The position numbers and the translations under genes are program-made. From contig VGFP01000002.1 of the NCBI GenBank assembly GCA_016868855.1, positions 287,210 through 351,209 of the forward strand: a stretch of 64,000 bases of DNA, given 5' to 3'. Origin of the DNA: Bacteroidota bacterium (GTDB lineage: Bacteria; Bacteroidota; Bacteroidia; Chitinophagales; Chitinophagaceae). The notes beneath the pieces were generated by a model. That model worked only from the letters and a program-made list of their open reading frames with translations, was not told the DNA's origin and did no database searches. This document shows positions 1 to 64,000 of this stretch, in pieces; positions within the stretch are counted from its first letter, which is position 1; each line of letters opens with the position of its first letter.

Positions 1-1
1 T

Positions 2-538
2 GGTGACGAATACATGCATACCCGTCACAATATTGGTTTTGATATCCTTGACTTTTTCGTCAATAAGCACCAATCAGTTTTCACTGTAGACAGACTTGCT
101 TCGGTGGCAACTGTTTCTTTGAAAGGAAAGAAAATCATCTGCATCAAACCAACAACGTACATGAACCTGAGTGGCAGAGCAGTAAAATACTGGCTCGATA
201 AAGAAAAAGTTGAGATCAACCACCTTCTTGTACTTGTGGATGAATTGGCTGTTCCAGTCAATAAAATAAAAATGAAACCAGCCGGAAATGATGGAGGGCA
301 CAACGGATTAAAAAGCATCCAGGAATCGTTGGGGACAGCCGCTTATCCCCGTCTGCGCTTCGGCATAGGCAATGATTTTCCCAAAGGGATGCAGGTCGAT
401 TATGTATTGGGAAAGTGGCAGAAAGATCAAGAAGAAGTGGTTGCAAAAAAAATTGAACGCTCAGCCATTGCGATAGAGGATTTTGTGCTCATAGGACTCG
501 ATAAGGCAATGGAATCTGTTAATAAATTTGAACCCTAA
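2..538 (+). CDS. pth: Peptidyl-tRNA hydrolase, 5' end truncated by the window edge
   Basis: ORF frame stays open upstream of the listed ATG (GDEYMHTRHNIGFDILD); Pth motifs HTRHNIGF, KPTTYMNLSG, NDGGHNGLKSI, RLRFGIG. Confidence 0.95.
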   Translation, partial: GDEYMHTRHNIGFDILDFFVNKHQSVFTVDRLASVATVSLKGKKIICIKPTTYMNLSGRAVKYWLDKEKVEINHLLVLVDELAVPVNKIKMKPAGNDGGHNGLKSIQESLGTAAYPRLRFGIGNDFPKGMQVDYVLGKWQKDQEEVVAKKIERSAIAIEDFVLIGLDKAMESVNKFEP

Positions 539-547
539 ATCAATACC

Positions 548-1159
548 ATGAAATTTCTTTGTATCGGTAGAAATTATGTTGAGCATGCAAAAGAACTGGG
601 AAATGAAGTGCCTGAGGAACCAGTCATATTCATGAAACCAAAATCTGCCTTGCTGCAGCAAAACATGCCTTTTTATTATCCTGCATTTACCAATGAATTG
701 CATTATGAATGTGAAGTGGTGTTGAGGATTTCCAAGAATGGTAAATACATCAGCGAAGAAAATGCACATCTATACTATGATGCCATTTCAGTTGGAATTG
801 ATTTCACAGCAAGAGATGTGCAAAGTGAATTGAAGAAAAAGGGACTCCCCTGGGAGAAGGCAAAAGCGTGGGACAATTCTGCTGTTCTGGGAAACTGGAA
901 TGCTGTGACAGCTGAACTCGACCGAAAAAATATTGCATTTTCAATGAAGAAGAATGGTGAAGTTGTGCAGTCAGGTAATACCCGAGATATGATCCATGGT
1001 TTTGACCAAATCATCGCACATGTTTCCAATTACTTTTCACTTAATATTGGAGATGTTATTTTCACTGGCACCCCTAAGGGAGTAGGTGAATGTTTGGTAG
1101 GAGATGAACTGGAGGGATTCTTGGGTGATCAATCCATGTTTAAAATCAAAGTACATTAA
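548..1159 (+). CDS. Fumarylacetoacetate hydrolase family protein
   Basis: FAH fold motifs: CIGRNYVEHAKELGNEVPEEPVIFMKP, GIDFTARDVQ, FTGTPKGVG. Confidence 0.9.
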   Translation: MKFLCIGRNYVEHAKELGNEVPEEPVIFMKPKSALLQQNMPFYYPAFTNELHYECEVVLRISKNGKYISEENAHLYYDAISVGIDFTARDVQSELKKKGLPWEKAKAWDNSAVLGNWNAVTAELDRKNIAFSMKKNGEVVQSGNTRDMIHGFDQIIAHVSNYFSLNIGDVIFTGTPKGVGECLVGDELEGFLGDQSMFKIKVH

Positions 1160-1218
1160 TTATAAAATCTTTTTAGGGTTCATCATTCATATCGACCGAA
1201 TCTATCGTAGATTAGGAT

Positions 1219-1701
1219 ATGGAACAATCCGTTTTGATAAAAAAATTGACCAGTAAATTCTGGTTCAGACTATATCTGGCCAAAGCATTGCCTGCAGCAT
1301 TTTTCGCCGGCTTAAGCATCAACTCGCTTTCAACCACATCAGCTGTTGTCGGTATCAGATACTCCTGGTTCTCCAAGAATCCATTCCGTTCAATATATTT
1401 TGCTGTATTGGCCATGGCTGCAGAGATGAGTACTGGTATTCTTGCACTCATTCAAACCCAACACAGGCGACCACGTATTTCCATGTTGGTGCTTTCCATG
1501 GAGGCATCTTTTCATAAAAAAGCAGTCGGCAGCATTCGGTTTGAATGCCATGACGGAGATAAAATAAAACAGGCTATTGAAGAGGCCGTTGCAACAAAGC
1601 AGGGAATTACCTGTACGGCCCATTCAAAAGGATTTGATGAACAGGGAAACTGTATTGCAGCTTTCAATTTCACATGGACATTCAAGGAAACATCAAAATG
1701 A
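1219..1701 (+). CDS. DUF4442 domain (hotdog/thioesterase-like) protein
   Basis: 160 aa ORF; FWFRLYLAKALPAAFFAGL...AMAAEMSTGILALI resembles DUF4442/YiiD_C-like proteins. Confidence 0.7.
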   Translation: MEQSVLIKKLTSKFWFRLYLAKALPAAFFAGLSINSLSTTSAVVGIRYSWFSKNPFRSIYFAVLAMAAEMSTGILALIQTQHRRPRISMLVLSMEASFHKKAVGSIRFECHDGDKIKQAIEEAVATKQGITCTAHSKGFDEQGNCIAAFNFTWTFKETSK

Positions 1702-1707
1702 TCTGAG

Positions 1708-3111
1708 ATGAAAATAACTTTTCATGGTGCTGCAAGAACTGTAACAGGGTCCAAGCATTTGATCACATTGAAAAACGGCAAAAATATCTTGCTTGATTGT
1801 GGTATGTTTCAAGGGATGGGCAAGGAAACCGACGCACTCAACAGGCATTTCGGATTTGATCCCAAGGCAATCGATTGCCTCATTTTATCTCATGCACATA
1901 TTGATCACAGCGGACTCATACCAAAATTGGTCAGTGATGGATTCAAGGGAAAAATATATTGTACTCCAGCAACACGAGAGCTGACCGCTGTTTTATTGGT
2001 TGATTCTGCCCGCATACAGGAAGACGATATCAAGTACCACAATAAAAAACGCAAGGCAACTGGACTCCCGCTTCTTAAGCCATTGTACACTGTGGATGAG
2101 GCTGAAGCAGCACTCAATCAATTCTCTGTTGTTGAATACGGCGAATGGTCAATGATTGAACCCGGCATTGAACTTTTGTACACGGATGCCGGACATATCA
2201 TTGGCAGTGCTGCTGTGCATTTGCGTATCAATGAAGAGGGTAAACAACAGCAAATTACATTCAGTGGAGATGTAGGACGATACCGCGATGTTATATTAAA
2301 GTCACCCGAAGTATTCCCTCAAGCAGATATCATCATCATAGAGTCCACTTACGGAAATTCATTGCACGACCTGCACCAGCCGACACCCGATCAGTTGTTG
2401 TTGTGGATCGAAAAAACATGCATACAAAAAAAAGGCAAGCTGGTGATTCCTGCTTTCAGTGTGGGACGAACACAGGAGCTGCTCTATGCTTTGAATCAGC
2501 TTGAACTGGAACGCCGATTGCCTGAATTGGATTATTTCGTTGATAGTCCGCTGAGTGTTGAAGCAACAGAAATTGTAAAAAAATATCCGCAATACTTCAA
2601 TCCGCGTATCAGAAAGGTATTGGTAAAGGATGAGGATCCTTTCCGTTTTGCAGGATTGCAATACATCAAGACAGTGGATGAATCCAAGCTGTTGAATTTC
2701 CGAGATGAACCATGTGTAATTATTTCAGCGAGTGGTATGGCAGATGCAGGAAGGGTGAAACACCATATCAGCAATACCATTGAAAATTCAAGGAATACTA
2801 TTCTGTTGACTGGCTATTGTGAGCCTCATTCATTGGGAGCAAGATTACAGTCAGGTAAAAAAGAGGTCAGCATCTACGGCGTTCAACACGAAATCCATGC
2901 AGAAGTCGCCAGTATCCGAAGCATGAGTGCACACGGAGATTACGAGGATCTTTCTCAATTTTTGGCCTGCCAAGATCCTAAAGCGGTAAGAAAAGTTTTT
3001 TTAGTACATGGAGAATATCCAGTGCAAATAGATTTCAGAGAAAGATTATTGAGAAAGGGTTTTACTGATGTTGAAATTCCAGAAATGCATCAAGTAATGG
3101 GACTAGGTTAG
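1708..3111 (+). CDS. MBL-fold metallo-hydrolase with beta-CASP/RMMBL domains (RNA-processing type)
   Basis: HAHIDHSG metal motif, beta-CASP SASGMADAGRVKHHI, C-terminal VFLVHGE. Confidence 0.93.
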   Translation: MKITFHGAARTVTGSKHLITLKNGKNILLDCGMFQGMGKETDALNRHFGFDPKAIDCLILSHAHIDHSGLIPKLVSDGFKGKIYCTPATRELTAVLLVDSARIQEDDIKYHNKKRKATGLPLLKPLYTVDEAEAALNQFSVVEYGEWSMIEPGIELLYTDAGHIIGSAAVHLRINEEGKQQQITFSGDVGRYRDVILKSPEVFPQADIIIIESTYGNSLHDLHQPTPDQLLLWIEKTCIQKKGKLVIPAFSVGRTQELLYALNQLELERRLPELDYFVDSPLSVEATEIVKKYPQYFNPRIRKVLVKDEDPFRFAGLQYIKTVDESKLLNFRDEPCVIISASGMADAGRVKHHISNTIENSRNTILLTGYCEPHSLGARLQSGKKEVSIYGVQHEIHAEVASIRSMSAHGDYEDLSQFLACQDPKAVRKVFLVHGEYPVQIDFRERLLRKGFTDVEIPEMHQVMGLG

Positions 3112-3136
3112 TTAAGTCAGTTAACTGTTAACGGGG

Positions 3137-3901
3137 TTACCAATTCCCGCCAGCACCGCCTCCTCCAAAACTTCCGCCTCCAAATCCGCCAAATCTACCT
3201 CCGCTGCTGCTTCCGCCTCCAAATCCGCCAAATCCCCCAGCACCCGGGAATAACCACATGCTGCTTCCTCGGTGGTATCCACGCCTGTTATAGTGACCAC
3301 CCCCACCACCGCCTCTTTTAATGATGGACATGATGATGATCACGATGATGATGATTACAATACCCGGTACACCTTTTTTATCTTTTTCGTTGTATCCTTC
3401 AGGAGCTTTGTATTCACCCTGAATCGCTTCGATGATGGCATTGGTACCTTCATCTAATCCTCTGTAAAAATCGTTTTCACGAAAGTTGGGTCTTATTTCA
3501 TTTGCAATGATTTGTTTGGCTATTGCATCTGGCAGAGCGCCCTCGAGTCCGTATCCTGTTGCTATGAATATCTTTCTGTCGTTCTTTGCAACAAGCATCA
3601 GAATACCGTTGTTGAATTCTTTGTTTCCAATTCCCCATGCCCTGCCCAAAGCAAAGGCAACATCAGCTATATCTCTATCACCCGTACTCTCAACAATCAC
3701 AATGGATATTTGGCTGGAGGTAGAGTCATCAAAGGCAACCAGTTTTTGCTCAAGTGAATTTGTCTGATCTGCGGTGAGGGTGTTTGTATAATCCACTACC
3801 AGTCGTGGGGGACTCGGTTTGGTTGGAAGTTCTTTTTCAATTTGCGCAAAAGCAAATGAGCAAGCCAGCATTGATAGTATGGTAAACAGCTGTTTGATCA
3901 T
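3137..3901 (-). CDS. TPM domain protein (YgcG-like) with signal peptide, TM segment and Gly-rich C-terminus
   Basis: LVVDYTNTLTADQTNSLEQKL...IVIVESTGDRDIADVAFALGRAWGIGNKEFNNGILMLVA; C-terminal GGGSFGGGGAGG. Confidence 0.88.
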   Translation of the reverse strand: MIKQLFTILSMLACSFAFAQIEKELPTKPSPPRLVVDYTNTLTADQTNSLEQKLVAFDDSTSSQISIVIVESTGDRDIADVAFALGRAWGIGNKEFNNGILMLVAKNDRKIFIATGYGLEGALPDAIAKQIIANEIRPNFRENDFYRGLDEGTNAIIEAIQGEYKAPEGYNEKDKKGVPGIVIIIIVIIIMSIIKRGGGGGGHYNRRGYHRGSSMWLFPGAGGFGGFGGGSSSGGRFGGFGGGSFGGGGAGGNW

Positions 3902-4362
3902 TTTCCAAAAACGATGTTGTCATCCAATTCATTCTTATCATCTGCAGCGTATGGAAAATGTGTTTTCAACGCGTCACCAACATCGTGAATCATTTGGCAA
4001 ATGCCTTCAACAAAATGATTGATTTTGAATTCACTGAGTATGGAAGCGACTTCTTTTTCCCAAAATGCCTGTCCCATTTTCTGGTGAATGCCTTCATCAC
4101 CCCATATGGCCATCTGTCTATCTTTCATCGCAAAATAGAGCAGCACTCCATTGCGGTCTTTGGTTTCGTGCATGTTCAACGTTGCAAACAATTCTTTGGC
4201 CCTGTCAATCGGTGAAATATAGGAGCAATGACTTTCTATATAAAGTCTCACTTCTCCACTGGTTTGCTTTTCAGCAAAACGGATGGCTTGCACCATCCGT
4301 TCTTCATCTTCTTTGGAGAAAAATGATTTTTTTCTACCCGTAAAGAATGATAATAGGTTCAC
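3898..4362 (-). CDS. TPM domain-containing protein
   Basis: AEKQTSGEVRLYIESHC...NGVLLYFAMKDRQMAIWGDEGIHQKMGQAFW; 4-nt overlap with the neighbouring TPM gene. Confidence 0.85.
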   Translation of the reverse strand: MNLLSFFTGRKKSFFSKEDEERMVQAIRFAEKQTSGEVRLYIESHCSYISPIDRAKELFATLNMHETKDRNGVLLYFAMKDRQMAIWGDEGIHQKMGQAFWEKEVASILSEFKINHFVEGICQMIHDVGDALKTHFPYAADDKNELDDNIVFGK

Positions 4363-4365
4363 AAA

Positions 4366-4962
4366 TTATTTATTGAAGTCAACTGTAGGTGCTTTTTCAG
4401 AACCAGCTACAGCTGTGAAGTATCCTTTTTCGTTGAATCCAAACAATCCGCTGAATAAGACCATTGGGAATTTTTTCACACTGGTATTATAATCTTGCAC
4501 AGCAGCATTGAAATCATTCCTGGATACTTTGATTCTGTTTTCTGTGCCCTCCAATTGTGCTTGAAGATCACGGAAGGCTTCGGTTGCCTTTAATTCTGGA
4601 TATCTTTCAACACTCACGAGCAATCTTCCAATAGCGCCGCTGAGTTGTCCTTGGGCTTTTTGAAATGCTGCAATTTTTTCAGGTGAAAGATCGTTGGCAT
4701 TGACTGTGGTTTGTGTTGCTTTTGATCTTGCCTCGATCACTGCGGTGATGGTTTCTTGCTCAAAATTGGCTGCACCTTTTACAGTATTCACCAGGTTTGG
4801 GATCAGGTCTGCCCTGCGTTGGTAATCACTTTCAACGTTTGCCCATTTTGATTTTACATTTTGATCTTTTTGTACAAGTCCGTTGTAACCGCTGCAACCA
4901 CATCCTCCCAGAAGAAGAATAAAGGCTACAATGCTGATCAGGACAATGTTACGTGTGCTCAT
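4366..4962 (-). CDS. lemA: LemA family protein
   Basis: GYNGLVQKDQNVKSKWANVESDYQRRADLIPNLVNTVKG is characteristic of LemA. Confidence 0.95.
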   Translation of the reverse strand: MSTRNIVLISIVAFILLLGGCGCSGYNGLVQKDQNVKSKWANVESDYQRRADLIPNLVNTVKGAANFEQETITAVIEARSKATQTTVNANDLSPEKIAAFQKAQGQLSGAIGRLLVSVERYPELKATEAFRDLQAQLEGTENRIKVSRNDFNAAVQDYNTSVKKFPMVLFSGLFGFNEKGYFTAVAGSEKAPTVDFNK

Positions 4963-5039
4963 AATTTTATAATTAAGAGCGTAAAGATAGGGTAAAAGCC
5001 ATCAAGCTTTTGTTAACCTTTGGGCAATGTGATGGGCGG

Positions 5040-6239
5040 TTAATTTTTGATGGTAGCGATGCCTGGCAAGACTTTCCCCTCAAAAAACTCAAGCATGGCG
5101 CCACCACCGGTGGATACATAGCTGACTTTCTCATAGAATCCGAATTGGTTAACGGCTGCAACACTGTCACCTCCGCCAACAAGGGAGAAAGCTCCTTTTT
5201 CGGTAGCTTCTGCAACTGCTTCTGCAATGGCCTTTGTTCCTGCCTGAAACTTATCCATTTCAAAAACTCCCATGGGGCCATTCCATAAAATCGTTTTGCT
5301 GCTCAGGATAACCTTTCTGAAATCTGCTCTCGCTTTTTCGCCAATGTCGAGTCCCATCCAACCAGCTGGAATGCCATAACTTTCACAATTGGTGGTCGTG
5401 GCATCGTTGGCGAATTTATCAGCGATGGTACTGTCAACAGGAAGATGAATTTTCACTCCTTTGGCTGTTGCTTTTTCGAGTAGTTCAGCTGCCAGTATAA
5501 GACGGTCTTCTTCACACAATGAGTTACCAATTTGTTTTCCTTGTGCTTTCCAGAAAGTATAGGCCATTCCACCACCGATGATGATATCCGTTGCCTTGTT
5601 CAATAAATTTTCAATGATCAATATCTTATCTGAAACCTTTGCACCACCTATAATGGCTGTAAAGGGTTTTTCAGATTTCAGCAGTACCTTTTCTGCACTG
5701 CTTACTTCACCTTCCATCAGCAAACCGAACATTTTTTTATCTGAATCAAAGAAGTCTGCGATGATGGCAGTAGAAGCATGAGCTCGGTGTGCAGTTCCAA
5801 ATGCATCATTTACATAAACATCTCCTAGTTTATGAAGTTTTTCAGCAAACCCCATATCACCTTTTTCTTCCTCTTTGTAGAAGCGAAGATTTTCAAGCAG
5901 GAGTACTTCCCCAGCTTTCAGATCACCAGCTGCTTTTTCCGCAGTTGCTCCAATGCAATCATTTGCGAATGAAACTGGGTATTGTTTTCCTACTAATTCT
6001 TGTAAATGAATCACTAGGTGTTTGAGTGAATATTTATTGGTGGGACCATCTTTGGGTCTTCCAAGATGGCTCATTAAAACAACACTTCCGCCATCTTTCA
6101 AAATTTTGTGAATGGTAGGCAAGGCAGCACGAATTCTGGTGTCATCGGTTATATTGAATTGTTCATCAAGCGGCACGTTGAAATCAACCCTTACCAGTGC
6201 TTTTTTCCCTCCAAAATTTGTTTTGCTGAATGTGTACAT
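5040..6239 (-). CDS. pgk: Phosphoglycerate kinase
   Basis: [56 protein letters not shown]. Confidence 0.98.
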
Positions 6240-6257
6240 GGATCTTGATTTAAAAAG

Positions 6258-6284
6258 AAACCCGGCAGTTTGGCTGCCGGGTCA
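6258..6284 (-). terminator. Intrinsic terminator between gap and pgk
   Basis: cccggcagtttggctgccggg hairpin; on the minus strand it is followed by tttcttttt. Confidence 0.7.
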
Positions 6285-6298
6285 ATTGATAAGTTATA

Positions 6299-7312
6299 TT
6301 ATTTCGAAATCAGTTGCGCGAAGTATTTGACGGTGCGAACAAGCTGACTCACATAGCTCATTTCATTGTCATACCAGCTGACTGTTCTAACCATTTGGTG
6401 GTCACCTACTGTTTGTACTTTGGTTTGGGTGGCATCAAACAATGAACCATAGCTGATACCAACAACATCCCCTGAAACGATTTCATCTTCAGTATACCCA
6501 AAGCTGTCATTGGCAGCAGCTTTCATTGCAGCATTGATTTCTTCTGCAGTGGTTTTTTTATTGAGTATCACTGTCAATTCAGTCAATGATCCAGTCAGCG
6601 TTGGTACACGCTGTGCAGTTCCATCCAATTTTCCTTTCAAGGTGGGAAGGACGAGTCCGATGGCTTTTGCCGCACCAGTACTGTTGGGAACAATATTTTG
6701 AGCAGCGGCACGGGCCCTGCGCAGGTCGCCTTTCGGATGTGGAGCATCTTGTGTATTTTGATCATTGGTGTATGCATGGACAGTAGTCATGAGTCCGGTA
6801 GCAATTCCAAACTTGTCCTCCAAAACCTTCGCCATGGGAGCAAGGCAATTGGTGGTGCAAGACGCGCAGCTGATGATGGTTTCAGATCCATCCAATATAT
6901 CGTGGTTGGTATTGAAAACAATTGTTTTCAAATCACCGGTTGCTGGAGCGGAGATCACCACCTTGCGTGCACCAGCTGTTAGGTGTGCAGCAGCCTTGTC
7001 TTTATCGGTGAAAAATCCTGTACACTCCAATACCACGTCTACTTGATGTGCGCCCCATGGAATTTGTGCTGGGTCTTTTTGTGCGTATATTTTTATCTCG
7101 TGTCCGTTAACTATAATAGAGTTGTCAGTGGCAGTCACTTCCTGCTCAAAGCGCCCTTGTGCAGTGTCGTATTTAAGAAGGTGGGCCAACACCTTGGGAC
7201 TGGTAAGGTCATTGATCGCAACAACATCGATACCCTGCATATTGTAGATCTGACGGTATGCAAGACGTCCGATTCTTCCGAATCCATTGATGGCTACTTT
7301 AACTGTGCTCAT
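6299..7312 (-). CDS. gap: Glyceraldehyde-3-phosphate dehydrogenase, type I
   Basis: [49 protein letters not shown]. Confidence 0.98.
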
Positions 7313-7369
7313 GTTTGATTGCTTTAAGTGTCAAAAAAGTGGGGCGAAGTTAAGAACTATTCCAGTTTT

Positions 7370-7401
7370 TTTGGCCATATTTCTATAAGAACTTACCTTT
7401 G
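7370..7401 (+). promoter_or_regulatory. Bacteroidota-type promoter for tRNA-Glu
   Basis: TTTG (7370-7373) - 20 nt - TACCTTTG (7394-7401), matching the TTTG/TAnnTTTG consensus. Confidence 0.7.
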
Positions 7402-7417
7402 CATGCCTTTTGATGAC

Positions 7418-7489
7418 GGCCCGTTGGTCAATCGGTTAAGACGCCTCCCTTTCACGGAGGAATGAGGGGTTCGATTCCCCTACGGGCTA
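7418..7489 (+). tRNA. tRNA-Glu (anticodon TTC)
   Basis: Cloverleaf by eye: acceptor ggcccgt/acgggct, anticodon arm cctcc-ctttcac-ggagg, T arm aggggttcgattcccct; CCA not encoded. Confidence 0.93.
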
Positions 7490-7497
7490 CATAAATG

Positions 7498-7530
7498 AAA
7501 CGGTCGAATTTCTATATTCGGCCGTTTTTA
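7498..7530. terminator. Bidirectional intrinsic terminator downstream of tRNA-Glu and the SGNH hydrolase gene
   Basis: aacggtcgaat-ttctat-attcggccgtt 11-bp stem (one GU) followed by T-run; abuts the SGNH stop codon. Confidence 0.75.
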
Positions 7531-8190
7531 TTTCAACAAGGTTGGTGATATGACCTTGATCCAAATCTCATAGCCCTTGGTATTCATATGAAGATTGTCT
7601 TGAACAAATATGTCTTTCAATACCTCCTGTTTTTCGTCCAACATGGGTTGATGAACATCAAGGTAGCTTGCATGTCTATCTGATTGCAGAAATGATTTTA
7701 CCAGTTCATTGGCTTCTATAAAGGTTTTCTCCAATTTCCATCGTGCAATGCTTGGTTTAATGGAAATGAAAACGACCGGTAGTCTCTTTCCTAGCTTCTG
7801 CCTGATTATACTATGAAGTTTTTTATATCGTTCAAGCATCATGCTCGGAGTTATACTTGTGTCCATAGCAAGATCGTTTTCTCCACAATAGATATAAATC
7901 TGTTTGGGCTTGTATTTTATAATCGTCTCCTCTGCAAAACGAATCAGGTCTGTCAACCTGGATCCGCCAAATCCTCTGTTGAGTATGGGATATCCTGGAA
8001 AATCATTGTTGATGGTTTTCCATTTTGTGAATGACGAACTTCCTACAAATAAAATGGGGTGCTTTGGCGGAGGCTTTACACTATCCTGTATTTTGAATGA
8101 ATCGATTTCTTTCTGAAAAGGCCTCACTGCTTGTGAGAATAACAATTTGCTTAAGCAGAGCAGGAATGATACTGTTAGCAGTTTTTTCAA
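7528..8190 (-). CDS. Secreted SGNH/GDSL-type esterase/lipase
   Basis: Signal peptide MKKLLTVSFLLCLSKLLFSQ; ILFVGSSSFTKW (GxS block), NRGFGGSRLTDL, YCGENDLAMD, DNLHMNTKGYEIW. Confidence 0.9.
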   Translation of the reverse strand: MKKLLTVSFLLCLSKLLFSQAVRPFQKEIDSFKIQDSVKPPPKHPILFVGSSSFTKWKTINNDFPGYPILNRGFGGSRLTDLIRFAEETIIKYKPKQIYIYCGENDLAMDTSITPSMMLERYKKLHSIIRQKLGKRLPVVFISIKPSIARWKLEKTFIEANELVKSFLQSDRHASYLDVHQPMLDEKQEVLKDIFVQDNLHMNTKGYEIWIKVISPTLLK

Positions 8191-8209
8191 AGTGGAAGAT
8201 TTTCAATGT

Positions 8210-9304
8210 TTACAACTTAAAAAACATCTTTTTTCTATACAAGAACAAGCAAATACTCCATTCCAGCACAAAGATTACAAAACAGGTGATGATGGATTGA
8301 ATGAATGGAGAAATATGGATCAAATTCATCAGGCCATTTGTGATGGACCCTACATAACCATTGAACCATCTGTCTCCAACAATTTCAAAAAACAAGTATA
8401 TGAAGATGGAGTTCATTCCGACAACCTGAAAAAAGAAAATATTTTTTTGGAAGCTTTTTCTATCTATAAAATAATAACAGGCAGCAAGGCAAAGCAAGCA
8501 CCAGCCAAGAGAAGCAAGGGTGAATGAAGACGTTGCAATTCTCTTGATGATGGGCGTAATATGCATGATATCTAATGCATATCCGGCTATAAGGGTGCCA
8601 ACGCCCCAATAAATCATGGTTTTTATTTTTTCATTCGATTCTGACATCACCAACTTTCCTACCAGTGATCCCGCAATGGTATGAACAGCAGTGGGGATGC
8701 AATTGATGGCAACCCATCCGCCACTGTTGATTTTATTCATCAGTAAAAGATCTATGTAGTTTCCAATATTTTGTTGATCAGTAAATTCTTGGTCAAAACC
8801 AGGGATGTTTGTCAATCGATAAAGCACTTCTGTGAGCAACAACAACAGTAGAGAAAAAACAATTTGACTCCTTGAATTCCATTCAAAAATCAAGTAGGCT
8901 ATTAAAATGGTAAAAGACAATTGAGTCAATACATTCCAGAGTTCAAAGGAAAGTCCATTTTTTCTTACTGCATAATTCAGTACGCCCCAAAAGAAAAGCC
9001 ACCCACAACGTTTAAATATTTTTCTCGTCCTTTCTTTTTTCGAAATACCATTTTCCTTCATTCTTGTTACTGAATATGCCATTGCAGTACCTGCGATGAA
9101 CATAAATCCTGGTTGAATAAGATCCCAAAATCTCAGTCCATTCCAAGGGTGATGATGGAATTGTTCGAAAAAAAATCTCCAAGTCGAATGTTGTGTTTGG
9201 TTGTATAGGATATTGTAAAGTCCTGTTGATTCCAATGCCAACAATACCATGATGAATCCGCGCATAAAATCTAATGAGGAGAGTCTTTTTTCGGTAGCAG
9301 GCAT
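8210..9304 (-). CDS. Heparan-alpha-glucosaminide N-acetyltransferase-like / DUF5009-type membrane acyltransferase
   Basis: RLSSLDFMRGFIMVLLALE and multiple TM helices; FWDLIQPGFMFIAGTAMAYS. Confidence 0.8.
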   Translation of the reverse strand: MPATEKRLSSLDFMRGFIMVLLALESTGLYNILYNQTQHSTWRFFFEQFHHHPWNGLRFWDLIQPGFMFIAGTAMAYSVTRMKENGISKKERTRKIFKRCGWLFFWGVLNYAVRKNGLSFELWNVLTQLSFTILIAYLIFEWNSRSQIVFSLLLLLLTEVLYRLTNIPGFDQEFTDQQNIGNYIDLLLMNKINSGGWVAINCIPTAVHTIAGSLVGKLVMSESNEKIKTMIYWGVGTLIAGYALDIMHITPIIKRIATSSFTLASLGWCLLCLAACYYFIDRKSFQKNIFFFQVVGMNSIFIYLFFEIVGDRWFNGYVGSITNGLMNLIHISPFIQSIITCFVIFVLEWSICLFLYRKKMFFKL

Positions 9305-9334
9305 TGAGTGAATGTTTTGCGTTTTAAAGTGACT

Positions 9335-11263
9335 TTATCTCCATTTCTGTTCAAGCAATTTGATAAAATATCCGCCGACTACACTTCTTGCCTGAAATCC
9401 AACTTGTTTGCCATTGGTGGTTTCATGCCAATCGCTCAGCGGGACGCTCGTCGGGGTTGATGTCATGAAACGATGAACAGGGTCAATCAACGCATCAAAA
9501 TCTTTTGAATCATTTGCCAATGTGGCGGTCCACAGAATCCAATCACTCTTGGTATATGTCTTTCTGCTATCCAAGGGAAGTCCGAAGGGTTGTTGCTTGG
9601 TCAAATAGTATTTTATCTCCTTTTCATAAACTGCATTGGGAAAGAGATCCAGCTTCAAGAGTTTATCCCAAATCAAATTGTATTTCTGACTCCAAGTATT
9701 ATTCTTGTCGAACGTCAGTGCAAAATGATCTCCTTCATCTGCCATGGCTATCCATCTGACTGCATATTCCTTTGCGATGGTATTGTATTTAAATGCAATT
9801 CCACTTTCACCCAATTCACCCGCCATTTGTGCATATGCGCCGATGCCAGTGATGGCTTTCATGGATAGGTTTATATTTCTGGCAAGATGTCCGGCAAAGT
9901 CATCCGTGCACAATTGATTTGCTGGATCAAATCCATCCTTCACCAAAAAATCTACCCACTGTGTAAGTGTCTTCCAATGTTTTTTAGCAAAAGAATAATT
10001 TTTTTCAGCCTTGCAGATGGCGGCAGACAGCAGAATCATATTTCCAGCTTCTTCCACGGGCATGTCTTCTGGATAGGTTTGCCCATTTGCCAAGGGGTAG
10101 GTCCCGAGATCATGTGCAGCAAAAAGTTTGGTCCATCTACCACTTTCACTGTATTCAATCAATGGCTCGACCATTCCTTTGAGCAATGCAGGATTGTATA
10201 TCAATGTAAGAGGTGCTGAAGGGTATGTTACATCAACAGTCCATATAGATCCGTTGCTGAAATTTTCTTTTTGAGGAAACAGTATTTCGTTTTTACTACC
10301 TCTCACCAGTTTGTGTGCAGCCAGCGACTGACGGTATGCTGCAATGCAAAGTTCAGCATAGTTTTTACCTCCAGCTTTTAGTGTTTCATTGTAAAGTGAT
10401 TGATCAAAGGCTTTGCATTTGGCAACAATATTTGTATGTTCTTTGGCTCCTGTTAGAAGTAAATTTTCAATATTGCCATAAATTTTCTTCCACCATGCTT
10501 CTAATCTTTCACCAAAATATTCAATTGAATAAAGGTCGTCGTAGGCAACCATGAGAGAATGAGTAGATGCAGACGAAGCACCTGTTGTAAGGGTAAAAGA
10601 TGCTTCCATATAAGAACCGCTGTTCCTCAACCTTGTTTGTTGGTCGGCTGACGCCAAGTATCCATATCCCCAGTTGATGCGAACATTGTCTCCTTTTTTG
10701 CCCAATATTTTTTGTTCATTGCTGCCTACTTTCACATAACGGATTGATTGGTGTTGGCCGCTTGAAAACGAAACAGGCTCGCTCTTTTCATTCACAGCAA
10801 TATCACTGCTGATTTTCATATCTATATTCACTTCATGCTTTTGTCCATCTATGCTCTTCGCTGAAAAATCAATGTATGAAAGTGGTCTGGAGAAAAGATT
10901 CAAGTCACTTGCTAACAAAGGGGATAAAAAACGTACTTCTATTTCTGTCTCTCCACATCTGTATACATATTGCGTTGATGTAGCCGTTACATTCAACGAT
11001 TGCTGTTTCGCGGATGAAATTGATTCATGCTCTTTTTTCCCCATCAGTTGAAAGATGCTACCGTCAATTTTCGCAGTAATCAAAATAGCCTGCTCTCTGC
11101 CAGTCCAGTGCCTTGTATTCGATTCAGCTGCCTGATCACTGAATGACCAGATGCTGAAATAAGGATCATGGGTAATCAAAGGATAAGCAGGCATCTTTGA
11201 AACTTGCGCAACATCAACCATTGCAGCCAGCAAAAATGCAAACAGAATAATGAATTTTTTCAT
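9335..11263 (-). CDS. Secreted glutaminase-domain (DUF4965/DUF5127-type) protein
   Basis: Signal peptide; MPAYPLITHDPYFSIWSFSD, HDLGTYPLANGQTYPEDMPVEEAGNMILL, SDWHETTNGKQVGFQARSVVGGYFIKLLEQKW. Confidence 0.85.
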   Translation of the reverse strand: MKKFIILFAFLLAAMVDVAQVSKMPAYPLITHDPYFSIWSFSDQAAESNTRHWTGREQAILITAKIDGSIFQLMGKKEHESISSAKQQSLNVTATSTQYVYRCGETEIEVRFLSPLLASDLNLFSRPLSYIDFSAKSIDGQKHEVNIDMKISSDIAVNEKSEPVSFSSGQHQSIRYVKVGSNEQKILGKKGDNVRINWGYGYLASADQQTRLRNSGSYMEASFTLTTGASSASTHSLMVAYDDLYSIEYFGERLEAWWKKIYGNIENLLLTGAKEHTNIVAKCKAFDQSLYNETLKAGGKNYAELCIAAYRQSLAAHKLVRGSKNEILFPQKENFSNGSIWTVDVTYPSAPLTLIYNPALLKGMVEPLIEYSESGRWTKLFAAHDLGTYPLANGQTYPEDMPVEEAGNMILLSAAICKAEKNYSFAKKHWKTLTQWVDFLVKDGFDPANQLCTDDFAGHLARNINLSMKAITGIGAYAQMAGELGESGIAFKYNTIAKEYAVRWIAMADEGDHFALTFDKNNTWSQKYNLIWDKLLKLDLFPNAVYEKEIKYYLTKQQPFGLPLDSRKTYTKSDWILWTATLANDSKDFDALIDPVHRFMTSTPTSVPLSDWHETTNGKQVGFQARSVVGGYFIKLLEQKWR

Positions 11264-11333
11264 GGGAAAATATTGTTACCCAATTTAAAACATTCAATAC
11301 AAATCCAATTCTTTTTATTACTTTCCAACTACC

Positions 11334-12356
11334 ATGAAATCGATTGTCTGTGTTCGTCCGGGTAAGCTGCAAATGCAGCAAGTTGATGATCCAAAGCTCG
11401 TTCCTGGTTGCTCCATTGTCAAACCAAGGCAGATAGGTATTTGCGGAACAGACCTCCATGCCTTTGAGGGAGTGCAACCTTATTTTACTTATCCCAGGGT
11501 ATTGGGCCACGAATTGGCTGCTGAATATGTAAAGGGGAGCGCAAAAGGATTTTCAAAAGGCGATTTGCTCACGATTCTGCCATATGATTATTGCGGGAAT
11601 TGTTTTGCATGCCGGCAAGGTAAAACCAATTGTTGCTCATCGTTGAGTGTAATGGGAGTTCATCAAGATGGAGGTATGTGTGAATATTTTTCGGTCCCAG
11701 ATCATTTATTGATTAAAACCAACGTACTCACATTGGATCAAGTAGCCATGGTTGAACCACTTGCCATTGGAGCACATGCTGTTCATAGAGCAAATATCCA
11801 AGCGCATGATCAAGTATTGGTCATGGGTGCGGGTCCCATTGGAATTGGGTTGCTTCATTTTCTTTCAATGTTGCGTATCAAAACAATGGTTGCAGAAACT
11901 ATTCCTTTCCGAATTGATTATTGCCGCACGCATATACCTGGAATTGTTTGCATAGATCCTGCAAAAGAAAATATGGAGGATGCCCTTTTATCGCATACAA
12001 ATGGTGATATGCCATCTGTCATTTTTGATGCCACCGGCAATCTTTCTGCCATTGATCAGTCATTGTCTTATATCTCCCATGCAGGCAAGTATGTTCTGGT
12101 GGGATTGCAACAGGATGATATTCGTTTGAACCATCCTCAGTTTCACAAAAGAGAAGCGACGCTGATGAGCAGCCGAAATGCCACGAAGGCTGATTTTGAA
12201 TTTGTCATTGAAGCACTCAAAAACAAAAGTATTGATGTCTGCCCGATGATAACCCATCGTTTAAACTTTGATGATCTTCCCGAAGATTTTCCACATCTTT
12301 TTGAAAATAAAAGCATATTGATCAAAGCAATGATTTCATGCAATCACCCCAGTTAG
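11334..12356 (+). CDS. Zinc-binding alcohol/polyol dehydrogenase family protein
   Basis: GICGTDLHAFEGVQPYFTYPRVLGHELAAEY, PYDYCGNCFACRQGKTNCC, VLVMGAGPIGIGLL. Confidence 0.92.
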   Translation: MKSIVCVRPGKLQMQQVDDPKLVPGCSIVKPRQIGICGTDLHAFEGVQPYFTYPRVLGHELAAEYVKGSAKGFSKGDLLTILPYDYCGNCFACRQGKTNCCSSLSVMGVHQDGGMCEYFSVPDHLLIKTNVLTLDQVAMVEPLAIGAHAVHRANIQAHDQVLVMGAGPIGIGLLHFLSMLRIKTMVAETIPFRIDYCRTHIPGIVCIDPAKENMEDALLSHTNGDMPSVIFDATGNLSAIDQSLSYISHAGKYVLVGLQQDDIRLNHPQFHKREATLMSSRNATKADFEFVIEALKNKSIDVCPMITHRLNFDDLPEDFPHLFENKSILIKAMISCNHPS

Positions 12357-12375
12357 TTTATATTAACTTCGCTGC

Positions 12376-13230
12376 GTGATTTACATTAAACTTATTTTGG
12401 TGGCACTGATGTGGGGAGGAACATTCATCGCAACCCGCATGGCCGCCCAGGTATTTGGATCTTTTACCGGTGCGACTTTCAGGTATATTTTTGCTTTGCT
12501 GTTTTTGATTCCGATGGTATGGCTTCAAAACAGGCGTGCATTCAACATCGACAAAAAACAGTTCAAGCAACTGCTTGTTTTAGGCATTACAGGCATTTTT
12601 GGATACAGTTATTTTTTCTTCAACGGATTGAGACTGGTAGAGGTAAGTCATGGTGCCTTGATTGTTTCATTGAATCCAGTACTTGTTTTGATCATGACAT
12701 CTGTTCGCGACAAAAAGAAAATAGAACCAGTAAAAATTGTTGGAATGTTGCTCTCGCTCATCGGATTGTCTATAGTTATTTCCAGGGGGAATCCAACGGA
12801 TATATTGAACGGATTCAGTTGGGGTGACGCCTTTATGTTGGGCTGTCCTGTTTGCTGGGCATTCTATACTTTTTATGCAGGTGATGCATTGAAAACAACA
12901 ACACCGATGCAGGCATCTACATGGGCTACTTTGCTGGGATGCTGTCTGCTTGCCATCTTTACACCCTTTGAAACTTTTCCCAATCAGATTGACCCACTGG
13001 TTTGGATTGCCATTGCCTATTTGGGTATTTGCGGAACGGTATTGGGATTTGTCTGGTATTATGAAGGCATCCAAAAAATCGGCGCTGTCAAAACATCTGT
13101 TTTCAACAACCTGATCCCAGTATTTGCCATGGTGCTGTCTGTTTTGGTGCTCGGCGAAAAAATTGAGACCTACGCACTGGCAGGATCTGTGTTGGTTATT
13201 GGAGGAGTATTTCTGATCAATAAATTTTAA
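12376..13230 (+). CDS. EamA/DMT family transporter (GTG start)
   Basis: 10-TM pattern; LVALMWGGTFIATRMAA and the duplicated EamA pattern ending VLGEKIETYALAGSVLVIGGVFL. Confidence 0.9.
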   Translation: MIYIKLILVALMWGGTFIATRMAAQVFGSFTGATFRYIFALLFLIPMVWLQNRRAFNIDKKQFKQLLVLGITGIFGYSYFFFNGLRLVEVSHGALIVSLNPVLVLIMTSVRDKKKIEPVKIVGMLLSLIGLSIVISRGNPTDILNGFSWGDAFMLGCPVCWAFYTFYAGDALKTTTPMQASTWATLLGCCLLAIFTPFETFPNQIDPLVWIAIAYLGICGTVLGFVWYYEGIQKIGAVKTSVFNNLIPVFAMVLSVLVLGEKIETYALAGSVLVIGGVFLINKF

Positions 13231-14423
13231 TCGACTCTTCCAGGATACACTTTCAATGCCTCTTCAAGGCAATCCATCGCCGCATCAATGTTTTCATTGT
13301 TGATGACATAGGCCATGCGGACCTGGTTATTGCCCAATCCCGGTGTATTGTAAAATCCACTAGCAGGAGCCATCATCACCGTCCTTCCATTGTGTGAAAA
13401 AGATTCCAGCATCCACTGACAGAACTTATCTCCATCATCTATCGGGAGTTTTGCAACTACATAGAATGCACCACCTGGATTTGGACAAAATACTCCTGGC
13501 ATTTTATTTAGACGCGTTACCAACAAGTCCCTTCTTGATTGATATGCAGCTTTGGGAGCATCAAAATAATCATCTGGCAAATCAACCGCCGCCTCTCCAA
13601 GAATCTGTGCGAGTCCAGGCGGACTCAACCTTGCCTGTGCGAATTTCATTGCAGCAGCATAGAGATCTTTGTTTTTGGTGACAAACGCACCAATTCTGGC
13701 TCCACAAGCAGAATATCTTTTGGAGATGGTATCAACCACTACTACCTGTTCTTCGATTTTTTTCAAATGCAATGCACTCGAGGCTACACCCTCGTAAGTA
13801 AATTCCCGATAAGCTTCATCCGATATGAGGAAGAGTTGATGACGAAGACATATTTCTTCCAGCTGCATCATTTCCTGATGACTGTATAAATAGCCAGTTG
13901 GATTGTTGGGATTGCAAATCAGAATTGCCTTGGTTTTTGGAGAGATTGATTTTTCAATCGCATCAATGGGAGGCAATGCAAATCCATTTTCAATCTTGGC
14001 AGTAACCGTTACAATTTTTACACCAGCCATCACTGCAAATCCATTGTAGTTCGCATAGAATGGTTCAGGAATGGTGATTTCATCTCCCTGATCCATGCAG
14101 GACATCATTGCAAATACAATGGCTTCGCTGCCACCGGATGTTACAATGATTTGCTCACTGGTTACATCAATTCCCAGCTTCTTATAATAGCCTGTCAGTT
14201 TTTTGCGGTAGGATATATTCCCTGCGCTGTGGCTATATGAGAGAATGGGGATATTCGCCTGCTTGACAGCATTCATGATCGAAGGGGGAGTTTCAATATC
14301 AGGCTGACCAATGTTGAGATACAATACTTTGGTCCCCCTTTTTTCAGCTGCTTCTGCAAAAGGTACCAGTTTTCTGATGGGTGATGCAGGCATTTTTTCG
14401 CCCCGCAAGGATGGTTTTAACAT
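13227..14423 (-). CDS. Pyridoxal phosphate-dependent aminotransferase (class I/II)
   Basis: LNIGQPDIETP, ICNPNNPTGYLYS, SKRYSACGARIG (PLP lysine). Confidence 0.93.
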   Translation of the reverse strand: MLKPSLRGEKMPASPIRKLVPFAEAAEKRGTKVLYLNIGQPDIETPPSIMNAVKQANIPILSYSHSAGNISYRKKLTGYYKKLGIDVTSEQIIVTSGGSEAIVFAMMSCMDQGDEITIPEPFYANYNGFAVMAGVKIVTVTAKIENGFALPPIDAIEKSISPKTKAILICNPNNPTGYLYSHQEMMQLEEICLRHQLFLISDEAYREFTYEGVASSALHLKKIEEQVVVVDTISKRYSACGARIGAFVTKNKDLYAAAMKFAQARLSPPGLAQILGEAAVDLPDDYFDAPKAAYQSRRDLLVTRLNKMPGVFCPNPGGAFYVVAKLPIDDGDKFCQWMLESFSHNGRTVMMAPASGFYNTPGLGNNQVRMAYVINNENIDAAMDCLEEALKVYPGRVD

Positions 14424-14510
14424 AACGTAAAATTAGTCAAAAAGCTTTCAATAGAAAGGATTCGTACATTTGAAAGCATTACTTTTGAAAACAGAATAAA
14501 ACTACGCACC

Positions 14511-14915
14511 ATGAAAAAGATATTGTTATCATTGCTCGTTTTGACCATTGCATTTGCTGGATTTTCTCAGACTGCTGAGAAAGTGATCAAATTCTCAGAA
14601 ACCAAACACAATTTTGGAAAAATCAAACAGGGTGTGCCTGTTACATACGACTTCAGCTTCACCAATGTTTCTGCTCAGCCGCTTGTCATTGAAAATGCTA
14701 CTGCTTCTTGTGGTTGTACAACACCTACTTGGCCTCAAAAGCCTGTTATGAAGTCTCAATCAGACAAAGTGAAAGCAGGTTTCAATGCGGCAGCACCTGG
14801 ACCTTTCGAAAAAACTGTTTTTGTGAAAGTAAAGGGAATAGATGCTCCCGTTGAACTCAAAATTTCAGGCGAAGTGCTTTCAGCTGATGACTATGCAAAA
14901 CAGCTGAAAAAGTAG
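14511..14915 (+). CDS. DUF1573 domain-containing secreted protein
   Basis: Signal peptide; HNFGKIKQGVPVTYDFSFTNVSAQPLVIENATASCGCTTPTWP. Confidence 0.93.
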   Translation: MKKILLSLLVLTIAFAGFSQTAEKVIKFSETKHNFGKIKQGVPVTYDFSFTNVSAQPLVIENATASCGCTTPTWPQKPVMKSQSDKVKAGFNAAAPGPFEKTVFVKVKGIDAPVELKISGEVLSADDYAKQLKK

Positions 14916-14985
14916 CATTTCCGAGAACTTATTCACCGTTTTTTATCGCTGTTTTTTTATTGAAAAAAGGGTTTAGTTTTGTCGC

Positions 14986-17367
14986 ATGGACCCTAATCTA
15001 ATGGCTGAACGTCAGGTGCAGGAGTTGTCTTTTGATGCATTCAAGACAACTGTCCTAGAGGATTACAGAATTGCTTACGAAAGTCGACAGGCCAGCCTAT
15101 TGGGAAGGAAAGAAGTCCTGACCGGCAAAGCAAAGTTTGGCATTTTTGGTGATGGAAAAGAGGTCCCACAAGTCGCCATGGCCAAATTTTTCAAGCCAGG
15201 TGATTTTTATACAGGGTATTATCGAGACCAAACCTTTGCATTTGCAACCGGTGCTGCAACCATCAATGAGTTTTTCTCCCAACTCTATGCAGATCCAGAT
15301 ATCAACAATGATCCACACAGCGCGGGAAGAAATATGAACTCCCATTTCTGCACACCCATGTTGGCAGAAAATGGTGACTTCCTTGATCTTGCACAAATTA
15401 AAAATCTTGCAGCTGGATTGGCACCCACTGCAGGACATTTTCCAAAAGCATTGGGACTCGCATATGCATCAAGAATATATCGAAAAGTTGCATCCCTGCA
15501 GGAGCAGCAAAAATTTTCCAACCAGGGCAATGAAGTAGTTTTTTGCACCATCGGAGATGCTTCCACCAGCGAAGGTCATTTTTGGGAAACCATGAATGCT
15601 GCATCTGTTTCTCAGGTTCCACTGGTGGTATTTGTATGGGATGATGGATACGGTATTTCCGTTCCAAAAGAATTTCAAACTGTAAAAGGATCTGTGTCAG
15701 AAGCCTTGTCCGGCTTTGAAAAGCAGAAGAACAGCAATGGGGTACTAATTTACAAAGTGAAAGGATGGGACTATGCGCAGATGTGTGAATTGTTTGAAGA
15801 GGGAATATCCCTGGCAAGAAAACAACATGTACCTGTACTGTTTCATGTTGAAGAGTTGACACAACCACAGGGTCATTCTACTTCCGGAAGCCATGAACGT
15901 TACAAATCACCTGAACGTTTGCAGTGGGAGAGAAACTGGGATTGTCTCTCACAAATGCGTTCATGGATCATCGACAATGGATTGGCAGAAGCAGCAACCG
16001 TTGAGAAAATCGAAGAAACCGCCAAGCAATTTGTAAATCAATGCAGGATTGAAACATGGAAATTATATGATGCACCCATTCAGCGGCAAAAAGAAATAAC
16101 GACAGAACTGATCACCAATTTTCTTGCCTATGAAGCCAATGAGAAAGTTTCAGGGCTGTTGGATGAATTAAAAAACAATCCGGCCCCTTTTAGAAGAGAT
16201 ATCATGAGTGCCCTGTTTCACACAGTTGCTTTTGCTCAAAATAAAAACCTTGTACAGGATATTGAGCAATATCTCTCACAACTTAAAACTGAAAACAAAC
16301 ATTTATACAATTCTCATCTCTATTGTGATGATGGATTGGTTGGACCAGTGAGTCTTCCGGTTTTGCAGTATCATGATGAATCGCCTGTTTTAAACGGGTA
16401 TGAAATTCTGAACCGTTATTTTGATGAGCTGTTTTCTACTGATCCACGCGTCGTTGCTTTTGGAGAAGACCTCGGCATGATTGGAGATGTAAACCAAGGG
16501 TTTGCTGGTTTGCAACATAAACATGGATCTGAAAGAATTTTTGATACAGGTATTCGTGAATTGACGATCATGGGTCAGGGCTTGGGCATGTCTATGCGTG
16601 GATTAAGGCCCATCGCTGAAATTCAATACCTGGATTATTTGATGTTCGGTTTGCAGGTATTGAGTGACGATGCAGCTTCACTCCATTACAGATCTGCAGG
16701 AAAACAAATTGCACCTGTCATTGTAAGAACCCGCGGACACCGTCTGGAGGGTATCTGGCACAGCGGTTCACCATTGGGACTGATCATCAACGCACTCAAG
16801 GGATTCTACGTATGCGTGCCCAGAAACATGGTGCAGGCAGTTGGCTTTTACAATACATTGCTGAAGGGAAAGAACCCTGGACTGATCATCGAGTGCCTCA
16901 ATGGTTATCGCTTGAAAGAAAAATTACCCTCTCAGTTGCTTGAATATGCATTGCCGCTGGGGGTTCCTGAAATCATCAAAGAAGGAAATGATATCACCAT
17001 TGTATCTTATGGTTCAACACTTAGAATTGTAGAAGAAGCAGCAGTTATGCTTCAGCTCCATCAGATTGATGTTGAAGTGATCGATGTGCAAACCCTCTTG
17101 CCTTTTGATATCCACCATAAAATAGTTGACTCGCTTAAAAAAACAAATCGTATTCTCTTTGTTGACGAAGATGTTCCAGGAGGAGCAACTTCTATTATGT
17201 TCAGTGAAGTAATTGAAAAACAAGGCGGATACAAGTGGTTGGATGCAGCGCCCAGGATGCTGACTGCACAAGCGCATCGACCACCCTATGGCAGTGATGG
17301 CGATTATTTCTCTAAGCCCAATCTTGAGCAAATTGTTGAAGCTGTCTTGTCTATGATGCGCGAATAG
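14986..17367 (+). CDS. Fused 2-oxoacid dehydrogenase E1 component, alpha and beta subunits in one polypeptide
   Basis: N-terminal E1alpha (GHFPKALGLAYASR, TIGDASTSEGHFWETMNAAS) and C-terminal E1beta (VVAFGEDLGMIGDVNQGF, FDTGIRELTIMGQGLGMSMRGLRPIAEIQYLDY); 793 aa. Confidence 0.93.
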   Translation: MDPNLMAERQVQELSFDAFKTTVLEDYRIAYESRQASLLGRKEVLTGKAKFGIFGDGKEVPQVAMAKFFKPGDFYTGYYRDQTFAFATGAATINEFFSQLYADPDINNDPHSAGRNMNSHFCTPMLAENGDFLDLAQIKNLAAGLAPTAGHFPKALGLAYASRIYRKVASLQEQQKFSNQGNEVVFCTIGDASTSEGHFWETMNAASVSQVPLVVFVWDDGYGISVPKEFQTVKGSVSEALSGFEKQKNSNGVLIYKVKGWDYAQMCELFEEGISLARKQHVPVLFHVEELTQPQGHSTSGSHERYKSPERLQWERNWDCLSQMRSWIIDNGLAEAATVEKIEETAKQFVNQCRIETWKLYDAPIQRQKEITTELITNFLAYEANEKVSGLLDELKNNPAPFRRDIMSALFHTVAFAQNKNLVQDIEQYLSQLKTENKHLYNSHLYCDDGLVGPVSLPVLQYHDESPVLNGYEILNRYFDELFSTDPRVVAFGEDLGMIGDVNQGFAGLQHKHGSERIFDTGIRELTIMGQGLGMSMRGLRPIAEIQYLDYLMFGLQVLSDDAASLHYRSAGKQIAPVIVRTRGHRLEGIWHSGSPLGLIINALKGFYVCVPRNMVQAVGFYNTLLKGKNPGLIIECLNGYRLKEKLPSQLLEYALPLGVPEIIKEGNDITIVSYGSTLRIVEEAAVMLQLHQIDVEVIDVQTLLPFDIHHKIVDSLKKTNRILFVDEDVPGGATSIMFSEVIEKQGGYKWLDAAPRMLTAQAHRPPYGSDGDYFSKPNLEQIVEAVLSMMRE

Positions 17368-17374
17368 GGCTTGC

Positions 17375-18097
17375 TTATTTCAAATTGTGGAATACTTTTT
17401 GGACATCTTCGTCCTGCTCTAACTTATCAACGAGTTTCAGTACTTCTTGTGCTTCCTCTTCTCCTAATTCAATCAGGTTCAAGGGAATCCATTCAACCTC
17501 TGCACTGGTGGTTGCAATATTTTTTTCCTCCAAAGCTTTTTGCATGTTTCCGAAATCATTGAATGCGCAACGAATCACCAGAATAGATTCTCCAGCATCA
17601 TTCGTGCTCTCGCCCAATTCTTCTAGCCCAAAATCAATCAGCTCCAGTTCCAGCTCTTCAGCATTCACTCCTTCGTTTTTCATTTTGAAAACGCCCATTT
17701 TCTTGAATTGAAAACTCACGCTTCCGCTGGTACCCATGGCACCATTTCCTTTGTGGAAATGTGATTTGATATTTGCGACGGTTCTGACGTGGTTGTCTGT
17801 GGCGGTCTCAGCCAAGATGGCTACGCCATGAGGACCATATCCCTCATATAAGATTTCTTCATAATTATCCATCTCCTTGCCCATCGCTCTTTTGATCGCA
17901 GCTTCCACTCTGTCCTTGGGCATGTTCACACTCTTCGCATTTTGAAAACACCTGCGCAAAGCAGGGTTGGTATTGGGATCTGGACCTCCTGCTTTTACTG
18001 CAATGGCAATTTCCTTGCCTATGCGGGTAAATTGCTTTGCCATTCTATCCCATCTGGCAAACATCGTCGATTTCCTTACTTCAAATATCCTTCCCAT
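17375..18097 (-). CDS. YebC/PmpR family transcriptional/translational regulator
   Basis: [62 protein letters not shown]. Confidence 0.96.
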
Positions 18098-18151
18098 GAT
18101 TTTCTGTATTAATGAAAGTCAGCAAAATTAAGGCTTCTGTGATATGTAAAA

Positions 18152-18184
18152 AAAATCCCGGTTATTGATTGGTAACCGGGATAT
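18152..18184 (-). terminator. Intrinsic terminator of the amino acid permease gene
   Basis: atcccggtta-ttgattg-gtaaccgggat hairpin followed by T-run on the minus strand. Confidence 0.7.
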
Positions 18185-18203
18185 TATGTAATCATTCAAT
18201 TGA

Positions 18204-19694
18204 TTATTGAAGTTTGCTATGTTTTCTGCTGTATAGGAAGTATACCAGGAGTCCCAACAGCATCCATCCGAAAGCAACAGTCAAAGTTTGCTTGTCCAAT
18301 CCAACAATCATAGCTGTGCAAATGATTGCACCCAGTACACCAACGACAGGAGCCATGGGAGTTTTGAAAGGTCTTTCAATATTTGGTTCTTTAACCCTCA
18401 GAATCCAAACACCCAAGCTTACCAATACAAAGGCGAACAAGGTTCCAAAACTTGTCAGGTCGCCCGCAACATGTCCGGGAACAAACGCTGCAAACGCTCC
18501 TACAAAAAAGAAGAGAATCCAATTTGATTTGTAAGGTGTTTTGAATTTTGGATGCAAATCACCAAAACTTTTTGGAATCAATCCATCATTGCTCATGGTA
18601 TAAAAAATGCGACTTTGCCCCATCAGCATCACCAGGATAACCGAGGAAAATCCAGCCAGAATAGCAACTGTAACTGCGGATGCAAGCCAGCTGTATCCTG
18701 TCATATACGTCGAGATGGCATAAGCTACCGATGCTTCTCTTCCCTTTTCTGGATCTACAAAGTCCTGCCAATTTGCAACACCTGTCAATACGTGTCCGAA
18801 GAGAATATAAAGGATGGTGCAAACCACCAGTGATCCTAAAATTCCTATGGGCATATCGCGTTTCGGATTCTTTGCTTCCTGTGCTGCAGTTGAAACCGCA
18901 TCAAATCCAATGAAGGCAAAAAATACAATTGCAGCGCCACCCAGCACGCCGCCCCAACCGTGTTTATTCCATCCACTGTAATCTGCAATGACTTTTCCTG
19001 CTTGATCTGTCACTGGTGCCGTGTCGGCGGGGATCATGTATGGTATATGGTTCTCTGGACGAATGAACTTCCATCCGATGGCAATGAAAAGAAGTACGAT
19101 GGCAACTTTGATAAACACAATGATGGCATTTACAAATGCTGATTCCTGTGTTCCTTTGATCAATAGCATGGTGAGCAACAGGAGGATAACCAAGGCTGGT
19201 GCGTTGATCATTCCCTGATGCAGGATGCCGGCTGAGTCGGTATAACTTTCAAAAGGAGAATGCGACCATTCATAGGGAATGGCACCTCCTAGCAATTTAT
19301 TGAGGTATTCGCTCCATGCAATGGAAACGGTAGCAGCACCCAATGCATATTCCATGATGAGTGCCCATCCAATGATCCAGGCAACCAATTCTCCCATGGT
19401 AACATAAGAATATGCATATGCGCTTCCTGCCACTGGAATCATCGAAGCAAACTCCGCATAACAGAGTCCCGCTAATGCACAACCAATAGCAGCAACAACA
19501 AATGAAAGTGTAACAGCCGGGCCCGCTGCTTGTCCCGCTGCTGCAGCTGTCCTTACAAACAAGCCCGCTCCAATGATGGCACCGATTCCCAATGCAATCA
19601 AGTTTGCAGGTCCTAATGTTCTTTTCAAGCCCTTCTCTGAATCATCTGCCTGTGATAAAAGTGCAGAAAGTGATTTTTTTCTAAATAAACTCAT
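18204..19694 (-). CDS. APC-family amino acid permease (CAT-like)
   Basis: LKRTLGPANLIALGIGAIIGAGLFVRTA, FFAFIGFDAVSTAAQEAKNPKRDMPIGI. Confidence 0.95.
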   Translation of the reverse strand: MSLFRKKSLSALLSQADDSEKGLKRTLGPANLIALGIGAIIGAGLFVRTAAAAGQAAGPAVTLSFVVAAIGCALAGLCYAEFASMIPVAGSAYAYSYVTMGELVAWIIGWALIMEYALGAATVSIAWSEYLNKLLGGAIPYEWSHSPFESYTDSAGILHQGMINAPALVILLLLTMLLIKGTQESAFVNAIIVFIKVAIVLLFIAIGWKFIRPENHIPYMIPADTAPVTDQAGKVIADYSGWNKHGWGGVLGGAAIVFFAFIGFDAVSTAAQEAKNPKRDMPIGILGSLVVCTILYILFGHVLTGVANWQDFVDPEKGREASVAYAISTYMTGYSWLASAVTVAILAGFSSVILVMLMGQSRIFYTMSNDGLIPKSFGDLHPKFKTPYKSNWILFFFVGAFAAFVPGHVAGDLTSFGTLFAFVLVSLGVWILRVKEPNIERPFKTPMAPVVGVLGAIICTAMIVGLDKQTLTVAFGWMLLGLLVYFLYSRKHSKLQ

Positions 19695-19838
19695 ACAATT
19701 GGTTTAGTTGACAGTTTTTGTTGGTTTTAAAAATAGCTAATTATTCCATTCAAAGGGTTTTTTTACAATTCAAATAAAATTCAAAAATCCGCCTAAATCC
19801 TTTATTTTACGATCTCATTATTAAACGAAAGCCGTGCC

Positions 19839-21098
19839 ATGAAAGGTGTTTCATCTAAGCTTACTACCTATATCCTGATCGCGATGGCATTGGGTATTTT
19901 AACAGGATACCTGGTACATACCCAAGCTGATCCCGCAACCATAAAATCATTTTCCAGCAACATCAAACTGCTGACCACCATTTTTTTGCGCTTGGTACAA
20001 ATGGTGATTGCCCCACTGGTATTTACCACGCTTGTGGTAGGCATCGCAAAATTGGGGGATTTATCGGTGGTAGGACGCGTTGGTGGCAAAGCTCTGTTGT
20101 GGTTTGTTTCTGCCTCATTGATCAGTTTATTGCTCGGAATGGTGCTTGTAAATTTCTTCCAACCTGGTGCTGCCATCAATTTGGATACTGCAGATGTGGA
20201 GGGAGCGAAGGACTTGATCGGCAAGACACAGGAATTTTCTTTGCAAAAGTTCATTGAACACGTATTTCCCAAAAGCTTCATCGAATCGATGGCCCATAAT
20301 GAAATTCTGCAGCTGGTTGTATTCAGCATCTTTTTTGGAGTGGGCACAACAGCTCTCGGAGAAAAAGGAAAATCCATTGTCAAAGCACTGGATGCAGTGG
20401 CCCATATCATTTTAAAAATGGTCGGTTATGTGATGAATACTGCACCCTTGGGTGTATTTGGTGCCATTGCTGCAGTGATAGCAGTGAAAGGATTGGATGT
20501 TTTTATTTTCTATGGACAATACCTTTTGTATTTTCTGATTGGCATTGCATTGCTTTGGGTGGTATTGCTTTCTGTCGGCTATATCATTTTGAGGAAAAGG
20601 CTGTTTGAATTGTTCAGATTCATTTCCCAACCGCTACTGGTTGCCTTCAGCACCACCAGCAGCGAGGCGGTGTTTCCAAAGCTCACGAGTGAGCTGGAGC
20701 GATTCGGTTGCAAAGACAAGATCGTCTCTTTCATCCTTCCACTTGGTTACAGCTTCAACCTGGATGGAAGCATGATGTACATGACATTTGCGAGTCTTGC
20801 TATTGCACAGGCCTATGGCATACACTTGGATGTTGGAACCCAACTGACCATGCTATTGGTATTGATGCTGACCAGCAAAGGAATTGCAGGTGTGCCGCGG
20901 GCATCATTGGTGGTGGTGACTGCCACTTGTGCCATGTTCAATATTCCTCCGGAAGGAATAGCATTGATTTTGCCGATCGACCATTTTTGCGATATGTTCA
21001 GAACCATGACCAATGTGGTTGGAAATGCACTCGCTACCACAGCGGTCAGCAAATGGGAAGGAGAATTGACAACTGCAGTTGCCACTGATAATGTGTAA
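19839..21098 (+). CDS. Dicarboxylate/amino acid:cation symporter (DAACS family)
   Basis: LRLVQMVIAPLVFTTLVVGIAKLGD, FSTTSSEAVFPKLTSELERFG, PLGYSFNLDGSMMYMT. Confidence 0.95.
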   Translation: MKGVSSKLTTYILIAMALGILTGYLVHTQADPATIKSFSSNIKLLTTIFLRLVQMVIAPLVFTTLVVGIAKLGDLSVVGRVGGKALLWFVSASLISLLLGMVLVNFFQPGAAINLDTADVEGAKDLIGKTQEFSLQKFIEHVFPKSFIESMAHNEILQLVVFSIFFGVGTTALGEKGKSIVKALDAVAHIILKMVGYVMNTAPLGVFGAIAAVIAVKGLDVFIFYGQYLLYFLIGIALLWVVLLSVGYIILRKRLFELFRFISQPLLVAFSTTSSEAVFPKLTSELERFGCKDKIVSFILPLGYSFNLDGSMMYMTFASLAIAQAYGIHLDVGTQLTMLLVLMLTSKGIAGVPRASLVVVTATCAMFNIPPEGIALILPIDHFCDMFRTMTNVVGNALATTAVSKWEGELTTAVATDNV

Positions 21099-21109
21099 AT
21101 TTTGTGATC

Positions 21110-21772
21110 ATGATTGAACTGGCTATCCAATTTAAAGATTTGTTGAATCCGGAGTTTTATATTCAACACGGAGGTCTCTGGCTTTTTTTATTCATTGTAT
21201 TTGCAGAAACAGGATTGTTTGCAGGCTTCTTTTTGCCGGGAGATTCTCTGTTGTTCGTCGCAGGTATTTACTGCAATGAATTAGCAGCTGAATTGATTGA
21301 TCTGCAATTTGATATTTTTAATTTATTGCTTGTAGCCACACTGGTTGTTGCAGCAGGTGTTTTAGGCAATATTGTAGGATACTGGTTTGGTGCGGCAAGT
21401 GGACCTTATCTTTTCAATAGAAAAGATAGTTTTTTCTTTAAGCGCAAACATCTCCATACCGCGAAAGAATTTTATGATAAACATGGAGGAGGTGCCATAG
21501 TGTTTGCTCGATTTTTACCCATCATCCGAACATTCGCTCCCATCATTGCAGGAATTGTAAAAATGGAGAAAGCGAAATTCACCTTATATAATATTGTTGG
21601 GTGCATTGCTTGGGCAATAACCATGCTGTTTGCTGGTCACTATCTCTATCAATTTTTTCTCAAGCAGTTCGGTTTTGATCTCAAATCAAAGCTAGAGATC
21701 ATTGTTTTGGGAATCATCTTTGTTACCACTGTTCCCGTCATTTTGAAATTGATCAGAAAGGAGAAGAAATAA
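21110..21772 (+). CDS. DedA family protein
   Basis: FVFAETGLFAGFFLPGDSLLFVAG, GGGAIVFARFLPIIRTFAPIIAGI; ATG at 21110 preferred over GTG at 21104. Confidence 0.93.
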   Translation: MIELAIQFKDLLNPEFYIQHGGLWLFLFIVFAETGLFAGFFLPGDSLLFVAGIYCNELAAELIDLQFDIFNLLLVATLVVAAGVLGNIVGYWFGAASGPYLFNRKDSFFFKRKHLHTAKEFYDKHGGGAIVFARFLPIIRTFAPIIAGIVKMEKAKFTLYNIVGCIAWAITMLFAGHYLYQFFLKQFGFDLKSKLEIIVLGIIFVTTVPVILKLIRKEKK

Positions 21773-21792
21773 TTTAAAAATCATTCTATCCC

Positions 21793-23031
21793 ATGCAAGA
21801 AGGGTCACTCAAGAAACAATTTTTAAACCTGGCCGTGATTGTTGCAGCGCTTGGTTACTTTGTTGATATATATGACTTGCTGCTTTTTACCATTGTCAGA
21901 GAACCCAGTCTGATTGGCATCAGGGTGGGTGAAACAGATATGCTGACTGCCAGCACCAAGATCATCAATTGGCAAATGACAGGCTTGTTGATTGGCGGTA
22001 TTTTGTGGGGGGTGATGGGTGACAAGAAAGGAAGATTGAGTGTGCTGTTCGGATCAATCTTGTTGTATTCTGTTGCCAACTTTATCACAGGATATGTTCA
22101 AACAGTCGATCAATATGCATGGTTGAGATTCATTGCTGGCATAGGATTGGCAGGAGAACTGGGGGCAGGTATTACATTGGTGAGTGAATTGATGCCCAAG
22201 AAAAACAGAGGGGTGATGACCTCTTTTGTTGCGGGTGTTGGATTGTTTGGGGCAGTATTTGCTTATGCAGTATACAAGACAACAGGCGATTGGCGCCTCT
22301 GCTATAAAATTGGCGGGATACTGGGTATTGTATTGCTTTTTTTGCGCATCAAAGTATCTGAGAGTAAGATCTTTCAGCATGTTTCAAAATCTGAAGTGTC
22401 AAAAGGAAATATTTTCATGTTCTTCAACAACAAGAAAAGATTCAGAAAATATCTATTGGCTATTTTGATCGGTTTGCCGACCTGGTATGTCATTGGAATA
22501 TTGTTGAATCTCGGCAATCGTTTTGCCAAAGAACTCTATGGAGAGAATGCAATTGAATCTGGCGCTTGCATCATGTACGGCTATATTGGGATTGCATTGG
22601 GGGATATCATCGTTGGGCTAGTTAGCCAGTATTACAAAAGCAGAAAAAAAGCCCTGACTATTTTTTACAGCATGACATTTTTAGGAGTTGCATTCTTTTT
22701 TAGTCCATTGAACAACAGCGACACTAGTATGTATGCGGTATCATTTTACCTCGGATTTTCAACCGGATTCTGGGCCATTTTTGTGACGATGGGTGCCGAA
22801 CATTTTGGGACAAACCTCCGTGCCACGGCAGCTACGACCATTCCCAACATGGTCAGAGGGGCATTGCCATTGATGAATCTATTGTTCAAAGATTATTTCC
22901 AGGGAACACTCCATATATCATTTCTTCAAAGCGGTATGTTGACAGGCTTGATTGTGATGGTTATCGCTATCATAGCTTTGATATACACAGAAGAAACCTT
23001 CCACAAGGATTTGGATTTTGTGGAGAAATGA
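21793..23031 (+). CDS. MFS transporter
   Basis: 12-TM pattern; GGILWGVMGDKKGRLSVLFGS; GIGLAGELGAGITLVSELMPKKNRG. Confidence 0.92.
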   Translation: MQEGSLKKQFLNLAVIVAALGYFVDIYDLLLFTIVREPSLIGIRVGETDMLTASTKIINWQMTGLLIGGILWGVMGDKKGRLSVLFGSILLYSVANFITGYVQTVDQYAWLRFIAGIGLAGELGAGITLVSELMPKKNRGVMTSFVAGVGLFGAVFAYAVYKTTGDWRLCYKIGGILGIVLLFLRIKVSESKIFQHVSKSEVSKGNIFMFFNNKKRFRKYLLAILIGLPTWYVIGILLNLGNRFAKELYGENAIESGACIMYGYIGIALGDIIVGLVSQYYKSRKKALTIFYSMTFLGVAFFFSPLNNSDTSMYAVSFYLGFSTGFWAIFVTMGAEHFGTNLRATAATTIPNMVRGALPLMNLLFKDYFQGTLHISFLQSGMLTGLIVMVIAIIALIYTEETFHKDLDFVEK

Positions 23032-23128
23032 TTTTGGGAAAGGTAATATTGAGTAGGGTAAAGGGAGGAGATAGGAGGGGTAAGAACTTTTTCTCCTCCC
23101 TTCTCTCTCCTCTCTTTCCCCTGGCTGT

Positions 23129-24052
23129 TTACCCCAAGACTTCATTCATCGACCTGACAGCTGCTGCGCTTTTTTCAAATGCTTCTTTTTCTGATGCTGT
23201 CAAATCAAGCGGAAGGATTTTCTCCCATCCACTTTTCCCAATGGTTACAGGAACACCCAGGCATATATCTTTTTGTCCGTATTCTCCATCCAATGCTACG
23301 CAGCAGGTAAATAATTTTTTCTCATCTCTCAAAATGCTTTTCACCAAGGCTGCTCCAGCTGCTCCTGGTGCATACCAAGCAGAAGTGCCAATGAGTTTCG
23401 TGAGGGTCGCGCCGCCAACCATTGTATCTGCAACAATTTTTTGTTGTTGTTCTTCAGTAAGAAATTGAGAAACTGGAATGCTGTTCCAGGTTGCTTTGCT
23501 GATCAGTGGAATCATGGTTGTATCTCCATGTCCGCCGATAACAATTGCATTCAAATCACCCGCACTGCATCCAAGATGTTGTGTCAATTGATATTTGAAT
23601 CTGCTGCTGTCCAGTGTTCCGCCCATTCCAATGATTCTTTGTTTTGGCAATCCGGTTGATTTCAGTGCCAAATAGGTCATGGTATCCATCGGATTGCTGA
23701 TCACGATGATGATGGTATTGGGTGAATATTTCAAAACATTTTCACATACTGTTTTAACGATGCCTGCATTTGTTCCGATCAATTCCTCTCTAGTCATGCC
23801 TGGTTTCCTTGGGATACCAGAAGTAATCACCACTACGTCGCTGTTGGCAGTTTTTGCATAATCATTGGTAGATCCTGTAATGATCGTATCAAACCCCAAT
23901 AACGCTGCAGTTTGCTGCATGTCCTGCGCCTTGCCTTCTGCCAATCCTTCTTTGATATCCAATAAAACGAGATCAGTACAAATGCCTGCTCTGGCAATGT
24001 TGTCTGCGCAGGTAGCACCAACGGCCCCGGCTCCAATGACAGTAACTTTCAT
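23129..24052 (-). CDS. mdh: Malate dehydrogenase (LDH-like type)
   Basis: VTVIGAGAVGATCADNIA, SGIPRKPGMTREELIGTNAGIVK, VISNPMDTMTYLALKSTGLPKQRIIGMGGTLDSSRF (Arg-Met/Thr MDH-type context). Confidence 0.92.
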   Translation of the reverse strand: MKVTVIGAGAVGATCADNIARAGICTDLVLLDIKEGLAEGKAQDMQQTAALLGFDTIITGSTNDYAKTANSDVVVITSGIPRKPGMTREELIGTNAGIVKTVCENVLKYSPNTIIIVISNPMDTMTYLALKSTGLPKQRIIGMGGTLDSSRFKYQLTQHLGCSAGDLNAIVIGGHGDTTMIPLISKATWNSIPVSQFLTEEQQQKIVADTMVGGATLTKLIGTSAWYAPGAAGAALVKSILRDEKKLFTCCVALDGEYGQKDICLGVPVTIGKSGWEKILPLDLTASEKEAFEKSAAAVRSMNEVLG

Positions 24053-24089
24053 AGAGTATAATTTATGTGTTGAGTGATGATTTGCGCGG

Positions 24090-24128
24090 CAAAGGTAGGG
24101 TGTTATTTCACAAATTGGTTTACCTTTG
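24090..24128. promoter_or_regulatory. Divergent -7 elements for mdh (minus) and efp (plus)
   Basis: CAAAGGTA at 24090-24097 (TACCTTTG on minus) and TACCTTTG at 24121-24128 (plus). Confidence 0.55.
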
Positions 24129-24146
24129 CCGCCTTAAAATGCAATT

Positions 24147-24713
24147 ATGGCAAATACTTCTGATATCTCAAGGGGCATGATTTTAAAGCTCGACGGCAGT
24201 CTCTACACGGTGATTGAATTTGGCGAAAACAAGACCGCCCGTGCAGCTGCAAAGGTTTGGGCAAAGCTCAAGGGGGTCGACAACAACAGATCCATCGAAA
24301 AAACCTGGAACAGTGGAGATACCATTTATCCTGTTAGGGTTGAAAGGAAGAGCTATCAATTCCTATACAAGGATGACACCGGATATAATTTCATGGACAA
24401 TGAAACTTTCGAACAAATTGCTGTGGCTGAGACCCTGGTTGATGCACCCCAGTTTTTGACGGAGGATCAGGAAGTTTCCGTTCTGATCAATACAGAAACA
24501 GAACTACCTATGAGCGTTGAACTGCCTGAGAAGGTGGTGTCGAAAGTTACTTATTCCGAGCCCGGACTCAGAGGCGATACAGCAACACGCACCCTGAAGC
24601 CAGCAACCGTGGCAACAGGAGCAACCGTCATGGTTCCCTTGTTTGTGAATGAGGGAGATGTTATTCGTATCAATACTAAAACCGGAGAATACATTGAAAG
24701 AGTAAAAGAGTAA
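24147..24713 (+). CDS. efp: Elongation factor P
   Basis: TSDISRGMILKLDGSLYTVIEF...GDVIRINTKTGEYIERVKE. Confidence 0.98.
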   Translation: MANTSDISRGMILKLDGSLYTVIEFGENKTARAAAKVWAKLKGVDNNRSIEKTWNSGDTIYPVRVERKSYQFLYKDDTGYNFMDNETFEQIAVAETLVDAPQFLTEDQEVSVLINTETELPMSVELPEKVVSKVTYSEPGLRGDTATRTLKPATVATGATVMVPLFVNEGDVIRINTKTGEYIERVKE

Positions 24714-24748
24714 TTTTTTGCTTTTTTTCGTCGATTTTAGACATTTTT

Positions 24749-24781
24749 GCCCCTTTTTTAAACAAAAAAGGGGCTTTTTTA
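24749..24781 (+). terminator. Intrinsic terminator after efp
   Basis: gccccttttttaaacaaaaaaggggc followed by tttttt. Confidence 0.75.
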
Positions 24782-24866
24782 ATAAAAATCGGGCATAATT
24801 TAATTTGGCCAATTTTCATTTTTACCCCACCTTTACCGTCCGTTAGTGACAAAAAAATCATTACAA

Positions 24867-25343
24867 ATGGACCTAAAACAGATTCAGGATCTCGTAAAGA
24901 TGGTAAATAAGTCTAATATCAGTGAGCTCTCCATTGAGGAAAAGGATATCAAGATTACCATCAAACAAAAAGAGGATAAATATGTAACCGGCGTTCCAAT
25001 GCAGCAGATACAAGCAGCACCTGCACCTGTTGCAATTGCATCACCTGCTCCTTCGGCAGCTGCTCCTGCTGCAAAGCCTGCTGCACCGGTTGCAGCTGAC
25101 AATCTTTTGACCATCAAGAGTCCGATGATCGGAACTTTTTACAGAAGGCCTTCGCCCGACAAACCCAATTTTGTAGAGGAGGGTGATGAAGTGAAAAATG
25201 GCAAAGTGGTTTGCATCATTGAAGCCATGAAACTGTTCAACGAAATCGAAAGCGAAATCAGTGGAAGGGTGGTGAAAATCCTGGTGGAAGATTCTACACC
25301 AGTTGAATACGATCAGCCCCTATTCCTTGTCGAACCTATCTAG
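24867..25343 (+). CDS. accB: Acetyl-CoA carboxylase biotin carboxyl carrier protein
   Basis: MDLKQIQDLVKMVNKSNISELSIEE; biotinylation motif IEAMKLFNEIESE; ATG at 24867 preferred over GTG at 24846. Confidence 0.96.
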   Translation: MDLKQIQDLVKMVNKSNISELSIEEKDIKITIKQKEDKYVTGVPMQQIQAAPAPVAIASPAPSAAAPAAKPAAPVAADNLLTIKSPMIGTFYRRPSPDKPNFVEEGDEVKNGKVVCIIEAMKLFNEIESEISGRVVKILVEDSTPVEYDQPLFLVEPI

Positions 25344-25387
25344 TCAATTGCATGGAGACATGCATTTTTTTCATTTAAATCTGTGGC

Positions 25388-26746
25388 ATGACCAAAGATT
25401 CTAAGAGTATATTCAAAAAAATATTGATTGCAAACAGAGGTGAAATTGCCCTGAGGGTTATCAGAACCTGTCGTGAAATGGGTATAAAAACTGTAGCTGT
25501 TTATTCTACAGCCGATAAAGACAGTTTGCATGTGAAGTTTGCAGATGAGGCTGTATGCATTGGACGACCTTCCAGTTCAGAATCATATTTGAACATTCCT
25601 CATCTCATGGCTGCCATGGAAATTACCAATGCGGACGCAGTACACCCTGGGTATGGATTTCTGGCAGAGAATGCAAAGTTTGCCGAGATATGCGGTGAAC
25701 ATGGAGTAAAGTTTATTGGTCCCACGCCCGAACAAATCAGATGCATGGGCGACAAAATAACTGCAAAGGAAACCATGGTCAAAGCTGGCGTTCCTGTTGT
25801 GCCTGGAAGCGGAGGATTGCTGGGGAGTGTCGAGGAAGCAAAACAAATTGCAAAAGAGATTGGTTATCCGGTCATATTGAAAGCCACCGCGGGTGGTGGT
25901 GGAAAAGGCATGCGGGTTGTTTGGGAAGAAACTGAAATCGAAAAGGCATACAATACTGCGAAAGCGGAAGCATTGGCTTCTTTCAAAAACGACGGTGTCT
26001 ACATGGAAAAATTTGTAGAGGAACCTCGTCACATTGAAATACAAGTAGCAGGTGACCGCTATGGAAAAGTTTGTCACATGAGTGAAAGAGATTGTTCCAT
26101 TCAGCGCCGGCACCAAAAGTTGGTTGAAGAATCTCCCTCACCTTTTATGACGGATGATCTTCGTCAACGCATGGGAGATGCTGCAGTAAAAGCTGCTCAA
26201 GCCATTGGATACGAGAGTGTGGGAACGATTGAATTTCTGGTTGACAAACACAGAAATTTTTACTTCATGGAAATGAATACCAGGATCCAGGTGGAACATT
26301 GCGTTACAGAAGAAGTAACCAATTTTGATTTGATCAAAGAACAAATCAAAATCGCTGCCGGTGAGCCGATATCAGGAAAAAATTATTATCCTGATATGCA
26401 TGCCATTGAATGCAGGATCAATGCAGAAGATCCCTACAATGATTTCAGACCCAGTCCGGGTAAGATCACTGTATTGCATCAGCCTGGCGGGCATGGTATT
26501 CGCATTGATTCACATGTATACGCGGGATATGTAATTCCTCCATTTTATGATTCAATGATTGCAAAAATCATTGCAGTTGCCAGAACCCGCAAAGAGGCCA
26601 TCGATACCATGAGCAGGGCCTTGAGTGAGTATGTCATTGAAGGAGTAAAGACAACCATTCCATTCCATCAGCAGTTGATGAGAAATGAGGACTTCATCAA
26701 AGGAAATTTCACAACCAAATTCTTGGATACTTTTAAAATCCAATAA
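25388..26746 (+). CDS. accC: Acetyl-CoA carboxylase biotin carboxylase subunit
   Basis: [59 protein letters not shown]. Confidence 0.98.
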
Positions 26747-26770
26747 CAAGGGTAATAAATGCATAAAAAT

Positions 26771-26798
26771 AAAAGCCTCCCCAATGGGAGGCTTTTTG
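26771..26798 (+). terminator. Intrinsic terminator after accC (possibly bidirectional)
   Basis: aaaagcctccc-caat-gggaggcttttt. Confidence 0.8.
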
Positions 26799-26824
26799 TT
26801 TGCGTGCCAGAAACACTTGTTTGT

Positions 26825-29017
26825 TTATCTCAAGAACAAAAGTTCTCGGTATTTTGGAAGCTCCCACTCTGAATCGTCTACCAACAATTCCAATTTGTCT
26901 ACATGGTAACGAATTTGATCGAAGAATGGTTTTACGTTATCGCAATAAGCAATTGCTTTTTCTCTAGAGCTCGATAAAGCATTTGCTGCTTTTCTGGCTT
27001 CAGTCATTTCCTCTGTTAGCAATTGCGCCTTGTTGATATGTTCTGAAATTTCACTCAATACATTCAACTGCGCTTTGTATGCTTCTGGTTTGAGGCCAAC
27101 TTCTTTCAATCCTTTAATATTTTCTATCAATACATTTTGATATCGAATAGCAGCAGGGAGAATATGATTGCCTGTCAGGTCGCCGATGACACGACCCTCG
27201 ATCTGAACATACTTGATGTATTTTTCCAGTTCAATTTCGTGACGGGCTTCCAATTCCACATGCGACAATACTTTGTGTTTTTCAAACAACTCTTTTACTT
27301 TCTTGGTTGTCAATGAATCCAATGCAAGCGGAGTGGTTTTCAAATTGGGTAAACCGCGCTTCGCAGCTTCCTTCTGCCACTCTTCGCTGTAACCATCACC
27401 CTCAAACAAAACTTTCTTGGAAGCTTTGATGTAATTTTTGATTACGTGCATGATGGCAACTTCTTTCTTGTCACCTTTCTCTATCAATGCATCTACCTCA
27501 TTTTTGAAAGAGGTCAATGTTTCAGTCATGATGGTATTCAATACGGTCATGTTATAACCGCAGTTGGCAGAAGATCCCACTGCACGGAATTCAAATTTGT
27601 TTCCAGTGAATGCGAAGGGAGATGTTCTGTTTCTGTCTGTATTATCCAGCAACAATTCAGGAATGTTTTTGTGGATATCCAGTTTGAGCATGACTTCATC
27701 CTGCTCATCAAATTTGTCGCCCACTCTTGTCTCCACTTCATTGAGCACCTTGGTGAGGAATTGTCCAATGTAAGCAGAAATGATCGCTGGAGGTGCTTCG
27801 TTGGCACCCAAACGATGATCGTTGCCTGCAGATGCGATAGCTGCTCTCAATAAATCCGCATGATCGTGCACAGCTTTGATGGTGTTTACAAAGAATGCAA
27901 GGAACATCAGGTTGGTCTTGGGTGTTTTACCCGGCGCCAACAAGTTGATGCCTGTATCTGTTGCCATGCTCCAGTTATTGTGCTTCCCGCTTCCGTTGAT
28001 GCCGGCAAATGGTTTCTCATGCAAGAGCACACGCAATTTGTGCTTCTTGGCCACTTTAGCCATTACATCCATCAACAATGTGTTGTGGTCAACTGCCAGG
28101 TTCAATTCTTCAAATATGGGTGCACATTCGAACTGTGATGGGGCTACTTCATTGTGTCTCGTGCGCAAAGGAATTCCCAGTCGGTATGATTCATATTCGA
28201 AATCTCTCATGAATGCATAAACGCGTTCAGGTATCGCACCAAAATAGTGATCCTCCAGCTGCTGACCTTTTGCGGGAGCATGTCCGAAGACTGTTCTGCC
28301 TGTCATGATCAGATCCGGACGAGCATTGGCGAGTCCCTCATCAACCAAAAAATATTCCTGTTCCCATCCCAGTGTAGCTGTGACTTTTCCAACTGATTTG
28401 TCGAAGTAGTGACAAACATCCACTGCAGCTTTGTTCAAAGCTTCAATTGATTTTAACAGTGGTGCTTTGTAATCCAGGCATTCACCGGTATATGAAACAA
28501 ATATAGTTGGAATGCAAAGTGTGAGTCCCTGTCCAATGTTCATGATGAAGGCAGGAGAAGTAGGATCCCAAGCAGTATATCCGCGGGCTTCGAAAGTGGC
28601 ACGCAATCCCCCACTTGGAAAGGAAGATGCATCTGGCTCTTGTTGGGTCAATGCATTTCCATCAAATTCTTCAATAGCAGAACCATCTGATTTCAAGGTA
28701 AAAAATGAATCATGTTTTTCCGCTGAAGTGCCGGTAAGAGGTTGGAACCAGTGTGTATAGTGTGTAACACCCTTGCTCTGTGCCCACTGCCTCATCCCTG
28801 CTGCAATCTGATTCGCAATGGTTCTGTCTATTTTTTGTCCAGACTTGATGGAACTGACGAGTCCTTTGTATGCCTCGTCGTTGACATATTCTCGCGCGAT
28901 TTTCAACGTGAAGACGTTCTCACCAAATATGGGAGTGACTTTTGATGGACTCTCAACATGTACCTCGTCCTTCACAGAAGTGAGGTTGTCAATTGCTTTG
29001 AAACGTAATGATTGCAT
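26825..29017 (-). CDS. glnN: Type III glutamine synthetase
   Basis: GSIII features: ATFEARGYTAWDPTSPAFIM, TLGWEQEYFLVDE, HNEVAPSQFECAPIFEE, LLHEKPFAGINGSGKHNNWSM; start reassigned to MQSLRFKAI at 29017 (ORF track 29125). Confidence 0.96.
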   Translation of the reverse strand: MQSLRFKAIDNLTSVKDEVHVESPSKVTPIFGENVFTLKIAREYVNDEAYKGLVSSIKSGQKIDRTIANQIAAGMRQWAQSKGVTHYTHWFQPLTGTSAEKHDSFFTLKSDGSAIEEFDGNALTQQEPDASSFPSGGLRATFEARGYTAWDPTSPAFIMNIGQGLTLCIPTIFVSYTGECLDYKAPLLKSIEALNKAAVDVCHYFDKSVGKVTATLGWEQEYFLVDEGLANARPDLIMTGRTVFGHAPAKGQQLEDHYFGAIPERVYAFMRDFEYESYRLGIPLRTRHNEVAPSQFECAPIFEELNLAVDHNTLLMDVMAKVAKKHKLRVLLHEKPFAGINGSGKHNNWSMATDTGINLLAPGKTPKTNLMFLAFFVNTIKAVHDHADLLRAAIASAGNDHRLGANEAPPAIISAYIGQFLTKVLNEVETRVGDKFDEQDEVMLKLDIHKNIPELLLDNTDRNRTSPFAFTGNKFEFRAVGSSANCGYNMTVLNTIMTETLTSFKNEVDALIEKGDKKEVAIMHVIKNYIKASKKVLFEGDGYSEEWQKEAAKRGLPNLKTTPLALDSLTTKKVKELFEKHKVLSHVELEARHEIELEKYIKYVQIEGRVIGDLTGNHILPAAIRYQNVLIENIKGLKEVGLKPEAYKAQLNVLSEISEHINKAQLLTEEMTEARKAANALSSSREKAIAYCDNVKPFFDQIRYHVDKLELLVDDSEWELPKYRELLFLR

Positions 29018-29227
29018 ATGATATAATTTGAAGGCACAAAAGTCGCCAAATTCACCCTCCCAGACAAAAAAAATATAAAAATCCCCAAAAAAGGAAGTCA
29101 AATTGTTAATAAAATGAATATTCATGGTAGTTAAGTGATCTTAAATGATTGATTTTATGCCGAATACTTCATATAGAAAAATATATAATGTGAAAGCTTT
29201 GTAGATTATATCTTCGTCAACTTTGGA

Positions 29228-29235
29228 TAAATTTG
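29228..29235 (+). promoter_or_regulatory. Putative -7 element of purL promoter
   Basis: TAAATTTG, 17 nt upstream of the purL ATG; no well-spaced -33 TTTG. Confidence 0.4.
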
Positions 29236-29251
29236 CGACTTCAATCGAAAC

Positions 29252-31459
29252 ATGGAAACAACTGTAGATACCGCCAAGCAACTCGGACTCCTTCCCGATG
29301 AATTTGAAAGCATCAAACGCATCCTCCACCGAACTCCAAACTTCAATGAACTGGCTGCCTATTCAGTCATGTGGAGTGAGCATTGCAGTTATAAAAATTC
29401 CATCAAATGGTTGAAAACACTTCCCCGTGATGGTAGCAAATTATTGGTGAAGGCAGGGGAAGAAAACGCTGGACTCGCTGATATAGGAGATGGATATGGA
29501 GTCGTTTTCAAAATAGAATCACACAATCATCCATCCGCCATTGAGCCTTTCCAGGGTGCTGCAACAGGTGTCGGGGGCATTCACCGTGATATTTTCACAA
29601 TGGGTGCGCGTCCCATTGCCGCTCTCAATTCATTGAGATTTGGAAACATTGCTGATCCCAAAACAAGGCATTTGTTGAAAGGAGTTGTTGAAGGCATTGG
29701 TCATTATGGAAACTGTTTCGGTGTTCCAACGGTTGGTGGTGAAGTGTATTTTGAAAACTGTTACCATACCAATCCCCTTGTCAATGCAATGAGTGTGGGT
29801 ATTGTGAAAGTGGGACAAACAGTCAGTGCCACTGCGGAGGGAGAAGGAAATCCTGTTTTCATTGTAGGATCTGCTACAGGCAAAGACGGCATTGGTGGTG
29901 CATCTTTTGCATCTGCTGATATTACTGCAGACAGTGCACAAGACCTTCCTGCTGTTCAAGTGGGTGATCCATTCCAAGAAAAGAAATTGCTGGAAGCTTG
30001 TTTGGAGTTGATTCCGAAAGGTGCATTGGTGGGTATGCAGGACATGGGTGCTGCTGGTATTATTTGTTCAACTGCTGAAACAAGTGCGAAAGGTGGCGTT
30101 GGCATGGTGATACACCTTGATAAGGTACCGATGCGTCAGCAAAACATGAAAGCATGGGAGCTGCTGCTGAGTGAAAGCCAGGAACGCATGTTGATGATAG
30201 TAAAAAAAGGAAGAGAGAAAAAAGTCCTGGAGGTATTTGAGAAGTGGGACCTGCCTTGTTCTGAAATCGGACATGTAACAAAGGATGGCTTGCTCAAATT
30301 TTATATGAATGGAACATTGGAGGCTGAGTTGCCGGCAGAAAGTTTGGTACTTGGAGGAGGTGCACCAGTTTACGAAAGGGCATTTGAAACACCTGCTTAT
30401 TTTGAAAAAATCAATTCTTTTGATGCATCCACTGTTTCGGTTCCCAAGGACCTTAAAAAAATTGCAGAGCAACTGATTGAAATCCCCAACATCGTCAATA
30501 AAAAGTGGATATACAATCAATACGACAGCATGGTGGGGACAGGTAATACCTCAACCAATCAACCAAGCGATGCGGCAGTGGTATTGGTAAAAGAAACAGG
30601 CAAGGCATTGGCTGTTACAACCGATTGCAACAGCAGATACGTGCAGGCAGATCCTTACAAAGGAGCAATGATCGCTGTGAGTGAGGCGGCCAGAAATATT
30701 GTATGCAGTGGCGGAACACCACTTGGGGTAACGAACTGTCTGAACTTTGGAAATCCCTATGATCCTCAAGTATACTATCAATTTGTAAATGCCATCAAGG
30801 GCATGGGGGATGCATGTAAAAAGTTTGATACTCCTGTCACTGGGGGAAATGTAAGTTTCTATAACCAGAATCCTGATGGAGCAGTTTATCCAACTCCGAC
30901 GATAGGGATGGTTGGTTTACTAGATAGCTTGAATGATAAAATGACACTGGGTTTCAAAAAAGAAGGAGATCTGATTTATTTGATCGGGAAATCAACCAAC
31001 GATATCAACTCTTCTGAGTATCTACATAAAATTCTCAATATCGAATTTTCTCCAGCACCTTATTTTGAATTGGATGAAGAGTTTCAAATGCAAGAGGCGG
31101 TGCTAAAACTGATCAAATCAACATTGATCCAATCTGCTCACGATATCAGCGAAGGCGGTTTGTTTATTACATTGTTGGAGTCTGGATTTGTGAATGACCT
31201 TGGATTTGAAGTTCATCAATCCAAGCGAGAAATCAGAAACGATGCATTTTGGTTCGGTGAATCTCAAAGCAGGGTGGTCATATCGGTAGATCAGGATCAA
31301 AAAGAAAAATTCGAAACGACCATGAAGGCTACTAAAGTACCTTTTGAACAACTTGGAAAAGTTAATGGAAAAGAAGTGAGCATCAATGGTGAAAACTGGG
31401 GTTTACTGTCAGGGTGGAGAAAGACCTACGATGAAAAAATTTCATCTTTGATGAATTAA
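29252..31459 (+). CDS. purL: Phosphoribosylformylglycinamidine synthase subunit PurL
   Basis: YSVMWSEHCSYKNS, FKIESHNHPSAIEPFQGAATGVGGI, DMGAAGI, VTGGNVSFYNQ. Confidence 0.97.
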   Translation: METTVDTAKQLGLLPDEFESIKRILHRTPNFNELAAYSVMWSEHCSYKNSIKWLKTLPRDGSKLLVKAGEENAGLADIGDGYGVVFKIESHNHPSAIEPFQGAATGVGGIHRDIFTMGARPIAALNSLRFGNIADPKTRHLLKGVVEGIGHYGNCFGVPTVGGEVYFENCYHTNPLVNAMSVGIVKVGQTVSATAEGEGNPVFIVGSATGKDGIGGASFASADITADSAQDLPAVQVGDPFQEKKLLEACLELIPKGALVGMQDMGAAGIICSTAETSAKGGVGMVIHLDKVPMRQQNMKAWELLLSESQERMLMIVKKGREKKVLEVFEKWDLPCSEIGHVTKDGLLKFYMNGTLEAELPAESLVLGGGAPVYERAFETPAYFEKINSFDASTVSVPKDLKKIAEQLIEIPNIVNKKWIYNQYDSMVGTGNTSTNQPSDAAVVLVKETGKALAVTTDCNSRYVQADPYKGAMIAVSEAARNIVCSGGTPLGVTNCLNFGNPYDPQVYYQFVNAIKGMGDACKKFDTPVTGGNVSFYNQNPDGAVYPTPTIGMVGLLDSLNDKMTLGFKKEGDLIYLIGKSTNDINSSEYLHKILNIEFSPAPYFELDEEFQMQEAVLKLIKSTLIQSAHDISEGGLFITLLESGFVNDLGFEVHQSKREIRNDAFWFGESQSRVVISVDQDQKEKFETTMKATKVPFEQLGKVNGKEVSINGENWGLLSGWRKTYDEKISSLMN

Positions 31460-31578
31460 ACACAGGGTTTTTCGACTTATCCACATCATATATCTATTTT
31501 TTTCAAAGCCTTAAAATAATGGTAACTTCGTATGACCTCCGAAAGTTCCCCACTATCCCTTTCTGACGGTCTTATTAT

Positions 31579-33219
31579 ATGACCAAGTATATATTTGTTA
31601 CCGGAGGCGTTACATCATCATTGGGTAAAGGAATTGTTGCTGCATCTCTTGCAAAACTTTTGCAGGCCAGAGGCTTTAAAGTCACCATACAAAAATTCGA
31701 TCCATACATCAATGTCGATCCCGGTACCCTCAATCCATATGAACATGGTGAATGTTATGTAACCGAGGATGGAGCTGAGACTGATCTTGATTTGGGACAT
31801 TATGAAAGGTTTCTGAACATATTTACTACACAGGCAAACAACGTAACCACAGGCAGGATTTACCAATCCGTCATCAACAAAGAAAGGGAAGGTGCTTACC
31901 TTGGAAAAACTGTTCAGGTCATCCCCCATATCACCGATGAAATCAAGCGGAGAATGCAGTTGCTCTCTGAATCCGGTTATGATATCATCATCACCGAAAT
32001 TGGAGGTACGGTAGGCGACATAGAAAGTTTACCCTTTATAGAGGCGGTCCGTCAATTGCAATGGGAATTGCCAGAAGGTGATTGCCTTGTTGTGCACCTG
32101 ACCCTTGTCCCATATTTAAAAGCAGCAAAAGAGCTCAAGACTAAGCCAACGCAACACAGTGTAAAGATGATGAGTGAGAACGGAGTGCATCCAGACATCA
32201 TTGTATGCAGAACCGAGCAGCCTCTTTCCAATGAATTGAAATCCAAAATTGCACTCTTCTGCAACGTCAAAACAGATTCAGTAATTGAAGCTGCAGATGC
32301 TAGCAGTATTTACGAAGTACCATTGTTGATACAGGAACAACATCTCGATGAAATCTGTTTGAAAAAACTCAATATCACCTGGTTTCCTGAACCTGATCTC
32401 AATGCGTGGAAAGGATTTTTAACCAAATTGAAAAATCCAAAATCAACTGTAACAATCGGGCTCATTGGTAAATACATCGAGCTACAAGATGCGTACAAAT
32501 CAATACTTGAAGCCTTCATTCATGCAGGTGCCATGAATCAGGTCAAGGTATTGGTGCAGGATATTCACAGTGAATCCATCAACAAAGAAAACCTTGTTTC
32601 AAAATTGGAAGGACTGCATGGCTTGCTTGTGGCACCTGGATTCGGACACAGGGGAATTGATGGAAAAATTTTAGCCGTGCAATATGCACGTGAAAAACAA
32701 TTGCCGTTTTTTGGAATTTGTTTGGGCATGCAAATGTCGGTCATAGAGTTTGCGAGAAATGTTGCTGGTATTACAAATGCGCATTCCACAGAAATGAATG
32801 CGAATACCTCTGATCCGGTGATTGATTTGATGGAAGAACAAAAATCCATCACCAACAAAGGGGGAACCATGCGATTGGGTTCATACCCTTGCAAATTGTC
32901 AAAGGATAGTTTGGCATACAAAATATATGGGTCGGAGATGATAACCGAGCGTCACCGTCATCGCTGGGAATTCAACAATAAATACCTGGATCAATTGAAG
33001 GCAGCCGGACTGAAACCGAGCGGCATCAATCCGGAAACAAACCTGGTTGAGATCGTAGAAATACCCTCGCATCCATTTTTCATAGGCGTTCAATATCATC
33101 CGGAATTGAAAAGTACTGTTGAAAATCCACATCCCATTTTTGTACATTTCATCAAGGCTGCCAAAGAGTTTGCTCAGCAAAAGGGCAAGAAAGGAAAGCT
33201 GGAGGGTCAGCTGAACTGA
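31579..33219 (+). CDS. pyrG: CTP synthase
   Basis: KYIFVTGGVTSSLGKGI, ITEIGGTVGDIESLPF, GICLGMQ, glutaminase triad HPE. Confidence 0.98.
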   Translation: MTKYIFVTGGVTSSLGKGIVAASLAKLLQARGFKVTIQKFDPYINVDPGTLNPYEHGECYVTEDGAETDLDLGHYERFLNIFTTQANNVTTGRIYQSVINKEREGAYLGKTVQVIPHITDEIKRRMQLLSESGYDIIITEIGGTVGDIESLPFIEAVRQLQWELPEGDCLVVHLTLVPYLKAAKELKTKPTQHSVKMMSENGVHPDIIVCRTEQPLSNELKSKIALFCNVKTDSVIEAADASSIYEVPLLIQEQHLDEICLKKLNITWFPEPDLNAWKGFLTKLKNPKSTVTIGLIGKYIELQDAYKSILEAFIHAGAMNQVKVLVQDIHSESINKENLVSKLEGLHGLLVAPGFGHRGIDGKILAVQYAREKQLPFFGICLGMQMSVIEFARNVAGITNAHSTEMNANTSDPVIDLMEEQKSITNKGGTMRLGSYPCKLSKDSLAYKIYGSEMITERHRHRWEFNNKYLDQLKAAGLKPSGINPETNLVEIVEIPSHPFFIGVQYHPELKSTVENPHPIFVHFIKAAKEFAQQKGKKGKLEGQLN

Positions 33220-33246
33220 TCATCCTTTCAACCAACATAAAACCTT

Positions 33247-33254
33247 AGCTTTGC
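33247..33254 (+). promoter_or_regulatory. Putative -7 element of yidC promoter
   Basis: TAGCTTTG 19 nt upstream of the yidC ATG. Confidence 0.45.
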
Positions 33255-33272
33255 CCTTCAATTTTAACAGAG

Positions 33273-35117
33273 ATGAAATTTGATAAGAATTCTGTCATAG
33301 GCATCACTTTGCTGGCTTTCCTCTTCATTGGTTACTTCTATTTTACCCGCCAGGGTCAGATAGAATTGGAAGCCAAGCAAAAGCGCGTGGCAGATTCACT
33401 TGCAGCCCTGCAACCTCCTACAGATAAAATTCCGGTTACCATTGATACGATCGGATCTCAGGCTGCTCCAGAGCAAGCAGCTGCAGTGGGTTCTATGATT
33501 CAAAAGGGAAATGCTGTTGAATCCAACCATACATTGGAAAATGAGCTAGTGAAAATTACATTTACCAACAAAGGTGGAAGACCCAGTTCGGTGGAATTGA
33601 AAAAGTACAAATCAGCCGACAGCAATGCAGTTAAACTGATTGCATCTTCGTTCAATAAAATATCTTATCTCATCAATACCGCAAGCAATGAAAGGGCATC
33701 GACGGATGATTTGTATTTTGAAGCGGGCGAAGCAACAAAGCAAGCAGATGGTTCATCATCTCTTTCATTTTCCCTGCGTGATTCAAGCGGAAAGTCAATC
33801 GTTCATCAATACACGCTCAAATCAAATGCCTACTCCCTTCTATGGGATCTGCAGGTAAAGGGAGCAGAGAAATTATTTACGCAAAACAAAGTCAATTTGG
33901 TCTGGCAGGTGCAGGCGGATCAACAGGAGTTGGATATTCAAACAGAGAAAAGAGAAACGCAACTCGGACTCTATGACCAAAACGGGTATGATTATTTTAC
34001 CATGAGCGACGGACTCAATAAAAGTTGGGACGCTGGATTAAAATGGTTGTCCATCAAGCAAAAATTTTTCAACACAACTTTGATTGCAGATCAAGGATTC
34101 AGTCATGTTGACATCAATTGTAAGATGCCCAACGATTCTTTGAAGATAGTTTCACAGTCCGTTGCCAACATGCAAGTCAACCTTCCTGCAATCTCTAACA
34201 CCAATTTGTCCTTTACCTATTTCATGGGACCAAATGACTACCAGATCCTCAAGGCACAAAACATTGAACTTGAGAACATCGTCAACCTCGGACAGGGAGT
34301 GTATGCATTTGTGAAATACATCAACAGGTGGATTGTGATGCCCGTATTTGATTTTATTCAGAAGTATGCTTTGAATTATGGACTGGCCATTGCATTGCTC
34401 ACGATCTTTATTCGCTTGCTGACCTATCCGTTGATCTATTCATCGTATGTAAGCGGCGCAAAGATGAAAGCATTGCGTCCGGAGTTGGACGCCATCAAAG
34501 CAAAATATGAAGGTGATCAACAGGCATTCAGCATGGAGCAGATGAAGCTTTACCGCTCTGCCGGAGTGAATCCATTGGGGGGCTGTATTCCCGGATTGAT
34601 GCAGATCCCTATCTTCTTTGCATTGTATGCATACTTCAATGCAAACATTGATCTGCGGGGCGTTTCATTCTGGTGGTCCAACGACCTGTCTTCTTTTGAT
34701 GCTATTTTCAAATGGGGATTCAGCATACCTGGCTTGGGAAGCCATCTTTCTTTGTTTACCATACTTGCAGTGGTTACCAACCTGTTGATTGCATTGTACA
34801 GCATGAACTCAACGCCAGATCCTGGAAACCCAGCATTGAAATACATGCCCTACATCTTCCCTGTGATGTTGTTGGGTATTTTCAACGGACTCCCTTCTGC
34901 CTTGACTTGGTATTATACAGTTTCCAATATCATTACATTGGTCATGCAATTTGCTATACAGAATTACATCATCGATCATGGTAAAATTCTGGCTGAGATT
35001 GAAGCCAACAAGAAGAAGCCCAAAGAGAAATCCAAATGGCAGGAAAGATTTGAGCAGATACAGGAAACACAAAAGAAGGTGAATGCCATGAAAGAAAAAA
35101 CTTCAAAGAAAAAATAA
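33273..35117 (+). CDS. yidC: Membrane protein insertase YidC
   Basis: N-terminal TM, periplasmic domain, C-terminal insertase core YGLAIALLTIFIRLLTYPLIYSSYVSGAKM, GGCIPGLMQIPIFFALY. Confidence 0.97.
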   Translation: MKFDKNSVIGITLLAFLFIGYFYFTRQGQIELEAKQKRVADSLAALQPPTDKIPVTIDTIGSQAAPEQAAAVGSMIQKGNAVESNHTLENELVKITFTNKGGRPSSVELKKYKSADSNAVKLIASSFNKISYLINTASNERASTDDLYFEAGEATKQADGSSSLSFSLRDSSGKSIVHQYTLKSNAYSLLWDLQVKGAEKLFTQNKVNLVWQVQADQQELDIQTEKRETQLGLYDQNGYDYFTMSDGLNKSWDAGLKWLSIKQKFFNTTLIADQGFSHVDINCKMPNDSLKIVSQSVANMQVNLPAISNTNLSFTYFMGPNDYQILKAQNIELENIVNLGQGVYAFVKYINRWIVMPVFDFIQKYALNYGLAIALLTIFIRLLTYPLIYSSYVSGAKMKALRPELDAIKAKYEGDQQAFSMEQMKLYRSAGVNPLGGCIPGLMQIPIFFALYAYFNANIDLRGVSFWWSNDLSSFDAIFKWGFSIPGLGSHLSLFTILAVVTNLLIALYSMNSTPDPGNPALKYMPYIFPVMLLGIFNGLPSALTWYYTVSNIITLVMQFAIQNYIIDHGKILAEIEANKKKPKEKSKWQERFEQIQETQKKVNAMKEKTSKKK

Positions 35118-35749
35118 TGCGCATCCTGCTGTTGCCACTCGCATGGTTGATTTCAAGCTTTGGCTACGGACAAAAATTTTTTTCCGAGGGTACCATCACT
35201 TATGCTGTTCAGACAACAGTGGATGGTAAATCAATTGCAGATGGCGTCTTCTCGGTTCAACAGATCAAAGGTTCATTCACGCGCGTTGAACTGAAGAGTC
35301 CACTTGGCAAAAACATCACCCTGTTCAACGCGCGTGATGAGGAGGGGGCTATGCTGCAGGAATTCGGATCCCAGAAAATAATGATTCCAATTACAAGAGA
35401 AAATCTTGAAGAACGCAATGCCAAATACCAAAACATTGTATTTACCACGGACACCTCATCCAAGAAAATACTTGATTACACCTGTAGCAATGCAAGCACG
35501 GTATTGGCTGATGGTACAGTCATTGAAGTTTTTTATGCAAAAGAATTGGTGACAGACAATGTGGGAATTGGATTTCAATTTGGAAAACTACCCGGACTCG
35601 CATTGGAGTTTACATCCATTTCAGGCAACAGTGCTGTGAAGTACTCAGCTACTTCCATTAGTTTTGAACCGGTGCCTGTTCAAAATTTTGATTTACCATC
35701 ATCCGGATACAGGGTGATGAGTTTTGAAGAAAGCAAGAAAAAGAAATAA
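35117..35749 (+). CDS. GLPGLI-family-like secreted protein
   Basis: Signal peptide; FSEGTITYAVQTT..., FGKLPGLALEF motif near C-terminus; overlaps yidC stop. Confidence 0.65.
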   Translation: MRILLLPLAWLISSFGYGQKFFSEGTITYAVQTTVDGKSIADGVFSVQQIKGSFTRVELKSPLGKNITLFNARDEEGAMLQEFGSQKIMIPITRENLEERNAKYQNIVFTTDTSSKKILDYTCSNASTVLADGTVIEVFYAKELVTDNVGIGFQFGKLPGLALEFTSISGNSAVKYSATSISFEPVPVQNFDLPSSGYRVMSFEESKKKK

Positions 35750-35751
35750 AA

Positions 35752-36096
35752 TTACTGTTGGGGTTTGGTGGGAGTTTTGAATTTGTTCAAAACAACTCTG
35801 TTCTTGTAAGGAATGATGTAGGTAACATTTCCTTTTTGATAGGTGATTACATTGTTGAACATCACCATATTTCCATGTCTTTTATAACCAAAGGCTTTGT
35901 TGTCTCTGTAAGAAAAACCATTCCTCAAAGAGAGAGAAAGATGTTTCTTCATGTTAGAGAAACTGGACTTGGATGATTTTGATTTCATCACAATGCCGTC
36001 AATGGCATATACCGTTGCGGAAATGGTGAAAACCATGACCATTGCACTGGCTATGCGCAGGATTTTGTTGAACAATATGTTGTAAGGTTGCAACAT
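35752..36096 (-). CDS. Hypothetical small protein with N-terminal membrane/signal segment
   Basis: 114 aa ORF filling the space between flanking genes; signal-like N-terminus ILRIASAMVMVFTISATVYA, basic C-terminus. Confidence 0.6.
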   Translation of the reverse strand: MLQPYNILFNKILRIASAMVMVFTISATVYAIDGIVMKSKSSKSSFSNMKKHLSLSLRNGFSYRDNKAFGYKRHGNMVMFNNVITYQKGNVTYIIPYKNRVVLNKFKTPTKPQQ

Positions 36097-36234
36097 GTTA
36101 ACAAAATTAACATATTTAATTCATTTTGGTTCGGTTATTCCGTATGATTTACGAAATGGTAATGTTGATAAAAAGTTATCCACCTAACTGATTCAGAATC
36201 AAATCATTTACAGTAAATTAGGTAAAATATCTTC

Positions 36235-37656
36235 ATGAGCATGGGTCCGCATTTACCCGAACAGGACGACATCAAGGAGCTGCTCCAGCTTTATGAAAAA
36301 ATAAAGACGGGGAAGGGAGGTGGATTCCTCAGTGAGGAGTCATTTGAACGCATCATAGACTATTTCGACGACCAAGATGCACTACCCAAAGCCATGGAGG
36401 CAGCCGATCATGGCATTGCACAATTTCCATTTTCATCTTCCTTGCTGATAAAAAAAGCGGACTTGCTGATTGCAACCAGGCATTATAAAAAAGCCTTATC
36501 TATTTTAGACAAAGCTGAAATCCTAGACAGCAATGACATAGACATTTGTATTTTAAGAACCGATGCATATCTGGCCCTGGATATGCAGGAACATGCAGTG
36601 GAGATCCTGGAAGATGCCATTCAACGATTTGAAGGGGAAGACAGAATTGACCTGCTTTTTGAATTGGCAGATGTATATGATGATTACGAAGTATTTGAAA
36701 AAATATTTGATTGTCTCAAACTCATTTTGGAATACGAGCCCAACAATGAAGAGGCACTGTACAAAATATGTTTCTGGACTGATTTCACAGGAAGAAATGA
36801 GGAGAGCATCAAACTCCATAAAAAAATCATAGAAGAACATCCTTACAATGATCTTGCCTGGTTCAATCTGGCTGCTGCTTACCAGGGTTTAAGGTTGTAT
36901 GAAAAAGCAATTGATGCTTATCAATATGCAATCGTCATCAATGAAAAATTTGATTATGCATACCGCAACATGGCAGATGCACTGATGCGGCTACATCGTT
37001 ACAAAGAGGCGATTGAAAGTTTGGAAAAAGTGATTGAGCTATCTCGTCCAGAGGATCTGATCTACCAGGCGATCGGACACTGCTACGACAAGGTGAAGAA
37101 TTATGCACAGGCACGATTCTATTTCCGCAAGGCCTCACACTTGAATCCAGATGAACCCAAACTTTACGAAAAAATTGCACATACTTATATCAAAGAATCC
37201 AAGTTTCAGCAGGCCATCAAGTATCTGGAGATGGCACTCAAAATCAAACGACTGGATCCTGATTTCAACTTTATGATGGGGGAATGCCACCTTAAAACGG
37301 GTAATTTCAAGGAAGCCGTCCACTATTTTCTAACCGTCGTTCAATACAAACCCAGAAACATCAAGGGATGGGAAGCATTGATCAGAACACTTTTTGATAA
37401 CAGGCAATTCAGCGAAGCCGACAAACAAATTCAACTGGCGCGCAACAAAGCAGGAGAAAAATCCATTTTTGATTTTTATGAATGTGCAGTCATGTTGGCA
37501 CTTGGAAATGTCAAAGAAGGCATTGTAATGTTGGAATCATCCCTCGAAAACCACCCCAAGCAGCTCAAGCAATTTTTGAAACTTTTTCCCTCTGCAGTGC
37601 AGTACCCACAAGTGGTTGAGTTGATCCTGAAACACAAGCGGAGAAGACGCCTATAA
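36235..37656 (+). CDS. Tetratricopeptide repeat protein
   Basis: Multiple TPR units, e.g. DLAWFNLAAAYQGLRLYEKAIDAYQYAIVINEKF, DYAYRNMADALMRLHRYKEAIESLEKVIEL. Confidence 0.95.
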   Translation: MSMGPHLPEQDDIKELLQLYEKIKTGKGGGFLSEESFERIIDYFDDQDALPKAMEAADHGIAQFPFSSSLLIKKADLLIATRHYKKALSILDKAEILDSNDIDICILRTDAYLALDMQEHAVEILEDAIQRFEGEDRIDLLFELADVYDDYEVFEKIFDCLKLILEYEPNNEEALYKICFWTDFTGRNEESIKLHKKIIEEHPYNDLAWFNLAAAYQGLRLYEKAIDAYQYAIVINEKFDYAYRNMADALMRLHRYKEAIESLEKVIELSRPEDLIYQAIGHCYDKVKNYAQARFYFRKASHLNPDEPKLYEKIAHTYIKESKFQQAIKYLEMALKIKRLDPDFNFMMGECHLKTGNFKEAVHYFLTVVQYKPRNIKGWEALIRTLFDNRQFSEADKQIQLARNKAGEKSIFDFYECAVMLALGNVKEGIVMLESSLENHPKQLKQFLKLFPSAVQYPQVVELILKHKRRRRL

Positions 37657-37694
37657 TCCTACCATTTTAGTATGGCAATTCGTGCGAGGTTTTG

Positions 37695-37702
37695 TAACTT
37701 TG
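37695..37702 (+). promoter_or_regulatory. -7 element of the phosphosulfolactate synthase promoter
   Basis: TAACTTTG, lying inside the over-extended ORF start and supporting ATG 37721 as the start. Confidence 0.5.
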
Positions 37703-37720
37703 CAGCAGATTATCACGCAC

Positions 37721-38482
37721 ATGAATTTCAATCTCACACAAATGCCTGATAGGCTTTCAAAGCCAAGGAAAGAGGGCATCACCATGGTTATGGACAAGGG
37801 ACTTTCTCTCGAGGAAGCCAAACAATTCATTGAGAATGCTGTACCACATGTAGATATCGTAAAACTTGGTTTTGGTACTGCATATGTAACTCCAAAACTC
37901 AGGGAAAAGATCGACCTCTACCAGTCAAACGGCATCCCCGTTTATTTTGGCGGCACCTTGATGGAAGCATTCCTGATCCGCAATCAGTTCAATGAATATA
38001 TTTCTTTGTGCAAGGATTACGGAATTCAATACATGGAAGTAAGTGATGGCTCCATCACCATTCCCCATGCTGAAAAATGCGGATACATCGAAAAGTTGAG
38101 TACCATCGGAACTGTATTGAGTGAAGTAGGAAGCAAAGATGCTGCACATATCATACCGCCTTATAAGTGGATCGAATTGATGAGTGCGGAATTGAGCGCG
38201 GGTGCCTCATGGGTAATTGCTGAAGCTCGCGAGGCAGGCAATGTGGGAATTTACAGAGGAAGCGGGGAGGTGCGCGAGGGACTCGTACAGGAAATATTGA
38301 CCAAGATTCCGGGAGAAAAAATATTGTGGGAAGCTCCCCAAAAAGCGCAGCAATTGTACTTTATTGAATTGCTAGGTACTAATGTAAATCTCGGCAACAT
38401 TGCTCCAAGTGAAATTATTGCGCTGGAAGCAATGCGCGTGGGTCTCCGTGGAGATACCTTTCATTTATTTTTGAATAAGTAG
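37721..38482 (+). CDS. Phosphosulfolactate synthase (ComA family)
   Basis: MNFNLTQMPDRLSKPRKEGITMVMDKGLSLEEAKQFIENAVPHVDIVKLGFGTAYV, GGTLMEAFLIRNQF, EVSDGSITIPHAEKCGYIEKLS, VIAEAREAGNVGIYRGSGEVREGLV are ComA-family motifs. Confidence 0.9.
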   Translation: MNFNLTQMPDRLSKPRKEGITMVMDKGLSLEEAKQFIENAVPHVDIVKLGFGTAYVTPKLREKIDLYQSNGIPVYFGGTLMEAFLIRNQFNEYISLCKDYGIQYMEVSDGSITIPHAEKCGYIEKLSTIGTVLSEVGSKDAAHIIPPYKWIELMSAELSAGASWVIAEAREAGNVGIYRGSGEVREGLVQEILTKIPGEKILWEAPQKAQQLYFIELLGTNVNLGNIAPSEIIALEAMRVGLRGDTFHLFLNK

Positions 38483-38488
38483 AAGTTG

Positions 38489-39223
38489 ATGAAGACCTAC
38501 GGCTTGATAGGGTTTCCATTGACGCATTCTTTTTCAAAAAAATATTTCACTGACAAATTTCAACGAGAAGAACGCACTGATTGTATCTATAAGAATTTTC
38601 CATTGGAAAAAATTGATGAAGTTGAACAGCTGTTTGCATCCAATCCAGATTTGGCGGGATTGAATATTACCATTCCTTACAAAGAAGTTATTTTACCTTA
38701 TCTGGATGAATGCATGGAAGTGGTAAAAGAAACAGGTGCATGCAATTGCATCAGGATTATAAATGGAAAGAAAATCGGTTATAATACGGATGTAATTGGA
38801 TTTGGAACTTCATTGGATACACAATTGAAAAGTTCACATCAAAAAGCACTGGTATTAGGAACAGGCGGTGCAGCCAAGGCAGTTTGTTATGCTTTGAAGT
38901 TGCGCAATATTTCTTATCTGCAGATCAGCCGAAATCCGGAAAACAGCAATGAAATAGCATACAGTGAAATTGACAAAGAACTATTGCAATCACATACGCT
39001 CATCATCAATACAACTCCATTGGGAATGTATCCGAATACAGATGCTTGTCCAGCAATTCCTTACGAACATCTCACTGAGAATCATTACCTGTTTGATCTG
39101 GTATACAATCCAGCACTCACCTTGTTTCTACAGAAGGGAATGGCAGCTGGTGCAGTCGTAAAAAATGGAACCGATATGCTAGCAATTCAGGCAGAAGCTT
39201 CCTGGGAAATTTGGAATTCATGA
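38489..39223 (+). CDS. aroE: Shikimate dehydrogenase
   Basis: YGLIGFPLTHSFSKKYFTDKF, GLNITIPYKEVILPYLDE, VLGTGGAAKAVCYAL; ATG at 38489. Confidence 0.93.
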   Translation: MKTYGLIGFPLTHSFSKKYFTDKFQREERTDCIYKNFPLEKIDEVEQLFASNPDLAGLNITIPYKEVILPYLDECMEVVKETGACNCIRIINGKKIGYNTDVIGFGTSLDTQLKSSHQKALVLGTGGAAKAVCYALKLRNISYLQISRNPENSNEIAYSEIDKELLQSHTLIINTTPLGMYPNTDACPAIPYEHLTENHYLFDLVYNPALTLFLQKGMAAGAVVKNGTDMLAIQAEASWEIWNS

Positions 39224-39685
39224 TGGGCGATTGCCTTTTTCGCAATTTTCAAGAATGGCTCTCATAGCCGGGTTGATCGATTTCACTTTTCTTTCCTGAT
39301 AATCAAAGCAAACCATCTTGGTTTCTATTTGTGCAGCAGTAAGCAATTTGTTTTCTCTTTCAACCTCTATGGAGTAATAGCATCAAAAGCTTGCTCTTCC
39401 AATATTTCCAATGGACAAATGAATGGTGATTGCATCTCTGAAAAAAAGTTCATGAAAATATTCCAATGTTGCTTCAGCCAATACCAATCCGTAATCACCG
39501 AATTTCATTTCAGAACATCCGATGGTTTCTAAAAAACGCAACCTGGTTTCTTGTGTAAACAGCAAATAGCGTTCGTTCCCTGCATGTCCACCGTAATTGA
39601 TGTCTCCAATTTGAACAGTCATTGAAGTTTGAAAGCAGGGGGGTGATGGGATGTTGATGTTGTTTTTTCTCATGAAGTCAGGCAA
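39218..39685 (-). pseudogene. 4HBT/hotdog acyl-CoA thioesterase interrupted by one in-frame TGA (39383-39385)
   Basis: Listed ORF 39383-39685 (SMTVQIGDINYGGHAGNERYLLFTQETRLRFLETIG...IGRASF*) continues in the same frame after TGA as CYYSIEVERENKLLTAAQIETKMVCFDYQERKVKSINPAMRAILENCEKGNRPS*, the expected C-terminal half. Confidence 0.8.
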
Positions 39686-40259
39686 TGGTTTTTAAAAATG
39701 CATTCATTTGATCAACTGCTTTTTTCCGGTGACTGATCGCTGATTTCACATCCAGTCCCAATATTGCGAATGTCTGATCATATCCATCCGGAATAAACAA
39801 GGGGTCATATCCAAAACCGCCCGTCCCACTGGGTGTAAGTGCAATTTTCCCGCTGCAGGTGCCTTCAAATAGATATTCATTTCCATCTATGATCAGTGAA
39901 ATGACAGTCTTGAAAACGGCGTTTCTGTTGCTTATGTTTTTCATGTTGTGCAAAAGCAGTGCATTGTTCTGTGTTGCATCAGACGTATCACCTGCGTATC
40001 TGGCTGATTTTACACCAGGAGCCCCATTCAACCCTTCCACTTCCAGTCCGCTGTCTTCTGAAAAACAATCTTTGCCCGTCAATTGAAAAATAACCGATGA
40101 TTTTTCAGATGCATTTTTTGCAAGCGTTTCATGTGGCTCAGGAATATCAATTTCGATGCCTGCCTCTTTCAAAGTGATGATGTCAAATCGGTTGTTGAGC
40201 AATGCCCTGATTTCATCTGCTTTGTGGCGATTGTTGGATGCAAAAATCAACTGTTTCAT
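39678..40259 (-). CDS. rdgB: RdgB/HAM1 family XTP/dITP diphosphatase
   Basis: LIFASNNRHKADEIRALL, FSEDSGLEVEGLNGAPGVKSARYAG, GFGYDPLFIPDGYDQTFA, ISHRKKAV; start at MKQLIF. Confidence 0.95.
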   Translation of the reverse strand: MKQLIFASNNRHKADEIRALLNNRFDIITLKEAGIEIDIPEPHETLAKNASEKSSVIFQLTGKDCFSEDSGLEVEGLNGAPGVKSARYAGDTSDATQNNALLLHNMKNISNRNAVFKTVISLIIDGNEYLFEGTCSGKIALTPSGTGGFGYDPLFIPDGYDQTFAILGLDVKSAISHRKKAVDQMNAFLKTIA

Positions 40260-40750
40260 GCAATGAAAATTTGCTTGAGGCAGTTCCACAATTTCACTTT
40301 CAACGATTTGTCTCCTATCATTTCCTCCAATGAAGGCGATGCAACAAATTGGATATTATCGACTTTCTGTATTTGAAAAGGTGGGAAGTTGATCGGCAGT
40401 CCGAATGCTGCAGGGGCAATCCCAAACAATATGATGTTTGACGTAACATAATGCTCCTTGATGAATTGCAGGTCTGTCGCGTTCTCCTTGTCAGTATACA
40501 GGACAGCTGCATTGGAGTTGTCAAGTTTGCAGGCGGTTAAAATGCCGTTCAGCAATTCATGGGCTTCTTTTTCAATCGTGTCGTTTGATGGTGCCGCAAC
40601 GATTACTGCACGCATTGCTTTTTTTTCTTTTGCAGCAGTCGGCATGGATGGATCGATCAACACATCCTTGTACAATGCAGAGAGGAGGGAAACGGGTATT
40701 TTAACTTTTTCTACTTGATCCATCTGTTTGGTTTCCTTTGCCGTTGGCAT
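40256..40750 (-). CDS. Conserved hypothetical protein upstream of rdgB
   Basis: ORF with coherent composition; 4-nt overlap with rdgB start; MPTAKETKQ (40750) or MDQVEK (40723) start more plausible than 40849, which would overlap ilvE. Confidence 0.6.
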   Translation of the reverse strand: MPTAKETKQMDQVEKVKIPVSLLSALYKDVLIDPSMPTAAKEKKAMRAVIVAAPSNDTIEKEAHELLNGILTACKLDNSNAAVLYTDKENATDLQFIKEHYVTSNIILFGIAPAAFGLPINFPPFQIQKVDNIQFVASPSLEEMIGDKSLKVKLWNCLKQIFIA

Positions 40751-40781
40751 TTGTTTTTGTTTCTTTGCAAAAATATTTTTT

Positions 40782-41849
40782 ATGCAGAAGGGTGCAATAA
40801 AGGTAACAAAAGCGGCGACATCGAAATGGTCTTCAACCGATTTCAACAATCTTCCATTCGGTAAATTGTTTACTGATCATATGTTGATTGCAGAGTACAA
40901 AGATGGAGCCTGGGGTGATCCCGAAATCCTGCCTTATGGTCCACTGCATTTTGACCCCTCACTTGCAACCTTGCATTACGGACAGTCGATCTTTGAAGGT
41001 ATCAAAGCATTTCGCAGGAAAGATGGCAGTGCCGCTATTTTCAGGCCCTATGAAAATTTGAAAAGATTCAACAAGTCTGCCCATCGCATGGCCATGCCTG
41101 ATGTGCCCGAGTTTCATTTCATCGAGGGAATGAAACATTTGTTGGCTTTGGAGGACAAGTGGATTCCCAATGCAGATGATCATTCCATGTATATACGTCC
41201 TTTTATGTTTGGGACTGATGAAGTGATTGGCGTGGGACCCTCATCCAGATATTATTTTATTATCATTTTGAGTCCGGTTGGACCATATTTCTCCAAGCCT
41301 TTGAATATTTATGTGGAAGAGCAATATGTGAGAGCTGCACCTGGTGGTGTGGGTTATGCAAAAACAGCCGGCAATTATGCTGCATCGCTCTACCCTGCAA
41401 AACTTGCAAAGGACAAGGGATTTGACCAGATTTTGTGGATGGATGCACAAGAGCACAGGTATGTGCAGGAATGTGGTGCTATGAATGTATTTTTTGTGTT
41501 GGATGGAAAACTGATCACACCCTCATTGGATGCAGGAACCATATTGGATGGCATCACCAGAAAAAGCATCATAGACCTTGCAAGGTCGTTGGGAAAAACG
41601 GTCGAAGAGCGTGATATTTTGATCGATGAATTGGTTGAAGGATACAAGAAGGGGACACTGACGGAGGCATTTGGAGCTGGAACTGCGGTGACGGTCTCCA
41701 AAATCGAAGTTTTGCAGTACAAAGAGACCAAGATCAGGCTGGATGCTTCCAAAATGTCTATTGCAGATGAATTGAAGCAAACCATGGCAGCCATCAGGAA
41801 CGGCTCTGCAGCCGATTCCCTGGGTTGGATGGTCGGCATAAAAGACTGA
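40782..41849 (+). CDS. ilvE: Branched-chain amino acid aminotransferase
   Basis: LPYGPLHFDPSLATLHYGQSIFEGIKAFRRKDG, GGVGYAKTAGNYAASLYPAKLAKDKGFDQILWMDAQEHRYVQECGAMNVFFV; start MQKGAIKV. Confidence 0.95.
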   Translation: MQKGAIKVTKAATSKWSSTDFNNLPFGKLFTDHMLIAEYKDGAWGDPEILPYGPLHFDPSLATLHYGQSIFEGIKAFRRKDGSAAIFRPYENLKRFNKSAHRMAMPDVPEFHFIEGMKHLLALEDKWIPNADDHSMYIRPFMFGTDEVIGVGPSSRYYFIIILSPVGPYFSKPLNIYVEEQYVRAAPGGVGYAKTAGNYAASLYPAKLAKDKGFDQILWMDAQEHRYVQECGAMNVFFVLDGKLITPSLDAGTILDGITRKSIIDLARSLGKTVEERDILIDELVEGYKKGTLTEAFGAGTAVTVSKIEVLQYKETKIRLDASKMSIADELKQTMAAIRNGSAADSLGWMVGIKD

Positions 41850-41878
41850 TTTTCCTTCATAAAATTTTGAATTGTGGC

Positions 41879-41909
41879 TTTGCTTTTTAGAAAAAAGCTC
41901 CTACCTTTG
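41879..41909 (+). promoter_or_regulatory. Promoter of rpsL-rpsG
   Basis: TTTG (41879-41882) - 19 nt - TACCTTTG (41902-41909). Confidence 0.75.
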
Positions 41910-41934
41910 CCGTCCCGTTAAAAAAAGGGGTAGC

Positions 41935-42315
41935 ATGCCTACAATTCAACAATTAGTTAGAAAAGGAAGAGAGATCATCAAGGCCAAAATCAAGTCAAGG
42001 GCCCTTGATGCGTGTCCACAGCGCCGTGGTGTTTGCACCAGGGTATACACTACTACACCTAAGAAGCCCAATTCGGCTTTGAGAAAAGTTGCCAAAGTGC
42101 GTTTGACCAACAAGGTTGAAGTCATTGCATACATTCCGGGTGAAGGTCATAATTTACAGGAGCACTCCATCGTATTGATAAGAGGTGGTCGTGTGAAAGA
42201 TTTGCCCGGTGTGCGTTATCATATTGTAAGAGGCAGCTTGGATACTGCAGGTGTGAAGGACAGAAAGAAGAGCCGTTCCAAGTATGGCACCAAGCGCGAA
42301 AAAGCTAAAAAATAA
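41935..42315 (+). CDS. rpsL: 30S ribosomal protein S12
   Basis: [13 protein letters not shown]...[21 protein letters not shown]...[12 protein letters not shown] track start too far upstream. Confidence 0.98.
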
Positions 42316-42342
42316 AACAATCACAAAGAAACCTTAATATAG

Positions 42343-42810
42343 ATGAGGAAGACCAGAGCAAAAAAATTACCACTTGCACCAGATCCAAAGTTCAATGATA
42401 CTTTGGTAACACGTTTCGTGAACAACGTTATGTGGCAGGGAAAGAAAGGCGCATCTCTCACCATTTTCTACGATTCTTTAGAAAAAGTATCCAAGATGAC
42501 TGGTGAAGATGGATATGAGATTTGGAGAAAAGCCTTGTCAAACGTAACGCCTGCAGTTGAGGTAAGAAGCCGTCGAATTGGTGGTGCTACCTTCCAGATT
42601 CCATCTGAGGTTCGTCCCGATCGAAAAATTTCCCTCAGCATCAAATGGTTGGTCCGTTTTGCCAGAGAGCGCAACGGTCGCAGCATGGCTGACAAGCTTG
42701 CGAATGAAATAGTTGCAGCAAGCAAGGGAGAAGGTGGGGCGTACAAAAAGAAAGAAGATACCCATCGCATGGCCGAAGCCAACAAGGCTTTCGCTCACTT
42801 CAGGATTTGA
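42343..42810 (+). CDS. rpsG: 30S ribosomal protein S7
   Basis: [19 protein letters not shown]...[26 protein letters not shown]. Confidence 0.98.
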
Positions 42811-42833
42811 TCCGAATAGAATAAAATCTTAAC

Positions 42834-42862
42834 AAAAGGGCCGATGCATCGGCCCTTTTTTA
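42834..42862 (+). terminator. Intrinsic terminator after rpsG
   Basis: aaaagggccgatgcatcggccctttttt, perfect palindrome plus T-run. Confidence 0.8.
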
Positions 42863-42886
42863 TTTTCGTTTCTCCCAGTCTTGTAC

Positions 42887-42894
42887 TAACTTTG
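42887..42894 (+). promoter_or_regulatory. -7 element of fusA promoter
   Basis: TAACTTTG between the rpsG terminator and fusA. Confidence 0.6.
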
Positions 42895-42958
42895 CACCCG
42901 CAAAAACAGCCTTGACAAAGGCTAGAACGAACAAATAAATTAAACAACACACTCAGTC

Positions 42959-45100
42959 ATGGCAGACTTAAAATTTCAACGCAACTTCGGAATTGCCGCA
43001 CACATCGATGCTGGTAAAACCACTACTACTGAGCGCATCCTGCGTTATACCGGAATGATTCACAAGATTGGTGAGGTGCATGATGGTGCAGCTACAACTG
43101 ACTGGATGGAGCAGGAGAAAGAGCGTGGTATCACCATTACCTCTGCTGCTGTAAGCTGCCAGTGGAACTTCCCAACTGTACTGGGTAAGGCAACTCCAGA
43201 TACAAAAAAATATTATTTCAATATCATCGATACTCCAGGTCACGTTGATTTTACGGTTGAGGTGGAACGTTCCATGCGTGTACTGGATGGATTGATTGCC
43301 TTGTTCTCAGCAGTGGATGGTGTTGAGCCGCAGTCTGAAACTGTTTGGCGTCAGGCCAACCGTTACAAGGTTCCACGCATTGGATTTGTAAACAAGATGG
43401 ACAGAAGCGGTGCGGATTTCTTGATGGTGGTGAACCAAGTGAAAGAAATGTTGGGTGCCAAGGCAGTGCCCCTTCAATTGCCCATTGGAGCGGAAGACAA
43501 TTTCACCGGAGTGGTTGACCTCATCAAAATGAAAGGGATCATTTGGCATATGGAAACAGAAGGAATGACCTTTGATGAAATTCCTGTTCCTGCTGACATG
43601 GTGGAGGAAGTTAATCATTGGAGACAAAATCTGATTGAGGCAGTTGCAGAATACGATGACAAATTATTGGAAAAGTTCTTTGACGATCCAAGCTCTATCA
43701 CTGAAGAAGAAGTACATGAAGCCATTCGCAAAGCAACCATCGATTTGAGCATTGTACCGATGATGTGCGGTTCCTCATTCAAAAACAAAGGCGTACAAAC
43801 TGCATTGGATGCAGTGTGCAGATATCTACCATCTCCGGTTGACATCGATGCGGTGGAAGGAACCAATCCTGACAACGGAGAAACATTGATCAGAAAGCCT
43901 GAAGCGACAGAACCATTTGCTGCACTTGCTTTCAAGATCATGACAGATCCGTTTGTAGGACGATTGGCGTTCTTCCGAGTGTATTCTGGACACCTCGATG
44001 CAGGTTCTTACGTGCTGAATGTTAGAAGTGGAAAGAAAGAGCGTATCAGCCGTATCATGAAGATGTTTGCCAACAAACAGAATCCAATTGATTTTATTGA
44101 AGCGGGGGATATCGGTGCTGCAGTAGGTTTCAAGGAAATCAAAACAGGAGATACACTTTGCGATGAAAATCATCCCATTGTTTTGGAAAACATGTTTATT
44201 CCAGAGCCGGTGATCTCCATTGCAGTCGAGCCAAAAGCACAAGCAGACGTTGATAAGATGGGATTGGCAATTTCTAAATTGGTGGAAGAAGATCCAACCC
44301 TGCGTGTAAAAACAGATGAAGAAACAGGGCAAACCATTCTGAGTGGAATGGGTGAATTACACCTTGAGATCATTGTTGATCGTATGCGCAGAGAATTCAA
44401 AGTAGAAGTAAACCAAGGTGCTCCACAGGTTGCTTACAAAGAAGCATTCCAGGCTACCATAGAACACCGCGAGACGTTGAAAAAGCAGTCTGGTGGTCGT
44501 GGTAAGTTTGCGGATATTGTATTTGAAATGGGACCTGCAGACGGCGAATGGTTGAAAGAAAATCCAGGTAAGCAAATGCAATTTGTGAATGATATTTTCG
44601 GAGGATCTATCCCACGTGAATTCATTCCTGCCATTCAAAAAGGTTTCGAACAATCTATGTCAACCGGTGTGTTGGCCAACTACCCAGTTGAACACATGAA
44701 GATCAGGATATTTGACGGAAGCTTTCACCAGGTTGACTCTGATTCCATGTCATTTGAATTGTGTGCCAAATCCGGATTCCGTGAAGCAGCACGCAAAGCA
44801 AAGCCCGTATTGTTGGAGCCTATCATGAAAGTGGAAGTGATTACTCCAGAGCAGTACATGGGTGATGTGACAGGCGACTTGAACAGAAGAAGAGGAATGC
44901 TGGAGGGTATGGACAGCAGAGCGGGCGCACAGGTAATCAAAGCCAAAGTTCCGTTGAGTGAAATGTTTGGATATGTGACCCAGTTGCGTTCATTGTCATC
45001 TGGACGCGCTTCTTCAACCATGGAGTTCTCTCACTACAACCCTGCACCCAACAACATTGCAGAGGAAGTAATCTCGAGGGTGAAAGGAAAAGGAAACTGA
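42959..45100 (+). CDS. fusA: Elongation factor G
   Basis: [56 protein letters not shown]. Confidence 0.98.
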
Positions 45101-45129
45101 TATTTCAAATAATTGAAATTCAAATAGTT

Positions 45130-45158
45130 GAGTCCCGGGATAACCCGGGACTCTTTTT
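45130..45158 (+). terminator. Intrinsic terminator after fusA
   Basis: gagtcccgg-gataa-cccgggactc followed by ttttt. Confidence 0.8.
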
Positions 45159-45201
45159 ATTTACCGACCTGAAAATTCCCCTCAAAATTTATTGCAAATC
45201 T

Positions 45202-45233
45202 TTTGCGTGGAATGCTTTGAATTCTTACCTTTG
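45202..45233 (+). promoter_or_regulatory. Promoter of the S10 operon (rpsJ)
   Basis: TTTG (45202-45205) - 20 nt - TACCTTTG (45226-45233). Confidence 0.75.
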
Positions 45234-45263
45234 CATCCCCATTAAAAAATGGGCTATTAACAT

Positions 45264-45569
45264 ATGTCACAGCGTATCAGGATAAAATTGCAGTCATACG
45301 ACCATAACTTGGTTGATAAATCGGCGGAGAAGATTGTTAAAACTGTGCGCAGCACGGGTGCCGTTATAACTGGTCCAATTCCCTTGCCTACGCAAAAGAG
45401 AATTTTCACAGTGTTGAAATCTCCGCATGTGAACAAGAAAGCGCGTGAGCAGTTCCAATTGAGCACACACAAGCGTTTGCTTGATATTTATACTTCTTCA
45501 TCCCGCACGGTAGATGCACTGAGCAAGTTGGATCTTCCAAGTGGTGTGGATGTTGAAATCAAGGCCTGA
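45264..45569 (+). CDS. rpsJ: 30S ribosomal protein S10
   Basis: [23 protein letters not shown]...GPIPLPT...[11 protein letters not shown]. Confidence 0.98.
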
Positions 45570-45579
45570 TAAGGGTCAG

Positions 45580-45834
45580 TCCCGATCCGTCGGGGCACAG
45601 TTCTTTACTTTCATCTCCCAATTGATTGCCGTTGGCATGAAAAAAAGGAGCGCTGAAGAAAATTTTATCTCTCTGATGAGAGTTGAAATATAAACAAGCC
45701 CTTCGAGGTTTGTTTACTGTCGGTACTTCCCACCAGCAGATGGTAAAAGGGGAAAAGGTCGACAGCAAACTGGGATTGAAGCGAGGTCATACCTCTCTGT
45801 CCATTTAACCGAAAAGGGGCAAAAATTAAAAACA
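45580..45834 (+). ncRNA. Candidate structured ribosomal-protein leader / cis-regulatory RNA between rpsJ and rplC
   Basis: 265-bp gap with no plausible gene in a cluster where spacers are mostly under 80 bp; several hairpins by eye: tcccga/tcggg(g), taaacaagcc/ggtttgttta (45691-45716), nested ctgtcg/cgacag + ttccc/gggaa + acca/tggt (45717-45765), gaggt/acctc (45783-45795). Confidence 0.5.
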
Positions 45835-46452
45835 ATGAAAGGAATTATCGGTAAGAAAATTGGGATGACCAGCATCTTCGGTCCCGATGGCAAGCAAACT
45901 GCTTGCACAGTCATCGAAGCAGGTCCTTGTGTAGTAACACAGGTGAAGACAAAGGACAACGATGGCTATACTGCGCTTCAATTGGCATTCGGCGAGAAAG
46001 TTGAAAAAAGAGCCAATGCTTCAGAAAAAGGACATTTCTCCAAGTCCTCTTCTACTCCAAAAAGTTTTGTAAAAGAATTCAGGGATTACAGCCTCGAGAA
46101 AAATCTCGGCGAATCCATCACATGCGACATTTTCGCTGAAGGTGAAAACGTTGATGTTGTTGGAACTACCAAAGGTAAAGGTTTTCAGGGTGTTGTAAAG
46201 CGTCATGGTTTCAGTGGTGTCGGTGAGCAATCACACGGACAGCACGATCGCCAGCGTGCACCAGGTTCGATAGGTAACTCATCTGATGCGTCAAGGGTAT
46301 TTAAAGGAATGCGCATGGCGGGTCGCATGGGCAATGACCGTGTTAAAGTAAAAGGATTGAAAGTTGTGAAGATTTTCCCAGAGAAAAACTTCATCCTTGT
46401 GAGTGGGTCAGTACCCGGCCACAACGGTTCAATCGTATATATTCAGAAATAA
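45835..46452 (+). CDS. rplC: 50S ribosomal protein L3
   Basis: [14 protein letters not shown]...[16 protein letters not shown]...[16 protein letters not shown]. Confidence 0.98.
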
Positions 46453-46466
46453 TTCAACGCATCAAC

Positions 46467-47105
46467 ATGCAACTAGAAGTATTATCAATAAAAGGAAGCA
46501 AGACAGGCAGAACAGTTGATTTGCCTGAAGAAATATTTGGTGCAGAACCAAACAACCATGTGATCTACCTCGCTGTCAAGCAATTCCTTGCTGCACAGCG
46601 CCAGGGCACACACAAGGTAAAGACCCGCGCGGAAGTAAAAGGTGCGAGCAGAAAACTGCACCGCCAGAAAGGTACAGGAGGTTCTCGTAAGGGTAATATC
46701 CGCAACCCATTGTACAAAGGTGGTGGTACCATTTTCGGTCCCAAGCCCCATAGCTACGACATCAAATTGAACCGCCGTGTGAAAGATCTCGCAAAGATCA
46801 GCGCACTCAGTTACAAGGGCAAAGAGAATGCAGTATTGGTGGTTGAAGATTTGAAATTGGATGCTCCCAAAACAAGTGTTTTTGCAACAATGTTAAAGGA
46901 CCTGAAAGTAAATGACAAAAAAGCATTGTATATCATGTCTGCTGTGGAAGAAAATGTTTTTGTGAGTGCAAGAAACATTCCTTCAGTACTGGCAACTCCA
47001 TTGTCTGATATCAACACATACGATGTGATGAATGCAGATGTGTTGGTATTGACTGAATCAGCAGCCAAGATGTTTGCAGAATTGGAAGAGGGTGTAGACG
47101 CATAA
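46467..47105 (+). CDS. rplD: 50S ribosomal protein L4
   Basis: HKVKTRAEVKGASRKLHRQKGTGGSRKGNIRNPLYKGGGTIFGPKPHSY. Confidence 0.98.
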   Translation: MQLEVLSIKGSKTGRTVDLPEEIFGAEPNNHVIYLAVKQFLAAQRQGTHKVKTRAEVKGASRKLHRQKGTGGSRKGNIRNPLYKGGGTIFGPKPHSYDIKLNRRVKDLAKISALSYKGKENAVLVVEDLKLDAPKTSVFATMLKDLKVNDKKALYIMSAVEENVFVSARNIPSVLATPLSDINTYDVMNADVLVLTESAAKMFAELEEGVDA

Positions 47106-47134
47106 TTGATTAACAAACGAATTAAATATTTGAT

Positions 47135-47434
47135 ATGAAACTTGCTGAAGTACTTGTGAAGCCCATTCTTTCAGAGAAGGCCAATCAGCTTTCAGAAAAA
47201 AGACGCGTGTATTCTTTCAAGGTTGCACGTGCTGCCAACAAGCTTGAGATTAAAAAAGCAGTGGAAGATTTCTATGGTGTTACAGTGGAAGATGTTAGAA
47301 CTGCCGTTGCACCTGCCAAATCAAGAAGCCGCATGACAAAAGCTGGTGTGATCAGCGGAAGGAAGCCTTCCTATAAGAAAGCTTTTGTAACAGTAGGTGA
47401 AGGCAATACCATTGATCTGTATTCAACAATTTAA
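47135..47434 (+). CDS. rplW: 50S ribosomal protein L23
   Basis: VLVKPILSEKANQLSEKRRVYSFKVARAANKLEIKKAVEDFYGV. Confidence 0.97.
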   Translation: MKLAEVLVKPILSEKANQLSEKRRVYSFKVARAANKLEIKKAVEDFYGVTVEDVRTAVAPAKSRSRMTKAGVISGRKPSYKKAFVTVGEGNTIDLYSTI

Positions 47435-47464
47435 TAAAATATCCTTCGGGTAAAAAATAAAGAA

Positions 47465-48304
47465 ATGGCATTAAAGAAGTACAAACCAGTAACGGCGGGA
47501 ACCAGATGGAGAATTGGCAATGCATATGCAGAGATCACCACTTCTACTCCCGAGAAATCACTTCTTGAAAAAGTAAAGGCAACCGGCGGTAGAAACGCAC
47601 AGGGTCGTCGTGCAATGCGCTATATCGGTGGCGGTAATAAAAAAATGTACCGTGTCATCGACTTCAAGCGCAACAAGTATGATATTCCTGCGACTGTTGC
47701 CACCATCGAGTATGATCCAAACCGCACCGCTTTCATCGCATTGTTGAACTATGCGGATGGTGAGAAAAGATACATTCTTGCGCCACAGGGTTTGGAAGTG
47801 GGCATGACAGTAGTAAGCGGTGATGCAGTTGCTCCTGAAGTAGGCAATGCGCTAAAGATGAAGAACATGCCGTTGGGTACCAATGTGCACAATATTGAGA
47901 TGCAACCTGGACAAGGCGGCAAGATCGCCCGTTCTGCAGGAGCTTCAGCACAGCTGACCAACAAGGAAGAAAAATATGCGGTGTTGAAAATGCCTTCAGG
48001 TGAATTGAGAAAAGTATTGATCAATTGTTATGCAACCGTAGGTGTGCTTTCAAATTCTGACCATAGCTTGGAGAGCATGGGCAAGGCGGGTAGAAACCGT
48101 TGGAAAGGTATTCGTCCACGCAACCGTGGTGTTGCCATGAACCCCGTAGATCACCCAATGGGCGGTGGTGAAGGAAAGGCATCAGGCGGACACCCACGCA
48201 GCCGCACAGGCAAATATGCAAAAGGTGAGAAAACTAGAACACTTGGAAAAGGAAGCGACAAGTTGATCATCCAGCGCAAGAACGGAAGTAAAATATCAAA
48301 ATAA
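47465..48304 (+). CDS. rplB: 50S ribosomal protein L2
   Basis: [15 protein letters not shown]...[29 protein letters not shown]...[25 protein letters not shown]. Confidence 0.98.
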
Positions 48305-48330
48305 TTAGAACAAACAACAAGCAATAAATC

Positions 48331-48603
48331 ATGGCTCGTTCAATAAAAAAAGGTCCCTACGTAGCGGCAAAACTGGAAAAGAAGGTAGTCGCGATGAATG
48401 ATGGCAAATCCAAGAGAGCAGTTGTAAAGACATGGAGCCGCAGAAGCACCATCACACCTGAATTTGTTGGTCACACGTTTGCCGTTCACAACGGAAACAA
48501 ATTCATCCCTGTGTATGTAACCGAATTCATGGTTGGACACAAATTGGGAGAATTTGCGCCTACACGCAATTTCAAAGGGCACTCAAGCAAAAAAGTAGTT
48601 TAA
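48331..48603 (+). CDS. rpsS: 30S ribosomal protein S19
   Basis: [19 protein letters not shown]...[16 protein letters not shown]. Confidence 0.98.
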
Positions 48604-48642
48604 TAATTGTTGGACGCGTTCCGGCAACTGAAAAATAAAAAT

Positions 48643-48981
48643 ATGGAAGCAGTAGCAAAATTGAGAAACTATCCCACTTCACCCCGCAAGATGCGCTTGT
48701 TGGCGGATCATATCCGTGGCATGAAGGTGGAGGAAGCAGTAGCGATTCTTGAGCATCATCCACAGCACAGTGCAACACCCCTTCGCAAGTTGGTGATGTC
48801 TGCGGTGAGCAACTGGAAGCAAAAGAACGAAGGTGGCAACGTTGAAGCACTTGTGGTGAAAACCATTTTTGTGGACGGCGCTCGTTCCATCAAACGCATG
48901 TTGCCTGCTCCACAAGGACGTGCATACCGCATGAGAAAGCGCAGCAACCATGTCACCGTAATTGTTGATGCAAAAAATTAA
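48643..48981 (+). CDS. rplV: 50S ribosomal protein L22
   Basis: AKLRNYPTSPRKMRLLADHIRGMKVEEAVAILEH...GRAYRMRKRSNHVTVIV; start MEAVAK. Confidence 0.96.
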   Translation: MEAVAKLRNYPTSPRKMRLLADHIRGMKVEEAVAILEHHPQHSATPLRKLVMSAVSNWKQKNEGGNVEALVVKTIFVDGARSIKRMLPAPQGRAYRMRKRSNHVTVIVDAKN

Positions 48982-49002
48982 GAACAAACAAACTGAATTA
49001 TA

Positions 49003-49773
49003 ATGGGTCAAAAAACGAATCCAATTGGCAACAGGTTAGGCATCATCCGCGGATGGGAAAGCAACTGGTATGGCAATAAAAAAGATTACGCGAACAAACT
49101 TATTGAGGACAATAAGATCCGCAACTACCTCAATGCCCGTATCAACAAAGGCGGCATTGCCAAGATTGTGATCGAGCGAACACTCAACAAGCTGATCGTT
49201 ACCATCCATACTTCCAAGCCTGGTATCATCATTGGTAAAGGTGGTGGAGAAGTTGACAGGGTGAAAGAAGAGTTGAAGAAACTGACCGGTAAAGAAGATG
49301 TTCAAATCAACATCCTTGAAATCCGTCGCCCTGAGTTGGATGCCAACATTGTTGGAGAAACCATCGCAAAGCAAATTGAAAACCGTATCAATTATAAGCG
49401 TGCCATTAAAATGGCCATTGCTTCTACCATGAGATTGGGTGCTGAAGGCATCAAAATCAAAGTCGGTGGCCGTATTGGAGGTGCCGAGATTGCACGTTCT
49501 GAAGAGATCAAACAAGGACGTGTTCCTTTGCACACTTTCAGAATGGATATTGACTATGCTTCTCTTTTCGCTCAAACCGTTTATGGAAAAATTGGTATCA
49601 AAGTGTGGATCTGTAAGGGTGAAGTATTGGCAAAACGTGATTTGAATCCAAATTTTGTTGGTGGAAAATCTGAGGCAGCTGAAAGAAGAGATGCACGTGG
49701 CGGTGGTAGAGATGATAGAAGAGGCGGTGGAAGAGACGACAGAAGAGGTGGTGGAAGAGATCGCAGAGGATAA
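49003..49773 (+). CDS. rpsC: 30S ribosomal protein S3 with RGG/RDDRR-rich C-terminal repeat tail
   Basis: [29 protein letters not shown]...[26 protein letters not shown]; tail [24 protein letters not shown]. Confidence 0.98.
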
Positions 49774-49808
49774 TCAAATTTTAAAAGTATTCATTAAAAT
49801 ACTGTAAC

Positions 49809-50228
49809 ATGTTACAACCGAAAAGAACGAAACACAGGAAAGCGCAGAAAGGAAGAATCCGTGAAGTTGCCAAGCGTGGAACAACATTGGCTTTTGGTTC
49901 ATTTGGACTCAAAGCATTGGAGCCCGTTTGGATGACCAACAGACAAATCGAAGCCGCACGTCAGGCACTCACAAGAGCCATGAAGAGAGAAGGTAATGTT
50001 TGGATTCGCGTATTTCCTGACAAGCCTATCACCCGCAAACCACAGGAAGTGAGAATGGGTAAGGGTAAGGGTAATCCTGAATTCTGGGCTGCAGTTGTTG
50101 AACCAGGAAGAATCATTTTCGAACTGGAAGGTGTGAGCATGCAAATTGCTCAAGAGGCATTGGATCTTGCTGCTGCCAAACTACCTATTAAAACCAAATT
50201 TATCGTGCGCAGAGATTACGCGGCGTAA
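49809..50228 (+). CDS. rplP: 50S ribosomal protein L16
   Basis: [51 protein letters not shown]. Confidence 0.98.
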
Positions 50229-50251
50229 GCATAACAGATAAACCAAAGGAC

Positions 50252-50458
50252 ATGTCAAAGAAGATTGATTTTTTAAAAAGCATTGCATCGCTGAGTGAAT
50301 CAGATATCAAATCGAAGATTACCGAAGATGAATCTCGTTTGAAGAAATTGAAGTTCGCACACGCGATCACTCCTCTTGAAAATCCAATGAGCATCCGTTC
50401 ATTGAGAAAAGACATTGCGAGACTCAAATCAGCATTGAAAAAAAGAACCCTCGCATAA
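50252..50458 (+). CDS. rpmC: 50S ribosomal protein L29
   Basis: Position between rplP and rpsQ; KFAHAITPLENPMSIRSLRKDIARLKSAL. Confidence 0.95.
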   Translation: MSKKIDFLKSIASLSESDIKSKITEDESRLKKLKFAHAITPLENPMSIRSLRKDIARLKSALKKRTLA

Positions 50459-50515
50459 TCAAGAGAAACATTAAAAACAGATTCCAGTTACAACTGGGAG
50501 ATAAAATGAAAAGAA

Positions 50516-50773
50516 ATGGTTGAAAGAAAACTTCGCAAAACCAAAACAGGGACGGTAAGCAGCGACAAGATGAACAAAACCATCACCGTTGCAGTGGAAA
50601 GAAAGGTGAAGCACCCTATTTATGGAAAGTTCGTTAAGAAGACTACCAAGTTCCATGCACATGATGAAAAGAATGAGGCAAAACCTGGTGATGTTGTAAA
50701 AATTGAAGAAACAAGACCCCTCAGCAAAACAAAGCGCTGGAGACTTGTCGAAATAATTGAGAAAGCAAAATAG
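50516..50773 (+). CDS. rpsQ: 30S ribosomal protein S17
   Basis: [36 protein letters not shown]. Confidence 0.97.
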
Positions 50774-50827
50774 TATTAAGCAATATTCGTTCAACTCAAT
50801 GGCGAAAGCCGTTTAAAATAGAAAAAA

Positions 50828-51196
50828 ATGATTCAGCAAGAATCCAGATTGAATGTAGCTGACAACAGTGGCGCGAAAGAGGTTTTGTGTATTCGTGTGT
50901 TGGGTAACAGCGGACAAGACTACGCGAAGATCGGTGATAAGATTGTTGTTACTGTGAAGGATGCCATTCCTGCAGGCGGTATCAAGAAGGGTACAGTTGC
51001 CAAAGCAGTAATCGTAAGAACCAAGAACAAGCTTCGCAGAAAAGATGGCTCTTATATCCGTTTTGATGACAACGCCGTCGTGTTGCTCAATCAAGCAGAT
51101 GAGCTAAGAGGCACCCGTATTTTCGGTCCGGTTGCCCGTGAATTGAGAGACATGGGATACATGAAAATTATTTCACTGGCCCCTGAGGTACTTTAA
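50828..51196 (+). CDS. rplN: 50S ribosomal protein L14
   Basis: [26 protein letters not shown]. Confidence 0.98.
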
Positions 51197-51234
51197 ACCA
51201 ATCAAACAAGCGTATAACGCGAAAAATAAAGACA

Positions 51235-51573
51235 ATGAGCAATAGATTCAAGCCCAAGTTCAACATTAAAAAAGGTGATACAGTTGTAATCATCTCAGGC
51301 GACGACAAGGATCTCAAAAAGCCCCGCAAGGTGCTTGAAGTGTTTCCTGACAAATCCCGTGTGTTGATTGAAGGTGCAAACATCGTGACCCGTCACACAA
51401 AGCCTTCCGCTCAAAACACCCAAGGTGGTTTGATCAAGAAGGAAGCATCTATCCACATCAGCAACGTGATGCTGTGGGATGCGAAGAAAGAATCCGGAAC
51501 AAAAGTGAAAAGAACCAGAGAAAACGGAAAATTGGTAAGAGTATCTAAAAAATCAGGGGAGGTAATTAAATAA
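51235..51573 (+). CDS. rplX: 50S ribosomal protein L24
   Basis: [50 protein letters not shown]. Confidence 0.97.
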
Positions 51574-52142
51574 TGAGTACTGCAACATATACACCCAGAC
51601 TGCAAGCCAAGTACCAAAAAGAAGTGGTACCGGCTTTGATGAAGAAATTTTCATACAGCACTGTCATGCAAGTGCCCAAGCTCACCAAGATCTGTTTGAA
51701 CAGAGGTGTGAATGGTGCCGTGTCTGACAAAAAGCTCATTGATATCGCTTTGGATGAATTGACCATGATCTCCGGACAAAAAGCAGTTGCTACCAAATCC
51801 AAGAAAGATATCTCCAACTTCAAGTTGAGAAAGAGTATGCCCATCGGCGCACGCGTAACATTGCGCGGTGTGAAGATGTTCGAATTCCTCGACAGATTGA
51901 TTGCTGCTTCCCTTCCACGTGTGCGTGACTTCAAAGGGGTGAGTGAAAAATCATTCGATGGCCGCGGAAATTATACCCTGGGCGTAACTGAACAGATCAT
52001 TTTCCCAGAAATTGATATCGATAAGGTTACTAAAATCACCGGCATGGATATCACTTTCGTTACTACGGCACAAACCAATGAAGAAGCATATGAATTGCTG
52101 AAGGAAATGGGTATGCCATTCAAAAACATTAAAAAAGACTAA
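51573..52142 (+). CDS. rplE: 50S ribosomal protein L5
   Basis: [34 protein letters not shown]...[19 protein letters not shown]. Confidence 0.98.
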
Positions 52143-52152
52143 ACCATAGCAT

Positions 52153-52422
52153 ATGGCAAAAGAATCGGTAAAAGCCAGACAGAGAAAAAGGGAGCAGATG
52201 GTTGCAAAGTTTGCTGAAAAACGTGCGGCATTAAAAGATGCAGGTGAATGGACAGCACTTGACCAACTTCCTAAGAACTCTTCAAAAGTCAGGTTAAAAA
52301 ACAGATGTCAATTGACGGGTCGACCCAAAGGTTATATGAGGTTCTTCGGACTCTCAAGGGTAACATTCCGCGACATGGCATTGGCAGGAAAGATTCCAGG
52401 TGTTAAAAAAGCAAGCTGGTAA
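52153..52422 (+). CDS. rpsN: 30S ribosomal protein S14
   Basis: [28 protein letters not shown]...[27 protein letters not shown]. Confidence 0.98.
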
Positions 52423-52477
52423 TCCAAAAGAATTAACAATTAAACTCAAACCGAAATACTCCCGATAACAAGGGACT

Positions 52478-52485
52478 AAGGAGGG
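52478..52485 (+). promoter_or_regulatory. Strong Shine-Dalgarno sequence of rpsH
   Basis: aaggaggg, 7 nt before ATG 52493. Confidence 0.75.
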
Positions 52486-52492
52486 ACAAAAT

Positions 52493-52891
52493 ATGACAAC
52501 AGATCCAATTGCAGATTTTCTAACAAGGATTAGAAATGCACAAATGGCAGGACACAGAATCGTAGAGATTCCGGCTTCCAACCTGAAGAAGCGCATCACT
52601 GAGATTTTGTACAACCAAGGATACATCTTGAAATACAAATTCGAAGATGATAGCAAACAAGGTGTTATCAAAATCGCTTTGAAGTATGATCCAAGTACCA
52701 AGGAGCCGGCAATCAAAACCATGGAGCGAGTATCTCGTCCGGGTTTGAGACAATACGCAAAACCGCTTGACTTCAAGAGAGTCAAAAACGGTTTGGGTAT
52801 TGCCATTCTTTCAACCTCCAAAGGGGTAATGACCGACAAGGATGCTAAAGCTCAAAATGTTGGTGGTGAAGTACTTTGTCACGTTTATTAA
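52493..52891 (+). CDS. rpsH: 30S ribosomal protein S8
   Basis: MTTDPIADFLTRIRNAQMAGHRIVEIPAS...ISTSKGVMTDKDAKAQNVGGEVLCHVY. Confidence 0.98.
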   Translation: MTTDPIADFLTRIRNAQMAGHRIVEIPASNLKKRITEILYNQGYILKYKFEDDSKQGVIKIALKYDPSTKEPAIKTMERVSRPGLRQYAKPLDFKRVKNGLGIAILSTSKGVMTDKDAKAQNVGGEVLCHVY

Positions 52892-52902
52892 AAAAAACTA
52901 CT

Positions 52903-53457
52903 ATGTCTCGTATAGGTAAAAAAATCATTGAGCTTCCCAAAGGTGTAACCCTTTCAGTAGGGAGTGATAATACCGTGACCGTTAAGGGTCCGAAAGGCGA
53001 ATTGAAGCAGCAAATTGACCGTGACATTACAGTTACTGTCAACGAAAATGTTGTGGAGTTCAAAAGACCAACCGATCAAATCAGACACCGTGCATTGCAT
53101 GGACTCTACAGGGCTTTGGTCAACAACCTTGTGAACGGTGTAACCAACGGATTCAAAAAAGAATTGGAACTGGTGGGTGTGGGTTTCAAAGCCGCCAACC
53201 AAGGAAATGTATTGGATCTTTCATTGGGATATTCTCACAACATCATCTTCGAAGTTCCGAAGGAGTTGAAAGTTTCAACCACCCAAGAAAAAGGTGATAA
53301 CCCGAGAATTTTCTTGGAAGGCATTGACAAGCAATTGCTTGGACAGGTTGCTGCGAAAATCAGAAGCTTGAGAAAACCTGAACCATACAAGGGCAAGGGT
53401 GTGAAATACAAAGATGAATACATCCGTCGCAAGGCAGGTAAAGCAGCTGGTAAATAA
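52903..53457 (+). CDS. rplF: 50S ribosomal protein L6
   Basis: MSRIGKKIIELPKGVTLSVGSDNTVTVKGPKGELKQ...EPYKGKGVKYKDEYIRRKAGKAAGK; start at MSRIGKK. Confidence 0.97.
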   Translation: MSRIGKKIIELPKGVTLSVGSDNTVTVKGPKGELKQQIDRDITVTVNENVVEFKRPTDQIRHRALHGLYRALVNNLVNGVTNGFKKELELVGVGFKAANQGNVLDLSLGYSHNIIFEVPKELKVSTTQEKGDNPRIFLEGIDKQLLGQVAAKIRSLRKPEPYKGKGVKYKDEYIRRKAGKAAGK

Positions 53458-53500
53458 ATAAACTAAACATCCTGGCAGCATCAGGGAAAACTATAATAAG

Positions 53501-53854
53501 ATGAACGTTAAATCATTAAGAAAACAAAGAATCAAATACACCATCCGCAAGAAGGTTGCTGGTTCTGCTCAATCTCCAAGACTCGCTGTTTTTAGAAGCA
53601 ACACCGTTATCTACGCACAGCTGATTGATGATGTCAATGGGACAACTTTGGCTGCGGCTTCTTCAAAGGACAAAGAGATCCTGGCACAAAAAGGAACCAA
53701 GACAGAAAAAAGCAAGTTGGTTGGACAAGCAATCGCTAAAAAAGCAGTTGCACTCGGACTTTCATCTTGTGTATTCGACCGCGGAGGTTTCTTGTACCAT
53801 GGAAGAGTAAAAGCAGTTGCTGAAGGTGCTCGTGAGGGAGGACTTACATTTTAA
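53501..53854 (+). CDS. rplR: 50S ribosomal protein L18
   Basis: [31 protein letters not shown]...[24 protein letters not shown]. Confidence 0.97.
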
Positions 53855-53875
53855 TTCATTCAAATCAATATTTAG

Positions 53876-54394
53876 ATGTCAAAAGCAAATTACAGCAGAG
53901 TCAAAGCCGGAGACCTTGAGTTAAAGGAGAAAGTAGTATCTATCAACCGTGTTGTGAAAACAACAAAAGGTGGTAGAGCGTTCAGTTTCTCTGCATTGGT
54001 TGTAGTTGGTAATGAGCAAGGTGTAGTTGGACACGGACTCGGAAAAGCAAAAGAAGTACAAGAAGCAATTACCAAAGGAATTGAGGATGCAAAGAAGAAC
54101 CTCATAAAAATTCCTGTTATGAAAGGAACCATTCCGCATGATCAATATGCAAAAGAAGGTGCTGCGAAAGTTTTGATCAAGCCTGCTGCACATGGTACAG
54201 GTGTGATCGCTGGAGGCAGCATGCGCGCTGTATTGGAGAGCGTTGGCATCACAGACGTACTGGCGAAATCACTCGGTTCTGCCAATCCACACAACGTGGT
54301 GAAAGCTACTTTTAAAGCATTGGCTATGCTCCGTGAACCTATCCATGTTTCCAAAACCAGAACAATCGGTTTGAAGAGAGTCTTCAACGGTTAA
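53876..54394 (+). CDS. rpsE: 30S ribosomal protein S5
   Basis: [53 protein letters not shown]. Confidence 0.98.
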
Positions 54395-54434
54395 TTGAAT
54401 ACATCACTGTTAAAACAAGCCCAAGGGTTTCAAT

Positions 54435-54614
54435 ATGAAAAAGCTTAAGATTACCAAAGTTAAAAGTGTGATTGATCGTCCAGAACGTCAAAAACGCACC
54501 ATGGAGGCACTCGGATTGCGCAAATTGCATGCATCTGTTGAGCTGGAAGCCACTCCCCAAATTCTGGGAATGGTTAAGAAAGTAACGCACTTGGTGAAAG
54601 TAGAAGAACTGTAG
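54435..54614 (+). CDS. rpmD: 50S ribosomal protein L30 (absent from the ORF track because it is 59 aa)
   Basis: Read directly: [59 protein letters not shown]; between rpsE and rplO. Confidence 0.95.
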
Positions 54615-54693
54615 GACAAGTCCCTGTTTGTCTTTATCTTAGAAAACATATACGAGTGGTCTCAGGGAGACTGCGTTGAGTAAAACAAAAAAA

Positions 54694-55143
54694 ATGAAAC
54701 TACACACGTTAAAGCCTGCAGAAGGCGCTACAAAAAGAGAAAAAAGATTGGGTCGCGGTGAAGCTTCCGGTCACGGTGGAACTTCAACGAAAGGTAACAA
54801 AGGTGGACAAAGCCGCGCAGGTTATAAATCCAAGAAGGGTCACGAGGGTGGCCAGATGCCCATTCAGCGCCGTATTCCAAAAGTTGGGTTTAAAAATAGC
54901 AGCAGGGTAGAGTACAAAGTATTCAACCTCGGACAAGTGGAAACCCTTGTTGAAAAATATGGACTATCATCTTTCAGCATGGAAAACTTGTATGTAAATG
55001 GTCTCATCAGCCGTACCGATAAGGTTAAGATTCTCGGCAACGGTGCCATCAGCAAAAAAGTTGATTTTAATGTAAACGCTGTAAGTGAAAAAGCCAAAGC
55101 TGTCATCGAAGCTGCTGGCGGATCTGTTGAAATCATTAAATAA
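54694..55143 (+). CDS. rplO: 50S ribosomal protein L15
   Basis: MKLHTLKPAEGATKREKRLGRGEASGHGGTSTKGNKGGQSRAGYKSKKGHEGGQMPIQRRIPKVGF. Confidence 0.97.
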   Translation: MKLHTLKPAEGATKREKRLGRGEASGHGGTSTKGNKGGQSRAGYKSKKGHEGGQMPIQRRIPKVGFKNSSRVEYKVFNLGQVETLVEKYGLSSFSMENLYVNGLISRTDKVKILGNGAISKKVDFNVNAVSEKAKAVIEAAGGSVEIIK

Positions 55144-55151
55144 TTTTCTCA

Positions 55152-56486
55152 GTGAAAAAATTCATCCAAACACTCAAGAATATTTGGAGCATTGATGAAC
55201 TAAGATCTAAGATCAGCATCACATTGTTGCTCATCCTGGTCTACAGATTCGGTGCACACGTTTCTTTGCCTGGTATTGATCCAAATAAACTTGACCTTGA
55301 GAGTGCCAAAAAAGGCCTCCTGGGTATATTTGATACGTTTGCGGGCGGATCATTTACAAATGCATCCATTTTCGCTTTGGGTATCATGCCTTATATCTCT
55401 GCTTCTATCTTCATGCAATTGCTGACCATTTTCGTTCCTCAAATGCAAAAGATCCAGAAAGAAGGTGATAGCGGAAGAAAGAAGATCAATCAATGGACTC
55501 GTTATATTACTGCACTCGTTACAATGTTTCAGGCAGCAGCATATGTGGCTTACCTGAAAAATGTGAGCAGAGACGCATTGATAGAAGCATACCAGCCTTA
55601 TTTCTGGCTGTCAACCGTTATTGTACTAACAGCAGGAACACTTTTTGTAATGTGGTTGGGTGAGAAAATTCAGGACAAGGGTCTTGGCAACGGAACCTCT
55701 ATCATCATCATGGTAGGTATCCTTGCCCGTCTCCCACAATCATTCATAGGTGAATTGGGTGCTAAACAAACACGCGGTGGCGGTGGTTTGCTTTTGTTCC
55801 TGATTGAAATTGCATTTTTGATTGTTATTGTTCTTGGGCTGATTCTGTTGGTTCAAGGTGTCAGAAAAGTGCCAGTGAGCTATGCAAAACAACTTGTTGG
55901 AAACAGAGCCCTCTCAGGTGCAAGACAGTTTCTGCCGCTGAAAGTGAATGCATCTGGTGTGATGCCCATCATCTTCGCACAGGCAATCATGTTTCTTCCG
56001 ACATTGTTCTCTTTCACCAACTTGGAATCCGGTCAGGGTATTGCCAGAATCTTCAATGATCCAAGCAATATCTGGTACATGACCATTTATGTCATCATGG
56101 TTATTGCTTTCACTTTCTTATATACCGCCCTTATATTCAATCCAAAGCAAATGGCTGATAGCCTGAAGCAAAGCAATGGGTTTATTCCTGGTGTAAAACC
56201 CGGACAACCAACAGCTGATTATATTGGACAGGTAATGGATCGGATTACACTGCCAGGAGCAATTTTCCTTGCAGCCGTCGGTATCCTTCCAGGCATTGCA
56301 CAACAACTGGGAGTTACACAATCCTTTGCATCTTTCTTCGGAGGCACATCATTGTTGATCATGGTTGGTGTTATTCTTGATACATTGCAACAAATCGAAA
56401 CCCATTTGTTGATGAGACAATATGATGGCTTGGTTGCTGGTGGAAGAATTCAAGGAAGACAACCGGTAACAACAAGTTCCATTTAA
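55152..56486 (+). CDS. secY: Preprotein translocase subunit SecY (GTG start)
   Basis: SLPGIDPNKL, FALGIMPYISASIFMQLL, LPLKVNASGVMPIIFAQAIM. Confidence 0.97.
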   Translation: MKKFIQTLKNIWSIDELRSKISITLLLILVYRFGAHVSLPGIDPNKLDLESAKKGLLGIFDTFAGGSFTNASIFALGIMPYISASIFMQLLTIFVPQMQKIQKEGDSGRKKINQWTRYITALVTMFQAAAYVAYLKNVSRDALIEAYQPYFWLSTVIVLTAGTLFVMWLGEKIQDKGLGNGTSIIIMVGILARLPQSFIGELGAKQTRGGGGLLLFLIEIAFLIVIVLGLILLVQGVRKVPVSYAKQLVGNRALSGARQFLPLKVNASGVMPIIFAQAIMFLPTLFSFTNLESGQGIARIFNDPSNIWYMTIYVIMVIAFTFLYTALIFNPKQMADSLKQSNGFIPGVKPGQPTADYIGQVMDRITLPGAIFLAAVGILPGIAQQLGVTQSFASFFGGTSLLIMVGVILDTLQQIETHLLMRQYDGLVAGGRIQGRQPVTTSSI

Positions 56487-56487
56487 A

Positions 56488-57288
56488 ATGATCCGGGTCA
56501 AGACCAACGAAGAAGTTGAGTTGATCCGCGAAAGTGCACTTCTAGTCAGTCGCACCCTAGCTGAAATCGCATCTATTTTAAAGCCGGGTATCACTACTGC
56601 TCAACTTGATAAAAGAGCTGAAGATTTCATTTTATCCAATCAGGCAGTCCCCTCCTTCAAAAATTACAGAGGATATCCTTTCGCTACTTGTATTTCAGTG
56701 AATGATGCCGTAGTGCATGGATTTCCCAATAATAAAGAACTGAAAGAAGGTGACTTGGTTTCTATTGACGTAGGTGTATACAAAAATGGATTCCATGGTG
56801 ATAGCGCCTATACATTTGGATTATTGCCTGTCTTAGAGGAGCATCAATTGCTGATGAAGGTCACCCGTGAATCGTTGTTGTTGGGAATTGAGAAAGCAAT
56901 CAACGGCAACAGGGTTGGCGATATTTCAAACGCTATACAAGAGTATACCGAGCGAAAATATCATTTTGGAGTGGTGAGGGAGCTCGTGGGACACGGTTTG
57001 GGTAAACACTTGCACGAGGATCCGCAAGTACCGAACTATGGTAAAAAAGGTGCTGGTCCCAAGCTCAAAGAAAACATGGTAATCGCCATAGAACCCATGA
57101 TCAATCTGGGTACCAAAGATGTTGTTTATGATGATGATGGATGGACGGTGCGAACAAGAGACGGAAAATTTTCAGTGCATTACGAGCATACCATTTGTAT
57201 TAAAAAGAACAAGGCAGATATTCTCTCCAGTTTCTCAGAAATCATCCTGCAGGAAAAAAACAATGCCTCTTTATTCAGTGATTACTGA
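56488..57288 (+). CDS. map: Type I methionine aminopeptidase
   Basis: CISVNDAVVHGFPNNKELKEGDLVSIDVGVYKNGFHGDSAYTF, VGHGLGKHLHEDPQVPNY, FSVHYEHTICI. Confidence 0.97.
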   Translation: MIRVKTNEEVELIRESALLVSRTLAEIASILKPGITTAQLDKRAEDFILSNQAVPSFKNYRGYPFATCISVNDAVVHGFPNNKELKEGDLVSIDVGVYKNGFHGDSAYTFGLLPVLEEHQLLMKVTRESLLLGIEKAINGNRVGDISNAIQEYTERKYHFGVVRELVGHGLGKHLHEDPQVPNYGKKGAGPKLKENMVIAIEPMINLGTKDVVYDDDGWTVRTRDGKFSVHYEHTICIKKNKADILSSFSEIILQEKNNASLFSDY

Positions 57289-57350
57289 TCTTTCGTAACT
57301 TATCAATTCTCATACTCTTTGCGATTTGGTGAGAGTATGCTTATAGCCAC

Positions 57351-58586
57351 ATGCAAACTCACAGAAAACTGATTGTTATTGGCGGAGGAGCCGCTGGATT
57401 TTTTTGTGCCATCAATGCTGCAAGATTGAATCCTTATCTGGATGTTACAATTGTTGAGAAGTCCGGGAAAGTATTGTCAAAAGTAAAAGTAAGTGGAGGC
57501 GGACGTTGCAATGTTACACATGAGTCGTCTGAAGTCGATGATATGTTGGATGCATACCCAAGGGGAAGACATTTTATGCGCAAAACGCTGCATCAATTCT
57601 CGACAGCTGACACGATTCAATGGTTCAGTGAAAGAGGAGTAGAATTGAAGGTGGAGTCAGATGGCAGGATGTTTCCGGTTTCAAACAATTCACAAACCAT
57701 TGTTGATTGTTTACTGAAAGAGGCAGATCATCGCAACATCAGGATTGTTCACCATAAAGAACTTTCATCCTTCCAAAAGAAGGAAAATGGATTTGAACTG
57801 AGTTTTAAACATAGCGAAGAAAAGATCGAAGGAGTTGATTTTATTTGTATTGCTACAGGAGGATTTCCAAAGTTTGAATCTTTCAGATTTTTGACGGATA
57901 AGGGTTTGGATGTGGAAGCACCCGTTCCATCCTTGTTTACATTTAATATTGCAGACAAGCATTTGCACGCACTCATGGGAGTCTCTTCATCTCAGGCATT
58001 GGTAAAAATTCCTGCATGTAAAATGGAGCAAAGAGGTCCGGTGTTGATTACACACTGGGGACTCAGCGGACCAGCAGTCTTGAAATTGTCATCATATGCT
58101 GCCCGTGATTTGCAAAAACTTGATTATGCTTTTGATGCAGTTGTCAATTGGTGTCCCGATTTCAATGAAAGCAGCATGTTGGAAAAATTGAAAGCTGAGA
58201 AGTCTGCACAAAGGGGAAACATAGGCAATAAAAATATATTCTCTTTGACCACAAGGTTATGGGAATATTTACTGTTCAAATCCGATATTGACCCCGCTTC
58301 CAATTGGCAAGACATCCAACAGAAAAAACTTGTGCTGCTTTCCAAAAATATTTGCAGCGATCAATATCCAGTCCGCGGTAAAACAACATTCAAGGAAGAA
58401 TTTGTTACTGCTGGTGGTGTGAAATTGACAGAGATCGATCCTCTCAGCATGGAGTCGAAAAAAATTCCGGGATTGTTCTTTGCAGGAGAAATCTTAGATG
58501 TTGATGGCATCACAGGAGGCTATAATTTTCAGCATGCCTGGAGCAGCGGGATGGTTGCTGCGCGGAATATTGCTGCACAGATGTAA
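57351..58586 (+). CDS. HI0933/YhiN-like NAD(P)/FAD-dependent oxidoreductase
   Basis: LIVIGGGAAGFFCAINAARLNPYLDVTIVEKSGKVLSKVKVSGGGRCNVTH, FAGEILDVDGITGGYNFQHAWSSGMVAARNIA. Confidence 0.94.
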   Translation: MQTHRKLIVIGGGAAGFFCAINAARLNPYLDVTIVEKSGKVLSKVKVSGGGRCNVTHESSEVDDMLDAYPRGRHFMRKTLHQFSTADTIQWFSERGVELKVESDGRMFPVSNNSQTIVDCLLKEADHRNIRIVHHKELSSFQKKENGFELSFKHSEEKIEGVDFICIATGGFPKFESFRFLTDKGLDVEAPVPSLFTFNIADKHLHALMGVSSSQALVKIPACKMEQRGPVLITHWGLSGPAVLKLSSYAARDLQKLDYAFDAVVNWCPDFNESSMLEKLKAEKSAQRGNIGNKNIFSLTTRLWEYLLFKSDIDPASNWQDIQQKKLVLLSKNICSDQYPVRGKTTFKEEFVTAGGVKLTEIDPLSMESKKIPGLFFAGEILDVDGITGGYNFQHAWSSGMVAARNIAAQM

Positions 58587-58593
58587 TCATGAA

Positions 58594-58704
58594 GTCAACT
58601 GTTAACGGTTAACAGTTGACAGTTGTGGTATTTGAAAAAATGATTATCTTAAGTTTGAATTTTAGTTTTAAATCATGATTAACTGTTAACCGTCAACCGT
58701 CAAC
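58594..58704. repeat. Inverted pair of GTCAACTGTTAAC-type repeat units flanking about 58 bp of AT-rich DNA
   Basis: Perfect palindrome gtcaactgttaac-g-gttaacagttgac (58594-58620) and related ttaactgttaaccgtcaaccgtcaac (58679-58704). Confidence 0.8.
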
Positions 58705-58706
58705 TT

Positions 58707-59999
58707 ATGCAATCCAACTCACGCAGAAAATTTATAAATACCCTCACAACCGCAACTGCAGCATTGCCTTTTTTGTCAGCCATCAATCCTGCATTTGCTA
58801 CAGAGGCAAAATACGTGCAATCTCTTTTTGAAAATTCTTTGCCTGGTAATTTTTCTTCAGATGATGATTTATGGGCTTGGATCAGAGACGCATATACAGT
58901 CAGTCCCAATATCATTAATCTGAACAATGGCGGGGTTGCACCTCAGCCGAAGGTTGTGCAAGATGCTCATATCAGGTATTATCAGTATTGCAACGAGGCG
59001 CCGTCCTATTACATGTGGCAGATATTGGATCAAGGCCGAGAGCCATTGCGCGAGCGACTTGCCCACCTTTGTGGATCAGACACAGAGGAAATTGCCATCA
59101 ACAGAAATGCAACCGAAGGGTTGAATACAGTCATTTTCGGTTTGAATTTGAGAGCAGGGGATGAGGTGGTATTGACGAAGCAGGATTATCCCAATATGAT
59201 CAACGCCTGGAAACAGCGCGAAAAAAGAGATGGCATCAAGTTGGTATGGATCGATATTCCATTGCCAATGGAAAATGAAGATGAGATTGCTTCTTACTAC
59301 ATAAAAGCTTTCACTTCAAAAACAAAGGTTGTGATGGTGACGCATCTGATCAACTGGTGTGGACAAATCATGCCCGTAAGAAAAATTGCTGATGTTGCAC
59401 ACCAACGTGGTATTGAAGTGATTGCAGATGGTGCACATACATTGGGACATTTTGCTTTCAAGGTGCCTGATTTGGGTTGTGATTATTTTGCCTCCTCACT
59501 TCACAAGTGGATGAGCGCTCCTTTTGGAAGTGGCGTTCTATATATCAGGAAAGATAAAATCAAAAATGTTTGGGCATTGCTTTCCAACAACGAACCCGAT
59601 GGATCGGACATCAGAAAGTTTGAATCACTAGGAACCAGGTCATTCGCGTCAGAAATGGCAATCGGTGCAGCTATAGATTTCCATGATGTCATGGGAAGCA
59701 AGCGCAAGGAAGAAAGATTGAGGTTTCTAAAAAATTACTGGGTGGATCAGTTGAAAAATCATCCCAAGATTTCATTCAATCAGCCACATTCAAACAATCT
59801 TTCCTGTGCAATTGCCAATGTCGCAGTTGCAGGAAAAAAACCCGAAGAGGTCTCTTCGGAGCTTTTTTCCAAGTATAAAATCCATGCTGTTGCCATCAAT
59901 TGGGAGCATATCCATGGCGTACGGGTGACACCCAACGTGTACACTTCAACCAAGGAATTGGACAAGTTGGTGGGGGCACTCAAGAAAATTGCCGGGTAA
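58707..59999 (+). CDS. Class V aminotransferase-fold PLP enzyme (isopenicillin N epimerase-like) with Tat-like signal
   Basis: SRRKFINTLTTATAALPFLSAINPAFA; NATEGLNTVIFGLNL, EVIADGAHTLGHFAFKVPDLGCDYFASSLHKWMSAPFGSGVLYI. Confidence 0.9.
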   Translation: MQSNSRRKFINTLTTATAALPFLSAINPAFATEAKYVQSLFENSLPGNFSSDDDLWAWIRDAYTVSPNIINLNNGGVAPQPKVVQDAHIRYYQYCNEAPSYYMWQILDQGREPLRERLAHLCGSDTEEIAINRNATEGLNTVIFGLNLRAGDEVVLTKQDYPNMINAWKQREKRDGIKLVWIDIPLPMENEDEIASYYIKAFTSKTKVVMVTHLINWCGQIMPVRKIADVAHQRGIEVIADGAHTLGHFAFKVPDLGCDYFASSLHKWMSAPFGSGVLYIRKDKIKNVWALLSNNEPDGSDIRKFESLGTRSFASEMAIGAAIDFHDVMGSKRKEERLRFLKNYWVDQLKNHPKISFNQPHSNNLSCAIANVAVAGKKPEEVSSELFSKYKIHAVAINWEHIHGVRVTPNVYTSTKELDKLVGALKKIAG

Positions 60000-60087
60000 A
60001 CAGCCCAAAAACGCCCTTTCCCTCTGAAATTGCTCGATTTTCAGCCAAATTCAGGACTTTTTTCAAGGCTGTTTTGGTCATTTCTGC

Positions 60088-60095
60088 TAACTTTG
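60088..60095 (+). promoter_or_regulatory. -7 element of rpsA promoter
   Basis: TAACTTTG about 60 nt upstream of the GTG start. Confidence 0.5.
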
Positions 60096-60138
60096 CCGTC
60101 CCCAAATCAGGCTGACAAAACAGCTTGAAATTTAAACA

Positions 60139-60146
60139 AAAGGAGG
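60139..60146 (+). promoter_or_regulatory. Strong Shine-Dalgarno sequence of rpsA
   Basis: aaaggagg, 9 nt before GTG 60156. Confidence 0.75.
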
Positions 60147-60155
60147 ACATACATA

Positions 60156-61976
60156 GTGGAAGAAAACAACACACTAACAAATCCGTCAGTTGCTACAGCT
60201 CATGATGATTTTGACTGGAGTATTGACAAGCGCAATGTTGCCCGTTACAACAACGACGAGCAACAAAAGTATGATGCCGTTTACGAGGGCACATTCAAAA
60301 CGATCACCGACGGTGAAATGGTTCAAGGTACCGTAGTAGGTATGACCAAGACAGACGTAGTGATCAACATCGGTTTCAAAAGCGATGGACTTGTTTCATT
60401 GAATGAATTCAGGGACTTGCATGACTTGAAAACCGGTGATGTAGTAGAAGTGATGGTAGTGGAAAAAGAAGACAGAGAAGGGCATCTCCATCTCAGTCGC
60501 AAGCAAGCACGTATCAGCCGTGCCTGGGAACGCATTGTTGAAATGCATAAAACTGGTGAAGTTGTTACAGGCTTTGTTACAAGCAAAACAAAAGGCGGTC
60601 TCATTGTCGACATCCTGGGTATGGAAACATTCTTGCCTGGATCTCAAATTGATGTGAAGCCAGTTACAGATTACGATCAGTTCGTAGGAAAAACAATGGA
60701 ATTCAAGGTGGTGAAAATCAACGAAGCCATCAAGAATGCAGTTGTTTCACATAAGGCACTTATTGAAAGTGATATTGAAGCACAACGTGCTGAGATCATG
60801 GGTAAATTGGAGAAAGGCCAGGTGTTGGAAGGAACAATCAAGAACATCACTGATTTCGGTGCTTTCTTGGATCTGGGTGGTGTTGATGGTCTCCTTTACA
60901 TCACAGATATCAGCTGGGGAAGAATCAACCATCCTTCAGAGGTGTTGAAACTTGACCAGAAAGTAAACGTTGTTGTATTGGATTTTGATGATGAGAAAAA
61001 GCGTATCAGCCTCGGCTTGAAACAATTGACTCCTCATCCATGGGATACCTTGTCAACCGACATCGTTGAAGGTGCTACCGTAAAAGGCAAAGTAGTCAAC
61101 ATCGAAGATTATGGCGCTTTCTTGGAAATCACTCCAGGTGTTGAAGGATTGGTTCACGTAAGTGAAATCACTTGGGCCAATACACCTGTAAACGCCAAAG
61201 AATTCTTCAAGTTGGGTGACGAGTACGAAGCAAAAGTAGTAACACTTGACAAGGACAGCAGAAAAATGAGTTTGTCTATCAAGCAACTCAGTGCTGATCC
61301 ATGGAACGAAATAGAAGAGAAATTCCCTGTTAGCAGCAAGCACAGCGGATTGGTTAAAAACATCACTCCTTACGGCGTGTTTGTTGAATTGCAGCCTGGA
61401 ATTGGCGGAATGATTCACATCAGCGACTTGAGCTGGTTGAAGCGCTTCAACCATCCTTCTGAATTCACCAAATCAGGTTCTTCTATCGATACCATCATTT
61501 TAAACATCGACAAGGAAAACAGAAAATTGCAACTCGGACACAAGCAATTGGAAGAAGATCCCTGGAACGCGTTGCAGGAAACCTTCACCATTGGATCTAT
61601 CCACGAAGGAACTGTAACCAAGAAAGATGATAAAGGTGCTTTGGTTCAACTTCCATACGGATTGGAAGGCTTCGCTCCTGCGCGTCATCTTGCAAAAGAA
61701 GACGGCAAGGTGGTAAGTGCTAATGAAACAACTCAATTCATGGTGATTGAATTTGATCGCAATGAAAAGAGAATTGTGTTGAGTCATGCACGCATTTGGG
61801 AACAAGTTGCAGCTGATGAAAAAGAAGCAGTTGTAAAAGAGAAGAAAGCCGATGCAGCAAAAACCAAAAAAGCTGTAAAAGATATCCAAAACAAAGTTGA
61901 GAAATCAACCTTGGGCGATTTGGGTGTATTGGCAGAACTCAAGAAGAAAATGGAAGGCGGCGAAGAAGCCAAATAA
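60156..61976 (+). CDS. rpsA: 30S ribosomal protein S1 (GTG start)
   Basis: Six S1-like repeats, e.g. GQVLEGTIKNITDFGAFLDLGGVDGLLYITDISWGRINHPSEVL, GATVKGKVVNIEDYGAFLEITPGVEGLVHVSEITW. Confidence 0.98.
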   Translation: MEENNTLTNPSVATAHDDFDWSIDKRNVARYNNDEQQKYDAVYEGTFKTITDGEMVQGTVVGMTKTDVVINIGFKSDGLVSLNEFRDLHDLKTGDVVEVMVVEKEDREGHLHLSRKQARISRAWERIVEMHKTGEVVTGFVTSKTKGGLIVDILGMETFLPGSQIDVKPVTDYDQFVGKTMEFKVVKINEAIKNAVVSHKALIESDIEAQRAEIMGKLEKGQVLEGTIKNITDFGAFLDLGGVDGLLYITDISWGRINHPSEVLKLDQKVNVVVLDFDDEKKRISLGLKQLTPHPWDTLSTDIVEGATVKGKVVNIEDYGAFLEITPGVEGLVHVSEITWANTPVNAKEFFKLGDEYEAKVVTLDKDSRKMSLSIKQLSADPWNEIEEKFPVSSKHSGLVKNITPYGVFVELQPGIGGMIHISDLSWLKRFNHPSEFTKSGSSIDTIILNIDKENRKLQLGHKQLEEDPWNALQETFTIGSIHEGTVTKKDDKGALVQLPYGLEGFAPARHLAKEDGKVVSANETTQFMVIEFDRNEKRIVLSHARIWEQVAADEKEAVVKEKKADAAKTKKAVKDIQNKVEKSTLGDLGVLAELKKKMEGGEEAK

Positions 61977-61994
61977 CATTGAAATACTCTTACT

Positions 61995-62027
61995 CAAAGG
62001 GTCTCCCCACAGGAGACCCTTTTTTTA
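61995..62027. terminator. Intrinsic terminator after rpsA, overlapping the stop codon of the convergent HAD gene
   Basis: aaagggtctcc-ccac-aggagaccctttttttat. Confidence 0.8.
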
Positions 62028-62687
62028 TGGTATCATTTCCATTATTTTTTGTTGATGTATATCTGCGAGGGAGGAAATTTTCAGATCCGCTATATTCCAT
62101 CGTGCCATTTCAAACTGTGAAGGATGAGGTACAATGATGCATTTCATTTTTGCTGCTTTTGCAGCAATCAATCCATTGAAAGAATCCTCTATGCAAATGC
62201 AGGAGGCAGGACCACTTTGCAATGACCTGGCACAATCCAGAAAAACCTGTGGATGAGGTTTTCCGTAGTCAAGATGTTCTGCAGATGCAATGGCAGAAAA
62301 ATGATGGGTGAGTTGAAGTTTATCAAGCACAGCATGTATTACTCCAAAAGGTGAGGAGCTTGCCAATCCAATTTTAAAATTCATATCGGAAAAAACGTTG
62401 ATCGCATGGGCAACACCTTGCATCATGTTGCCCTTGGTATTGATCTTGTAAATCAGTCGCTCTAAAATGTCTGTTTCGGTTTTTGCAAGATGTATCTTGT
62501 CAATATCAAATATCCTGAACCAATGTTCAAGAAATTCGGGAGTTCTCAATCCTGTTGTTGTGTTATATGCTTCCTCGGATATACTCACATTAAACACTTT
62601 GAGCGTTTCTTGCGCAGCTTCATACCATAACGGTTCAGAATCAATGATCAGTCCGTCCATGTCAAAAATGACCGTATTCAGTTTCAT
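62025..62687 (-). CDS. HAD-superfamily phosphatase (beta-phosphoglucomutase/HxpB-like)
   Basis: VIFDMDGLIIDSEPLWYEAAQE, IGLASSSPFGVIHAVLDKL, GKPHPQVFLDCA, CICIEDSFNGLIAAKAAKMKCI. Confidence 0.93.
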   Translation of the reverse strand: MKLNTVIFDMDGLIIDSEPLWYEAAQETLKVFNVSISEEAYNTTTGLRTPEFLEHWFRIFDIDKIHLAKTETDILERLIYKINTKGNMMQGVAHAINVFSDMNFKIGLASSSPFGVIHAVLDKLQLTHHFSAIASAEHLDYGKPHPQVFLDCARSLQSGPASCICIEDSFNGLIAAKAAKMKCIIVPHPSQFEMARWNIADLKISSLADIHQQKIMEMIP

Positions 62688-62746
62688 ATGCGGACAAAGC
62701 TAATCATATGTCATTTAATTTAAATTCATTATCTTGACCAAGTCGT

Positions 62747-63499
62747 ATGAAAAAACTTAAGCATTTCAAGCTTGTAAGGAAATTTGTTTATACGGTTGTA
62801 GGCGCGTTTACTTACCCAGGCATTGCGATGGTGAACAAATTGACCATTACAGGAACTGAATATCTAAAAGGTTTGCCCAAGAAAAATGTCCTTTTCGTCA
62901 GCAACCATCAAACGTATTTTGCGGATATTATTGCATTCTCCCATATCTTTTGTGCAGTAAAATGGGGAAAGAAAAACAAATTGGGACTGCCATTCTATTT
63001 ACTGAATCCATTTGTCAATGTCAATTTTGTGGCAGCAGAGGAGACGATGAAGGATAATTTGCTGACAAGACTTTTTACGCTTGCAGGTGCCATTACGATC
63101 AAACGCACCTGGAGAAGCAAGGGTGTTGACATCAAAAGAGAAGTAGATCCAAAGGATTTTGAAAATATTTATGACGCCCTCAAAAGAAGATGGGTGATCA
63201 CCTTTCCACAAGGAACGACCAAGCCTTTTGCGCCCGGCAGAAAAGGAACTGCGCATATTATCAAAGAAATGCAGCCTGTTGTTGTACCTGTTGTTATCAA
63301 TGGATTTTGGAGAGCATTCAACCGCAAGGGATTGGTATTCAAAAAAAGAGGTACCAATCTTTCTGTCCAGTTCAAACCGCCGATGGAGATTGATTATTCA
63401 AAAACTGTTGAAGAGATCCTAGATCTGATCATGCACGCAATTGAGCAAAGCACTGAATTTAAATTGAAAGGCCGTCATCACAGGCTTCAACCCTCATGA
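62747..63499 (+). CDS. 1-acyl-sn-glycerol-3-phosphate acyltransferase family protein
   Basis: NVLFVSNHQTYFADI (HX4D), WVITFPQGTTKPFAPGRKGTAHIIKEMQPVVVPVVINGF. Confidence 0.9.
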   Translation: MKKLKHFKLVRKFVYTVVGAFTYPGIAMVNKLTITGTEYLKGLPKKNVLFVSNHQTYFADIIAFSHIFCAVKWGKKNKLGLPFYLLNPFVNVNFVAAEETMKDNLLTRLFTLAGAITIKRTWRSKGVDIKREVDPKDFENIYDALKRRWVITFPQGTTKPFAPGRKGTAHIIKEMQPVVVPVVINGFWRAFNRKGLVFKKRGTNLSVQFKPPMEIDYSKTVEEILDLIMHAIEQSTEFKLKGRHHRLQPS

Positions 63500-64000
63500 T
63501 GCATTGTCAAAAAGAGCCTTGAGTTCTGTGGCATCTGCAGGTTTCATTTTTTTGGCAAGAATGAGTCGCAGTTGTCTTCTTCTCAAAGCACCATCATACA
63601 ATTTTTTGTCATCTTCCGTCTCCGGAATCAGCTCTGGCACCTTTCTGGGTTTCCCATTGGGATCCAATGCAACAAATGTAAAATAGGCCTCGTTGCTTTG
63701 GTATTTGTATTGTTGAGTATAATCTTCGCCCCAAACTTTCAGGTGTATTTCCATAGAAGTATTGAAAGCCCTTGAAACTTTTGCTTCTATATGAACCACG
63801 TTGCCCAATTTGATGGGAGACACAAATGAAATATTGTCAACCGAGGCCGTAACACAAGGTGCATTGCAGTGTTTCCATGCAGCCATTGCTGCAGCAACAT
63901 CCATCCAATACATCAATCGCCCGCCCATGAGGTTGCCATAGAAATTGGTATCATTGGGCAATACCAATTCAGTCATTTCAACTTTTGAATCTGCAGATTT
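63494..64000 (-). CDS. Acyl-CoA thioesterase (hotdog), 5' end beyond the window edge
   Basis: TELVLPNDTNFYGNLMGGRLMYWMDVAAAMAAWKH; frame open to 64000 (KSADSKVEMTELV), so the listed Met is probably internal. Confidence 0.92.
   Translation of the reverse strand, partial: KSADSKVEMTELVLPNDTNFYGNLMGGRLMYWMDVAAAMAAWKHCNAPCVTASVDNISFVSPIKLGNVVHIEAKVSRAFNTSMEIHLKVWGEDYTQQYKYQSNEAYFTFVALDPNGKPRKVPELIPETEDDKKLYDGALRRRQLRLILAKKMKPADATELKALFDNAS

Follow-up and report, generated by a model that had tools for sequence, protein, structure and literature searches.

The 265-nt spacer between rpsJ and rplC in the S10 operon of a Chitinophagaceae genome is a real structured RNA. In the reading that we prefer, to which we give about an even chance of being right, it would serve as a cis-regulatory leader for the translation of rplC, in which one hairpin (P1) copies the base of helix H96 of the 23S rRNA for feedback by ribosomal protein L3 and a second module switches between two folds. 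The S10 operon is the largest ribosomal-protein operon and its control in Bacteroidota has hardly been described; the leader would provide a concrete control element with a candidate ligand. All positions given below refer to the window, that is, the whole 64,000-nt stretch of DNA that was analysed, and all features described in it lie on the plus strand.

The rpsJ gene (ribosomal protein S10; 45264–45569), recognized as an ORF with homologues, ends at 45569, and rplC (ribosomal protein L3; 45835–46452), the first gene after the leader and directly followed by rplD, starts at 45835. As pointed out in the initial annotation, the 265 nt in between hold no plausible ribosomal-protein ORF; only short mechanical ORFs were found there. 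The subsequent gaps of the operon measure 14–30 nt. A hidden ORF was rejected: some congeners have an ATG (ATGAACAAG), but the window reads ATAAAC at this place, so the start is not conserved. Upstream, a strong predicted terminator after fusA (45130–45153), with a 10-bp stem followed by TTTTTATTTA, is the boundary between the str operon and rpsJ, and a promoter-like site (45203–45234; TTG, about 20 nt, TAccTTTGC) was recognized from sequence by its likeness to what we take to be the Bacteroidota consensus. With this terminator and this promoter-like site before it, rpsJ is probably the opening gene of the transcription unit, and the gene order would make the spacer RNA part of the rplC mRNA. 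Just after rpsJ, a variable 5′ hairpin (P0; 45579–45596) occurs in many relatives with differing sequence; in the window it is a weak stem with the tail ACAGTTCTTT. The AGUUCUU box (45599–45606) is conserved family-wide, and in most of the family, P1-only spacers included, it sits between the variable hairpin and P1.

The spacer has a minimum free energy of −81.7, compared with −65.9 ± 4.9 in dinucleotide shuffles (z −3.25; none of 200 shuffles as good). In its consensus structure, the P1 hairpin (45610–45657) consists of an outer helix (45610–45613/45654–45657) and an inner helix (45615–45618/45647–45650), separated in the window by an internal loop of U 45614 opposite CGC 45651–45653, and it is followed by P2 (45669–45682), a hairpin of variable but covarying sequence. 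P3 (45689–45716) forms in state A only, with its strand 45698–45715 reused in state B; P4 (45717–45765) combines a helix (45717–45723/45759–45765), an internal loop (UAC 45724–45726/AAGG 45755–45758), an inner helix (45727–45730/45751–45754) and a variable tip. After a conserved AAAC (45767–45770), P5 (45773–45802) pairs GGAU 45773–45776 with GUCC 45799–45802 and carries a UGA bulge (45777–45779) and a variable tip (45780–45798), and the tail (45807–45820), paired in state B, stops 14 nt short of the rplC AUG. The stems named in the initial annotation (45691–45700/45707–45716, CTGTCG/CGACAG at 45717–45722/45760–45765 and GAGGT-CAT-ACCTC at 45783–45795) are all present, but its list was incomplete, as it missed P1, P2 and the alternative pairing of 45698–45715 with 45767–45770 and 45807–45820. 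A pairing of the 5′ CUCCCA with UGGGA (45771–45775) was also considered and dropped, since no covariation was seen by eye.

Comparative evidence for this structure came from 82 sequences, in which standard pairs filled 97% of the pair cells, compared with 35–52% when the partners were slid, and 23 pairs had changed on both sides. The model-fitted alignment contained 372 double-changed cells versus 105 in shuffles, and a MAFFT alignment, made with no model fitting, agreed (123 versus 39). When substitutions were redistributed along the inferred tree as a phylogeny-aware null, eight pairs of the structure (four in P1, three in P2 and one in P4) and one further P5 pair reached E ≤ 0.05, and no significant pair contradicted the structure. 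By both the fold energy and the covariation, the latter lying far above the shuffled and slid controls, the complementary segments exceed chance.

No Rfam 15 family matched the spacer at its gathering score, with one lone sub-threshold match inside it (E 2.9), and known riboswitch families gave no match; P1-only relatives likewise had no Rfam match at P1. An exact Rfam match, which in the eyes of the initial annotation would have made the spacer known rather than new, was thus not found. A housekeeping RNA in disguise was rejected, with RNase P RNA located elsewhere in the genome and no Rfam match in the spacer. Two DUF805b RNA matches, one of them just below the gathering score, were seen near rplC in another Chitinophagaceae genome (L134:2964-2999 and L134:3320-3354, minus strand).

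The module formed by P3, P4, P5 and the tail was found in one family only. In the genus of the window, all 27 genomes where rpsJ and rplC could both be located (window included) have a spacer of 252–363 nt, and these spacers share long near-identical blocks. When 299 genomes of the order were scanned with a covariance model built on the 3′ core (R1), 60 Chitinophagaceae genomes gave one copy each and nothing credible turned up outside this family; all 57 family matches that were fetched are located between rpsJ and rplC. Three R1 matches outside the family (E 0.006–0.09) lie away from rpsJ and rplC and were taken as chance. A pattern scan of named genomes found the core in Hydrotalea, Sediminibacterium, Niabella, Flavihumibacter, Arachidicoccus, Terrimonas and other Chitinophagaceae, with 76 of 80 loci between rpsJ and rplC and the other four cut by contig ends. 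The full-length model (R2), used class-wide, returned the Chitinophagaceae alone, bar one short partial match of 34 nt (E 0.0099) that was marginal and taken as chance. Family-wide conservation, covariation and a fixed position thus give good support to the earlier proposal of a conserved control element that follows rpsJ and precedes rplC, which the terminator and the promoter-like site before rpsJ further back. Of the outcomes that the initial annotation had named as refuting its proposal, neither a lack of conservation or covariation among relatives nor a folding energy at the random level was seen. The spacer could alternatively be a functionless lineage-specific insertion that folds by chance, as might be thought from the spacers of merely 2–80 nt at this junction in many other families of the order; this is hardly credible and already contradicted by the covariation beyond phylogeny, the conserved loops, the single copy at a single site and the P1 copies in other orders described below. 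One genome of family f19 (G054, locus L040) has a 309-nt rpsJ–rplC spacer with neither P1 nor core; its promoter-like TAAATTTGC looks like an internal promoter.

When the 3′ part is folded alone, a different structure is obtained, with P3 opened. In this state B, GCCCUU 45698–45703 pairs with AGGGGC 45815–45820, GGUU 45707–45710 with AACC 45807–45810, and GUUU 45712–45715 with the conserved AAAC, which is predicted to close a three-way junction whose other arms are P4 and P5. Pairing in state B accounts for the conservation of AAAC, AACC and the tail, which were left unpaired in the first model, and the single P3 pair with two-sided changes involves base 45711, which is mostly free in state B. 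The energy gap between the two folds is 0.8 ± 1.9 kcal/mol over 84 sequences and stays within 4 kcal/mol in 79; the alternative fold forms in 83, with P3–tail pairs averaging 10.3, compared with 4.2 for shuffled tails. Own tails out-pair swapped tails (0 of 5,000 permutations, with relatedness left in and some lineages deviating). The closing helix of the junction ends 14–18 nt, mostly 14–16 nt, before the AUG. In L062, L093 and others, within the last 25 nt before rplC, a GCGG/CCGC hairpin can also arise from the tail, about 7 nt ahead of the AUG; this occurs in many genera other than that of the window and competes with the three-way junction, which makes the on/off polarity of the switch uncertain.

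Two mutually exclusive folds, one of them affecting the start region, are therefore predicted, which is what characterizes a riboswitch-type element. The P3–P5 module could accordingly be imagined to sense a small molecule or an ion in the manner of a riboswitch, with P1 as a separate ribosomal-protein site. We regard this as unlikely: the near-invariant internal loops of P3–P5, the three-way junction and the two near-equal folds by the start codon speak for it, but no known riboswitch family was matched, the module occurs in a single gene context, and a protein ligand would look alike. To our knowledge, ribosomal-protein genes are also rarely under metabolite control.

P1 and P3–P5 are separable. 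The 20 Chitinophagaceae genomes with no R1 match have shorter or different spacers, and a motif scan found P1 in 18 of them and in 96 of 104 spacers of the family overall; conversely, the congeners L026 and L029 have kept the core with no recognizable P1. Elsewhere in the order, P1 stands alone in family f9 (six of seven by scan, with 0.008 expected from shuffles) and in families f4, f16 and f17 (f17 by eye), and outside the order it was found just before rplC in three families of Bacteroidia (f23, f44 and f50). Folded by itself, P1 of the window shows no gain in stability over its shuffles (z −0.68); the support for P1 is comparative. The distance from a solitary P1 to the AUG is mostly 9–17 nt, with 5–6 nt in f4 and 107 nt in genus g26 as exceptions; where the two modules occur together, P1 and the rplC AUG are some 175 nt or more apart, which counts against our main reading. 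In g26 (L142–L144), P1 is followed by a degenerate P5-like remnant (GGGATTG...TTGTCCC), as if the second module were decaying. In f17 (L030, L272), no rpsJ occurs within reach upstream of rplC and a promoter-like TActTTTGC lies about 60 nt before P1, so that P1 looks like a plain 5′ leader there.

These positions also bear on whether the spacer is a regulatory element at all. An RNA that does not regulate but serves the processing or the stability of the transcript, or a stable small RNA excised from the operon mRNA, would fit how very strongly the sequence is conserved, and likewise the AGUUCUU box, itself conserved and with no assigned role. We consider it very unlikely, as the element is always directly before rplC and nowhere else, its distance to the AUG is fixed, and P1 is kept ahead of rplC in f17 too, a family with no rpsJ found upstream. 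A conserved structured RNA before ribosomal-protein genes, as found here, is the general mark of a ribosomal-protein leader; that the leader would change the expression of the genes after it is suggested by the fixed distance and the two folds.

The candidate ligand emerges from a likeness of P1 to rRNA. In 81 aligned copies, the internal loop of P1 has one base (mostly U) opposite C-K-C, with an invariant A-U closing pair; the middle base of C-K-C is G in 41 copies and U in 39. The other closing pair is G-C in most copies from outside the Chitinophagaceae. With the strands exchanged, the strict motif has a single match in the 16S and 23S rRNA of the family, at 23S positions 2678–2722, reading CGUAC-CGC-UGGU/GCUA-U-GUACG; the internal-loop match is short, and the chance expectation is 0.016 for the strict form and 0.37 for the loose form. 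We place this site in domain VI, close to the L3 site, and take it to be the base of helix H96. With few exceptions, Bacteroidia 23S genes have CGC or CUC there, the same G/U variation as in P1, whereas E. coli 23S has CAC opposite A and a different closing pair. Both forms of the middle base occur, and those of P1 and H96 disagree within one genome, which speaks against our main reading.

The binding site of L4 lies in domain I of the 23S rRNA, where the P1 loop has no match. This contrast favours L3 over L4, and it suggests that P1 is a mimic of the H96 base that would be read by L3, the likeliest candidate ligand of P1. L3 is tied to domain VI in general (PMC9508819, PMC9687910); higher uL3 occupancy is reported to strengthen domain VI "except H96" (PMC9687910), which counts against the reading of H96 as the L3-bound model. 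For the P3–P5 core, rRNA mimicry was rejected: with the filters off, scanning 23S and 16S by covariance model gave chance local matches only, and the conserved core boxes had nothing longer than about nine bases in common with rRNA. The P1 loop in domain VI is thus the sole similarity of the leader to 23S found by sequence or model.

Of the two ligands that the initial annotation had named, L4 or L3, the latter is therefore favoured, and L4 is not supported. A leader that binds L4, either at P1 or at P3–P5, as the E. coli S10 leader moved past rpsJ, seems fairly unlikely to us. In E. coli, regulation of the S10 operon by L4 is established (PMC10931766), rplD comes right after rplC, and the P3–P5 module would leave room for L4 as its ligand; against this, the likeness of P1 is to domain VI and not to domain I, no terminator of the S10-leader type lies near rplC, and the core resembles neither 23S nor 16S.

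Under the preferred reading, with L3 as the ligand of P1, the leader would control the translation of rplC, and coupling would extend this control to L3-L4-L23-L2 and onward, apart from rpsJ. Surplus L3, the product of the following gene, would bind the H96-like P1 as feedback. In most Chitinophagaceae, the module of P3, P4, P5 and the tail is placed between P1 and rplC and may toggle between the P3 hairpin and the three-way junction. The junction helix and the solitary P1 end at a near-equal distance from the AUG, so that a stabilized helix just before the AUG would, most likely, block initiation in both designs. Bacteroidota do not use Shine-Dalgarno pairing (PMC10931766), and a stable helix before the start would thus most plausibly lower initiation. 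The attenuator considered in the initial annotation is not supported, in that no terminator-like stem with a U-tract was found between the core and rplC, which makes translational control likelier than attenuation. We infer both the polarity and the ligands of the leader from sequence comparison.

A more tentative possibility is that the whole works as a two-input gate of the S10 operon, in which an old L3-sensing, H96-like hairpin of Bacteroidia was joined in the Chitinophagaceae by a bistable junction sensor for a second ligand. If so, it would possibly be the first L3 leader described, and the leader may show how a simple rRNA-mimicking leader gains a second switching module.

A ribosomal-protein leader is a known kind of element, and this member appears to be new. 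A survey of novel ribosomal-protein leaders (PMC7247131) lists neither a Bacteroidota leader ahead of rplC nor L3 as a ligand, a literature search for a Chitinophagaceae leader or an rplC leader found nothing, and the cited literature on S10-operon control names L4 and not L3 as a regulator. The E. coli S10 leader is similar in being a structured leader in the same operon with feedback by an operon product and proposed rRNA mimicry; however, it lies before rpsJ whereas the present one lies after it, it acts on both transcription and translation via a terminator that the present leader lacks, and P1 is like domain VI and not domain I. A candidate L4 leader of Archaeoglobi (PMC7247131) is likewise located before rplC, in rplC-rplD-rplW-rplB, but it is archaeal and tentative; we set it apart by its description, not by its structure. 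The leaders for L13 and S4 in Bacteroidia and Flavobacteria (PMC7247131) come from the same phylum and were predicted by covariation as well; they belong to other operons and ligands, and the S4 ones are said to be simple hairpins with no rRNA mimicry. In rRNA-mimicking leaders such as those of L20 and S15, a short motif imitates the site that the ligand binds on the rRNA, as we propose for P1; the sites mimicked there are others, and P1 differs in having the strands of the H96 base exchanged and a ligand that is a candidate only.
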